DNA of 43,568 nucleotides from assembly GCA_030682385.1 (NCBI GenBank), contig JAUXOG010000114.1, positions 1 through 43,568 on the forward strand, given 5' to 3'. The notes under the pieces were generated by a model. The model was given only the letters and a program-made list of their open reading frames with translations, was not told the origin of the DNA and did not search any database. The position numbers and the translations under genes are program-made. This document shows positions 1 to 43,568 of the stretch, in pieces; position 1 is the stretch's first letter, and every line of letters starts with the position of its first letter. The stretch is from Bacteroidota bacterium. Lineage in GTDB: Bacteria; Bacteroidota; Ignavibacteria; UBA10030; BY39.

Positions 1-337
1 TAGATGGAGTTTTATTCTTTCGCCTTGTGATGTGAATGATGACCCGATAATAAGACGATTCTCATTATCACAAAATTATCCGAATCCGTTCAACTCACAA
101 TCCGTAGTGAGTTATGAAATCCCGGAATTATCCTACGTGAAATTAAATATTTATGATGTATTAGGAAGAGAACGATCTCGTCTTGTTGACGGATATCAAC
201 AAGCGGGGAGGTATGACTTAAAAATTCTTTCGGAAAACCTTTCAAGCGGGATTTACTTTTACCGGTTAGAAACAGCAAGCCTTAAAAATCCCTCAAATAA
301 ATTCACTCAAACTCGAAAAATTCTAATTTTGAAATAG
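1..337 (+). CDS. C-terminal part of a T9SS-exported protein (5' end outside window)
   Basis: The reading frame is open from the left window edge to a TAG at 335-337, so only the last ~110 residues are seen. They form a type A T9SS sorting domain: the SQNYPNPFN motif, then alternating strands ending in SGIYFYRLE and a basic tail (TRKILILK). Such domains direct secretion through the type IX system and are normally cleaved at the cell surface. The GTG at 32 is internal, because the frame continues upstream with sensible residues. The nature of the cargo cannot be told from this fragment. A second protein with the same tail lies at 35524-37281. Confidence 0.85.
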   Translation, partial: RWSFILSPCDVNDDPIIRRFSLSQNYPNPFNSQSVVSYEIPELSYVKLNIYDVLGRERSRLVDGYQQAGRYDLKILSENLSSGIYFYRLETASLKNPSNKFTQTRKILILK

Positions 338-428
338 AGTTCAATAATTACCAAACTCATCACATTGTATCTCACCCCTTTTTTTTGTATTTTTTCAACG
401 AAATTCTTAAACAATTAAACGGCTGATT

Positions 429-1991
429 ATGTCTTTTTTCTCGAAGTTGTGGAATCTTAAACTACATCACAAAATTTTATTAGGGTTGCTGCTCGGTGCT
501 ATCTTCGGCGCAACCTTGAACGTCAGCAAATATGAATTAGAGATAACTCACAAGGAGAAAGACAAAGAAAAATCAACAATTGTTAATAATTGGGAGAAGA
601 TCGAATTCGCCGACATCCAATCGCGGGTAGTGTTACAAACCTTCGGGAAGGAAGACCAGCTAAAACTTCTGAACTATTTCCAAAGTCTTGATAAATCAGC
701 TAAAGCAAATTTACTTATGCTCGCTACGATTAGAACCACAGATCGAAGCGGTGCAGTTGTTACGACTCGGCAGTATTTCGAGAACATAAAAAAAATTGAA
801 AAAGTAAAAACCATTCCAATTTATATTAAGCCGATTGGTACGATTTTCATTCGTCTGTTGATGTTTATTGCTATCCCTTTGGTGCTTGCATCGTTAATTG
901 TGGGTGCGTCGAGTTTGGGGAACATCAAGACCGTTGGGAAAATCGGAGCGAAGATGATCACGATTTATTTTATTCTGATTGCAATTGCGATCACGATAGG
1001 ATTGACGCTATCGAATGTTATCAGACCCGGCGAAAGAATCTCGGAAGAAGCACGCGAAAAACTGTTAGTCGAGTTTGCACCCAACATTCAAGCCAAGATT
1101 CAGGAATCTGTAGAACTTAATGTAATCAACACAATTGTTAACATTGTTCCGACAAACCCAATCTCGGCTTTAGCAAATGCCGAGATGCTGCAAATTGTTT
1201 TCTTCGCATTGGTCGTTGGAATCACACTCACCGCAATCCGAAAAGAAAAATCGGAACCCGTAATAAAATTCTTTGACGGTTTCAGCGATATGATGATAAA
1301 GATGGTTGATTACATAATGAAAATTGCACCGCTCGGAGTTTTTGCCCTCATCGCTGCTACGGTCAGCGAATTTGGTTTCGATATTTTGCAAACACTTTTC
1401 TGGTATGCGGCAACACTCATAATTGGTTTGCTGATTCATCAGTTTATCGTTTTGGGTTCAATGGTGAAGATTTTTGCAGGCATCAACCCGATAAAATTTT
1501 TCAAAGGCATCCGTGAGGTAATGTTGATAGCATTTACATCCAGTTCGAGCGCTGCAACACTTCCGGTAAATATGGAAAAGTGCGAACAAAATTTAGGCGT
1601 GCCGAAAAAAATTACAAGTTTCGTTTTACCATTAGGTGCAACAATAAATATGGATGGGACATCAATGTATCAGGCGGTTGCGGCGGTGTTCATAGCTCAG
1701 GTTTATGGTATCGAATTGCACATAACAGAACAATTAATTATTTTACTTACAGCATTACTCGCATCAATCGGTACGGCGCCGGTTCCGGGTGTAGGAATTA
1801 TTATGCTGATTATTGTTTTAAGGTCGGTGAATATCCCGGAAGAAGGAATCGCATTAATACTTGGAGTAGATAGATTTTTAGATATGTGCCGCACAGTTGT
1901 GAATGTTTCGGGCGATGCCGCTGTTGCAACCGTAATCGCAAAATCCGAAGGTGTTTTGGGTATTAATTCAATGAAAAATGAAAACTGTTAA
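429..1991 (+). CDS. Dicarboxylate/amino-acid:cation symporter (DAACS family)
   Basis: Inner-membrane carrier that couples uptake of acidic amino acids or C4-dicarboxylates to Na+ or H+. Family marks are clear: the serine-rich reentrant loop SSSSAATLP near residue 371, NMDGTSMYQ near 407, and a C-terminal DRFLDMCRTVVNVSGDA segment near 485 that in the family contributes the substrate- and cation-binding Asp, Arg and Asn. At 520 residues it is longer than the usual 410-440. The excess is a hydrophilic, charged stretch (about 33-128) between the first hydrophobic segment and the next, predicted to sit outside the membrane. Substrate cannot be assigned. It stands alone, with a 91-bp gap upstream and repeats downstream. 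Confidence 0.9.
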   Translation: MSFFSKLWNLKLHHKILLGLLLGAIFGATLNVSKYELEITHKEKDKEKSTIVNNWEKIEFADIQSRVVLQTFGKEDQLKLLNYFQSLDKSAKANLLMLATIRTTDRSGAVVTTRQYFENIKKIEKVKTIPIYIKPIGTIFIRLLMFIAIPLVLASLIVGASSLGNIKTVGKIGAKMITIYFILIAIAITIGLTLSNVIRPGERISEEAREKLLVEFAPNIQAKIQESVELNVINTIVNIVPTNPISALANAEMLQIVFFALVVGITLTAIRKEKSEPVIKFFDGFSDMMIKMVDYIMKIAPLGVFALIAATVSEFGFDILQTLFWYAATLIIGLLIHQFIVLGSMVKIFAGINPIKFFKGIREVMLIAFTSSSSAATLPVNMEKCEQNLGVPKKITSFVLPLGATINMDGTSMYQAVAAVFIAQVYGIELHITEQLIILLTALLASIGTAPVPGVGIIMLIIVLRSVNIPEEGIALILGVDRFLDMCRTVVNVSGDAAVATVIAKSEGVLGINSMKNENC

Positions 1992-2025
1992 AACAGTTAA
2001 TAATATCTCCTTTTGTATGTTAAGA

Positions 2026-2173
2026 GGGTGTCCAAAAAGTCTTTGTGCAACTTTGTGTTCTGAGTGTCTGAGTGGTGACGGATTTGTTTTTAATTAAAAA
2101 TTAAACATTTATACCACTAAGTCACTGAGTTCACTAAGAAACACTAAGAAGTATTTACTTTTTGGCCAACCCC
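2026..2173. repeat. Imperfect ~148-bp palindromic intergenic element
   Basis: The two ends are inverted copies: GGGTGTCCAAAAAGT on the left and ACTTTTTGGCCAACCCC on the right. The inner arms are also inverted and similar: CTTTGTGCAACTTTGTGTTC.. near 2041 against ..CACTAAGAAACACTAAGAAG near 2132-2151, and a left GAGTGGT against a right ACCACT. The whole can fold into one long imperfect hairpin around an AT-rich centre (2090-2112). No reading frame of note is present. With the 127-bp element at 2264 it accounts for most of the 461-bp gap between the symporter and kdsA. Inference: a dispersed non-autonomous repeat; no second copy was recognised in this window. Confidence 0.55.
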
Positions 2174-2179
2174 TTATTG

Positions 2180-2198
2180 AGAAAATAGTTTATTTTCT
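2180..2198. other. AT-rich perfect hairpin between two repeats
   Basis: AGAAAATA and TATTTTCT form a perfect 8-bp inverted repeat around a 3-nt loop. It lacks the G+C-rich stem and T-run of a classic terminator. It may belong to the junction between the two repeat elements; its role is unknown. Confidence 0.35.
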
Positions 2199-2263
2199 GA
2201 ACCGTTTTATTTATGCGCCTCTGGCGGAACGTTTGTCTAATACAAGCGATCAACTTGTGTAAC

Positions 2264-2390
2264 TTACTGAAGTTACGCAAAAGAGTCATTCTGAACGAAG
2301 TGAAGAATCTTAAACCTCAAATTCGAGCTATTTTTAGATGTTTCGCTTCGCTCAACATGACAAAAAGTCAATTCTGCGTAACTTCAGTAA
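2264..2390 (+). repeat. 127-bp element with 16-bp terminal inverted repeats (copy 1)
   Basis: The element begins TTACTGAAGTTACGCA (2264-2279) and ends with its exact reverse complement TGCGTAACTTCAGTAA (2375-2390). The interior contains two similar outward-facing arms (CATTCTGAACGAAGTGAAG and CTTCGCTCAACATG). A second copy in the opposite orientation lies at 13576-13697; by eye it differs in the interior at a single base. Terminal inverted repeats without a gene make it MITE-like, but no target-site duplication was identified. The short open frame crossing it (2213-2395) is not treated as a gene. Confidence 0.85.
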
Positions 2391-2452
2391 CTTAATAACT
2401 TTTTAATGACAAATTTGGGTTCATTGAAGAATGAAAACTGAAGAATAAAAAT

Positions 2453-3280
2453 ATGATCAAACTACAAAATATAAAAATTGGAAACGGAAACCCGCTCGTC
2501 CTGATAGCCGGTCCTTGCGTTGTTGAGAACCGGAATATGATTTTCAAAACCGCAGAACGAATTCAAAAACTTACTGATAAATATGGTATCCCGTTTATTT
2601 TCAAATCCTCGTATAAGAAAGCAAACCGGACAAGCGGCAATTCTTTCACTACAATCGGAATGAGTGAGGCGCTGAAAATTCTATCCGACGTTAAAGAAAA
2701 ATTCGGTGTTCCTGTTCTCACGGATGTTCACACAGAAAATGAAGTGAACGAAGCCGCTGAAGTTGCTGATATTTTGCAAATTCCGGCTTTTTTATGCAGG
2801 CAAACTGATCTTTTACAAGCTGCCGGTAAAACAGGAAAAATCATTAATATCAAAAAAGGACAGTTCATCGCACCTGAAGATATGCGGCATCAGGCAAAAA
2901 AAGTTGAAGCAGTAGGCAATAAAAAAATAATGTTAACCGAGCGAGGCTCGACTTTTGGCTATAATAATTTGGTGGTCGATATGCGTTCGCTTCAAATTAT
3001 GAGAAAGTTAGGATATCCTGTTGTTTTAGATGCAACTCATTCGGTTCAACTGCCGGGTGCAGGCAAAGGCGAAACTTCAGGACGTCCTGAATTTATTTTC
3101 CCGATTGCCCGTGCAGGTGTTGCAGTAGGTATCGATGCCTTGTTCATCGAAACTCATCCCGACCCCAAAAAAGCGCTTAGCGATGCAGCAAGTCAACTCA
3201 AACTCGATTTACTTGAAGAACTTTTAAAGCAAGTAGTCGAGATTGATAAATTAGTTAAAAACAAATTGAAACTTGGATAG
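2453..3280 (+). CDS. kdsA: 3-deoxy-D-manno-octulosonate 8-phosphate (Kdo8P) synthase
   Basis: Condenses phosphoenolpyruvate with arabinose 5-phosphate to Kdo-8-phosphate, the first committed step to the Kdo sugar of LPS. The 275-residue length and the TIM-barrel motifs fit: AGPCVVEN near the N-terminus, KSSYKKANR, LPAF-type IPAFLCRQTDLL, and ERGSTFGYNNLVVDMRSL. Cys22 in AGPC, where E. coli KdsA has Asn, places it among the metal-dependent (Aquifex-type) enzymes. The TLLE..THSVQLPG and ETHPDP segments are also typical. First gene of a six-gene Kdo/LPS operon; the stop is 7 bp from the next ATG. Confidence 0.96.
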   Translation: MIKLQNIKIGNGNPLVLIAGPCVVENRNMIFKTAERIQKLTDKYGIPFIFKSSYKKANRTSGNSFTTIGMSEALKILSDVKEKFGVPVLTDVHTENEVNEAAEVADILQIPAFLCRQTDLLQAAGKTGKIINIKKGQFIAPEDMRHQAKKVEAVGNKKIMLTERGSTFGYNNLVVDMRSLQIMRKLGYPVVLDATHSVQLPGAGKGETSGRPEFIFPIARAGVAVGIDALFIETHPDPKKALSDAASQLKLDLLEELLKQVVEIDKLVKNKLKLG

Positions 3281-3287
3281 AACAAAT

Positions 3288-3800
3288 ATGAATAAAACTA
3301 CTCTTAACAAAAAACTAAAAAATATTAAACTGATTCTATTCGATGTTGATGGAGTATTAACCGACGGGAAAATAATTTTAGATTCCGACGGGAAAGAATA
3401 CAAAAATTTTCATGCACACGATGGATTCGGAATTGTGAAGGCAAAACAAGCCGGAATAAAAATCGGTTTAATCAGCGGCAGGACTTCCGATATCGTGGAT
3501 AAACGTGCTTTCAAATTAGGTATCGATATCGTCCTGCAAGGGATTGACGATAAGTTAGAAGCATTTCAAACTCTGAAAAGAGAAAACAATTTTTCGGAAA
3601 AAGAAACAGCTTACATTGGCGACGATGAGTTCGATATTCCTCTTTTAAAAGCTGTCGCCTTCAGCGCCGCACCGGCAAATGCCATTAACGCAGTAAAAAA
3701 GTCGGTGGACTATGTTACAAAAACCGACGGAGGAAACGGCGCCGCCCGTGAAATCATAGATATGATTTTAACTGCAAAAAATTCTAAAAATAAAAAATGA
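3288..3800 (+). CDS. kdsC: Kdo-8-phosphate phosphatase (HAD family)
   Basis: Removes the phosphate from Kdo-8-P to give Kdo. It is a 170-residue HAD phosphatase without a cap domain: motif I FDVDGVLTDG (nucleophile Asp19, acid/base Asp21), motif II ISGR, and motif IV YIGDDEFDIPLL with the magnesium-binding aspartates. The ATG at 3288 is preferred over an in-frame TTG at 3273, because the TTG would overlap kdsA and add a non-conserved tail. The stop overlaps the ATG of kdsD in an ATGA, suggesting translational coupling. Confidence 0.93.
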   Translation: MNKTTLNKKLKNIKLILFDVDGVLTDGKIILDSDGKEYKNFHAHDGFGIVKAKQAGIKIGLISGRTSDIVDKRAFKLGIDIVLQGIDDKLEAFQTLKRENNFSEKETAYIGDDEFDIPLLKAVAFSAAPANAINAVKKSVDYVTKTDGGNGAAREIIDMILTAKNSKNKK

Positions 3801-4783
3801 CAACGAATCAGATAATTGAAAAAGCAAAAAATGTTATCCGCATCGAAGCCGAAGCGGTATTGAAACTCGAATCTCGTATCGATGAAAATTTTATAAAAGC
3901 TGTTGATACTATTTATAATTCGAAAGGCAGGACTATTGTAACCGGTATGGGAAAATCGGGAATTATCGCCCGGAAAATTGTTGCCACGATGAATTCAACC
4001 GGAACACCTGCAATATTTTTACATCCTTCCGACGCAGTCCACGGCGATTTGGGGATTGTGCGTAAAGAAGATGTAGTAGTTTGCATTTCAAAAAGCGGCA
4101 ATACAAACGAAATCCAACAACTTATACCGATGTTCAAACGTATCGGGGTTTCTATTATTTCGCTTCTCGGAAACCTGGATTCTAAATTAGCCGAGTTATC
4201 CGATATTGTTCTTGATACAAGCGTAAAAGAAGAAGCTTGCCCATTCGATCTTGCACCAACAGCTTCAACAACGGCAACCCTTGCATTTGGCGATGCACTT
4301 GCAATAGCCCTTCTCGAAAAGCGAAACTTCACACTCGAAGAATTTGCCCTCTACCATCCAGGTGGTATTCTCGGAAAAAATCTGATTCTCAAAGTCGAAG
4401 AAATTATGATTTCGGGCGACGGTGTACCTAAAGTTAAATATAATTGTTCAATAAGAGATGTAATATTGGAAATCACATCTAAACGGTTAGGTGCAACTTG
4501 TGTGGTTGACGACGCTGGTGTTTTAGTCGGAATAATAACCGACGGCGACTTGCGGCGTATGCTTTATCGCACTACCGAATTTGTGAATCTCCCCGCTGAA
4601 ACTATAATGACCAAAAATCCCAAAACTATAAAACAAAATACTTTGGCAGCCGTTGCACTCAATGAAATGGAGTCGTATAACATAACGCAGTTGATTGTAA
4701 TTGATTCTGAAAAGAAACCAATCGGTATGTTACACTTGCACGACCTTGTAAAAACCGGTTTAAGATCTGAGGCGGATGAGTGA
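3797..4783 (+). CDS. kdsD: Arabinose-5-phosphate isomerase (KpsF/GutQ type)
   Basis: Interconverts ribulose 5-phosphate and arabinose 5-phosphate, supplying KdsA. The 328 residues hold a SIS domain (about 35-170) with the GMGKSG loop (Lys53, Ser54), SDAVHGDLG, CISKSGNT and the HPGGILGKNL segment, followed by a pair of CBS domains (about 205-325) that may sense nucleotides or pathway products. Overlaps kdsC by 4 bp and the next gene by 4 bp (GTGA). Position directly after kdsA and kdsC supports a biosynthetic rather than capsule-specific role. Confidence 0.95.
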   Translation: MTTNQIIEKAKNVIRIEAEAVLKLESRIDENFIKAVDTIYNSKGRTIVTGMGKSGIIARKIVATMNSTGTPAIFLHPSDAVHGDLGIVRKEDVVVCISKSGNTNEIQQLIPMFKRIGVSIISLLGNLDSKLAELSDIVLDTSVKEEACPFDLAPTASTTATLAFGDALAIALLEKRNFTLEEFALYHPGGILGKNLILKVEEIMISGDGVPKVKYNCSIRDVILEITSKRLGATCVVDDAGVLVGIITDGDLRRMLYRTTEFVNLPAETIMTKNPKTIKQNTLAAVALNEMESYNITQLIVIDSEKKPIGMLHLHDLVKTGLRSEADE

Positions 4784-5325
4784 AAGTTTTTTTCAAAATA
4801 TTACTCGCAACCGTTTTGTGTTCATTGATCTTTTCGGGTTGTGAAGAAAAAATTAAACCTTCGGTTACAAGCACGAAATTAATAGGCAACCCTCCCTCAC
4901 AAGAAAGCTGGAACTCGCGCATCACTTTTACTCAATCAGGGAAATTAGTTGCAATAGTAACTACCGGGCATTTAACAGTTTACGATGATAGGAAGCAGAC
5001 ACATTTAGATGAAAAAATTAAGGTCGATTTTTACAGCGAGGACGGCAAACAAACTACTGTACTCACTGCTGAAAGCGGAATTGTAAACGATTTAACACGC
5101 GATCTGGAAGCAATCGGTAATGTAGTAGTTATTTCTGATGAGGGAACTACTTTAAGAACTGAACAATTATCGTGGACAAATTCAACTCAAAAAATACATA
5201 CCGATGCCTATGTGGAGATCGATTCTCCTAAAGAAAAAATTCGAGGACACGGGTTAGAATCCGATCAACATCTGAAGAACTACAAAATATTGAAAGTTAC
5301 AGGACAATCTGCTAAAATCGAATGA
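4780..5325 (+). CDS. lptC: LptC-family LPS export lipoprotein
   Basis: Periplasmic component of the Lpt bridge that hands LPS from the inner-membrane ABC transporter to LptA. It starts at a GTG overlapping the kdsD stop. A signal peptide ends in the lipobox-like IFSGC with Cys21, so a lipid anchor is predicted; E. coli LptC instead keeps a transmembrane helix. The rest (about 30-181) is beta-rich and repeats short strands with VTTGHLTVYDD, LTAESGIVND and IGNVVVISDEG patterns typical of the LptC/LptA jellyroll. Overlaps the following OstA-like gene by 4 bp. Confidence 0.88.
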   Translation: MKVFFKILLATVLCSLIFSGCEEKIKPSVTSTKLIGNPPSQESWNSRITFTQSGKLVAIVTTGHLTVYDDRKQTHLDEKIKVDFYSEDGKQTTVLTAESGIVNDLTRDLEAIGNVVVISDEGTTLRTEQLSWTNSTQKIHTDAYVEIDSPKEKIRGHGLESDQHLKNYKILKVTGQSAKIE

Positions 5326-6641
5326 TAAAAATTTCTTCTCTTAAATACATTCCGTTTTTGCTGATCTTCATCTCTACAAATTTATTTTCTCAACAGGACG
5401 ATAAAATAATCATACTTAATCACGCCGATAGTTTAGTCGGAAGAGAAATTAAAGGTGAAAGTATTCGTGAGCTTATCGGCAATGTTCAGTTTATGCAAGG
5501 CAATGTTGTTGTGAATTGCGACAGGGCAGTGCAATATTTTAAAACTAACGAAGTTGTGTTAACCGGAAATGTGCGGGTGCAGGACGATACGTTAGTATTG
5601 AACGGTAAGCGTGGTATCTATAATGGTAACGATAAAACTTCTGAAGCGTTCGAAGGAGTTCATCTGGAAGAAGGAACCCGAAAACTTTTTGCCGATTACG
5701 GGAAATATTTTATAACAGAACGCAGGGTGCTTTTCCGGAAGAATGTTTTTATGCAGGATACAAGCTCAAATCTGTCGTGCGACGAATTAATTTATTTCAG
5801 AGACGAAAAACGTACGATCGCAAGAAAGAATGTGATTATTTCGGATATTAATAACGATGTGAAAACTTACAGCAATTACTTCGAAAGTTTAGGCGACTAC
5901 AGTTTTCTTTTGGATCAACCGCGGATAGTTCAAATTGATACAACCGATGAAGGAACCTTGGACACTCTCACAATCGTTAGCAGCGAGATGCATTCGTATC
6001 AGGACAGTCTCTCTCGTTTTATCGCTATCGGAAAGGTAATTATGAAACGTGGCGATCTGTCGGCTGAGTGTGGAAACTCTGTTTATTATACGGATGCCGA
6101 TAGTATTATTCTCCGCGATAAACCGTTCGTTTGGTACGAGAAAACGCAGGTGAGTGGCGATTCGATTTTCATAAAACTCAAAGAACGCAAACTCGAAAAA
6201 ATTATCGTGCGCGGAAATGCTTTTGCAATTTCGTTAAGTGATACAAACTCACAGAATCGATTCGATCAAATGAGTGGCGAAACAATTACGATGACTTTTT
6301 TTGAAGGGAAAATTAATAACATACTTGTAGATGTAACTGCCACAAGCTTGTATTATCTTTACGAAACTGAAGTTTCGGCTGCCGACACAACAATAACAGT
6401 TCAAAAACCGAATGGAATAAATATAACTTCAGGTGATCAGATCACGATACTTTTTGAAGAAAAAAAGGTTGAAGCTATAAAAATTATAAGCGGAGTTGAG
6501 GGGAAATACTATCCCGAAAATTTAGTGCAAGACAAAGAAAGCGATTATAATTTAGCGGGTTTCAATTGGCGTGACGGTAAACCGGCGATTCCACCAAATC
6601 CATTCTTACAAAATAAATCAACACTCGGATTAGATAAATGA
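5322..6641 (+). CDS. OstA/LptA-like periplasmic LPS transport protein
   Basis: A 439-residue protein with an N-terminal signal peptide (hydrophobic core about 9-22, ending in FSQQD). The body repeats OstA-type units such as IGNVQFMQGNVVVNCDRA, LTGNVRVQDDTLVLNG and IVRGNAF, expected to stack into an extended beta-jellyroll. It is over twice the length of E. coli LptA (185), as in the long OstA-like proteins seen in Bacteroidota. It should shield lipid A across the periplasm between LptC and the outer-membrane LptD. It lies between lptC and lptB with 4-bp overlaps. No lptD, lptF or lptG gene is visible here. Confidence 0.85.
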   Translation: MIKISSLKYIPFLLIFISTNLFSQQDDKIIILNHADSLVGREIKGESIRELIGNVQFMQGNVVVNCDRAVQYFKTNEVVLTGNVRVQDDTLVLNGKRGIYNGNDKTSEAFEGVHLEEGTRKLFADYGKYFITERRVLFRKNVFMQDTSSNLSCDELIYFRDEKRTIARKNVIISDINNDVKTYSNYFESLGDYSFLLDQPRIVQIDTTDEGTLDTLTIVSSEMHSYQDSLSRFIAIGKVIMKRGDLSAECGNSVYYTDADSIILRDKPFVWYEKTQVSGDSIFIKLKERKLEKIIVRGNAFAISLSDTNSQNRFDQMSGETITMTFFEGKINNILVDVTATSLYYLYETEVSAADTTITVQKPNGINITSGDQITILFEEKKVEAIKIISGVEGKYYPENLVQDKESDYNLAGFNWRDGKPAIPPNPFLQNKSTLGLDK

Positions 6642-7396
6642 AAAATCAATCTATTGATAGCGAAAAGAAAATTCTTTTCTCAGAAGGTTTGTATAAAAAA
6701 TACAAAAAGCGGTTTGTCGTAAAAAACGTAAACATCGAAGTTAAACAAGGAGAAGTTGTCGGCTTGCTCGGTCCGAACGGCGCCGGCAAAACTACAACTT
6801 TTTATATGATCGTCGGAATGATTAAACCGAACGATGGTAAAGTTTTTTTAAACAACACTGAAATTACAAAATTTGCAATGTATAAACGTGCACGGCTCGG
6901 TATAGGTTACCTGCCGCAGGAAGCTTCTGTGTTTCGCAAACTCTCGGTTTATGATAATATAATGGCAGTTCTTCAGATGATGAAATTAACACAGCGTGAG
7001 CGCGAGGAATGGTGCAATAGACTGTTGGAAGATTTTGGTATATCTCACCTCGCAAAAAGCAAAGGTTATATGCTCTCCGGAGGAGAAAGAAGACGAGTCG
7101 AAATTGCACGCACCTTAGCTACAAACCCGAAATTTATTTTACTCGACGAACCATTCGCAGGTATCGACCCGATAGCAGTTGAAGAAATAATGAAAATTGT
7201 TCACGATTTAAAAAACAGAGACATCGGAGTTTTAGTAACCGACCACAACGTCCACGAAACACTTTCGATAACAGATAGATCGTATTTAATGTTTGAAGGT
7301 GAAATTCTGAAATCAGGAACGGCTGAATATTTAGCAAACGATGAAGAAGCAAAGCGGTTGTATTTAGGTGAAAAGTTTAAGTTGGATAGGTATTGA
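6638..7396 (+). CDS. lptB: LPS export ABC transporter ATP-binding protein
   Basis: ATPase that drives LPS extraction from the inner membrane with LptF/LptG. At 252 residues it carries Walker A GPNGAGKTT (45-53), the Q-loop GYLPQE, signature LSGGERRR, Walker B FILLDEPFAGIDP and the H-loop VLVTDHNVHE; the PQEASVFRKLSVYDN stretch is typical of LptB. Last gene of the kds-lpt operon. Its final 67 bp, including the stop codon, recur at 9196-9262 on the far side of an accessory cassette, so the present C-terminus may have been regenerated by an insertion event. Confidence 0.96.
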   Translation: MKNQSIDSEKKILFSEGLYKKYKKRFVVKNVNIEVKQGEVVGLLGPNGAGKTTTFYMIVGMIKPNDGKVFLNNTEITKFAMYKRARLGIGYLPQEASVFRKLSVYDNIMAVLQMMKLTQREREEWCNRLLEDFGISHLAKSKGYMLSGGERRRVEIARTLATNPKFILLDEPFAGIDPIAVEEIMKIVHDLKNRDIGVLVTDHNVHETLSITDRSYLMFEGEILKSGTAEYLANDEEAKRLYLGEKFKLDRY

Positions 7397-7397
7397 A
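7331..7397 (+). repeat. lptB 3'-end direct repeat, left copy
   Basis: Last 22 codons of lptB plus stop. It aligns without gaps to 9196-9262 with 5 mismatches in 67 bp, of which only 2 fall in the last 57 bp. It marks the left border of the accessory segment 7398-9195. Confidence 0.9.
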
Positions 7398-7411
7398 AAG
7401 AGAAAAATAAA

Positions 7412-7927
7412 ATGAAAAGAAATATAATTGTAAATAAAACTAGAATGATTGAGATTTTAGATAATATCTACTCAATTGAGAACTTACAAGAGCTTCGCAG
7501 CGAATTAAGTCAATTAAAAAATAATTTAACATCAACCAGAAATGATGATTACGGTGTTTTGAACATAGATGAGAATGGGGATACAATAAAAATCGAACAA
7601 AATTATCTGCTGAATGAGATTAAACAAATTGAAGAAACTCAAACACTCGAAAGAACAAGATATTATTTAAAACGGCTTACAAAGGGAATTGCTGAGATAA
7701 AAACTAGTAAAATTAATGACATAAATCTTAATCGTTGGAAAGAATACGAAGAAATTCTAACGGATAGTTTATGGATATTACCTAAGCGCGATTCAACTGG
7801 GACACATTCCGCATGGTATTGGGGAAATTTCATACCACAAATTCCTCATCAAATGATTCTCAGATATACAAAAGAAGGTGAATGCGTTCTCGATCCATTC
7901 GCAGGCAATGGAACAACTTTAATTTAG
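7412..7927 (+). pseudogene. Truncated site-specific DNA methyltransferase (N4-cytosine/N6-adenine class)
   Basis: 171 residues. The first ~110 are charged and probably helical/coiled-coil. The C-terminal part reads DSTGTHSAWYWGNFIPQIPH, then the AdoMet-binding motif I VLDPFAGNGTTLI, and stops immediately at TAG. In related methyltransferases this motif is followed by a further ~150-250 residues with the catalytic (D/S)PP(Y/W) motif. No continuation was found in any frame downstream, where another gene with its own ribosome binding site begins 20 bp later. It is therefore read as a 3'-deleted, inactive methyltransferase. The upstream GAAAAGAGAAAAATAAA is only a weak binding site. Confidence 0.75.
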
Positions 7928-7947
7928 AGTCAAAGGAGAATTAGAAT

Positions 7948-8142
7948 ATGGAGAATTATAGGATCATAATTACAGCAACGGTAAATTCATCACTATCGAG
8001 AGAAGATTTAGAGGCAAGGTTAGTCTTCTCTCTTTTTGATGTGGAAACTGAGATAAAAATTAGTGATGGGGATAACGATCAACTTCAGGTCGTGGATTAT
8101 GCCTCAACTGAAGCTGTTCCGATTACCAAAAACAAATTTTAA
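7948..8142 (+). CDS. Small hypothetical protein in the restriction-like cassette
   Basis: 64 residues, acidic, with no signal peptide, membrane segment or recognised motif. A good Shine-Dalgarno (AAGGAG, about 9 nt before the ATG) argues that it is translated. Strand-like stretches (YRIIITATV, ARLVFSLF, LQVVDY) suggest a small beta-containing fold. It lies between the truncated methyltransferase and the nuclease-like gene and is probably co-transcribed with them. Function not recognised. Confidence 0.55.
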   Translation: MENYRIIITATVNSSLSREDLEARLVFSLFDVETEIKISDGDNDQLQVVDYASTEAVPITKNKF

Positions 8143-8155
8143 ACAGGGAATCAAA

Positions 8156-8881
8156 ATGTCAAAACATGAAATAACCTTTAGTGAAGCTATCAGACAAATA
8201 ATGATGAATAATGGGTATTTAGCTTCATTGCAGCATATTTACCAAGAATTTCCTAAGTATCGAGTATTGACTGGCAAGACACCTTTTAAAACAATTCAAG
8301 AAAGAGTACAAAGAGATAAAAGGTTCACTCGAATCGGTTTGGGACTCTATGCGATAACAGATTTTCTACACAAAATTCAAAAGGAAGAAGAACCCCAAAA
8401 AGAAAAAGAAAAGGTCGTCTATCAACATGCAAGAATTCAAGGGATGCTTTTGGAAATTGGAGAACTTAAACAATATGAAACATATACCTACGATAAGAAT
8501 AAAACATTTGATGGTAAACCACTTGGTCTTATTACAACTACTAAGGAATGCCCTGGATTTACCTATCCAAGCATTATTCAGCAAAGTGTTAAATTTATCG
8601 ATGTAATCTGGTTTAATAAAAGAAAATTTCCCGCTTACGCATACGAAGTAGAAAACTCAACTGACTTTAGAGATGCATTGATTAAATTTTGTGAATTACA
8701 GGACTTTACGACAAAATTTTTTGTGGTATCTCCTGAAGCAAGAAGAGCAAAGTTCCACATAGAAATAAAAAAGGGAGCTTTTGAGTCGATTGTGAACCGT
8801 TGCCAATTTAGAGCATATGAAGAAATTGAGCAGTATTATCAGAGCTTATTAAACTATTCAAAGGTAAGAGATTTACTTTAA
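8156..8881 (+). CDS. Putative restriction endonuclease (HARE-HTH plus PD-(D/E)XK-like domain)
   Basis: 241 residues from the ATG at 8156, which follows AGGGA; the longer frame from 8063 overlaps the preceding gene and is not favoured. Residues 1-70 (ITFSEAIRQIMMNNGYLASL..GLGLYAI) match a HARE-type winged helix, a DNA-binding module found in restriction enzymes. Residues 75-90 form a charged linker. The C-terminal half has a D..EVE pattern: FIDVIWF (Asp149), then AYEVENST (Glu164, Glu166), followed by a helix, as in PD-(D/E)XK-like nucleases with an EVEN/HST box. Partnership with the methyltransferase upstream suggests a type II restriction system. The fold assignment is by eye only. Confidence 0.6.
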   Translation: MSKHEITFSEAIRQIMMNNGYLASLQHIYQEFPKYRVLTGKTPFKTIQERVQRDKRFTRIGLGLYAITDFLHKIQKEEEPQKEKEKVVYQHARIQGMLLEIGELKQYETYTYDKNKTFDGKPLGLITTTKECPGFTYPSIIQQSVKFIDVIWFNKRKFPAYAYEVENSTDFRDALIKFCELQDFTTKFFVVSPEARRAKFHIEIKKGAFESIVNRCQFRAYEEIEQYYQSLLNYSKVRDLL

Positions 8882-8934
8882 TCTAATGATTCCCGCAAGT
8901 TAGATGGTCAAAAGATGAATGGTACAATATCAAT

Positions 8935-9192
8935 ATGACGGAAGAAGAAATACAATCAAAATTTTCACTTTTAACCCGACAACATAATTTGTGGAAAAGT
9001 CGCTACTGTGAAAATTGTAAAAAAACAGGAACACGCGGAACTTTTATAGGTATAGATTATTTTTATCAAGGTGGTTCTGAATGGGACTCTAATATTTTCG
9101 ATGATGATAAAAGTGGATGCTATGGTTGTTTTTGGTATGATCCAGGTAAATGGAGAGAATATTTAAATAAAAAAATAAAAAATCAAAAGTAG
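8935..9192 (+). CDS. Small hypothetical protein with paired cysteines (possible zinc ribbon)
   Basis: 85 residues. YCENCKKTG near residue 24 and GCYGCFW near residue 61 give two CxxC pairs spaced as in a zinc ribbon; the rest is rich in aromatic and acidic residues. Its stop lies 4 bp before the right copy of the lptB duplication, so it is the last gene of the accessory cassette. No family recognised. It may be an accessory part of the restriction-like module or an unrelated passenger. Confidence 0.5.
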   Translation: MTEEEIQSKFSLLTRQHNLWKSRYCENCKKTGTRGTFIGIDYFYQGGSEWDSNIFDDDKSGCYGCFWYDPGKWREYLNKKIKNQK

Positions 9193-9195
9193 GTT

Positions 9196-9262
9196 TTAGC
9201 TCACAATGAAGAAGCAAAGCGGTTGTATTTAGGTGAAAAGTTTAAGTTAGATAGATATTGAA
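9196..9262 (+). repeat. lptB 3'-end direct repeat, right copy
   Basis: Encodes, in frame, LAHNEEAKRLYLGEKFKLDRY and a TGA. The intact lptB ends LANDEEAKRLYLGEKFKLDRY. Three of the five base differences are synonymous (GCA/GCT, TTG/TTA, AGG/AGA); the other two change Asn to His and Asp to Asn. It has no start codon or upstream body and is a non-expressed remnant marking the right border of the cassette. Confidence 0.9.
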
Positions 9263-9306
9263 CGCGATAGAAGAATTTCATATATTTAAAAAAAAAAGAG
9301 TAAATA

Positions 9307-9504
9307 ATGGATGCCTTATTAATAAAAGCTGAATCAAAAAATGATTTGAAATTAATTTCGGACCTTGACCAAAAATTAGGCAACAAGGTTTTCTTCATTC
9401 GCGAAGAACAGATGGAAGATTTTGCATTAGGAAAGCTGATGGATAAAATAAAAACTAACCAGAATGTCAGCCGTAGTTCAATCATGAAAAAGCTGAAAAA
9501 GTAA
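9307..9504 (+). CDS. Antitoxin-like small protein of a RelE/ParE-type pair
   Basis: 65 residues starting MDALLIKAESKNDLKLISDLDQKLG, with a predicted strand-helix-strand N-terminus, EEQMEDFALGKLM in the middle and a basic C-terminal tail (SRSSIMKKLKK). This resembles short antitoxins that precede RelE-like toxins in Bacteroidota; the assignment rests on this look and on the toxin-like frame immediately downstream, whose ATG overlaps its TAA by one base. The toxin is broken, so this antitoxin is probably a leftover. Confidence 0.55.
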   Translation: MDALLIKAESKNDLKLISDLDQKLGNKVFFIREEQMEDFALGKLMDKIKTNQNVSRSSIMKKLKK

Positions 9505-9644
9505 TGTTCATTCTATTTGATAAAGCATTTCTCAAAAGTCTCGACAAAGTAAACAACAAAATAGTAAAGCATCGAATCGAGGAAAACACAATAAAATTTA
9601 TCGTAATTGCGCACCGTAAAGATATTTACAGGATATATCCTTGA
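9504..9644 (+). pseudogene. RelE/ParE-family toxin relic with internal deletion
   Basis: A 46-residue frame begins at the ATG overlapping the antitoxin stop. Its N-terminus (FDKAFLKSLDKVNNKIVKHRIEE) looks like the first helix of a RelE toxin, and its C-terminus (IKFIVIAHRKDIYRIYP) like the last strand and tail. Family members are about 85-90 residues, so roughly 40 central residues, including the usual core strands (an IRxGDYRI-type motif), are missing while the frame is kept. The stop overlaps a TTG start candidate of the next gene. Inference: an inactivated toxin. Confidence 0.6.
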
Positions 9645-9649
9645 GTGAG

Positions 9650-12013
9650 ATGAAAATTGAAAGCGACAAAAAAGATTGCATCAAAGCATTAAGGGAAGTT
9701 GGCTTTATTGTTTTATTTTTATCATTTATTCTTACCGGTATTCTATACCCTCAGCACATTTTCACACTCAGCGGTAAAGTAACTGACTCCGAAACAGCTC
9801 AACCCATTCCAGCAGCAAATGTTCGAATCGAAGGCACTTCAAAAGGAACAATAACAAACACAAACGGTTTTTTCCAACTCTCATTACAAACTGGCGAATA
9901 TCTATTGATCTTTAGCCACGTCGGTTATAAAACAGATTCAGTCAGAATAAATCTCAACGCCGATTTGATTAAAAACATCTCTCTGAAAGCAGTTCAAATT
10001 CAGATGCCCGAAATGATTATAACTGCAGAAGACCCAGCTATCGAGATAATACGGAAAGCAATTGCTAACAAGCGCCGGTGGATGGATAAATTAAACAGCT
10101 ACAAGTTCGAAGCATTCACACGCGCAACAATTTACAGCGATACTACGGTTGCAGGAATTTCAGAATCATATACCGACGGTTACTGGCAGCGTGGCGATAC
10201 ATTACGCGAAGTTGTAAAACAAAAACGGCAAACAGAAAATGTTGCTTTTGGCGCAAACTTCGCAGCAGTCCGTCAAATTGCCAACTTCAACGAGGACGAA
10301 GTCAGGCTTGTAGGCTATACGTTCGTGGGACCAACCGCACCGAGTGCTTTAGATAATTACGATTACAAACTTCTTCGCATTTTCGATCGTGGGAACTACG
10401 ATATTTATGAAATCCAAATGAAACCGAAATCTCGCGTGAAACCGCTTTTTGAAGGCATAATACACATAGCCGATTATACTTATGCTGTTATGGGACTCGA
10501 TGTCCGGCCAAACGATGCTTTCAACATTCCTTTTGTTGATGATTTAAAACTCGTTTACAGTCAGCAATTTTCTCTTTATGATGATGAGTTCTGGATGCCG
10601 ACAAATGTTCGGATCAAAGGGGGATTTAAAATTGGTTTTGCAGGATTTAAATTTCCGAAATTTACATTCGAGCAAACTTCTGTTCTGTATGATTATAATA
10701 CCAACACAGCAATTCCCGATACTATATTCAAGAAGCCCCGACTGACAGTTGATTCGTCTGCAGTTGTTTACGATTCTACATTTTGGAAGCAAAACGAAGT
10801 TCTTCCTTTAACGATGAATGAACAGGCTGCATACGATTCGCTCGACAGCACAAAATCTTTTGCTGTTCAATTCAAACCAAGTGGAATTGCAATAACTTTA
10901 GGCAGCGACACTTCGGGATTTCTAAATTATTTGCAATACATCGATGCCCGATTTAACCGTGTTGAAGGATTTTATTTCGGCGGAAAATATCAGATCGATT
11001 CGGTAACCAACTCTACCGCCGTAAAAGGTACAGCAGGTTATGGTTTCTCCGATAATATTTTCAAAATGAATTTTTGGGGTACACAATTCTTCGATGAAAA
11101 AAGAAACTACGGTGTCGGTTTTGAAGTTTATAGAAAACTCGATAATTCTCCCGATGGAAATTTTTATCATCCGCTGCTAAATTCGTTAACTTCGCTTATC
11201 GGTAGAAACGATTACCGTGATTATTTCCTCGCTTCGGGTTGGCGGGTTTTCTCGGTTCTCAAACCAATCAACAATTTAAAATTCGAAATAGGTTTCAACA
11301 GCGAGTGGCACAAATCGCTTTTCGTGAATTCCGATTTTAGTTTCATCTCTCTTGGAAATAATTTCCGCAACAACCCACAAATTATAGATGGGAAAATTAG
11401 GTCGTTCACGTTTAGGTCGAGAATTGGTCAAGAACCTGTGTTTCTTAATCTCATCCCGGTAGATGCCGTAGAGATTGCAATTGAACACACAACTCCCAGT
11501 GTTTTAAAAAGTAATTTCGATTTTACAAGTTATTCATTTACAACTACTTATAACTTTAAAACGTTTTTACAGAGTCACCTTTTTTCGCCGGTAATGCGGC
11601 TCGCATTATCTGCGGGAAGTTCGGTTGGAAAGCTGCCGCCACAAAAATTATTTACACTTGATTCGCGCCTTAGCGGAATAGCTCCGTTCGGGGTTTTGAA
11701 AACAGCCGGAGTAAAAGAGTTTGTCGGCGATAAATTTATTTTGCTTAACGCTGAACATAATTTCCGAAGCATTCCATTCCTCGCATTGGGTATCCCGTTT
11801 TTTTACAAACACCACACTGAGTTAATTCTGCACGGATCGGTTGCACAAAGCTGGCTGAACGAAACATCAATTACGAACGGTTGGTATTACGAAGCAGGAA
11901 TCGGTATAGGGAAAGTTTTAGATATTATCCGTTTGGATTTGACTTACAGATTTCCAAGAAATACAAAAAGCGGAAGATTGTTTTTTACCGTAAGTACGAG
12001 TCAGTTGTTTTAA
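9650..12013 (+). CDS. DUF5686 / carboxypeptidase-regulatory-like domain outer-membrane protein
   Basis: 787 residues from the ATG at 9650 (an upstream TTG at 9641 overlaps the toxin relic). A hydrophobic N-terminal segment acts as signal peptide. Residues ~40-115 (SGKVTDSETAQPIPAANVRI..GTITNTNGFFQLSL..HVGYKT) form a CarboxypepD_reg-like beta-sandwich. The remainder matches the DUF5686 family layout: NKRRWMDKLNSYKFEAFTRATIYSD, then a long region of alternating strands ending in an aromatic C-terminal strand (FFTVSTSQLF), as expected for an outer-membrane beta-barrel. Members are widespread in Bacteroidota; their function is not established. It appears to be a single gene with its own leader. 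Confidence 0.8.
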   Translation: MKIESDKKDCIKALREVGFIVLFLSFILTGILYPQHIFTLSGKVTDSETAQPIPAANVRIEGTSKGTITNTNGFFQLSLQTGEYLLIFSHVGYKTDSVRINLNADLIKNISLKAVQIQMPEMIITAEDPAIEIIRKAIANKRRWMDKLNSYKFEAFTRATIYSDTTVAGISESYTDGYWQRGDTLREVVKQKRQTENVAFGANFAAVRQIANFNEDEVRLVGYTFVGPTAPSALDNYDYKLLRIFDRGNYDIYEIQMKPKSRVKPLFEGIIHIADYTYAVMGLDVRPNDAFNIPFVDDLKLVYSQQFSLYDDEFWMPTNVRIKGGFKIGFAGFKFPKFTFEQTSVLYDYNTNTAIPDTIFKKPRLTVDSSAVVYDSTFWKQNEVLPLTMNEQAAYDSLDSTKSFAVQFKPSGIAITLGSDTSGFLNYLQYIDARFNRVEGFYFGGKYQIDSVTNSTAVKGTAGYGFSDNIFKMNFWGTQFFDEKRNYGVGFEVYRKLDNSPDGNFYHPLLNSLTSLIGRNDYRDYFLASGWRVFSVLKPINNLKFEIGFNSEWHKSLFVNSDFSFISLGNNFRNNPQIIDGKIRSFTFRSRIGQEPVFLNLIPVDAVEIAIEHTTPSVLKSNFDFTSYSFTTTYNFKTFLQSHLFSPVMRLALSAGSSVGKLPPQKLFTLDSRLSGIAPFGVLKTAGVKEFVGDKFILLNAEHNFRSIPFLALGIPFFYKHHTELILHGSVAQSWLNETSITNGWYYEAGIGIGKVLDIIRLDLTYRFPRNTKSGRLFFTVSTSQLF

Positions 12014-12040
12014 TTTAACTATTTAAATTCCGGAAGAGAT

Positions 12041-13411
12041 ATGATTGAAATATTACTAATAATTATTATCGCAATACTTTTGTTGAACTCTTTCTTCATT
12101 TTGAGAGCTTCGAAAAAAGACGATAATAAAATTATTGAAGAATTAAAGTTTGCATTCGACAACCTTGAAAAAGGTTTGAATAAACTTGAATTGTCTTTGA
12201 AAGATGAGTTTGCCCGGAACCGGGAAGAATTCAGCAAAAACTCAAGAGAGACCCGTGAGGAATTAACAAACTCGTTTAAAACTTTTGGAGATTCAATATC
12301 AAGCCGGATGAGTGAAGTAGCTAATTTGCAAAAGAATCAGCTCGATACTTTTTCGAACCAGTTAACGATCTTAACAAAAACTAACGAAGACAAAATCGAA
12401 CGGATGACTCAAGCGACTGAACAAAAGCTTGATAAGATGAGAGAAACGATTGAGAGCAAACTGAAAACGATTCAGGAAGATAACTCGCAGCAGCTCGAAA
12501 AAATGCGGCAAACGGTTGACGAGAAACTCCATAAAACTTTGGAACAAAGATTGGGTGAATCGTTTAAGATTGTTAGCGAACGATTGGAACTCGTTCACAA
12601 AGGTTTGGGCGAGATGCAAAATTTAGCTATCGGTGTGGGCGATTTGAAAAAAGTATTATCGAATGTTAAAACCCGTGGAATATTAGGAGAAGTTCAGTTA
12701 GAAAATATTTTAGACCAGATTCTATCACCCGAACAGTATGCAAAAAATGTTGCTACAAAACAGGGCAGCCGCGATCATGTTGAATTTGCAATCAAACTTC
12801 CGGGCAGAGATGATTCCGGGCAAGTTGTCTATCTACCAATCGATTCAAAATTTCCGTTAGAAAATTATTACGCATTATTAGATGCATACGATAAAGGAAA
12901 CACTGTCGCCGTAGAAGAAGCTGCCAAACTTTTAGAAGCAAACATAAAAAAATCGGCTAAAGACATTCGCGATAAATATATTGATCCGCCGAACACTACC
13001 GATTTTGGTATTATGTTTCTACCACTCGAAGGACTATATGCTGAAGTAGTACGCCGGACAAGTTTAATTGAAATTTTGCAGCGCGACTTCAAGATCATAA
13101 TTACAGGTCCCACAACATTAGCAGCTTTGCTGAATAGTTTACAAATGGGTTTCAGGACACTCGCTATTGAGAAACGTACGAGTGAAGTTTGGAATATTTT
13201 AGGCGCCGTAAAAACTGAATTCGAAAAATTCGGAGATGTCTTGAAAAAAGCACAAGATAAAATTCATCAGGCAAGTTCCGAGATTGACGATTTGGTCGGT
13301 GTTCGCACGCGGCAAATCCAAAAGAAACTTAAAACAATACAAGAAATGCCATCACAGGAAATTCTGAGTATTGCAGAGGGAAATTCAGAAGACGACAAGG
13401 AAGAATCATAA
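12041..13411 (+). CDS. rmuC: RmuC-family DNA recombination protein
   Basis: 456 residues. One N-terminal membrane helix (about 2-22), a long coiled coil (about 30-195, rich in EKL/QTVDEKL heptads), and the conserved RmuC nuclease-like core with RGILGEVQLENIL, DSKFPLENY and FLPLEGLYAEVVRR. In E. coli, rmuC mutants raise inversion between short inverted repeats; a role in limiting recombination is inferred from that. It is preceded by GGAAGAGAT as ribosome binding site. Single gene; downstream there is non-coding sequence carrying a repeat. Confidence 0.92.
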   Translation: MIEILLIIIIAILLLNSFFILRASKKDDNKIIEELKFAFDNLEKGLNKLELSLKDEFARNREEFSKNSRETREELTNSFKTFGDSISSRMSEVANLQKNQLDTFSNQLTILTKTNEDKIERMTQATEQKLDKMRETIESKLKTIQEDNSQQLEKMRQTVDEKLHKTLEQRLGESFKIVSERLELVHKGLGEMQNLAIGVGDLKKVLSNVKTRGILGEVQLENILDQILSPEQYAKNVATKQGSRDHVEFAIKLPGRDDSGQVVYLPIDSKFPLENYYALLDAYDKGNTVAVEEAAKLLEANIKKSAKDIRDKYIDPPNTTDFGIMFLPLEGLYAEVVRRTSLIEILQRDFKIIITGPTTLAALLNSLQMGFRTLAIEKRTSEVWNILGAVKTEFEKFGDVLKKAQDKIHQASSEIDDLVGVRTRQIQKKLKTIQEMPSQEILSIAEGNSEDDKEES

Positions 13412-13575
13412 TTATTCTCTTCTTAGCATCCGGCTTCGGTTTTCTTCCATTATTTCTTCATATTCTGCATCATCTCGGAACGGTCTTCCGATTTGTCTCT
13501 CATTCTGATTTTAATTTTTCATTTGTACGGGTGCTTTGAAATCTTTAAAAAAATTGTTATAATTAAACACTTTAA

Positions 13576-13697
13576 TAACTGAAGTTACGCAGAATTGACT
13601 TTTTGTCATGTTGAGAGAAGCGAAACATCTAAAAATAGCTCGAATTTGAGGTTTAAGATTCTTCACTTCGTTCAGAATGACTCTTTTGCGTAACTTT
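13576..13697 (-). repeat. 127-bp element with terminal inverted repeats (copy 2, inverted)
   Basis: Reverse-complement copy of the element at 2264-2390. Reading the minus strand, the interior from GCAAAAGAGTCATTC to ATTCTGCGTAACTTCAG is identical except one base (CGCTTCT against CGCTTCG). The terminal repeats are still recognisable but decay outside AAGTTACGCA. It occupies much of the 348-bp gap between rmuC and the next gene. The rest of that gap (13412-13575, 13698-13759) holds no convincing gene. Confidence 0.85.
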
Positions 13698-13759
13698 ATT
13701 AATTTACAAAAATTTGAAGTAATTGTTCAATTAACTATATTTATACGGTTTTTGAAATT

Positions 13760-13972
13760 ATGAATACACAAACATTAACCCCGAGTAAAATTAGAAAAGC
13801 AGGTCTTGATGCCTTAACCAAAGAATTGGGGCCCGTTGGTATGGTCAAATTTTTACAGTTTACTGAAACTGGTGAAGGCGACTACACAAAGGAACGCAAA
13901 AACTGGCTGAACGAAAAAAGTGTTAAAGAAATTGTTAAGCAAATAAAATTCAAAAAGAAAAAGAAAAACTAG
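13760..13972 (+). CDS. Conserved small protein of unknown function
   Basis: 70 residues: LTPSKIRKAGLDALTKELGPVGMVKFLQFTETGEGDYTKERKNWL, then a lysine-rich tail. I recognise the general pattern (SxIRxxGLxALxxELGPVGMVxFLQ..GxGDYTKER) as a small uncharacterised bacterial family, probably helical. No signal peptide or membrane helix. It has no obvious partner gene. Its TAG overlaps the minus-strand stop codon of mqnD in the palindrome CTAG (13969-13972), so the two genes converge with no spacer. Confidence 0.65.
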   Translation: MNTQTLTPSKIRKAGLDALTKELGPVGMVKFLQFTETGEGDYTKERKNWLNEKSVKEIVKQIKFKKKKKN

Positions 13973-14805
13973 ACCAATTCGATTGAGTTAACTTTTGATA
14001 AAATTCCTTTTTCATAAGCAAGCTTAAAAAGCATTTCAAGTGCGTTCATTCCTTTCTCGCCCATATCAATCGTCAGCTCGCTGACGTACATTTTTACAAA
14101 TTTTTTGCCGAGCTGATAATTCAAACCTCGTCCGTATTCGAGTGCATAAGGGATTGCTTCGTCCTGATGCGTGTATCCGTAATGAATGCTTTCTTTCAGT
14201 CCTTGCGAAAGTTTTTTAGCAAGTTCTTCACCCAAATCTTTTCGCACGACATCAAGTCCGAGTGGAAGTGGTAAACCACCTGCATATTTTTCCCAAAATT
14301 CTCCAAAATCTAAAATCTTGTTGAAGCCCTGTTCTTGATAAGTAATTTGTCCTTCATGAATTATCAAACCGCCATCAAATTCACCGCTGGAAACTCTATC
14401 CATAATTTGATCGAAGGGTATGTCGATGTTGTGAATATCATTCGTGAAAAGTTTAAAGAGAAGTGTCGCCGTAGTTAGCTTACCGGGAGTTGCAACTTTC
14501 TTTCCTTTAAGTTCATCAAGTGTTTTATATTTTTTTGAAATAATCACAGGACCATATCCTTCGCCCATGCTTGCACCGGTTCGCATAATCCAATATTTGT
14601 CGGCGACATACGGAAATGCGTGAGCTGATATTGCAGTAACTTCGAGTTCACCTCGCATCGCACGCTCGTTCAGAGTTTGTATATCTTCAAGCGAATGCTC
14701 TATAGTGATTCCTTCTAATTTTACTTTGCCCGATGCAAGACCGTAAAACATAAACGCATCGTCGGGGTCGGGACTGTGTCCTACTTTGATTATTCGATTT
14801 GTCAT
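13969..14805 (-). CDS. mqnD: 1,4-dihydroxy-6-naphthoate synthase (futalosine menaquinone pathway)
   Basis: Converts cyclic de-hypoxanthine futalosine to 1,4-dihydroxy-6-naphthoate. The 278-residue protein has the periplasmic-binding-protein-like fold of MqnA/MqnD, with the family start KVGHSPDPDDAFMFYGLASG and later VIISKKYKTLDELKGKKVATPG, DGGLIIHEGQITY and LPLPLGLDVVR. The ATG at 14805 follows GAAGGA at good distance; an in-frame TTG at 14826 lies in a repeat-like AT-rich stretch and is disfavoured. With menG upstream on the same strand it indicates menaquinone respiration by the futalosine route; the other mqn genes are not in this window. Confidence 0.93.
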   Translation of the reverse strand: MTNRIIKVGHSPDPDDAFMFYGLASGKVKLEGITIEHSLEDIQTLNERAMRGELEVTAISAHAFPYVADKYWIMRTGASMGEGYGPVIISKKYKTLDELKGKKVATPGKLTTATLLFKLFTNDIHNIDIPFDQIMDRVSSGEFDGGLIIHEGQITYQEQGFNKILDFGEFWEKYAGGLPLPLGLDVVRKDLGEELAKKLSQGLKESIHYGYTHQDEAIPYALEYGRGLNYQLGKKFVKMYVSELTIDMGEKGMNALEMLFKLAYEKGILSKVNSIELV

Positions 14806-14820
14806 TTTCATTCCTTCGCT

Positions 14821-14891
14821 ATTCAAAATTCAATATTCGATATTCATTATTTAACTGGAAGTAAAAAGTAAATAGTATGTAGTAAGTAGTA
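14821..14891. repeat. AT-rich repeat-like spacer between menG and mqnD
   Basis: On the minus strand it contains AATGAATATCGAATATTGAA followed by TTTTGAAT. This resembles GAATGTCGAATATCGAACAC..GAATTTTGAAG at 35124-35161. The adjoining AAGTAAATAGTATGTAGTAAGTAGTAT is a short degenerate tandem of AGTA units. Likely a dispersed low-complexity repeat; no gene. Confidence 0.35.
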
Positions 14892-15611
14892 TCAATATTT
14901 TTCTCCTACATACGCCGTCGCAATTCCAAAGGTCATTCGGTGTTGTCGAGTGTTCTTAAAACCCACATGCTTCAGTATATCTAAAAAATAGTTACCTTCC
15001 GGAAAATTCATAACCGTGTTGGGAAGATAGTTGTAAGCTTCAGCGTGTTTTGAAATTAATTTCCCAATCATCGGTAATACAAATTTGAAGTAGAAGAAAT
15101 AAATTTGTTTGAAAGGAAAAATAATCGGCTTTGAAAATTCTAATACCAAAATAGATCCGTTAGGTTTCAGAACTCGCAGCATTTCGCTTAAACCTTTTTC
15201 AAGATTTTCAAAATTTCGAACACCGAAAGCAACAATAGCAGCATCAAAATATTCGGAATCAAATCGAATTGATTCAGCATTTCCCATTTCCAATTTTATC
15301 TGTTGCGAAAAGCCTTTATTTTCAACCTTTGTTTGACCGATAGAAAGCATTTTTTCAGCTATATCAATGCCGTAAATTGTTTCTACGCCATATTTTGCAG
15401 CCGCAATCGAAAAATCGGCTGTTCCGCAGGCAACATCCAACAAACATTTTGGTTTCTGGTTTTTGAGTAACCGCAAAGCGCGCCATCTCCAATAAAAATC
15501 AATCCCCCCGCTCAAGAAATGATTTAAAAAATCATAACTATGAGCGATTGAATCAAACAAATTTGCCACTTGCTCCGATTTATATTTTGACTTTCCTGTG
15601 TGTAAAAACAT
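14892..15611 (-). CDS. menG: Demethylmenaquinone methyltransferase (UbiE/MenG family)
   Basis: AdoMet-dependent C-methylation of demethylmenaquinone, the last step of menaquinone synthesis. The 239-residue protein shows the UbiE pattern: FDSIAHSYDFLNHFLSGGID, motif I LLDVACGTADFSIAA, FGVRNFENLEKGLSEMLRVLKPNG, ILVLEFSKP, and a C-terminal HRMTFGIATAYVGEKY. Quinone type (menaquinone rather than ubiquinone) is inferred from mqnD just downstream, 86 bp away on the same strand. The gene diverges from aroF with a 107-bp shared upstream region. Confidence 0.93.
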   Translation of the reverse strand: MFLHTGKSKYKSEQVANLFDSIAHSYDFLNHFLSGGIDFYWRWRALRLLKNQKPKCLLDVACGTADFSIAAAKYGVETIYGIDIAEKMLSIGQTKVENKGFSQQIKLEMGNAESIRFDSEYFDAAIVAFGVRNFENLEKGLSEMLRVLKPNGSILVLEFSKPIIFPFKQIYFFYFKFVLPMIGKLISKHAEAYNYLPNTVMNFPEGNYFLDILKHVGFKNTRQHRMTFGIATAYVGEKY

Positions 15612-15655
15612 AAAAGAAGATAATTAAACTTAAAAAGAATTACAATTATTGGAAT

Positions 15656-15684
15656 TTGTTTTTATCTTATTCTATTCTTATACT
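15656..15684 (+). promoter_or_regulatory. Candidate sigma70-type promoter of aroF
   Basis: TTGTTT (15656-15661), a 17-bp spacer and TATACT (15679-15684), placed about 34 bp before the aroF ATG in the divergent menG/aroF gap. By-eye match; strength unknown. Confidence 0.4.
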
Positions 15685-15718
15685 TATCAAGAAATAATAG
15701 AAGAGAATTTATTTTTAT

Positions 15719-16735
15719 ATGATAGTACTGATGAAGCATGAAGCGGTTGAACAAGATGTTCAACGCGTAGTGGAACGAATAGAAAAATTAGGTTTTAAAG
15801 CTAATGTATCGAAAGGTGTAGAGCGAACGGTTATCGGGATAATCGGTGATGAACGTTTTTTAAACAAAGACCAAATCAGTTTACTGCCGAACGTAGAAAA
15901 CATTATTCCGATTTTAAAACCATACAAATTAGCAAGTCGCGAATTTCAGCCAACTGATTCAGTGATTTCGGTTGATGGTGTTCTTGTCGGCGGGAGTGAA
16001 ATTGTGATAATGGCGGGACCCTGTTCTGTCGAGAGTGAAGAACAAATGCTTGAGTCTGCTGAAATAGTAAAGAAAGCGGGAATAAAAATATTGCGAGGCG
16101 GAGCTTTTAAACCACGAACAAGTCCGTATTCCTTTCAAGGTATGGGTAAAGAGGGTTTGAAAATTTTAGAAAAAACTAAAAGATTAACCGGCTTGAAAAT
16201 TATTACCGAGGTAATGGATACAACTGAAATTGAACTCGTGGCAGAGTATGCCGATATATTACAAGTAGGCGCACGCAATATGCAGAACACAAAATTGTTA
16301 CAGAATTTAGGGAAAATAAAAAAACCCGTTTTATTAAAAAGAAACTATTCGGCTACCCTTGCCGAATTTTTATTAAGTGCTGAATATATTCTTTCCAATG
16401 GAAATGATCAAGTAATTTTATGCGAAAGGGGAATCCGGACTTTTGTTGAATACACACGCAACACACTCGATTTGAATATCGTACCCGCGATTAAACTTTT
16501 ATCGCATCTTCCTATTATTGTTGATCCGAGTCATGGAACAGGAAGACACGATTTTATAATTCCAATGAGCCGGGCAGCATTAGCCGCCGGTGCCGATGGT
16601 TTGATAGTTGAGATGCATCCAAAACCTGAGGAGGCGACATCGGATGGCGAGCAATCACTCAAGCCCGAAAAATTATTCCAACTAATGAAGGAAGCTGATT
16701 TAATAGCCAATGCAATCGGAAGAACTTTACTCTAA
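15719..16735 (+). CDS. aroF: 3-deoxy-7-phosphoheptulonate (DAHP) synthase, type I-beta
   Basis: First step of the shikimate pathway: phosphoenolpyruvate plus erythrose 4-phosphate. 338 residues: an N-terminal ferredoxin/ACT-like regulatory domain (about 1-70, [26 protein letters not shown]), as in Thermotoga-type enzymes, then the TIM barrel with [57 protein letters not shown] and [16 protein letters not shown]. The Cys in AGPCS and the His in DPSHG are the expected metal ligands. The N-terminal domain suggests feedback control by aromatic amino acids. Distinct from the paralogous Kdo8P synthase at 2453. Confidence 0.95.
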
Positions 16736-16746
16736 GATTTTTCTCT

Positions 16747-17466
16747 ATGATTAAACTCAAAAATTTGACTAAAAAGTTTGGTTCGTTTACAGCGGTCAAT
16801 AACATTAATTTGGAAATACCATCAGGACAATTTTTCGGTTTTCTGGGGCCCAACGGAGCTGGTAAAACTACAACAATAAAAATGATGACAGGACTGTATG
16901 AACCTACATCCGGTGAAATATTTCTGAACGGGTCAAGCATAAAAACAGATCCGATCGCAGCGAAAAAAAAAATCGGCTATATACCCGACCACCCTTTTTT
17001 ATACGATAAACTGACAGGCAGGGAATACCTTTTTTTTTCCGGAGGATTATTTAAAATTCCTAAAGATGAGTTAGAGATTAAAGTAGAAGGCGCTATCAAG
17101 TTGTTTGAATTGGGTAGCTGGATTGATAAACGATCGGAGAATTACTCGCAAGGAATGTCGCAGCGTTTGATCATTGCATCTTCGATGTTGCATGATCCCA
17201 AAGTAATAATCATCGACGAACCTATGGTAGGTTTAGACCCGAGAAGCGCAAGTATAGTGAAAAATGTTTTAAAGGAGAAATGCAAAACGGGAGTAGCGAT
17301 ATTTATGTCCACACATATTTTGCATGTGGCAGAAGAACTGTGCGATAGGATCGCGATTATTAAAGACGGTGAAATAATTTCAGATTTAACTATCGAAGAA
17401 TTACTAGATTCAAAAAATAAATACGACGGAAAATTAGAAAACCTATTTCTTGATTTGACCAACTGA
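16747..17466 (+). CDS. ABC transporter ATP-binding protein
   Basis: 239-residue ATPase with Walker A GPNGAGKTT (34-42), signature YSQGMSQRL, Walker B VIIIDEPMVGLDP and H-loop FMSTHILHV. The short C-terminal tail and the neighbouring large permease are typical of ABC-2 type exporters. Starts 11 bp after aroF and ends 2 bp before the permease ATG, so the two products are almost certainly one transporter. Substrate unknown. Confidence 0.92.
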   Translation: MIKLKNLTKKFGSFTAVNNINLEIPSGQFFGFLGPNGAGKTTTIKMMTGLYEPTSGEIFLNGSSIKTDPIAAKKKIGYIPDHPFLYDKLTGREYLFFSGGLFKIPKDELEIKVEGAIKLFELGSWIDKRSENYSQGMSQRLIIASSMLHDPKVIIIDEPMVGLDPRSASIVKNVLKEKCKTGVAIFMSTHILHVAEELCDRIAIIKDGEIISDLTIEELLDSKNKYDGKLENLFLDLTN

Positions 17467-17468
17467 CT

Positions 17469-19154
17469 ATGAGAGAGTTTATTCATATTTTGTGGTATAA
17501 ACTTAAATCGAATTTAAAGTTAACAGTCGATTTGAGTCTGCAGGGGATTATCAAAAACTTAGGTTCTGTCGTGCTGTACGGGGCTTTTGCAGTCGGAGCG
17601 TATGTTCTAACTTATAATATCATTGAATATCTTCTTAAAGAAGCAAAAGTCGGAATGTTCTTGCTGCATCGATTCCTTTCGATGTTGCTCTTTGTATTTT
17701 TTGTAACAGTGAATTTGGGTAACGTCATTGTATCGTACTCCACATTATATAAATCGAAAGAAATTCTTTATCTGTTCACCAAGCCGGTGTCGTTCGTGAA
17801 CATATTTATGATCAAGTTCCTCGATAATTTCTTTTACAGTTCAACAACATTATTCTTGATTGGCTTGGCAGTTATTGCCGGTTACGGAAGTTATTTTTCG
17901 ATGCCATTAGGTTTTTATTTTACTGTTCTGATCTTTATTTTCATACCGTTTATGCTGATTTCCGCGATTTTAGCGGTCTTACTCCTTTTTTTGTTAATAA
18001 AAATTGCAAGTCATATCGGCGTCGCTCCTGTTATAGCCGGATTGATTACAGGTTATGTGGGGTCAATATTTTTTTATTTCAAGTTCATAAACCCATATAA
18101 ATTAGTTAATGAAATAATGCAGTACTTTCCGCACACCGATCAGTACTTTGAAATATTTGTTCCTGCCTTTTTAAAATACTTGCCCAACCATTGGGTATCT
18201 GAATTTTTGTATTGGACAGTAAAAGGGAATTATGTCGGTGCATCTTTTTATGGCTTGATGTTAATCGCAACAGCGCTATTTTTATTTTTGATTATGTTTC
18301 TGGTCGGGCGGATGTATTATAGGAAGAGCTGGTTGGTATCGTTGGAGTTTCGTTTTTTCAAGAGAAAACAAATACAAAATAAGAATGTTATTTTTCAAAA
18401 AAACACAATTCTCCAATGTCAAACTGATGCGTTACTTAAAAAGGAGTTTTTGCAATTCTTTCGAGATCCCAGCCAATGGCTGCATCTCGTTGTTTTAGTC
18501 CTTTTAATGTTGGTATTCGGTGTGAGTGTTAGTCGTTTCGAATACAATTATGAACAACCTTTTTTGCAAAGTGTAACATACATAGTGATATATTTATTTA
18601 CGGCTTTTTTAATCGCTTCTATGGCTATCAGGTTTGTTTATCCATTGATAAGTATCGAGGCTTCGAGCTTTTGGAAAATTAAAAGCTCTCCGTTATCCAT
18701 ACAAAAATTCTATAATACAAAAATAGTATTCGTGTTTATACCGATAATTTTGTTGGGTATAATCCTCTCAATATTTTCGAATTGGTCGTTCCGCGAAGAG
18801 CAATATCTTCTCTTCTTTTCAACTTACACGATAATATTTGTAGCAGCAGCTTTAGTGATAATTAATATATCGGGGGGAAGTTTTTTTGCATCTTTCAATG
18901 AAAAAAATCCTATAAGGATTGCTTCTACGCAGGGAGCTTCTCTGATATTTTTACTGAGCCTGGTATTTTTAGTGTTCACAGCGATAATAATTTCTTCAAT
19001 AGTATTAAGATATTTTGAATACTCACACGCGAATAAAATTTTTCCTCACTCAATTATAATAAATGCAAGTCTTGCATTTGGAGGTATCTCACTTGTAATT
19101 TCGATCATCTGTTATATCGTCGGACTAAAATCTTTAAACCGTGATTTCAAATAA
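17469..19154 (+). CDS. ABC-type exporter permease
   Basis: 561 residues with roughly a dozen hydrophobic segments spread in two halves (about 25-290 and 345-555) around a charged middle loop containing KKEFLQFFRDPSQW, a pattern often seen before the second half of ABC-2-like permeases. No catalytic domain. It is twice the usual ABC-2 permease size, so one chain may supply both membrane halves. Directly follows its ATPase gene. Substrate unknown; the next gene encodes a periplasmic-binding-fold protein, but whether it serves this transporter is not clear. Confidence 0.82.
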   Translation: MREFIHILWYKLKSNLKLTVDLSLQGIIKNLGSVVLYGAFAVGAYVLTYNIIEYLLKEAKVGMFLLHRFLSMLLFVFFVTVNLGNVIVSYSTLYKSKEILYLFTKPVSFVNIFMIKFLDNFFYSSTTLFLIGLAVIAGYGSYFSMPLGFYFTVLIFIFIPFMLISAILAVLLLFLLIKIASHIGVAPVIAGLITGYVGSIFFYFKFINPYKLVNEIMQYFPHTDQYFEIFVPAFLKYLPNHWVSEFLYWTVKGNYVGASFYGLMLIATALFLFLIMFLVGRMYYRKSWLVSLEFRFFKRKQIQNKNVIFQKNTILQCQTDALLKKEFLQFFRDPSQWLHLVVLVLLMLVFGVSVSRFEYNYEQPFLQSVTYIVIYLFTAFLIASMAIRFVYPLISIEASSFWKIKSSPLSIQKFYNTKIVFVFIPIILLGIILSIFSNWSFREEQYLLFFSTYTIIFVAAALVIINISGGSFFASFNEKNPIRIASTQGASLIFLLSLVFLVFTAIIISSIVLRYFEYSHANKIFPHSIIINASLAFGGISLVISIICYIVGLKSLNRDFK

Positions 19155-19161
19155 GCGAGTT

Positions 19162-21141
19162 ATGACTAAAAGAATAATCAGAATATTTTATTTAACTTTG
19201 GTTCTCGCCCTAACCATCAGCGGGCAGCAGGTATATACATTCAATCAAGAAGCTGAAAATAAATTCGATGCTGCCGTAAAAGATTATGAAAATAAAAATT
19301 TCTTAGTATCAGTTTCTACTTTTCAAAATTTGGTGAAACTTCCTTTTCATCAACGGACGACTGCTGCTTACTTGATGCTGGCGAAGAACTATCTGAAACT
19401 CGACGAGGCGAAAAAAGCACAGAATGTTTTACAGGAATTGCTTCAAAAATACCCCGAAAGTAATTACATCGACAATTCTTACTACACATTAGGAATATCT
19501 TACATTCAGCAGGGGAACTATCAATCGGCAGTCGGATCTTTTTGCGATGCAATCGTTACGACCAATGATACTAAAATTCAAAACCGGTCGTATTTAAAAC
19601 TAATTTGGATAACGACGAATAAACTTGATGTAAAAGAAATCGACAACCTGATAGAAAAATCTAACTCAAAAAACAAACGGAATATCTTAAATATATTTCG
19701 TGCAAATAAATTATTTGTTGCCGGCGATGTGAAGAGAGCCAAATTATTGATCGAGTCGGTTTATGCCGAGGTGAAATCTACAAAACTTAAAAGTATGGCT
19801 CAATCAATTCGAAACAAAATTTATGATGGGTTCACGATTAAGATAGGTGTGTTGGTTCCGCTAATGAAAAATCATCCCCTGTCGCCGTTTCGCGAGATTG
19901 GGGAAGATGTTTTAAATGGAATAATTCTAGCCGCCGATGAATTCAATAAGCAAGCTGAAGATGAGTTCAAAATAGTGCTTGATGTTAGAGATACAGAACG
20001 CAACGTTACAAAATCGACAATTGAAACTGACGACTTAGTAAAACAGAAAGAAATTCTTGCAATTGTGGGACCTGTTTTCAGCAACATCGCACAAGCAGTG
20101 GCGTCTGTAGCACAAAAAAACAAAGTTCCAATAATTACACCGACAGCAACAGGTAACGGAATAGCTGCTATCGGTAAGTATGTTTTTCAACCGAATCCTG
20201 ATTTCGAGAGCCGCGGCAAAGCAATCGCTAATTTTGCGGTGAAAAATTTAAAGTTGATAAATTTGGCAGTGATCGCTCCGAATGAACCAACCGTTCGCAG
20301 CATCGTTGAGAAATTTATTGCAGAAACAGAAAGAGTCGGTGGTAATGTCGTATCAGTTGAATGGTACGACAAAGGAAGTTTAGATTTGAGAGAACAGTTT
20401 AAAAACTTACGCAAGCTGGGTAGCACATCTGCTGTTGAGCCGGTAGTTCCGTTTTCTTCAAAAGTAAATGCAAATAGCCGGATGCGAATTCTTGCTGCGG
20501 GGGTAAAACATCGTTTGCTCGATTCGCTCATCGAAGCCGGCGGCAGTATTCCGGTGAATAAATTGTTTGGAAAAAATGGAAAGCGCGTTGCCGATTCATT
20601 AGGATTACAGCTCGCTTATCCAAACGTGCAACCCGACAGTCTGAATCAGAGCGTAAATTCTATTCACGGTATTTTATTTCCTCTCACCTCCGCTGACGAA
20701 ATAGGTATGCTAACATCGCAGTTGAATTTCTACAACGTTAATGCACAAATTTTAGGAACGAGCGAATGGTTCGATAAAAATGAACTCGATGAACATTCAA
20801 GATATACTAATAACGCTATTTTTATATCTGAGTTTTTTATAAACGACAACGATGAACAAATTATCAGTTTTATAGCGCGTTACAAAAAGATGTTCAGAAA
20901 AGAGCCATCACGTAATTCGTATTTTGGATACGACACGATGTTGCTGTTAATCGATCAGATTGCCCGCGGCGGATTAAATCGTGAAACATTAAAAACGATG
21001 TTAGCCGATGTTTACAAATTTAAAGGATTGCATTCGAAGATTGATTTAAGTAGAAACAGAGTGAATCAGGAATTCCATATCTTGAAATATACAGATGGAA
21101 AAATTATCAAGGTTGGAGAAATAAATTGTGCTGACAAATAA
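19162..21141 (+). CDS. TPR plus periplasmic-binding-protein domain protein (LppC/LpoA-like)
   Basis: 659 residues from the ATG at 19162; an in-frame GTG at 19141 overlaps the permease gene. Signal peptide about 1-24. Residues ~30-215 form TPR-like helical pairs (AAYLMLAKNYLKLDEAKKAQNVLQELLQKYPES, YYTLGISYIQQGNYQSAVGSF). Residues ~225-655 have the Peripla_BP_6 fold: IKIGVLVPLM, EDVLNGIILAADEFN, AIVGPVFSNIAQAVASVA, PIITPTATG, FGYDTMLLLIDQIA. TPR plus this fold is the architecture of LpoA-type activators of penicillin-binding proteins, so a role in peptidoglycan synthesis is possible, as is ligand binding for the upstream ABC transporter. Neither is proven. Confidence 0.75.
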   Translation: MTKRIIRIFYLTLVLALTISGQQVYTFNQEAENKFDAAVKDYENKNFLVSVSTFQNLVKLPFHQRTTAAYLMLAKNYLKLDEAKKAQNVLQELLQKYPESNYIDNSYYTLGISYIQQGNYQSAVGSFCDAIVTTNDTKIQNRSYLKLIWITTNKLDVKEIDNLIEKSNSKNKRNILNIFRANKLFVAGDVKRAKLLIESVYAEVKSTKLKSMAQSIRNKIYDGFTIKIGVLVPLMKNHPLSPFREIGEDVLNGIILAADEFNKQAEDEFKIVLDVRDTERNVTKSTIETDDLVKQKEILAIVGPVFSNIAQAVASVAQKNKVPIITPTATGNGIAAIGKYVFQPNPDFESRGKAIANFAVKNLKLINLAVIAPNEPTVRSIVEKFIAETERVGGNVVSVEWYDKGSLDLREQFKNLRKLGSTSAVEPVVPFSSKVNANSRMRILAAGVKHRLLDSLIEAGGSIPVNKLFGKNGKRVADSLGLQLAYPNVQPDSLNQSVNSIHGILFPLTSADEIGMLTSQLNFYNVNAQILGTSEWFDKNELDEHSRYTNNAIFISEFFINDNDEQIISFIARYKKMFRKEPSRNSYFGYDTMLLLIDQIARGGLNRETLKTMLADVYKFKGLHSKIDLSRNRVNQEFHILKYTDGKIIKVGEINCADK

Positions 21142-21153
21142 TTTGGAGGAATT

Positions 21154-21879
21154 ATGCAAAACCAGAAAGTGGTTAAAATCGTCGGAGAAGAATCGAAGTA
21201 TCACACAAAGATAAAAGACTGGCCCGAATCGGAAAGGCCCAGAGAAAAAATTTTGAATAACGGAGCCGCCTCTTTATCCGATGCTGAACTGCTGGCTGTG
21301 CTTATCAGGTCGGGTTCCGGTAAAATTACAGCAGTCGATGTTGCGAAAAAAATGCTTTCCGATTTTCAAACATTAAATTCGCTTGTTGCGCGATCGATTC
21401 CTGAATTGAAAAAATATAAAGGAATCGGAAATACTAAGGCAGTTACTTTGGCAGCAGCTTTTGAATTTGGACGACGTGTTGCAGCTTCTTGGGACGAAAA
21501 AAAGTTTCGTGTTCTTACGCCGCAAGATGTTGCTGACAAATATCTTCCTGCGCTGCGTGATACCAAACAGGAAGTGTTTAAAGTATTATTGTTGGATAGT
21601 GCAAACCACTTGCTGAAGGATGTTGAAGTTACACGAGGTACACTGAATTCGTCGTTAGTCCATCCAAGAGAAGTTTTTAGAGCAGCGATTACTGAACCAG
21701 CGGCGGCAATTATTTTGCTTCATAATCACCCAAGCGGAAATCCGGAGCCAAGTGCTGATGATATTCAGATTACCAAGCAATTAGTCGAAGCAAGCAAAAT
21801 AATAGGAATTCCGGTGCACGACCATATCATATTGGGGGGTAATTCCTTTGTTAGCTTCGCAGAAAGGGGAATTTTGTAA
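21154..21879 (+). CDS. radC: RadC/MPN (JAMM) domain protein
   Basis: 241 residues. N-terminal helix-hairpin-helix region (LKKYKGIGNTKAVTLAAAFEFGRRV) and C-terminal JAB/MPN+ domain with LHNHPSGNPEPSADD, where two His and one Asp bind zinc, plus an upstream Glu (HPREVF). The DNA-repair role once given to RadC is doubtful; the family is best described as a putative metalloprotease or JAMM-fold protein of unknown substrate. Good ribosome binding site (GGAGG) 12 bp after the preceding gene, so co-transcription is likely. Confidence 0.9.
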   Translation: MQNQKVVKIVGEESKYHTKIKDWPESERPREKILNNGAASLSDAELLAVLIRSGSGKITAVDVAKKMLSDFQTLNSLVARSIPELKKYKGIGNTKAVTLAAAFEFGRRVAASWDEKKFRVLTPQDVADKYLPALRDTKQEVFKVLLLDSANHLLKDVEVTRGTLNSSLVHPREVFRAAITEPAAAIILLHNHPSGNPEPSADDIQITKQLVEASKIIGIPVHDHIILGGNSFVSFAERGIL

Positions 21880-21916
21880 TATTAAAAAAAATAATTACAT
21901 TTATCTGTGAAAACAC

Positions 21917-21945
21917 TTGACTAAAAGGTTTTATTTTCTTATAAT
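21917..21945 (+). promoter_or_regulatory. Near-consensus sigma70 promoter
   Basis: TTGACT (21917-21922), 17-bp spacer, TATAAT (21940-21945). This is the best -35/-10 match noticed in the window. Predicted start near 21952 gives a leader of about 48 nt before the lipoprotein ATG at 22000. Confidence 0.75.
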
Positions 21946-21999
21946 TAACCAAATAAATAGAACATTAATATGAACAAACAACTAAATAGGAGGAACAAC

Positions 22000-22266
22000 A
22001 TGATACTGAAAAACAGAATCGGTACTGCAATTGCAGTTCTCACTCTTTCTGCTTCGCTGTTTATAGCAGGATGCACGAGTAAACCATCGGCTGAGGAACT
22101 ACGTCAGTTGAACGATCTAAAAGCAGAAGTTACCTCTCTTGAAAAACAAATAGCCGAACAAGAACGTGTGAAGGCAAATTTGGAAAAAGAAGTAGCTGAA
22201 AAAAATGGTCAACTTAAACAGTGTCAGACAGATAAGGACGCTGTGAAGAAGGCAACTGGACAGTAA
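22000..22266 (+). CDS. Small coiled-coil outer-membrane lipoprotein (Lpp-like)
   Basis: 88 residues from the ATG at 22000, chosen because AGGAGG (21988-21993) sits directly before it; an upstream in-frame ATG at 21970 has no binding site. Signal peptide with lipobox FIAGC (Cys25 in this numbering), then a continuous charged helix (AEELRQLNDLKAEVTSLEKQ..) predicted to be a coiled coil, ending CQTDKDAVKKATGQ. Size and design recall Lpp (Braun lipoprotein), but there is no C-terminal lysine for attachment to peptidoglycan. It shares a transcript with the LysM protein downstream, which could supply cell-wall binding (inference). Confidence 0.75.
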   Translation: MILKNRIGTAIAVLTLSASLFIAGCTSKPSAEELRQLNDLKAEVTSLEKQIAEQERVKANLEKEVAEKNGQLKQCQTDKDAVKKATGQ

Positions 22267-22287
22267 TTCAAAAAAGGAGAAACTGCA

Positions 22288-23034
22288 ATGAAAACAAAAA
22301 TATTTTTGACAATAGTATTAGCATTAATGTTTTTAATTGATGCACCAAGTGTTCTTGCTCAAGAAATGACAAAAGAACAATGGCAACAAGAAATGAGTCA
22401 GTTCACTGCCAAGCGGAATGATCTGAAATCGAAATTAGATAAATTAAATGGCGACATCAAAAATTTACAAGATCAATCTAAGAAGTTGGACGGTGATCTC
22501 GTAGCCTGTAATGATGAACTTTTAACATTATTAGGAATTACTCAAGCTGAATACGATGCGTTTATAAGTGAACTGAATGGTTACGAATCGCGTGTGAACG
22601 AACTAATGCGGCTATCGGATGAAGAGCTTCTGAAATATCGTGATGAAATTCTTAAGATGAACGGTCGTGTTAATGAGATGGCAAAACATAAGATGGCATT
22701 AATTCCACGAATAAATGATCGGCTCAAAAAATTGCAAGACAATATTGCCAGCTTAATGAAAACTTTGGATAAATCGAAAACTTATACAGTCGGAACTTGG
22801 GCAAAAGACCGCGATTGCTTATGGAACATCGCTAAGAAAAAAGATACTTACAACAATGCCTGGATGTGGCCCAAAATCTGGCAAGGTAATAAGGATAAAA
22901 TTAAAAACCCGGATATCATAAAACCAAAATGGGTTCTTAAAATTCCAGCCGGAACTGAGCTAACAAAAGAAGAAAAATCTGCCGCCAATTCTTACTACAA
23001 GAAAAAGGCAGAAGCTGCAGCTCCAGTCCAATAA
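22288..23034 (+). CDS. Secreted coiled-coil protein with C-terminal LysM-like domain
   Basis: 248 residues. Signal peptide 1-24 (ends VLAQE), long coiled coil about 26-165 (KRNDLKSKLDKLNGDIKNLQDQSKKL..), then a LysM-type module about 170-225: YTVGTWAKDRDCLWNIAKKK, NAWMWPKIWQGNKDKIKNPD and IIKPKWVLKIP. LysM binds N-acetylglucosamine-containing glycans such as peptidoglycan. The Lys/Ala-rich tail may be flexible. AAGGAG before the ATG. It ends just before a strong terminator, so it and the lipoprotein form a two-gene unit. Confidence 0.8.
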   Translation: MKTKIFLTIVLALMFLIDAPSVLAQEMTKEQWQQEMSQFTAKRNDLKSKLDKLNGDIKNLQDQSKKLDGDLVACNDELLTLLGITQAEYDAFISELNGYESRVNELMRLSDEELLKYRDEILKMNGRVNEMAKHKMALIPRINDRLKKLQDNIASLMKTLDKSKTYTVGTWAKDRDCLWNIAKKKDTYNNAWMWPKIWQGNKDKIKNPDIIKPKWVLKIPAGTELTKEEKSAANSYYKKKAEAAAPVQ

Positions 23035-23080
23035 ATAGCGATATTCTTTTTAGATTTGTTAAGAAGCTTTATTATATCAA

Positions 23081-23121
23081 CAAGCCCTTTTCTGCTAAGG
23101 TAGGAAGGGCTTGTTTTTTTT
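23081..23121 (+). terminator. Rho-independent terminator after the LysM gene
   Basis: Perfect 9-bp stem CAAGCCCTT (23081-23089) / AAGGGCTTG (23105-23113), directly followed by eight T. It closes the unit that starts at the promoter at 21917. Confidence 0.9.
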
Positions 23122-23151
23122 CAAATAACAATTTAAAGGTAAGCGATTTCG

Positions 23152-24144
23152 TTGGTTGATAAAAAAATAAAAGCTGAAGGCGTAGAAATGTTTGGACTTC
23201 TCGGTTTGAACGATGCTAACCTTCAGCTTATTGAAAACAGATTCGATGCTAATATCGTCGTTCGGGGAGATATTATAATTCTTAAGGGGGACGAGTATCA
23301 AGTAGAACAACTTGAAAAAATTTTTAAAGAACTAATTTATATACTAAGTAAAAACGGAACTCTTTCTACAAACGACGTGGAGACAGTTATCGATTTGGTT
23401 TTAGTGAATGGTGAGGCAGCACTTCCTAAATCAATCACACAACAATTTTCCGACGCCGACATCGATTCTGCCGTATTATATACCCGTAACGGGATAATCA
23501 AAGCACGTACGCAAGGACAAAGAGAATACATCCGGCAAATTCAAAAAAATGATATTATTTTTGCCATCGGTCCGGCGGGAACGGGCAAAACTTATCTTGC
23601 AGTCGCTGCGGCTGTCGCTGCCTTGAAGAACCGTGAAATTATGAAAATCATCCTTGCCCGTCCTGCAGTAGAAGCGGGTGAGAGTTTAGGCTTTTTACCG
23701 GGAGACCTCAAGGAGAAAGTCGATCCGTACTTACGTCCGCTTTACGATGCACTCGACGATATGATTCCACCGGAAAAACTGAAGAGTTACGTCGAGAAGC
23801 GTGTAATAGAAGTTGTACCGTTGGCTTATATGCGCGGACGAACGCTGAACAATGCTTTTGTAATCCTCGATGAAGCTCAAAATGCTACAGGTATGCAGAT
23901 GAAAATGTTTCTTACCCGTCTCGGTGTTAATTCAAAAGCAATTATCACCGGGGATATTACACAAATTGACCTGCCTTCGAAGACAGTTTCCGGTTTAGTG
24001 CAAATCCGAGAAGTTCTTCGGGAAATACCAGGCGTTAATTTCTGTTATTTCGATCGTAACGATGTTGTTCGGCATAAGTTAGTAAAAGATATTATAGATG
24101 CATACGATAAATACAGAAATAACGGCAAGTCGGAAACACAATAA
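23152..24144 (+). CDS. PhoH-family ATPase
   Basis: 330-residue P-loop ATPase of the PhoH/YbeZ type: Walker A GPAGTGKTYLAV, then RPAVEAGESLGFLPGDLKEKVDPYLRPLYDAL, Walker B FVILDEAQNAT and GDITQIDLP. The N-terminal region (KIKAEGVEMFGLLGLNDANLQLIENRF..VVRGD) is the RNA-binding-like strand region of the family; keeping it whole favours the TTG start at 23152, though an ATG at 23188 also has a plausible binding site. Proteins of this family often act with YbeY in RNA metabolism; no ybeY is seen nearby. It ends one base before the convergent mazG stop. Confidence 0.9.
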   Translation: MVDKKIKAEGVEMFGLLGLNDANLQLIENRFDANIVVRGDIIILKGDEYQVEQLEKIFKELIYILSKNGTLSTNDVETVIDLVLVNGEAALPKSITQQFSDADIDSAVLYTRNGIIKARTQGQREYIRQIQKNDIIFAIGPAGTGKTYLAVAAAVAALKNREIMKIILARPAVEAGESLGFLPGDLKEKVDPYLRPLYDALDDMIPPEKLKSYVEKRVIEVVPLAYMRGRTLNNAFVILDEAQNATGMQMKMFLTRLGVNSKAIITGDITQIDLPSKTVSGLVQIREVLREIPGVNFCYFDRNDVVRHKLVKDIIDAYDKYRNNGKSETQ

Positions 24145-24912
24145 TCAATCTTCTGATATTTGTAATTTTTTTGCTTCATCCCATAGTTTATCCATCTCTT
24201 CCAATGAAGAAGAATGAATATCTTTTCCCATCTCCTTTAGCCGCTTCTCAATATAATTGAAACGTGTAATAAATTTTTCTACAGTATGTCGTAAAGCGAT
24301 TTCGGGATTTACATTTATGAAGCGCGAATAATTTACCATCGCAAATAACAAATCACCGAATTCAGCTTCAACTTCAGCTTGCACACCCGACTCAATTGCT
24401 CTATGCAACTCGTGCATTTCCTCATCAACTTTTTTCCAGGCATCTTCCTTCTTTTCCCAATCGAAACCGACTTTTGATGCTTTATCCTGCAAACGATGTG
24501 CACGCAGAAGAGCGGGTAGTTCTTTTGGCACCCCCTCGATAACAGAATTCCTTCCTTCGCTCAATTTCGATTTTTCCCAGTTTGAAATTACCTGTTTCGA
24601 GCCGCGTACTTTTGTGTCGCCAAAAACATGCGGATGACGACGAATAAGTTTTTCGGTTATATCATCTACTATTTGTTTGAGTGTGAACTCATTTGATTGC
24701 TCAGCTATAGATGCATGGAAAACTACGTGTAAAAGTAAATCGCCTAATTCGTGTCGCAGATGTTCTAAATTGTTATTATCGATGGCTTCGAGCACCTCGT
24801 AGGTTTCCTCAATCAGACTATGGCGAATCGAGGTATGGGTTTGCTCGCGATCCCAGGGGCATTCACGCCGTAAGTGGTGGACAATTTCTATAAATTTATC
24901 AAATTCTTTCAA
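24145..24912 (-). CDS. mazG: Nucleoside triphosphate pyrophosphohydrolase
   Basis: Hydrolyses (d)NTPs to monophosphates and pyrophosphate, a house-cleaning enzyme. 255 residues with two all-alpha MazG repeats: ECPWDREQTHTSIRHSLIEETYEVLEAI..HELGDLLLHVVFHA in the first half, and EKKEDAWKKVDEEMHELHRAIE..EFGDLLFAMVNYSRF in the second. Both have the ExxE..ExxD-type magnesium-binding pattern. The gene diverges from the response regulator at 25005 and converges on phoH. Confidence 0.94.
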   Translation of the reverse strand: MKEFDKFIEIVHHLRRECPWDREQTHTSIRHSLIEETYEVLEAIDNNNLEHLRHELGDLLLHVVFHASIAEQSNEFTLKQIVDDITEKLIRRHPHVFGDTKVRGSKQVISNWEKSKLSEGRNSVIEGVPKELPALLRAHRLQDKASKVGFDWEKKEDAWKKVDEEMHELHRAIESGVQAEVEAEFGDLLFAMVNYSRFINVNPEIALRHTVEKFITRFNYIEKRLKEMGKDIHSSSLEEMDKLWDEAKKLQISED

Positions 24913-24967
24913 TTGTGGGTTCCATTTTTTTTAGATAATACAGAAAACTCTTCATAAAAACAATAAC

Positions 24968-24996
24968 TTGATTTTATAAATATGTTTATCTATATT
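24968..24996 (+). promoter_or_regulatory. Candidate sigma70-type promoter for the response regulator gene
   Basis: TTGATT (24968-24973), 17-bp spacer, TATATT (24991-24996). Transcription would start near 25003, only about 2 nt before the ATG at 25005, implying a leaderless mRNA if both calls are right. Confidence 0.45.
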
Positions 24997-25004
24997 CTTA
25001 CAGA

Positions 25005-25385
25005 ATGACAAACGGAAAAAAACGAAATATTTTACTCGTTGACGATGAGGTTGGTTTTGCTGAAATACTACGAGACTTACTGATGATGGATGGATACGAA
25101 GTTGTCCTCGTTTATGACGGTCAAGAAGCTTTGGATAAATTGAACGACTATTTTCCGGATCTCATAATATCCGACATTATGATGCCACGCGTCGGAGGGC
25201 TTGAACTGTATCACAAAGTACGACAAAATCCAAAATACTCAAAAATGCCTTTCTTATTCATCAGCGGGTTTGAGGACGGACGCATACTTAAGGGTATCCA
25301 AGATGACGAGTTGTTTGGAATTCTGAGTAAACCCATCGATATGGAACAAATTCAAAAAACATTATCAAAAATTCTTCGGGACTAA
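25005..25385 (+). CDS. Single-domain response regulator (CheY-like)
   Basis: 126-residue receiver domain: acidic pair LLVDDE (Asp13, Asp14), phospho-acceptor Asp57 in IISDIMMP, Ser in FLFISG and the conserved Lys in LSKPI. No output domain. It lies 19 bp before a membrane histidine kinase gene and so may be a second target of that kinase or modulate phosphate flow to the NtrC-type regulator that follows. Confidence 0.92.
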   Translation: MTNGKKRNILLVDDEVGFAEILRDLLMMDGYEVVLVYDGQEALDKLNDYFPDLIISDIMMPRVGGLELYHKVRQNPKYSKMPFLFISGFEDGRILKGIQDDELFGILSKPIDMEQIQKTLSKILRD

Positions 25386-25404
25386 ATTTTAATTATATCT
25401 GAAG

Positions 25405-27261
25405 ATGGAAATTCCTTTCTTCAACAGCCTTCGCTTCAAAATTTCATTCAGCTACATTATTCTTGTATCAATTAGTATTTTTATTACAATTTGGGCGATT
25501 AATAATTTTTACCGCCTCGGAGATTCGGTCGATAAAATAATCCGGGAAAATTATCTGAATGTAGTTGCTGCCGAAAATATGGTTAGTTCATTAGAATTAA
25601 AAGACAACGCTCTGGTCGCTTTGATTTCAAACCAAAACAAAAAATATGAAGATAATTTTATTCAAGCTAAATTTGATTTTTTTCAATGGGTGCAAAAAAA
25701 TAAGGAACGGGTTACTAAACAGCAACAACAGGATATTTTAGATAGTATCCAAATCTTACACATGAAGTATGAAGGATTAGCTGATACATTATTAATGTTT
25801 ATTTTCGACCCACAACTCAGGGAGATAGCGAAGACATATCACTTCAATGAAATTCGACCCATCAATGCACAACTCAAGAAATATAGTTTCAGGTTGATTG
25901 AACTCAACCAGCAGGAGATGATAGAGTTGGGAGTTCAAACCCGTAAAATATCGAATGAAGCAACTTATGCGGTTTTGGTTGCGTCGTTGATAGCTGTGGC
26001 GTTAAGTATTTTTGCGGGCTTCCGGTTTACAAAATCAATCGTAGAACCGGCAGAACGACTTACCGAAACTGTTCGCAATATCGGGAGAGGAAAGTTAGAT
26101 TTAAAAACTGACATTATAACGAACGATGAATTTGGAGAATTGAGTCGCGAGTTTAACAAGATGACTGAACGGCTTCGCAAATATGATGCACTGAATATTG
26201 AAAAAATATTGGAAGAAAAACAAAAAGCCGAAACGATCGTCGAGAATATTTCGGATGGCATTATTGTCTGCAATAGAGAAAATAAAATAATATTGATGAA
26301 TGATGCTGCCCGGCAGCTCCTGAATATCGAATATTCAACTGCCGAAAGAAATTACACCGATATTATAAAAGACGAAAGGGTGCGGAATATTTTGAGCAAC
26401 CCAAAATCTGATAATTATATTCGTCAACCATACTTGTTATTCAAGAAGAACGATACCGAGTTATACATCCGTCCCCGGATTTCCGAGATTCCCCTTGTGA
26501 GCGGCGGAATATTAGGTACGGTTTTAATTCTTCAGGATGTTACTCAATTTAAGCAGCTCGATAAAATGAAATCGGAATTTATGGCTACAGTATCGCATGA
26601 ATTCAGAACTCCACTCACTTCCATCAATATGTCGATAGACATTCTGAATGAAGGGATAGTAGGAAAATTGAATTCCGAACAAACCGAACTAATCCATGCT
26701 GCAAAACATGACGCCGAACGGCTTACCAAGCTTGTCCGTGAATTATTGGAACTCTCACGCCTCGAATCAGGCAAGCTGCAGTTGAGGCAGGAGTTAATAT
26801 CGATTAACGAAGTTGTAACCGATTCAATAAAACCGGTTCAGCTTCCATTTAAAGAAAAATCTGTCGAATTAAAACTGAATCTGCAAAACGATCTTCCGAA
26901 AATTATCGGCGATGCTCAACAATTTAGTTGGGTAGTTAGTAATCTGATTAACAATGCACTTCGTTATACTCCACCAGGTGGTTATGTAGAAGTAAAAAGT
27001 TCAAGGAAAGAAAATAATATTGTTGTACAAATTCTTGATACTGGTCGAGGCATCTCAACCGAGAACATAGGCAAAATATTCGACAAATTTGTACAGGTAA
27101 AAGAGAGTATGGAGAGTACTCCCGGCAGTGTCGGATTAGGTTTGGCAATCGCTAAAGAAATAGTCGAAATTTATGGCGGCAAGATATGGGTAGAAAGCGA
27201 AATTGAAAAAGGAAGTATTTTTACATTCACTATTCCATTGGAGCAATTAGAAAAAATATGA
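25405..27261 (+). CDS. Membrane sensor histidine kinase (HAMP-PAS-HisKA-HATPase)
   Basis: 618 residues. TM1 about 12-31; a ~150-residue periplasmic helical sensor region (32-187); TM2 about 188-207; HAMP about 208-262; PAS about 275-380 (VENISDGIIVCNRENKIILMND); HisKA with SHEFRTPLTS (His398); HATPase with NLINNALRYTPPGG, DTGRGIS and SVGLGLAIAKEIV. The layout resembles NtrY/KinB-type kinases. The next gene, overlapping by 4 bp, is an NtrC-type activator and is the likely partner. Signal unknown. Confidence 0.94.
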   Translation: MEIPFFNSLRFKISFSYIILVSISIFITIWAINNFYRLGDSVDKIIRENYLNVVAAENMVSSLELKDNALVALISNQNKKYEDNFIQAKFDFFQWVQKNKERVTKQQQQDILDSIQILHMKYEGLADTLLMFIFDPQLREIAKTYHFNEIRPINAQLKKYSFRLIELNQQEMIELGVQTRKISNEATYAVLVASLIAVALSIFAGFRFTKSIVEPAERLTETVRNIGRGKLDLKTDIITNDEFGELSREFNKMTERLRKYDALNIEKILEEKQKAETIVENISDGIIVCNRENKIILMNDAARQLLNIEYSTAERNYTDIIKDERVRNILSNPKSDNYIRQPYLLFKKNDTELYIRPRISEIPLVSGGILGTVLILQDVTQFKQLDKMKSEFMATVSHEFRTPLTSINMSIDILNEGIVGKLNSEQTELIHAAKHDAERLTKLVRELLELSRLESGKLQLRQELISINEVVTDSIKPVQLPFKEKSVELKLNLQNDLPKIIGDAQQFSWVVSNLINNALRYTPPGGYVEVKSSRKENNIVVQILDTGRGISTENIGKIFDKFVQVKESMESTPGSVGLGLAIAKEIVEIYGGKIWVESEIEKGSIFTFTIPLEQLEKI

Positions 27262-28583
27262 CACCCCGAGGATCGATTTTAGTTGTTGACGATGAACCAA
27301 ATATTTTAAAGACACTAAAAATATATTTGGAATCGGTTAATTTTACAGTAGATGCATTCTCGAACCCTATAGATGCAAGTATAATATTGAACGATAAAGA
27401 GTATGATATAGCATACTTCGATTTAAAAATGGCACCAATTGATGGGATGCAGCTTTTGAAAGAATGTAAACAAAAATCTCCGAATACCACTGTGGTTATA
27501 ATAACCGCGCACGGTTCTATTGAGAGTGCCGTTGATGCAATTAAAAACGGAGCTGAAGATTTTCTGCAAAAGCCGTTCAATATGCAGGAATTTAAATTAT
27601 TTACTGAAAGAGTTTACGAACACCATAAACTTAAAAAAGAAGTTCGGTTACTGAGAAGTCAGTTGGCTGAAACCAAAATTGAATCGGAGTTTGTTACCCG
27701 CAATCCGGCTGTGTTGAAACAACTCGATATTGCACGACAAATCGCCGACTCAAGTTTAAGTGTTTTAATAGAAGGTGAGAGTGGAACTGGAAAAGAAATG
27801 TTAGCTCAATTTATTCATAACCTCAGTAACCGCCGCACAAAACCATTTATTAAAGTAAGTTGTGCAGCTATTCCTGAAACATTACTCGAAAGTGAACTTT
27901 TCGGTCATGTGAAGGGTGCTTATACCGGCGCAATAAAAGATCGGGAAGGAAGATTCCAGGCTGCTGACGGAGGAGCAATACTCCTCGATGAAGTGGGCGA
28001 ACTACCACAGTCGGTGCAAGTAAAACTTTTACGCTTTTTGCAAAATAAAGAATTTGAACGCGTCGGCGAAAATGTTACCAGAAAAGTGGATGTACGTGTA
28101 ATCGCCGCAACAAACCGAAAGTTAAGTGTCGCAATTCAAGAAGGTACAATCCGTGAAGATCTCTACTACCGCTTAAATGCTGTGCGTATCGAACTTCTAC
28201 CGCTTCGTGAACGACCCGAAGATGTATTGATTCTGATACAACATTTTATTAAAAAGCACAATCAAGGAAAAAATATTGAAGTGTCAAGCGAAGCTTTAAA
28301 ATTGTTAACTACGTATCGCTGGCCCGGAAATATCAGAGAACTCGAGAATGTAATAGAGCGGGGTGTAGTTTTTGCGCGAGATGGTGTAATTAAAACTGAA
28401 TACCTTCCTGATGAAATTCAAAAAGTTGCTGAAGGTAAAACAGGAATATTATCAATTGAAGAGATGGAAAAACTACACATCAAGCGTGTATTGGGTGTAG
28501 CTAACGATTTAGAAGAGGCTGCATTGCTTCTTAATATTGACCCGGCAACTTTGTGGCGTAAACGGAAAAAATACAATCTATAA
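27258..28583 (+). CDS. Sigma54-dependent NtrC-family response regulator
   Basis: 441 residues: receiver (about 6-120, phospho-acceptor Asp55 in YFDLKM), AAA+ sigma54-interaction domain (about 140-380) with Walker A GESGTGKE, the sigma54-contacting loop as GAYTGA (common variant of GAFTGA), Walker B GGAILLDEVGEL and the R-finger region, and a C-terminal Fis-type HTH (about 400-441, EEAALLLNIDPATLWRKRKKY). It is translationally coupled (ATGA) to the histidine kinase. Paired palindromes begin 5 bp after its stop, followed by a sigma54 promoter, so the next operon is its probable target. Confidence 0.95.
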   Translation: MTPRGSILVVDDEPNILKTLKIYLESVNFTVDAFSNPIDASIILNDKEYDIAYFDLKMAPIDGMQLLKECKQKSPNTTVVIITAHGSIESAVDAIKNGAEDFLQKPFNMQEFKLFTERVYEHHKLKKEVRLLRSQLAETKIESEFVTRNPAVLKQLDIARQIADSSLSVLIEGESGTGKEMLAQFIHNLSNRRTKPFIKVSCAAIPETLLESELFGHVKGAYTGAIKDREGRFQAADGGAILLDEVGELPQSVQVKLLRFLQNKEFERVGENVTRKVDVRVIAATNRKLSVAIQEGTIREDLYYRLNAVRIELLPLRERPEDVLILIQHFIKKHNQGKNIEVSSEALKLLTTYRWPGNIRELENVIERGVVFARDGVIKTEYLPDEIQKVAEGKTGILSIEEMEKLHIKRVLGVANDLEEAALLLNIDPATLWRKRKKYNL

Positions 28584-28587
28584 TTTC

Positions 28588-28600
28588 TTGCAGAGTGCAA
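28588..28600. promoter_or_regulatory. Palindromic candidate activator site 1
   Basis: TTGCA-GAG-TGCAA, 5 bp after the NtrC-type gene. In reverse complement the surrounding 17 bases (ATTGCA-N3-TGCAAGAA) match site 2 outside the 3-nt centre. Centre at about -174 relative to the predicted sigma54 start near 28768. Confidence 0.55.
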
Positions 28601-28664
28601 TTCATCGTAACTGCTTTAATGGCAACGAAATACAGGATATTACTTGTCTGAAGCACGGATTGTA

Positions 28665-28677
28665 TTGCAAATTGCAA
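28665..28677. promoter_or_regulatory. Palindromic candidate activator site 2
   Basis: TTGCA-AAT-TGCAA, same half-sites and spacing as site 1, centred about -97 from the predicted start. It runs into a 7-bp-stem hairpin (GCAAGAA/TTCTTGC, 28674-28692) that repeats the TTCTTGC flank of site 1. Positions are typical for enhancer sites of sigma54 activators. Confidence 0.55.
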
Positions 28678-28741
28678 GAAGGGATTTCTTGCCTTCCCAA
28701 TTTTATTCTCCAAAAGCATTAGAAAATGCAATATTACCGAA

Positions 28742-28757
28742 TGGCATTCCCTTTGCC
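28742..28757 (+). promoter_or_regulatory. Sigma54 (-24/-12) promoter
   Basis: TGGCA-N6-TTGC with the correct spacing (GG at 28743-28744, GC at 28755-28756), matching the TGGCAC-N5-TTGC consensus in all core bases. The predicted start near 28768 lies about 24 nt before the GTG of the STAS gene. An NtrC-type activator is encoded immediately upstream. Confidence 0.7.
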
Positions 28758-28791
28758 CTTGTAATTGAGTAGAATAATATATGGATCAAAA

Positions 28792-29151
28792 GTGTCTATA
28801 AAAATACGAACAATAAAAGATGGATCAATCGGTATCATCGAAATCCGTTCTTCACTAACAGGCGAAGAAGAGATTGACGATTTACGCGAAACTGTTTCCG
28901 ATTTCATCGAACAAGGTATTAAAAATCTTGTTATAGATCTTTCGAGAGTCAACTTAATAACAAGCGTTGGTTTAGGCGCTTTAATTTCAGCTCATACAAG
29001 TTTTTCTAAGAACGGTGGCGAGATGATTTTAACGAACGTTGGAAAATCCATAAAAAATATTTTTATTATAACAAAATTAACTGAAGTTTTCGAAATTTGT
29101 AATAAGACAGAAGATGCAATCGAAAAATTTTCTTTATCAACTATTAATTAA
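28792..29151 (+). CDS. STAS-domain anti-sigma-factor-antagonist-like protein
   Basis: 119 residues: strand-rich start, LVIDLSRVNLITSVGLGALI with Ser58 at the place of the regulatory serine of SpoIIAA/RsbV, then GGEMILTNVGKSIKNIF and FEICNKTEDAIEKF. Such proteins switch partners when phosphorylated. The GTG at 28792 is chosen because the alternative TTG at 28765 would lie upstream of the predicted transcription start; no strong ribosome binding site is seen for either. No anti-sigma kinase or PP2C phosphatase gene is in the window. First gene of the Ton operon. Confidence 0.8.
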   Translation: MSIKIRTIKDGSIGIIEIRSSLTGEEEIDDLRETVSDFIEQGIKNLVIDLSRVNLITSVGLGALISAHTSFSKNGGEMILTNVGKSIKNIFIITKLTEVFEICNKTEDAIEKFSLSTIN

Positions 29152-29186
29152 TTAACAAAACTAATAACGTTTTAGGAGCCAAAAAA

Positions 29187-29966
29187 ATGAAACAAAATTT
29201 ATTTTCAACAATAGTATTCGTACTAGCCGCTGTAATATCGATATCAATTTGGATGTTCGTATTAGGCGATCCGGGAAATTTTAAGGATGGTGCAAGTCGT
29301 CATATACCTATTAATCTTTTAGGTACTGTTTACGTAGGCGGTATTTTCGTACCTATGCTGATCATGTTATCAATTCTCGTTGTAACTTATATTTTCGAAC
29401 GAATGTTTTCGTTAGGGAAAGCAAAAGGCACGGGAAATATGGCAACATTTATCCGTCAAGTACAACGCGACTTGCAAGCCGGCAACATTGATACAGCTAT
29501 TGCAGCATGCGATAAACAAAGAGGATCGCTGGCTAATATTGTAAAAACCGGTCTCGAACGATACAAAGTAATTGCCAAAGAAGGTAAGGGCTGGGAAGCC
29601 GAAAAAGAAATGGCAGAGGTTCAACGCTCTATCGAGGAAGCTACTTCTTTAGAAATGCCTGTATTAGAAAGAAACCTCATTGCATTATCAACAATAGCTT
29701 CGACTGCAACTATGGTCGGATTATTAGGAACAACCGTAGGAATGATTCGTGCATTCCGTGCATTAGCCCAAGCAGGTGCACCCGATGCCATTCAGCTCTC
29801 GATTGGTATCTCTGAAGCTCTTATCAATACAGCCGGTGGATTGTTCGCAGCTATCGCAGGTATTATTGCATACAATTTCTTCGTAACTAAAGTCGATACT
29901 TTCACTTACATGATTGACGAAGCAGGTTACAATATTGTTCAAACATTAATGTCGCGTTCCAAATAA
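29187..29966 (+). CDS. exbB: MotA/TolQ/ExbB proton channel family protein
   Basis: 259 residues. Hydrophobic segments at about 8-27, 49-72, 165-190 and 203-230; the core LLGTTVGMIRAFRALAQAGAPDAIQLSIGISEALINTAGGLFAAIAGIIAYNFF region is the proton-channel signature. It forms the stator with ExbD and powers TonB. There is one additional N-terminal membrane segment compared with E. coli ExbB. TAGGAG before the ATG; followed by two exbD genes and tonB. Confidence 0.93.
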   Translation: MKQNLFSTIVFVLAAVISISIWMFVLGDPGNFKDGASRHIPINLLGTVYVGGIFVPMLIMLSILVVTYIFERMFSLGKAKGTGNMATFIRQVQRDLQAGNIDTAIAACDKQRGSLANIVKTGLERYKVIAKEGKGWEAEKEMAEVQRSIEEATSLEMPVLERNLIALSTIASTATMVGLLGTTVGMIRAFRALAQAGAPDAIQLSIGISEALINTAGGLFAAIAGIIAYNFFVTKVDTFTYMIDEAGYNIVQTLMSRSK

Positions 29967-29985
29967 TTTATAAGGAAAATTAACA

Positions 29986-30516
29986 ATGCCAAAAATTAAG
30001 AAAGGACGAGTCAGTATAAGGATCGATATGACTCCTTTCGTGGATATTGGGTTTCTATTGTTAACATTCTTTATGTTAACTACGCAGTTCAAACCACCGG
30101 AAGAAGTTGTAATCGAATTGCCGTTCTCTCATTCGCAATACAAGCTGCCCGAATCGGATGTGTTGATGCTTACACTAACTAAAGATGATCGTATATTTCT
30201 TGGGTTAGATGCTCAGAATGCAAAACTTCGTGTATTAAGTGATGTTGTGAAGAGAAATTGGGAATACTATCCTGCTGATATTAGGAAACAGTATCAAACA
30301 CCTGAGAATATGGCAAAATTGGCACCAAGCATTGAGGTTACAGTAAAAGACCTTGCTGATTTACTTGTCAAAGCTCGTATTACCAATCCTAAATTGAGGA
30401 CGGTTGTAAAAGGTGATAAGGACGCTAATTATGGTTTGACTGAAGATGTTATGGATATTTTACAGAAAACTATGATTACGCGTTTTAATTTAATAACTAA
30501 TTTTGAACATAATTAA
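29986..30516 (+). CDS. exbD: ExbD/TolR-family protein (first of two)
   Basis: 176 residues: short cytoplasmic start, one membrane helix beginning RIDMTPFVDIGFLLLTFFML with the proton-carrying Asp (Asp in FVD), then a periplasmic domain. The periplasmic part is longer than in the second copy (about 20 extra residues around DIRKQYQTPENMAKLAPSIE). The two copies may form mixed dimers inside the ExbB pentamer. Confidence 0.92.
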   Translation: MPKIKKGRVSIRIDMTPFVDIGFLLLTFFMLTTQFKPPEEVVIELPFSHSQYKLPESDVLMLTLTKDDRIFLGLDAQNAKLRVLSDVVKRNWEYYPADIRKQYQTPENMAKLAPSIEVTVKDLADLLVKARITNPKLRTVVKGDKDANYGLTEDVMDILQKTMITRFNLITNFEHN

Positions 30517-30527
30517 GGAAATATACT

Positions 30528-31028
30528 ATGGGTGCTGTTAACACTGCTGCCCCGCGTGGGCACGAGAAAAAGAAAGGAAAGAAGCGAAAACCCCGGCGTC
30601 TTGGTATTAATATAGATATGACCCCGATGGTCGATATCGCATTCTTGTTGTTGACCTTTTTTATGTTGACAACTACAATGACTAAACCACAGACGATGGA
30701 AATTAATTTACCACCATCTTCCGATGTAAAAGTTGAAATCGCTGAAAGCAATCTAATGACACTTCGAGTGAAAGAAGATGGTGCTATATATTGGAATATG
30801 GGTATCGAAAGTCCGAAGAAAGTTGAATTCAACAATTTGCGGATTTTAATGAAAGAACGATACGAACAAAACCCGAAACTTACTGTACTTTTAAAAATCG
30901 ATCGAAAAGGCAAATACCACATGATGGTGGACATCATAGATGAGTTCAATGTCAGCGGTATTAACCGGTTCAGCATTGCTCCGATGGGTGAAATCGATAT
31001 GAAAGTACTCGCTAAAGTTACATCATAG
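30528..31028 (+). CDS. exbD: ExbD/TolR-family protein (second of two)
   Basis: 166 residues. A basic, lysine-rich N-terminus (HEKKKGKKRKPRRLG) precedes the membrane helix NIDMTPMVDIAFLLLTFFML with the conserved Asp. The periplasmic domain ends DIIDEFNVSGINRFSIAPM. Paralogue of the upstream gene, separated by 11 bp. Tandem exbD is common in Bacteroidota Ton loci. Confidence 0.92.
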   Translation: MGAVNTAAPRGHEKKKGKKRKPRRLGINIDMTPMVDIAFLLLTFFMLTTTMTKPQTMEINLPPSSDVKVEIAESNLMTLRVKEDGAIYWNMGIESPKKVEFNNLRILMKERYEQNPKLTVLLKIDRKGKYHMMVDIIDEFNVSGINRFSIAPMGEIDMKVLAKVTS

Positions 31029-31045
31029 AAAGGAGATGAAGTATT

Positions 31046-31765
31046 ATGACTAAAACTGCAGCGGCATTACACTATGGAATGCAAGAACTTCGCGCTTTAT
31101 CAGGACGATATTCGGGGCTGGCTTTACTTATTGCTGTTACAATTCACTTCAGTATCATAGGTGGTTACTATCTTGCTGAATATCTCGGACAAGACGACGA
31201 GCCGATTTACACGATGCGTGTTATTAAATTGTCTGAACTCGGTCCTCCCCCTTCAATAACTAACACTGAAGCTGCACCTCCGTTGGCTATAACCGCTCCG
31301 ACTGCGAAACCAACTATAGGTGTTCCCGTTCCTGTTCCCGATGCTGAAGTGAGTCCTGAACAAACTTTTGCAACACAAACCGAAATGAGTCAACAGGCAG
31401 CTCCGGTTTCCGACGCTGATTTAGGTGCCGGTGTGCAAATTGAACAGGATATCAGGATTGATGATGATAGACCCCCTGACGATTTTGTCCCGGTCGAAAA
31501 ACAACCGATAGTTGTAAAAGAAGTAAAACCTATTTATCCAGAACTTGCTCAACGTGCACAAATGGAAGGTACTGTTTGGGTAAAGATTTGGGTTGATAAA
31601 GAAGGTAAAGCAAGAAAAGTTGTTGTTCTAAAAAGCGATGCCGAAATATTTAACGAAGCTGCAACAAGTGCGGCTATGCAATGGGTATTTACTCCGGCAA
31701 TCATGAATAATGGCCCGGTTGCCGTTTGGGTATCTATCCCATTCAGATTCAAATTAAAAAACTAA
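31046..31765 (+). CDS. tonB: TonB-family energy transducer
   Basis: 239 residues: cytoplasmic N-terminus, membrane anchor about 23-46, a Pro/Ala-rich periplasmic linker (about 68-135) and a C-terminal TonB domain (about 155-239) with VKPIYPELAQRAQMEGTVWVKIWVDKEGKARKV..AATSAAMQWVFTPA. It transfers stator energy to outer-membrane TonB-dependent receptors. AAGGAGAT before the ATG. The stop is directly followed by the next ATG. Confidence 0.93.
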   Translation: MTKTAAALHYGMQELRALSGRYSGLALLIAVTIHFSIIGGYYLAEYLGQDDEPIYTMRVIKLSELGPPPSITNTEAAPPLAITAPTAKPTIGVPVPVPDAEVSPEQTFATQTEMSQQAAPVSDADLGAGVQIEQDIRIDDDRPPDDFVPVEKQPIVVKEVKPIYPELAQRAQMEGTVWVKIWVDKEGKARKVVVLKSDAEIFNEAATSAAMQWVFTPAIMNNGPVAVWVSIPFRFKLKN

Positions 31766-31984
31766 ATGAATCGTAAACCACCAAAATTTTTGATGATTTT
31801 CAGTTATACGGTTTCGGCAATAGTTATTGTTGCAGGTATTGGAATTATTGCCGGACTCATTTTCCCCCCTTATGTTCCTTCTAATTTTAGAATTATCACG
31901 GGGATTGTATTTATCCTCTATGGAATTTATCGGTCAGTTACAATCTGGACTAAAAGTAAACAAACGTTTAATAATGAAGAATAA
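31766..31984 (+). CDS. Small two-helix membrane protein
   Basis: 72 residues with two hydrophobic segments (about 9-31 and 41-60) and a charged tail (TKSKQTFNNEE). It starts at the base after the tonB stop and overlaps the next gene by 11 bp, so it is a genuine part of the operon. No family recognised; a possible small partner of the Ton complex or of the lipoprotein downstream (inference). Confidence 0.65.
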   Translation: MNRKPPKFLMIFSYTVSAIVIVAGIGIIAGLIFPPYVPSNFRIITGIVFILYGIYRSVTIWTKSKQTFNNEE

Positions 31985-32906
31985 TTTATTAAAATATTTT
32001 CTTCTAGCATTCATAATAATTGGATGCGATTCGGGTTCTGAAAAAGAATCGCCCACAAAAGGAACTCTGAAGTTATTCGTCTCAGAAACCGTTGCTCCGC
32101 TTGCAGACGGATTGGCGGAAAGATTCGAACATCTTTACACCGATGCCAATATTGAAGTGCATAGCACTTCAGCACGTGAAGCAGTCGCTCACTTACTAAC
32201 TGATAGCGTAGAGTTGATAATTATTTCTCGACAGTTAACCCAAGACGAGCAGGAACTTGTTACCAAGCATGAATTAAATATTCATCCTCATGAAATTGCA
32301 AAGAGCGGGTTCATATTAATTGTGAACGATAACAATCCAATTAAAGGACTCCGTATTTCACAGTTAGACAGTATTTACGATGGTAAGTTGAAGTATTGGA
32401 AGGATTTGGGCTGGAAAGGCTCGTCGTCAAAACTTCAGTTTTATTTACCCGGACGAAATTCAGATGTGTACGACTACAGCGTTGACAAATTTTCAAATAC
32501 AAAAACGCTGCCCAATAATTTTTATACCGTCTCGACAGTCGATTCTGTAATCGATATAGTTGCATCGCATTCGAACACTATTGCGATGTTGGGTTTAAAT
32601 TATTTCGACAAATCATACACAGACATAAAATTTTTAGAACTAAGTGATAGATCGGAAGTAACCGACTCGCTCGGTGTAAGCGGAATTTATTTCCCACCCG
32701 AGCAAGCTTATGTTTACCGGAATCATTATCCGCTTCAAATTCCAGTTTATATTTATTCAAACATTAAAAGTGTTGGATTGGCAAGTGGTTTTGTTTCGTT
32801 CGTATCAAGTGTGCAAGGTCAAAAAATTGTTCAAAATAACAGGCTCGTTCCAGCAACGATGCCGGTTCGCATTATTCAGTTAAATAAAGAGGAAAAAAAG
32901 CAATGA
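31974..32906 (+). CDS. PstS-like solute-binding lipoprotein
   Basis: 310 residues from the ATG at 31974, where a signal peptide with lipobox-like IIIGC begins; the open frame extends further upstream but only as overlap. The body has the PstS/phosphate-binding-like pattern: GTLKLFVSETVAPLADGLAERFEHLYTDANIEVHSTSAREAVAHLLTD, IIISRQLTQDE, GFILIVNDNNPIKGLRISQLDSIYDGKLKYWKDLG, and a C-terminal SFVSSVQGQKIVQNNRLVPA. No ABC permease or ATPase gene accompanies it, so it is probably not a classical uptake component. Ligand unknown. Overlaps the TPR gene by 4 bp. Confidence 0.8.
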   Translation: MKNNLLKYFLLAFIIIGCDSGSEKESPTKGTLKLFVSETVAPLADGLAERFEHLYTDANIEVHSTSAREAVAHLLTDSVELIIISRQLTQDEQELVTKHELNIHPHEIAKSGFILIVNDNNPIKGLRISQLDSIYDGKLKYWKDLGWKGSSSKLQFYLPGRNSDVYDYSVDKFSNTKTLPNNFYTVSTVDSVIDIVASHSNTIAMLGLNYFDKSYTDIKFLELSDRSEVTDSLGVSGIYFPPEQAYVYRNHYPLQIPVYIYSNIKSVGLASGFVSFVSSVQGQKIVQNNRLVPATMPVRIIQLNKEEKKQ

Positions 32907-34525
32907 AATCCTTAAAAAACATTTTAATCAGCCTTCTATTATTATCTTTATTAACTCTCTCTACCAAATCGTATGCTCAAGATTCATTTGAGTTAGGGAA
33001 AGAGGAGTTTAAAAAAGAAAACTATCAGAAAGCCCTTAAGCATTTTCGCGATTCTATGAAAAAACATAAGAAGAATCCCGAATTATTTTTTATGATGGGA
33101 ACTTCTTTAGTTAAAATAGATTCTCTCGATGAAGCGCTCGTTGCGTTTACTCAATCTCGAGAGTTGGACGATAAAAACCCTTTTATTTATATTAACATCG
33201 GAGATATTTATTTTAAACAAGGAATATCGCCCGCAGCAATTGAACAATATCAAAAAGCCATCGATTTGAATATGGGCTTAATCGAGGCACACATAAAGCT
33301 TGCACAGACTTACAAGAAAATGCGAAAATGGAACGACGCCGCGAAAAGCTATCTGACAGCCATTCAGCTCGATACGACTAATGCAAATCTTTACGATGAT
33401 TTAGGAAATATCTATTTTCTAGCAAAGCAATTTGCAAATGCTGCTAAAATGTATAAAAAGCTCACCGAGTTGCGTCCTCATTCATTCGATGCGCAATATT
33501 TGTATATGAAATCACTCTCCGAAATTAAAAGCTATGAAGAAGTGATTAGAGTTGCTGAAAAAGTTTTGGCACTCGATTCAACCAAGTTCGATGCTCATAG
33601 GATAATTGCTTATGCTTACGTAGAATTGAAAGACTTTAAAAAATCTGAGACAGCATTTACAAAATTAAAAGAAAAAACTGAATTAACAGCCGAAGATTAT
33701 ATAAAATTGGGAAAAGCTCAGCAAGGTCAGGACAAGCAGGAATTGGCAATCCAATCTTATGAAAAAGCATTAACCTTGGATTCTACCCTAGTTGATGTTT
33801 TTGCCGACCTCGGAGCTTTGTATATGCGGCAAAAGCGATACGCCGAATCGGCTGCAATGTATGAAAAGAAAATAGTAATTGATTCAACATCACTTAGCGC
33901 CTATTTGAATGCTTCATCCTCATATCTTCAATTAAAAAATTATCAACGCAGCAAGGAACTTCTTCAAGCGGCAGTTGAGTTAAGACCAACCTATATAGGT
34001 TCGCGACTTAAACTTGCTCAGACTTTTGCATTTATGGATTCGCTAGATGCTGCTAAACAAGAATACGATGAAGTATTAGCTTTAATCGGTGATCAAAAAG
34101 ATAAGTACAAAAACGAACTTCTTGAAGCATACAATATGATAGCTTCGTTTTATTTTCAGAAGCAGAAATATGCAGCCGCTGCCGAGTGGGCTCGTAAGGC
34201 AATAACTTCGGGCGCCGACGATGCATCGATTCGTGTTCTTCTCGGACAATCAATTATGCTTAACCGTACAGACGATCCCGATGAAAACAGGAAAAGAGAT
34301 GAAGAAGCAGTCCGTCACTTCAGAAAAGCAATAGAACTTGATCCAAAAAGTGTACAAGGTCATCTATGGTTGGCAAACGGTTTGATTTATTTGCGCATCG
34401 AAGGGGAAGATGAATTAAATAAAAAATTAGCCGCCGAAGCTATTTCGGAGTTCAAAATAGTTTTGAAATTAGATCCTAAAAACGAAGATGCTAAAAAAGG
34501 TCTCGATAGATTGGGTGCGAAATAA
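32903..34525 (+). CDS. Secreted TPR-repeat protein
   Basis: 540 residues. Signal peptide 1-25 (ends SYAQD), then about a dozen TPR units through the C-terminus (for example ELFFMMGTSLVKIDSLDEALVAFTQSRELD, AAIEQYQKAIDLN, AIQSYEKALTLDSTLVDVFADLGALY, AVRHFRKAIELDPKSVQGHLWLANGLIYL). A periplasmic scaffold, likely binding other envelope proteins. Its 4-bp overlap with the PstS-like gene and its place after exbBD-tonB suggest a role with the Ton system. Confidence 0.88.
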   Translation: MKSLKNILISLLLLSLLTLSTKSYAQDSFELGKEEFKKENYQKALKHFRDSMKKHKKNPELFFMMGTSLVKIDSLDEALVAFTQSRELDDKNPFIYINIGDIYFKQGISPAAIEQYQKAIDLNMGLIEAHIKLAQTYKKMRKWNDAAKSYLTAIQLDTTNANLYDDLGNIYFLAKQFANAAKMYKKLTELRPHSFDAQYLYMKSLSEIKSYEEVIRVAEKVLALDSTKFDAHRIIAYAYVELKDFKKSETAFTKLKEKTELTAEDYIKLGKAQQGQDKQELAIQSYEKALTLDSTLVDVFADLGALYMRQKRYAESAAMYEKKIVIDSTSLSAYLNASSSYLQLKNYQRSKELLQAAVELRPTYIGSRLKLAQTFAFMDSLDAAKQEYDEVLALIGDQKDKYKNELLEAYNMIASFYFQKQKYAAAAEWARKAITSGADDASIRVLLGQSIMLNRTDDPDENRKRDEEAVRHFRKAIELDPKSVQGHLWLANGLIYLRIEGEDELNKKLAAEAISEFKIVLKLDPKNEDAKKGLDRLGAK

Positions 34526-34531
34526 TTTCTT

Positions 34532-35098
34532 ATGGCTCAAAGTTTAAAGAACTTACCTGTCGGTAAACGCTCCCCTGACATCGTCAACGCGATAGTTGAA
34601 ATACCAAAAGGAAGCCGGAATAAATATGAGTTCGATTTGGAACTCGGCGTATTTCGTTTAGACCGGGTTTTGTATTCCTCGATGCATTATCCTGCCGCTT
34701 ATGGATTCGTCCCGAGCACTTTATATGAAGATGGCGACCCCGTTGATGTTTTGATAATAATTGACCAACCCCTTAGCACCGGAGTTTTAGTTGAAGTCCG
34801 TCCGATCGGTGTGTTGCGTATGTATGATGAGCACGGTTCAGACGATAAGATACTTTCCGTAGCTGTCCACGACCCGACATATAAAACTGTAACCGAAGTA
34901 AACCATTTGCCGAGTCATTTGCTTGTTGAAATAGAACATTTTTTTACAAGCTATAAAAATTTAGAAGGGAAGATGGTTAAAAGTTTTGGTTGGGATTCGG
35001 CTCAAGCTGCCCGTCAGGCAATTACGAGTGCGGCTAAGAAATTCAAAGCTAAATCAAAAATCAATACAGTCCGCCCAAGGCGGAAGAAAAATAAATAG
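34532..35098 (+). CDS. ppa: Inorganic pyrophosphatase (family I)
   Basis: Hydrolyses pyrophosphate to two phosphates, pulling biosynthetic reactions forward. 188 residues with EIPKGSRNKYEFD, the signature EDGDPVDVLIIID holding the magnesium-binding aspartates, VRPIGVLRMYDEHGSDDKILSV and EHFFTSYKNLEGK. The lysine/arginine-rich C-terminal tail is an extension beyond the usual ~175 residues. It begins 6 bp after the TPR gene and may be read through from that operon. Confidence 0.95.
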   Translation: MAQSLKNLPVGKRSPDIVNAIVEIPKGSRNKYEFDLELGVFRLDRVLYSSMHYPAAYGFVPSTLYEDGDPVDVLIIIDQPLSTGVLVEVRPIGVLRMYDEHGSDDKILSVAVHDPTYKTVTEVNHLPSHLLVEIEHFFTSYKNLEGKMVKSFGWDSAQAARQAITSAAKKFKAKSKINTVRPRRKKNK

Positions 35099-35123
35099 GA
35101 CAGTGTGGTTCTATAAATTCAAA

Positions 35124-35226
35124 TGAATGTCGAATATCGAACACGGAATTATGAATTTTGAAGTGATGTTTCTCTGGGCTATTCATTCACTTAAAGCGGA
35201 TTCGTTGTTCGATACTCATCGTTAGA
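35124..35226. repeat. Imperfect palindromic intergenic element upstream of tRNA-Thr
   Basis: The left arm (GAATGTCGAATATCGAACAC) and right arm (GTTGTTCGATACTCATCGTT) are inverted and similar. Inner arms near TTGAAGTG and CACTTAAAG also pair. The left part resembles the spacer at 14821-14848 read on the minus strand. No gene. Together with the hairpins after the tRNA it fills most of the 425-bp gap between ppa and the PHP-domain gene. Confidence 0.35.
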
Positions 35227-35244
35227 ACTACCTATATTAAATAT

Positions 35245-35316
35245 GCTGGCGTAGCTCAGTGGTAGAGCAGCTGATTCGTAATCAGCAGGTCGTCGGTTCA
35301 ACTCCGACCGTCAGCT
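35245..35316 (+). tRNA. tRNA-Thr (anticodon CGT)
   Basis: Complete cloverleaf by eye: acceptor GCTGGCG / CGTCAGC (one G-T pair), D arm GCTC..GAGC, anticodon stem GCTGA / TCAGC with loop TTCGTAA (anticodon CGT, reads ACG), T arm GTCGG-TTCAACT-CCGAC, discriminator T. The 3' CCA is not encoded. A diverged second copy of its 3' end lies 113 bp downstream. Confidence 0.93.
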
Positions 35317-35341
35317 CTAAAATATTCGTAATAAACCGTTC

Positions 35342-35364
35342 CGTCCCGTTATTTGAGCGGGACG
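35342..35364. repeat. Hairpin 1 after tRNA-Thr
   Basis: CGTCCCG (35342-35348) and CGGGACG (35358-35364), 7-bp perfect stem, 9-nt loop. No T-run follows, so a standard terminator is unlikely. Confidence 0.6.
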
Positions 35365-35372
35365 TGAATCCT

Positions 35373-35395
35373 CGTTCCGAAAGTTATTCGGAACG
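35373..35395. repeat. Hairpin 2 after tRNA-Thr
   Basis: CGTTCCGAA (35373-35381) and TTCGGAACG (35387-35395), 9-bp perfect stem, 5-nt loop, 8 bp after hairpin 1 and of the same overall length (23 bp). Confidence 0.65.
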
Positions 35396-35400
35396 TGACA

Positions 35401-35440
35401 GTCCGTTGGTTCAACTCCGACCATCAGTTCAAAAATTTGT
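35401..35440 (+). repeat. Diverged second copy of the tRNA-Thr 3' end
   Basis: GGTTCAACTCCGACC (35408-35422) is identical to the T arm at 35295-35309. Similarity continues through the acceptor 3' strand (ATCAGTTC against GTCAGCTC) and weakly past the tRNA end (AAAA..ATT..GTAA). The rest of a tRNA is absent. The stretch 35441-35523 shows nothing recognisable. Confidence 0.7.
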
Positions 35441-35523
35441 AAAAGCCCGCAGCAGTTGTTTCCCAACCGCCAAAGCCACGTTACACTTTTGTTCAATAAT
35501 ATGTTTCATTAAATCAAAAAAAA

Positions 35524-37281
35524 ATGCAAAAAAATACTTTACTCATTCTTATATCACTAATACTGATATTTACCGGTTTTACAATTGCTCAAACTCCGGC
35601 ATATAATTTTTATTTTGGTAACATCCATTCTCACACATGGTATTCAGATGGGAATAAAGATAAAACCCCTGCCTCGTACTTAGCTCCTGTTGCCAAAGCA
35701 ATGGAATATGGAAGAACTGTTGCTAATAATTTGAATTTTCTCGCAGTTACTGACCACAACCATAACGAAAGTTTGAATATGACGTTGGCATACTGGCGCT
35801 CAGGTGTAATTGAAGCTGATACGGCAAACAAAGATGGAATCTTTGTTGGATTATATGGACAGGAGTGGGGCACACTTGCAACTAATGGAGGACACGCACT
35901 AATTTTTGGAACAAATAAACTTATTGGTTGGAATCCTGGCGTTTACGACATCTATGTAGCAAAGAATGATTATTCTACAAGTTCTGCTGGTTTGTGGCGT
36001 CGGGTTTCAATGGAAAATGGATTTATTTATTTAGCACATCCAAGTTCAAGTGATTTTAATAATTTAATTGCGAGTCCATTCAACACTTTGATCGACAGTG
36101 TGCTAAAAGGCGTTGCTTTAAAAAGCGGTCCAGCTTTTTCAACTAATACAACGCAAACCGATCCTTCCAGCTCAACTTATGAATCTTATTATCATAGTCT
36201 CTTAAAACTCGGTTATCACGTGGCTCCAAGTTCTGATCAAGATAACCACTACACAAACTTTGGTATGAGCAACCAACAGCGAACAGTTGTAGTCGCCCCT
36301 TCCTTAACGAAGTCTGAAATTTTAAATGCATTGAGAAATCGTCGTGTTTATGCCTCTGAAGATAACAATATACAAGTTCGATTCGAAGTAGGTACAAATC
36401 TTTTGGGCGATATTTTTTCCGCTGCGCCGCCGTTTGGTATTAAAGTTAAAGTTTCCGATGCAACTCCGGGTGATGTAGTCTCTAAAATTGAGATCAGATA
36501 TGGAGTACCGGGTTCCGGGGCTGTGCCAACTGTTTTAGCAACTGTGAGCGGCAGGGATTCGTTAGTTACTACTGTTACCCAACCACTCGGTTCCACTTAT
36601 TATTATTATGTCTACGTCCAACAAGTGGATGGACATAGAGTATGGACTGCCCCGATGTGGATTACAGCCAAAGAAGATCAGTTGCCCGTTACTTTTGGAT
36701 CGTTCGCAGCAACTTTAAATCTTACTGGTGAAGGAATAAAACTTGAATGGTCAACGCTCACTGAAAAAAATAATTACGGCTTCTATGTTCAACGGAAAAA
36801 AGCAAGTGATATAAATTTCCAAACTATTAATTCTGAAGTGATTCCAGGTGTTGGTGAACCTCACGCTTATTCTTATTTTGATAGTACAATTGTAGATGCC
36901 GGAGAATATGAATATCGTATTCTGCAAGTTGATAACGACAGTTTGCAACATTATTCCTCAACTGAAAAAATAAGTTTTACACCAACGGCAGTTTTTGAAA
37001 ATTCGGGACTCCCTTTGAAATATAAATTATCCCAAAATTATCCCAATCCGTTTAACCCTGTAACGAACATCCAATATCAAGTTCCCGAGTACAGCTTCGT
37101 ATCATTACAAGTGTTTGATATTTTTGGTAGAGAAGTACAAGCATTGGTCAATGGTTACATTCAGCCGGGTTATTATCAAGTAGAATTTGATGGTTCTAAT
37201 CTGGCAAGCGGAATATATTATTATCAACTGAAAACGCCCAATTCAAGCAGATTAATGGGTAAAATGATTTTACTCAAATAA
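35524..37281 (+). CDS. T9SS-exported PHP-domain protein (putative metallophosphoesterase)
   Basis: 585 residues. Signal peptide 1-22 (ends IAQTP). Residues ~28-270 form a PHP (polymerase and histidinol phosphatase) domain: NIHSHTWYSDG (His35, His37), LAVTDHNHNE, YGQEWGT, GHALIFGT, LAHPSS and SDQDNH supply the metal ligands, as in CehA/McbA-type hydrolases. Residues ~290-390 and 395-480 look like beta-sandwich domains. The C-terminus is a T9SS type A sorting domain (SQNYPNPFNPVTNIQYQVPE..SGIYYYQLK). Expected at the cell surface or released. A phosphoesterase activity is inferred from the family; substrate unknown. Confidence 0.85.
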   Translation: MQKNTLLILISLILIFTGFTIAQTPAYNFYFGNIHSHTWYSDGNKDKTPASYLAPVAKAMEYGRTVANNLNFLAVTDHNHNESLNMTLAYWRSGVIEADTANKDGIFVGLYGQEWGTLATNGGHALIFGTNKLIGWNPGVYDIYVAKNDYSTSSAGLWRRVSMENGFIYLAHPSSSDFNNLIASPFNTLIDSVLKGVALKSGPAFSTNTTQTDPSSSTYESYYHSLLKLGYHVAPSSDQDNHYTNFGMSNQQRTVVVAPSLTKSEILNALRNRRVYASEDNNIQVRFEVGTNLLGDIFSAAPPFGIKVKVSDATPGDVVSKIEIRYGVPGSGAVPTVLATVSGRDSLVTTVTQPLGSTYYYYVYVQQVDGHRVWTAPMWITAKEDQLPVTFGSFAATLNLTGEGIKLEWSTLTEKNNYGFYVQRKKASDINFQTINSEVIPGVGEPHAYSYFDSTIVDAGEYEYRILQVDNDSLQHYSSTEKISFTPTAVFENSGLPLKYKLSQNYPNPFNPVTNIQYQVPEYSFVSLQVFDIFGREVQALVNGYIQPGYYQVEFDGSNLASGIYYYQLKTPNSSRLMGKMILLK

Positions 37282-37363
37282 AAGGCAACTAAACTCGTTT
37301 TGCAATTGTTAGAAAATTATAATATATTAACACCAGAATAATTTAAAATATTAGGAGATTTTA

Positions 37364-37585
37364 ATGAAAGACGGTATTCATCCGACATATAAAAAAGCTA
37401 TTGTTACATGTATTTGCGGAAATACATTTGAAACACGTTCGAGCATTGGTAATATAAAATTAGAAATATGCTCAGCTTGCCACCCATTTTTTACCGGGAA
37501 GCAGAAAATACTCGACTCAGCGGGTCGTATCGAAAGATTCAACCGCAAGTATTCTAAATCAAAAGAAGAAACTCCAACAGTTTAA
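37364..37585 (+). CDS. rpmE: Ribosomal protein bL31 (zinc-binding form)
   Basis: 73 residues: [56 protein letters not shown]. Cys16, Cys18, Cys36 and Cys39 make the zinc site, so this is the C+ form. TTAGGAGA before the ATG and a TATAAT-like box near 37316-37321 fit a single-gene transcript, closed by the terminator downstream. Confidence 0.97.
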
Positions 37586-37614
37586 ACGGAGTCGGTACGA
37601 GTGTGTTTTAAAAG

Positions 37615-37648
37615 ACGGAATGTATAACTTGCATTCCGTTTTTTATTT
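37615..37648 (+). terminator. Rho-independent terminator after rpmE
   Basis: ACGGAATG (37615-37622) and CATTCCGT (37632-37639) form an 8-bp stem with a 9-nt loop; six T from 37639 follow. A upstream and T downstream extend the stem. Confidence 0.85.
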
Positions 37649-37686
37649 AAGTCTGATTGAAACCCTTTAACAATCACAAATAAAAT

Positions 37687-38961
37687 ATGAAGATATATAT
37701 CTTTGAAGATGAAGGTTACAAAAATTTTTTACCGCTGACATATTTCAGACCTGTGTATGATTTACGTTGCGGGGCTCTGTCGCTGAAAGAGAAAATTGAA
37801 AAATATCTTAAAAACAAAGTAACCGGTTTACACACACGGAAAGAGTTGACCGGCGTTACCAAAGAATCATACCCTAAAAAAGATATTAACAATTTTCCAA
37901 CAGATTATTCTTTATTTATTAACGGTCGGATAATTGCAGATAAAAATTTTTTTAAAGAGATAAAGTTTGAGAAGAGTATCGATCAATTATTTATCAGCGG
38001 CGATACCATTGTTGCTGCATACCTTACTCCTCAAACGTTAGAGTCGATGAAAAAATATTGGCTCGGGAATCCCTTTCCTTTATTTCAAGTTTCTAATTTT
38101 AAAAATATTCCGATACATAACATAGATGCACGGGTTGCAAATTATCCGTGGGATTTAATTACTTTTAACGGTGATGAAATCGGGAACGACTTTTATCTTC
38201 TCGCTAAAGAAATGAAGGGGAAAACAATTTTAGGGAAAATACATAAAGGTGTACACTTACTAAATCGTCAAAACATAATAATGGATCGGGAATCTGAAAT
38301 CCACCCCGGCGTTGTTTTGGATGCATCAAACGGCCCGATAATCATTGGCGCCAATGTTCTGATCATGGCAAACTCGGTAATTACAGGTCCGGTCTATATC
38401 GGTGATGATTCGATAATTAAAATTGGTGCAAAAATCTACAGTAATACTTCAATCGGTGATTCATGCAAAGTTGGTGGCGAAGTTGACTCAACAATTATCC
38501 AATCGCATTCGAACAAACAGCACGATGGATATTTAGGGCATGCGTATGTAGGAAGTTGGGTTAATATCGGCGCCGATACGAATAACAGCGATCTGAAAAA
38601 TAATTATTCTCCAATCAAAGTTACTATCAACGGGAAGTTAATAAATACAGGATTGATACATTTCGGAACAATTCTTGGAGATCATTCCAAGACGGGTATC
38701 AATATGATGTTTGATACAGGTTCTGTGGTTGGAGTTTTCTGTAACCTATACAGTGCTGGCTTACCTCCCCGGTATATTCCATCCTTTACGAGAGGGAGCG
38801 GTTCGGGACCGTTAAAAACAAATTCATTTGAAATGAGTATCGATACTGCAAAAATTGTTATGGCGCGTCGCAATGTCCAACTTACCAAAGAATATGAAGA
38901 ATTAGTAAAAATAGTTTTCGATGACACACAAACCGAACGTAAACAAACAGGCATACTATAA
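37687..38961 (+). CDS. GlmU-like putative sugar nucleotidyltransferase
   Basis: 424 residues. The N-terminal part (MKIYIFEDEGYKNFLPLTYFRPVYDLRCGALSLKEKI..) belongs to the NTP-transferase-like group typical of Bacteroidota and lacks the usual G-x-G-T-R-(x)n-P-K pyrophosphorylase loop. The C-terminal half (about 195-385) is a left-handed beta-helix with hexapeptide-like repeats (IIIGANVLIMANSVITGPVYIGDDSIIKIGAKIY) and the conserved GHAYVGSWVNIGADTNNSDLKNNYSPI. Role in activating a sugar for envelope glycans is likely but unproven. Ends 8 bp before rsmB. Confidence 0.8.
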   Translation: MKIYIFEDEGYKNFLPLTYFRPVYDLRCGALSLKEKIEKYLKNKVTGLHTRKELTGVTKESYPKKDINNFPTDYSLFINGRIIADKNFFKEIKFEKSIDQLFISGDTIVAAYLTPQTLESMKKYWLGNPFPLFQVSNFKNIPIHNIDARVANYPWDLITFNGDEIGNDFYLLAKEMKGKTILGKIHKGVHLLNRQNIIMDRESEIHPGVVLDASNGPIIIGANVLIMANSVITGPVYIGDDSIIKIGAKIYSNTSIGDSCKVGGEVDSTIIQSHSNKQHDGYLGHAYVGSWVNIGADTNNSDLKNNYSPIKVTINGKLINTGLIHFGTILGDHSKTGINMMFDTGSVVGVFCNLYSAGLPPRYIPSFTRGSGSGPLKTNSFEMSIDTAKIVMARRNVQLTKEYEELVKIVFDDTQTERKQTGIL

Positions 38962-38969
38962 AATACATT

Positions 38970-40322
38970 ATGATATTAACCGATCAACAAAATATATACG
39001 AAGGTGTTCGCGGGACTTCCATCAAAATTTTAAATCGGATAGAAAGAACCGACGCATATCTCGATAAGCTGCTTGATACCGAGCTGCGAAATAAGGAGGT
39101 TTCGGATTTAGATAAAAGTTTATTGAATGAAATTGTTCATGGTGTTATCCGATGGAGAAGCCGGCTCGACTGGGTAATCAACGGGTTCTATCACGGAAAT
39201 TACGTAAAGTCCGAGATTAATTTAAAAAATGCACTGCGAGTTGCAACTTATCAAATCTTATTTCTACAAAAAATACCGCACCACGCAGCAGTCAACGAAG
39301 CAGTCGAGTTTATTAAGCGGCTCAATGGAGAGAAGGCTGCCAATCTTGTAAATGCAGTTCTTCGTACTATAATCCGTAACATAGATGAAATAAAGTTTCC
39401 CGACCCTGCGGTGGATGCAGTACATTATTTAGGTGTTTACTATGCACATCCAACGTGGATGGTAAAAAAATGGTTGGCACGTTTTGGATTTGAAGATACT
39501 CAGAAACTTCTCCTGGCAAACAATCAAATTCCGGAAATCACAATTCGAATTAACCGGCTCAAAATTGAACCCGCAAAATTTTTGTCATCCCTTGAAGAAG
39601 CGAAGTTATCATATCAAGGGTCTGAGTATATCGATTATTATCTCAGAGTGCGTAATCTTTCCGAACTGTCGGAGTTGAATTATTTCCAAAGCGGATACTT
39701 TACAATTCAGGACGAAAGCGCCGCCCTGCCATCAATTTTGTTGAACCCGCAACCGGGCGAACGGGTGATTGATATGTGTGCAGCTCCCGGCGGGAAAACC
39801 ACACACCTTGCTGAGATTATGAAAAATCAAGGCAAAATTATCGCAGTCGATAAGTATGACCATAAATTGAATCTCATTCGTACAAGTTGTGACCGGCTTG
39901 GAATAGATATAGTCGAATATGTTGTTGGCGATGCAAGCGAACTTGAGTTAGAAAGTGCCGACAAAATTTTAGTGGATGTTCCTTGTTCCGGACTCGGTGT
40001 TTTGCGAAAAAAACCGGATATAAAGTGGAAACGAGAACCCGATGATTTGCTCAAATTGAACGTCTTCCAAACCGGATTACTTAATAACGCAGCAAAATTA
40101 TTGAAACCTGGAGGTGCTATCGTTTACAGCACTTGCACTACAGAACCGGAAGAAAATTTTATGATTATAGAAGAGTTCTTAAAAACTCATACAGATTTTG
40201 TAATCGAGGATGCTGCAAAATACATAAACCATATTTTGGTAAACGAAAATAAATGTGTCGAAACGTATCCTCATAAGCACCATATCGACGGCTCCTTTGC
40301 TGCGAGGTTAATTAAAAAGTAA
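38970..40322 (+). CDS. rsmB: 16S rRNA (cytosine-5)-methyltransferase RsmB
   Basis: Methylates C967 of 16S rRNA (E. coli numbering). 450 residues: N-terminal NusB-like RNA-binding domain (about 1-140, AYLDKLLDTELR..LNEIVHGVIRWRSRLDWVI..HHAAVNEAVE), then the Rossmann methyltransferase with motif I IDMCAAPGGKTTHLAE, DVPCSGLGVLRKKPDIKW and the catalytic Cys in YSTCTTEPEEN. The C-terminus ends DGSFAARLIKK as usual. Slightly longer than E. coli RsmB (429). Confidence 0.95.
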   Translation: MILTDQQNIYEGVRGTSIKILNRIERTDAYLDKLLDTELRNKEVSDLDKSLLNEIVHGVIRWRSRLDWVINGFYHGNYVKSEINLKNALRVATYQILFLQKIPHHAAVNEAVEFIKRLNGEKAANLVNAVLRTIIRNIDEIKFPDPAVDAVHYLGVYYAHPTWMVKKWLARFGFEDTQKLLLANNQIPEITIRINRLKIEPAKFLSSLEEAKLSYQGSEYIDYYLRVRNLSELSELNYFQSGYFTIQDESAALPSILLNPQPGERVIDMCAAPGGKTTHLAEIMKNQGKIIAVDKYDHKLNLIRTSCDRLGIDIVEYVVGDASELELESADKILVDVPCSGLGVLRKKPDIKWKREPDDLLKLNVFQTGLLNNAAKLLKPGGAIVYSTCTTEPEENFMIIEEFLKTHTDFVIEDAAKYINHILVNENKCVETYPHKHHIDGSFAARLIKK

Positions 40323-40340
40323 ACAAACATAGGAGGGGTT

Positions 40341-41354
40341 ATGAAGAAAATTATCTTTATTGCAGTAACTGTTCTTATATCAGCGATTTTATTTACTTAT
40401 TCCGAAAATCAAAAATTATTATCTCCAAAAGAAATTTCAGTTTCAACTTTTTCAATCGTTGGTTACGATCCACAAACAGGCGATTTAGGTGTGGCAGTTC
40501 AATCAAAATTTCCGAACGTTCGTCCCATTGTTCCTTGGGCTGAGGCAGGTGTGGGGGCAATCGCGACTCAATCGTTAGCAAACACAAGCTACGGTCCCAA
40601 AGGATTGGCACTGATGAAAAACGGCGCCACTGCCGAAGAAGCTCTGAAAATTTTAATAGCCAACGATTCACTAAGAGATGAACGACAAGTTGGTATCGTA
40701 GATGCAAAAGGGAATTCAGCAACTTGGACAGGAAAAAATTGTTTTGATTGGGCTGGAGGGCAAGCAGGAAAAAGTATTGCCGGCAAAGGCGAAATCGTAA
40801 CGGGAAAAAATTTTGCTGCTCAAGGAAATATTATTGTTGATATTAAAACCATCGCAGCGTTATCAAAAACTTTCGAGAGTACTCGCGGGCCGTTATCGGA
40901 CAGGTTGTTAGAAGCTTTGATTGCCGGTGGTAAAGCCGGCGGCGATAAAAGAGGCGAGCAATCTGCTGCTCTGTTAGTCGTCCGCAAAGGTGCTGGTTAC
41001 GGCGGTGAATTAGATAATTTCATCGATATCAGTGTTTACGACCATCTAACTCCACTCGCCGAATTGAAGCGGCTATATGAAATTCACAAACTATATTTCT
41101 TTAAGTCCAACCCCAATAATTTGATTGTGATTGACGAAAAATTGTGTAAAGAATTACAAACAATTATGAAGGATCGAGGTTTTTACAAGGGAGAAATCAA
41201 TGGTAAGTTCGACGATTTTACGAAAAAGACTTTAAAAGATTTTATGTACTGGGAAAATTATGATGAGCGTGTCCGGGATGATAATATGATCGATAAAGAA
41301 GTTTTAATTGATTTACAGAAAAATTATCAAGTGTGGAAGAAGAATAAAAAATAA
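40341..41354 (+). CDS. Secreted DUF1028 family protein with C-terminal peptidoglycan-binding-like domain
   Basis: 337 residues. Signal peptide about 1-20. Residues ~30-255 match DUF1028: STFSIVGYDPQTGDLGVAVQSKFPNVRPIVPWAEAGVGAIATQ, then GKNCFDWAGG, AAQGNIIV and GGDKRGEQSAALLVV; this family has an Ntn-hydrolase-like look with a Thr/Ser near the start of the domain. Residues ~265-330 (LCKELQTIMKDRGFYKGEINGKFDDFTKKTLKDFM) resemble a PG_binding_1 module. AGGAGGGG before the ATG. Substrate not known; the binding module suggests the periplasm or cell wall. Confidence 0.82.
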   Translation: MKKIIFIAVTVLISAILFTYSENQKLLSPKEISVSTFSIVGYDPQTGDLGVAVQSKFPNVRPIVPWAEAGVGAIATQSLANTSYGPKGLALMKNGATAEEALKILIANDSLRDERQVGIVDAKGNSATWTGKNCFDWAGGQAGKSIAGKGEIVTGKNFAAQGNIIVDIKTIAALSKTFESTRGPLSDRLLEALIAGGKAGGDKRGEQSAALLVVRKGAGYGGELDNFIDISVYDHLTPLAELKRLYEIHKLYFFKSNPNNLIVIDEKLCKELQTIMKDRGFYKGEINGKFDDFTKKTLKDFMYWENYDERVRDDNMIDKEVLIDLQKNYQVWKKNKK

Positions 41355-41371
41355 ACTTTAGAGGATCAACA

Positions 41372-42607
41372 ATGCAACTAATGAAAGCAGTTATTAAAGA
41401 AAAGCCATATCCGGGGAAGGATTGGCACAAAGGTTTTAAACTCACTGAAAAGGAAATCCCTGAAATAAAAAATTCCGATGAAGTGAAGATTAAAGTATTA
41501 GCGACAGCAATTTGCGGAACCGACGTGGGAATTTATAACGCAAAAGATTCGCTCAAGGATTCGATGATGATTTTAGACACACCGGACGTTATTGTCGGGC
41601 ACGAGTTTAGCGGCAAAATTGTCGATGCGGGTGCAAAAGCAAAACTTCAACTTGCACAGATGTTGATTGATCAGGTAAAAGGCATCTCTGTTGTTAAAAA
41701 ATTTGTAGGCAGGCGCAGCCCTATTCAGCTTGCAAGCGATCCAAACTTTTTCAAATTTTTAGATAAGTATATTTACTGTTCAGCCGAAATGCATGTTACC
41801 TGCGGCAAATGTGTTCAATGTAAAGCCGGCGATTATCATGTCTGTCAGAATACAATTATCAGAGGTTTACACGGCGATGGCTCGTATGCTGAATACTTAA
41901 CTTTGCCTGTCGAAAATATTCGTCTATTTTATAAAACTGATATCCCCCTCGAAGTAATTGCATTTATGGATGCAATCGGAAATGCAACCCATACTGTACA
42001 ATCGGTTGATGTTAAGGGAAAATCGGTTGCGATATTAGGTTGCGGTGTTCAGGGATTAATGGCGACAGCAGTGGCGAAATATCTAGGAGCAAAAAAAATA
42101 TTTGTTACCGATGCTTCGCACGGCGAGTTTACGCATGACAAGTTAGAAAATTCCCGCTTCCGACTTGCTCGGTTGTATGGAGCTAAGCATTGCTTTGATG
42201 TTTCGATTGACCGGGAGAAAGAAAAATTTTACAAAACAGTTTTAGAAGAAACTAACAATGCCGGTGTTGATGCGGTTATAGAAATGTCGGGTAACTACAA
42301 AGCCTACGAGGATGCTTTTAAAGTTATTAGGATGGGTGGAACAATTTCGTTACTCGGCATACCCGGCGGACAAATGGTAACCGACTTCGCAAAGCATATA
42401 ATATTCCCCGGTGTAACAATCAAAGGCATTATCGGACGAAGAGTATGGGACACGTGGGATGTTATGACTGAAATTCTGAAAAAAGGTCTTGCCAAAAAAT
42501 TCGTTAAAACAGGATTCATCACGCACGATTTACCGCTCGAAAAAGTTGATGAAGGCATCAACGCTATAATGAAAGGCGACGCGCTGAAAGTTATATTAAG
42601 ACCGTGA
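41372..42607 (+). CDS. Zinc-dependent MDR alcohol dehydrogenase (threonine dehydrogenase-like)
   Basis: 411 residues. Catalytic-domain marks: ICGTDVGIYN (zinc Cys), GHEFSGKIV, and a structural-zinc lobe with CGKCVQCKAGDYHVC. NAD-binding fold with VAILGCGVQGLMATAVAKYLGA. The pattern NAIGNATHTVQSVDV resembles L-threonine 3-dehydrogenase and sorbitol dehydrogenase relatives. About 55 extra residues (AKAKLQLAQMLIDQVK..FLDKYIYCSAEMHVT) sit between GHE..G and the cysteine cluster, where relatives read directly GDRV. Start ATG 41372 has GAGG 7 nt before it. Substrate uncertain. Confidence 0.82.
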   Translation: MQLMKAVIKEKPYPGKDWHKGFKLTEKEIPEIKNSDEVKIKVLATAICGTDVGIYNAKDSLKDSMMILDTPDVIVGHEFSGKIVDAGAKAKLQLAQMLIDQVKGISVVKKFVGRRSPIQLASDPNFFKFLDKYIYCSAEMHVTCGKCVQCKAGDYHVCQNTIIRGLHGDGSYAEYLTLPVENIRLFYKTDIPLEVIAFMDAIGNATHTVQSVDVKGKSVAILGCGVQGLMATAVAKYLGAKKIFVTDASHGEFTHDKLENSRFRLARLYGAKHCFDVSIDREKEKFYKTVLEETNNAGVDAVIEMSGNYKAYEDAFKVIRMGGTISLLGIPGGQMVTDFAKHIIFPGVTIKGIIGRRVWDTWDVMTEILKKGLAKKFVKTGFITHDLPLEKVDEGINAIMKGDALKVILRP

Positions 42608-42632
42608 ATTGCGAAAGGGTGAAGGGGAGAAA

Positions 42633-42710
42633 ATGAGAATTGGTGAACGTGAGAAGTACAAAATTCTCGACAAGAAGAAAGACGAAATTATAGCGATGTA
42701 CGGAATGTAA
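42633..42710 (+). other. Short open frame, possible gene fragment or tiny gene
   Basis: A 25-residue frame (RIGEREKYKILDKKKDEIIAMYGM) preceded by AAGGGGAG. It looks like the first helices of a helix-turn-helix protein cut short by TAA. Either a relic or chance. The surrounding gap 42608-42840 is AT-rich and otherwise empty apart from AT-rich promoter-like sequence near 42790-42830. Confidence 0.25.
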
Positions 42711-42840
42711 GAATCAGCAGAACTCCAGTTTTGTTTGTATTGTCACGTTCTTATACCGGAATTGTTGCTACTAATTGTCAGGGAATTATTTGATTATCGT
42801 GGAAATATTTTTATATTTTAATATAAAAAGAAAAAAGCAC

Positions 42841-43568
42841 ATGAATAATTCGACCGACCTTACTTTTATAACAAACGAAGAAAATCAGAACCTTAAAAAT
42901 AGGTTTGAAGTGTTAATCAAGGACACTCAACTTTTTGATTGCCTTGTTGGATATTTTTATACTAGTGGGTTTCATTCAATTTATGAGTCGTTAGAAGACA
43001 CAGAAAAAATCAGAATTCTAATTGGAATAAATACAAACCGAGAAGTTTACGATTTGATTAAGAAATCCAAGAAAGAAGAACCACAATCATTTCAATTCTC
43101 TCATGCCGAAACGAAACAAGAATTCGAAAATGCTGTAGAGAAAGAATTGGAGGATTCGGACGATAATCAAAAAGTTGAAAAAGGAATAATAAAATTTACC
43201 GAGTGGCTTAAAAATAAAAAGTTAGAAATTAGAGCATACCCTACCCAAAACATTCACGCAAAACTGTATATAATGACGTTTGTTGAAGATGACAGAGACG
43301 TTGGCCGCGTTATTACAGGTTCAAGCAATTTCACACAAGCAGGTTTGATTGATAACCTTGAGTTTAATGTTGAATTAAAAAACCGTGCTGATTATGAGTT
43401 TGCCAAACAAAAATTTGAAGAACTCTGGAGAGACTCGGTTGATGTAAGTGAAAAATATATTCAAACGATTGATAATAAAACCTGGTTAAATCAAAACATA
43501 ACTCCTTACGAGCTTTATCTTAAATTCTTGTATGAATATTTTAAAGATGAATTGGGCAGAACGGATGA
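42841..43568 (+). CDS. Phospholipase-D-like domain protein, N-terminal part (runs off window)
   Basis: Open from the ATG at 42841 to the window end (242 codons seen). The segment has LFDCLVGYFYTSGFHSIYESLEDTEKIRILIGI, a charged helical insert, then NIHAKLYIM (His139, Lys141) and ITGSSNFTQAGLIDNLEFNVEL, the HxK..GSSN pattern of the PLD superfamily. In many bacteria such an N-terminal domain precedes a SNF2/DEAD-type helicase in large defence or restriction-associated proteins; that the missing part is a helicase is inference. Weak ribosome binding site (AAAAAGAAAAAAG). Confidence 0.65.
   Translation, partial: MNNSTDLTFITNEENQNLKNRFEVLIKDTQLFDCLVGYFYTSGFHSIYESLEDTEKIRILIGINTNREVYDLIKKSKKEEPQSFQFSHAETKQEFENAVEKELEDSDDNQKVEKGIIKFTEWLKNKKLEIRAYPTQNIHAKLYIMTFVEDDRDVGRVITGSSNFTQAGLIDNLEFNVELKNRADYEFAKQKFEELWRDSVDVSEKYIQTIDNKTWLNQNITPYELYLKFLYEYFKDELGRTD

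Follow-up and report, generated by a model that had tools for sequence, protein, structure and literature searches.

A hairpin-bearing copy of a tRNA-Thr(CGT) tail in a Bacteroidota bacterium as the probable scar of a small mobile element invading tRNA genes

The window, meaning here the whole stretch of 43,568 nucleotides that was analysed, contains an intact tRNA-Thr(CGT) gene which is followed by a pair of hairpins and a copy of its tail. The features of this region are:

35245..35317, + strand: intact tRNA-Thr(CGT), identified with ARAGORN and scoring 72.4 bits against the Rfam tRNA model
35324..35337, + strand: anticodon-arm-like piece ATTCGTAATAAACC ahead of the hairpins, with a 9-nt match to 35274-35282 that is weak alone
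35338..35399, + strand: double-hairpin insert, GTTCCGTCCCG...CGGAACGTGAC, its pattern matched elsewhere
35342..35364, + strand: hairpin 1, 7 perfect pairs closing a 9-nt loop
35373..35395, + strand: hairpin 2, 9 perfect pairs closing a 5-nt loop
35399..35436, + strand: tRNA-Thr 3'-end remnant consisting of the T arm, the acceptor 3' strand and a few bases past the end, conserved in genome G001

Alignment of 35399-35436 to 35286-35323 gave 84% identity over 38 nt at a spacing of 113, with an exact 15-mer, GGTTCAACTCCGACC, common to the tRNA tail and its copy and with a match that extends to bases beyond the end of the tRNA; the duplicated tRNA-Thr tail noticed in a preliminary description of this DNA is thus real. 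The local score of the copy was 26, compared to a maximum of 15 when the downstream 500 nt were dinucleotide-shuffled 2000 times and of 14 among 154 other 500-nt slices of the window. The whole arrangement of tRNA, hairpins and remnant is also present in the same-genus genome G001 at 96% identity, and in several relatives pieces comparable to ATTCGTAATAAACC, for example TCGGGATAATCAG, could be seen by eye at the same place. A search for a 5' remnant upstream of the window tRNA-Thr revealed none. When looking for the source of the 3' remnant, four tRNA-Thr alleles scored equally, the window's own intact tRNA being one of them.

The hairpins had been described as two of equal length, 23 bp each. 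Both are present and equal, but since each unit measures 23 nt this number is the length of the unit and not of a stem. If one G-T pair is permitted hairpin 1 becomes 9 pairs with a 5-nt loop. The two hairpins precede the T arm, leaving the T loop of the remnant unbroken, and RNA folding of 35245-35440, a stretch which includes the tRNA itself, gave a z of -4.8. Just upstream of the tRNA, the region 35110-35225 carries inverted arms (35132-35149 and 35200-35217) that are 83% complementary, and a sequence resembling it interrupts, as judged by eye, a GIY-YIG gene located after tRNA-Asp in the same genome (L044).

When the window's genome was searched with the hairpin pair two other strong matches were found, both on contig C103 and both sitting in broken tails of tRNA-Pro(CGG), the gene of which lies just upstream, while three further matches were only 14–19 nt long (E 0.12–2.7). 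Between the two broken tRNA-Pro tails a small GIY-YIG nuclease gene is located. That both of the other strong matches are found in tRNA tails agrees with the earlier suggestion of a scar left by an element at a tRNA gene, for which it had been proposed to see whether other copies of the two-hairpin unit follow tRNA tails as well. A pattern made from the first examples matched nine distinct sequences in the collected loci, eight of which were read by eye as tRNA remnants (of tRNA-Thr, tRNA-Pro and tRNA-Trp, the one in L172 being a 5' remnant) and the ninth of which (L076) sits at a contig end; the proportion is biased because the collected loci were mostly tRNA loci. In L078 (genome G043) a tail copy with the same type of double hairpin is situated downstream of tRNA-Trp, its hairpins falling, as judged by eye, roughly at the anticodon-stem position that those of the window occupy.

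Broken tails could also be identified at other tRNA genes of the window's genome. A scan for tail repeats, covering 30 loci out of 39 tRNA matches and complemented with reading by eye, revealed them after Arg(CCT), Glu(TTC), Ala(GGC) and Pro(CGG), the Glu(TTC) tail scoring barely above its shuffles (23 against 22); hits inside tRNA clusters arose because adjacent intact tRNAs were unmasked. At both tRNA-Pro(CGG) and tRNA-Leu(CAA) the intact tRNA is followed by a hairpin-broken tail, a GIY-YIG ORF and another hairpin-broken tail, and in the first tail of tRNA-Leu(CAA) the hairpin is located in the T loop, the second tail containing a hairpin of the same kind. The arrangement at tRNA-Arg(TCG) starts with an exact 22-nt copy of the 5' end, followed by a GIY-YIG ORF and the intact tRNA. 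This genome contains 18 PF01541 matches altogether. For 8 of them a tRNA is situated no more than 300 nt away, invariably on the strand of the match, and simple arithmetic with 39 tRNA matches in 3.38 Mb gives a chance expectation of ~1%.

On contig C122 of genome G000 (35019-36555) a tyrosine-integrase match is found ~650 nt after tRNA-Ser(GCT) and a GIY-YIG gene upstream of the same tRNA, which is perhaps a case of two kinds of elements at one tRNA. In L092 and L104 (contigs C102 and C91) the GIY-YIG ORF is situated within an apparent tyrosine-recombinase gene, just ahead of its last segment, and on C102 the integrase-domain match ends 30 nt before the GIY-YIG match.

The domain PF01541 was found in 6/6 of the member proteins, and in the alignment of the members (A1) the residues Y6, Y17, G19, R27, H31 and E63, which we take to be the catalytic ones, are invariant. 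The nearest solved structures are those of UPF0213 proteins followed by SLX1, with I-TevI as a weak match. A PHROG family of homing endonucleases weakly matched three of the six members, and a search among phage records with one protein gave four weak matches, 37–41% identical.

Comparisons between related genomes revealed sites that are filled in one genome and empty in another. The nuclease insert at tRNA-Pro(CGG) is present in the window's genome and lacking in G001, with flanks that align on both sides; the intact tRNA-Pro(CGG) genes of the two genomes show five differences, all in the T arm, and the first tRNA-Pro remnant in the window's genome retains TCTCGC of the G001 type, as read from the alignment. 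At tRNA-Leu(CAA) the nuclease gene is again found in the window's genome and is absent in G001, the upstream flank aligning and the downstream flank doing so only partly. For tRNA-Ser(GGA) there are two nuclease genes in G001 and none in the window's genome, with flanks that fail to align, and the Ser(gct) pair represents a loss and not a gain because G001 retains a GIY-YIG fragment. The one clean comparison at a tRNA-Thr is that of G013 and G018, which belong to the same genus and share both flanks of the locus. G018 contains one tRNA-Thr there. In G013 the native tRNA-Thr is cut in the anticodon loop, with a further insert in the D arm, and the native halves enclose a second, complete tRNA-Thr, which is of another type and has TCCCGATGC and GCATCGGGA at its borders; a GIY-YIG gene was searched for at this locus and none was found.

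Recoding of the intact tRNA is clear only for tRNA-Pro and for G013, whose intact tRNA belongs to a different type. The idea that G57 of the intact T loop is generally recoded to A came from tRNA-Leu and tRNA-Pro and is not claimed because other nuclease-linked tRNAs (L127, L229) keep G57. The intact tRNAs retain the T loop and could be targets too.

To place these loci in a wider context a survey was performed using an alignment of six proteins from the window's genome, five of them tRNA-linked. This query matched at least 81 of the 98 genomes of the order and at least 191 of the 296 genomes sampled across the phylum; in the phylum's genomes not all of the GIY-YIG matches are linked to a tRNA. 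The loci consisted of the best matches together with others picked by hand among the matches listed, and the phylum set favours arrays. Among the matches listed, the distinct ORFs with a tRNA no more than 300 nt away were 8 of 17 in the window's genome, 75 of 100 in the order set and 33 of 64 in the phylum set, the fractions for order and phylum being biased because high-scoring or hand-picked loci were used together with a mostly tRNA-linked query. All GIY-YIG genes within this distance share the strand of the tRNA, 115 of 115 distinct genes (8+75+33 on the same strand and 0 on the opposite, with one protein counted twice, at L098 and at L107 which is a refetch of it; in the cluster and strand counts identical proteins were entered once). 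A scan of named genomes gave only three loci.

After removal of repeats the order and phylum sets contained 108 tRNA/GIY-YIG clusters, in which a tRNA half was scored only if it was at least 3 points above the highest score reached by any of 20 tRNAs of other isotypes. In clusters where the gene follows the tRNA, the 3' half is found beyond the gene in 57 of 64 measurable cases (45 alone and 12 with both halves), the remaining ones showing the 5' half alone (3) or neither half (4), and three more clusters were not measurable. Where instead the gene precedes the tRNA, a 5' half was found ahead of the gene in 29 of 38 cases (25 alone, 4 with both halves) and neither half in 9, and when nuclease genes are located on both sides of the tRNA both halves are present in 3/3 clusters. 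Among the 102 measurable one-sided clusters 13 are thereby without a remnant on either side and 3 have the unexpected half only. In tandem arrays a unit of nuclease gene plus hairpin-broken tail is repeated (L225 and L229; also the array in L226). The array L225 belongs to a single-contig genome (G323) and contains five nuclease matches at a regular spacing of 450 nt after tRNA-Leu(CAG). In L121 (G090) a GIY-YIG gene is located between what by eye appears to be a signal-recognition-particle RNA gene and a broken, hairpin-bearing copy of it, and the targets may therefore include other structured RNA genes.

The GIY-YIG proteins cluster by tRNA isotype more than by host. For this analysis ORFs shorter than 70 aa, ORFs with no tRNA on the same strand within 500 nt and repeat proteins were excluded, leaving 125 proteins, and one ORF was kept per locus, giving 106 proteins for the count of isotype changes. 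The tree of these shows 20 changes of tRNA isotype, compared to a mean of 64.7 (minimum 59 of 500) for shuffled labels and to a mean of 62.2 (minimum 52) when the labels were shuffled inside host families. For host family the same tree shows 58 changes against a shuffled mean of 71.1 (minimum 61). The comparable tree of 125 proteins was built on 88 columns and has many open forks.

When analysing the hairpins, 45 remnants were found to contain 48 inserts with a mean folding z of -3.44, 29 of the 48 lying within the bottom 2% of single-base shuffles. When the set was enlarged to 63 remnants, the T loop contained 26 of 62 inserts (11.0 expected) and the acceptor stem 0 of 62 (10.6 expected). Of the 58 scorable remnants, 29 have a broken T loop and 29 an unbroken one, and five remnants start inside the T loop or beyond it. 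Both the sequence and the position of the hairpins vary among relatives. The phage endonuclease SegB is, in the available part of its description, reported to prefer the motif RAWTSGAAC, present at 23 of 83 mapped sites, and to cut substrates without it less well (PMC13096335). The reverse complement of this motif, GTTCSAWTY, is the usual T-loop sequence, and the distribution of the inserts is compatible with T-loop hairpins destroying a cutting site. Of the features expected of a free-standing homing endonuclease gene, a nuclease domain, presence and absence at the same site and fidelity to the target across hosts were found for the tRNA-linked GIY-YIG genes; we infer that these genes home into tRNA genes.

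Based on these comparisons we read the tail copy in the window as the probable scar, without a nuclease gene, of a small mobile element invading tRNA genes. Such an element would carry an intact tRNA gene, or a part that restores one, often together with a GIY-YIG nuclease gene, and would insert into a resident tRNA gene of matching isotype, the broken half of the old gene staying beside the insert; as the element would bring its intact tRNA into a gene of the same isotype, the cell would therefore retain one working tRNA. The nuclease, bound to one isotype, would presumably cut the resident tRNA gene, whereupon repair would copy the element with its working tRNA into the cut gene, and the displaced halves would gain hairpins, often paired, in or near their loops, spoiling the cutting site. 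In the window the nuclease gene may have been lost through recombination between two remnant copies, given the layout of tRNA, remnant, nuclease and remnant at two other tRNAs, or the cassette may have been without such a gene from the start, as in G013. The residue would in either case be an intact tRNA-Thr with a single hairpin-bearing 3' remnant, and judging from G013 the intact tRNA is possibly the copy delivered by the element.

No GIY-YIG ORF was found in the window's or in any other tRNA-Thr locus examined and the link between the window and the nuclease is, because of this, an indirect one. With no nuclease gene at the locus the window is regarded as a scar and not as a member of the nuclease family, and by analogy it would belong to the family of GIY-YIG/tRNA cassettes. 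Other observations that speak against this reading are the lack of a 5' remnant upstream of the window tRNA, the unbroken T loop of its 3' remnant, the tie between four source alleles, the T loops kept by intact tRNAs and the clusters that show no remnant or only the unexpected half. Measurements of 31 distinct tRNA-Thr(CGT) loci identified 8 with a 3' remnant, 2 with a 5' remnant and 21 with neither, L061 being wrongly among the latter since its remnant matches another tRNA-Thr type.

The alternative that survives best, still a rather unlikely one, is that the tRNA 3' end was duplicated in tandem and that a REP or double-hairpin palindrome later entered the free copy, the GIY-YIG genes being a separate matter. 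Hairpins of the form TCCCG..CGGGA are indeed abundant, occurring 144 times in the whole genome G000 compared to 8 times for the reversed control pattern, the tRNA-Thr loci examined have no GIY-YIG gene and the window's own tRNA is among the top-scoring sources of the remnant. In addition CGTC repeats are reported within palindromes and, in the part of the source available, without a known transposase (PMC3733652). However, in G013/G018 a native tRNA is split around a different intact tRNA with no tandem copy, and the hairpin unit's two remaining strong matches within the window's genome belong to a GIY-YIG locus. The G013/G018 pair also argues against a duplication of the target by a tiny palindromic element, as first suggested for the window, since the downstream piece there is a displaced native half and the type of the intact tRNA is a different one. 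The 9-mer ATTCGTAAT at 35324 had prompted the idea that 35274-35323 was simply duplicated in tandem, which was demoted in view of the split tRNAs of relatives; for the window itself, where the four source alleles score equally, it is a possible origin.

Decay of a second, tandem tRNA-Thr gene, with the copy as its surviving end, is improbable. The remnant clearly represents the end of a tRNA-Thr and L048 shows, by eye, two further tails in tandem, but two intact tRNA-Thr(CGT) genes were found in no locus among those listed, and the halves with their hairpins fit the pattern of the elements. Decay of a tRNA gene had been named at the outset as the finding that would speak against an element, and this applies by half, because the downstream piece in G013/G018 is a displaced native tRNA half; in the window itself four source alleles score equally.

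An attachment-site scar from an excised tyrosine-integrase island, for which a duplicated tRNA tail is the usual sign and which the preliminary description had considered, is very improbable. No mobility domain was found in the eight ORFs scanned around the tRNA (31827 to 42607), among them genes for a pyrophosphatase, a protein with a secretion-sorting tail and a sugar nucleotidyl transferase, none of the seven integrase-domain matches in the genome is located on the window's contig, and like scars recur at many tRNAs beside GIY-YIG genes. The least probable reading is a functional RNA 3' of the tRNA, a processing or termination device under selection, for although the arrangement is 96% conserved in G001, the stretch (tRNA included) folds better than its shuffles and comparable remnants are seen across several of the order's families, 21 of the 31 tRNA-Thr(CGT) loci lack a remnant by the test used (L061 wrongly included) and the hairpins vary in sequence and position.

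Returning to the scar of a tRNA-invading element, a broader and more tentative proposal is a natural, phylum-wide family of cleave-and-rescue elements, in which an isotype-specific GIY-YIG nuclease would destroy the resident tRNA gene and bring a replacement, hairpins would immunise the displaced halves, and cassettes without a nuclease, such as those of tRNA-Thr, would be carried in trans. If this is true, tRNA genes are themselves mobile and lineages exchange them. Phages are known to have nuclease genes beside tRNAs, and here relatives are found in many bacterial chromosomes. Should homing be confirmed, it would provide a route for horizontal replacement of tRNA genes, a natural model of a drive that includes the rescue, and perhaps an agent for spreading short palindromes that have no known transposase. 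Elements of this kind could also account for some of the tRNA fragments in genome annotations.

Among known systems, integrase islands at tRNA 3' ends restore the tRNA and leave a displaced tail. The elements proposed here differ from these in that the window has no integrase, that displacement can affect the 5' half as well as the 3' half and that the elements are a few hundred bases in size. Engineered cleave-and-rescue gene drives combine a nuclease against a needed gene with a working copy of that gene, which serves here as an analogy only. No paper on chromosomal GIY-YIG elements that split tRNAs was found among the top matches in the open-licence PMC literature.

The hairpins resemble, in being short dispersed palindromes that often occur as dimers and some of which lie inside other palindromes, the CGTC-tagged palindromic repeats as far as these are described in the available text (PMC3733652). 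The tag is there defined as unpaired; both window hairpins have CGTC or CGTT as part of the stem, so the combination of an unpaired CGTC tag, an 8–9 bp stem and a CCA-like tail was not found in them, and the inserts here are located in broken tRNA genes. Short dispersed palindromes, often as dimers, are likewise a feature of the mitochondrial repetitive hairpin elements, and the Allomyces double-hairpin elements cited in the same source, as far as available, offer a further case for comparison (PMC2800124).

A close parallel is SegB of the phages T4 and T6, according to the available parts of two papers a GIY-YIG homing endonuclease with a free-standing gene located in tRNA regions (PMC13096335, PMC2988022). 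Likenesses are the GIY-YIG nuclease gene adjoining tRNA genes, the preferred motif which equals the usual T-loop sequence, and the amplification of tRNA and nuclease through recombination, which resembles the tandem arrays of L225, L229 and L226. Since the nearest structures are UPF0213 and SLX1, and I-TevI is weak, kinship with SegB can be seen only at the GIY-YIG domain, and the parallel is one of arrangement and motif and not of demonstrated kinship. Isotype fidelity and hairpin-bearing tRNA halves are not described in the available parts of the SegB papers (PMC13096335, PMC2988022). In contrast to SegB, the elements described here are bacterial chromosomal genes encoding about 80–95 aa, closest among solved structures to UPF0213 and SLX1, whose lineages are largely faithful to one tRNA isotype and leave hairpin-bearing tRNA halves behind.
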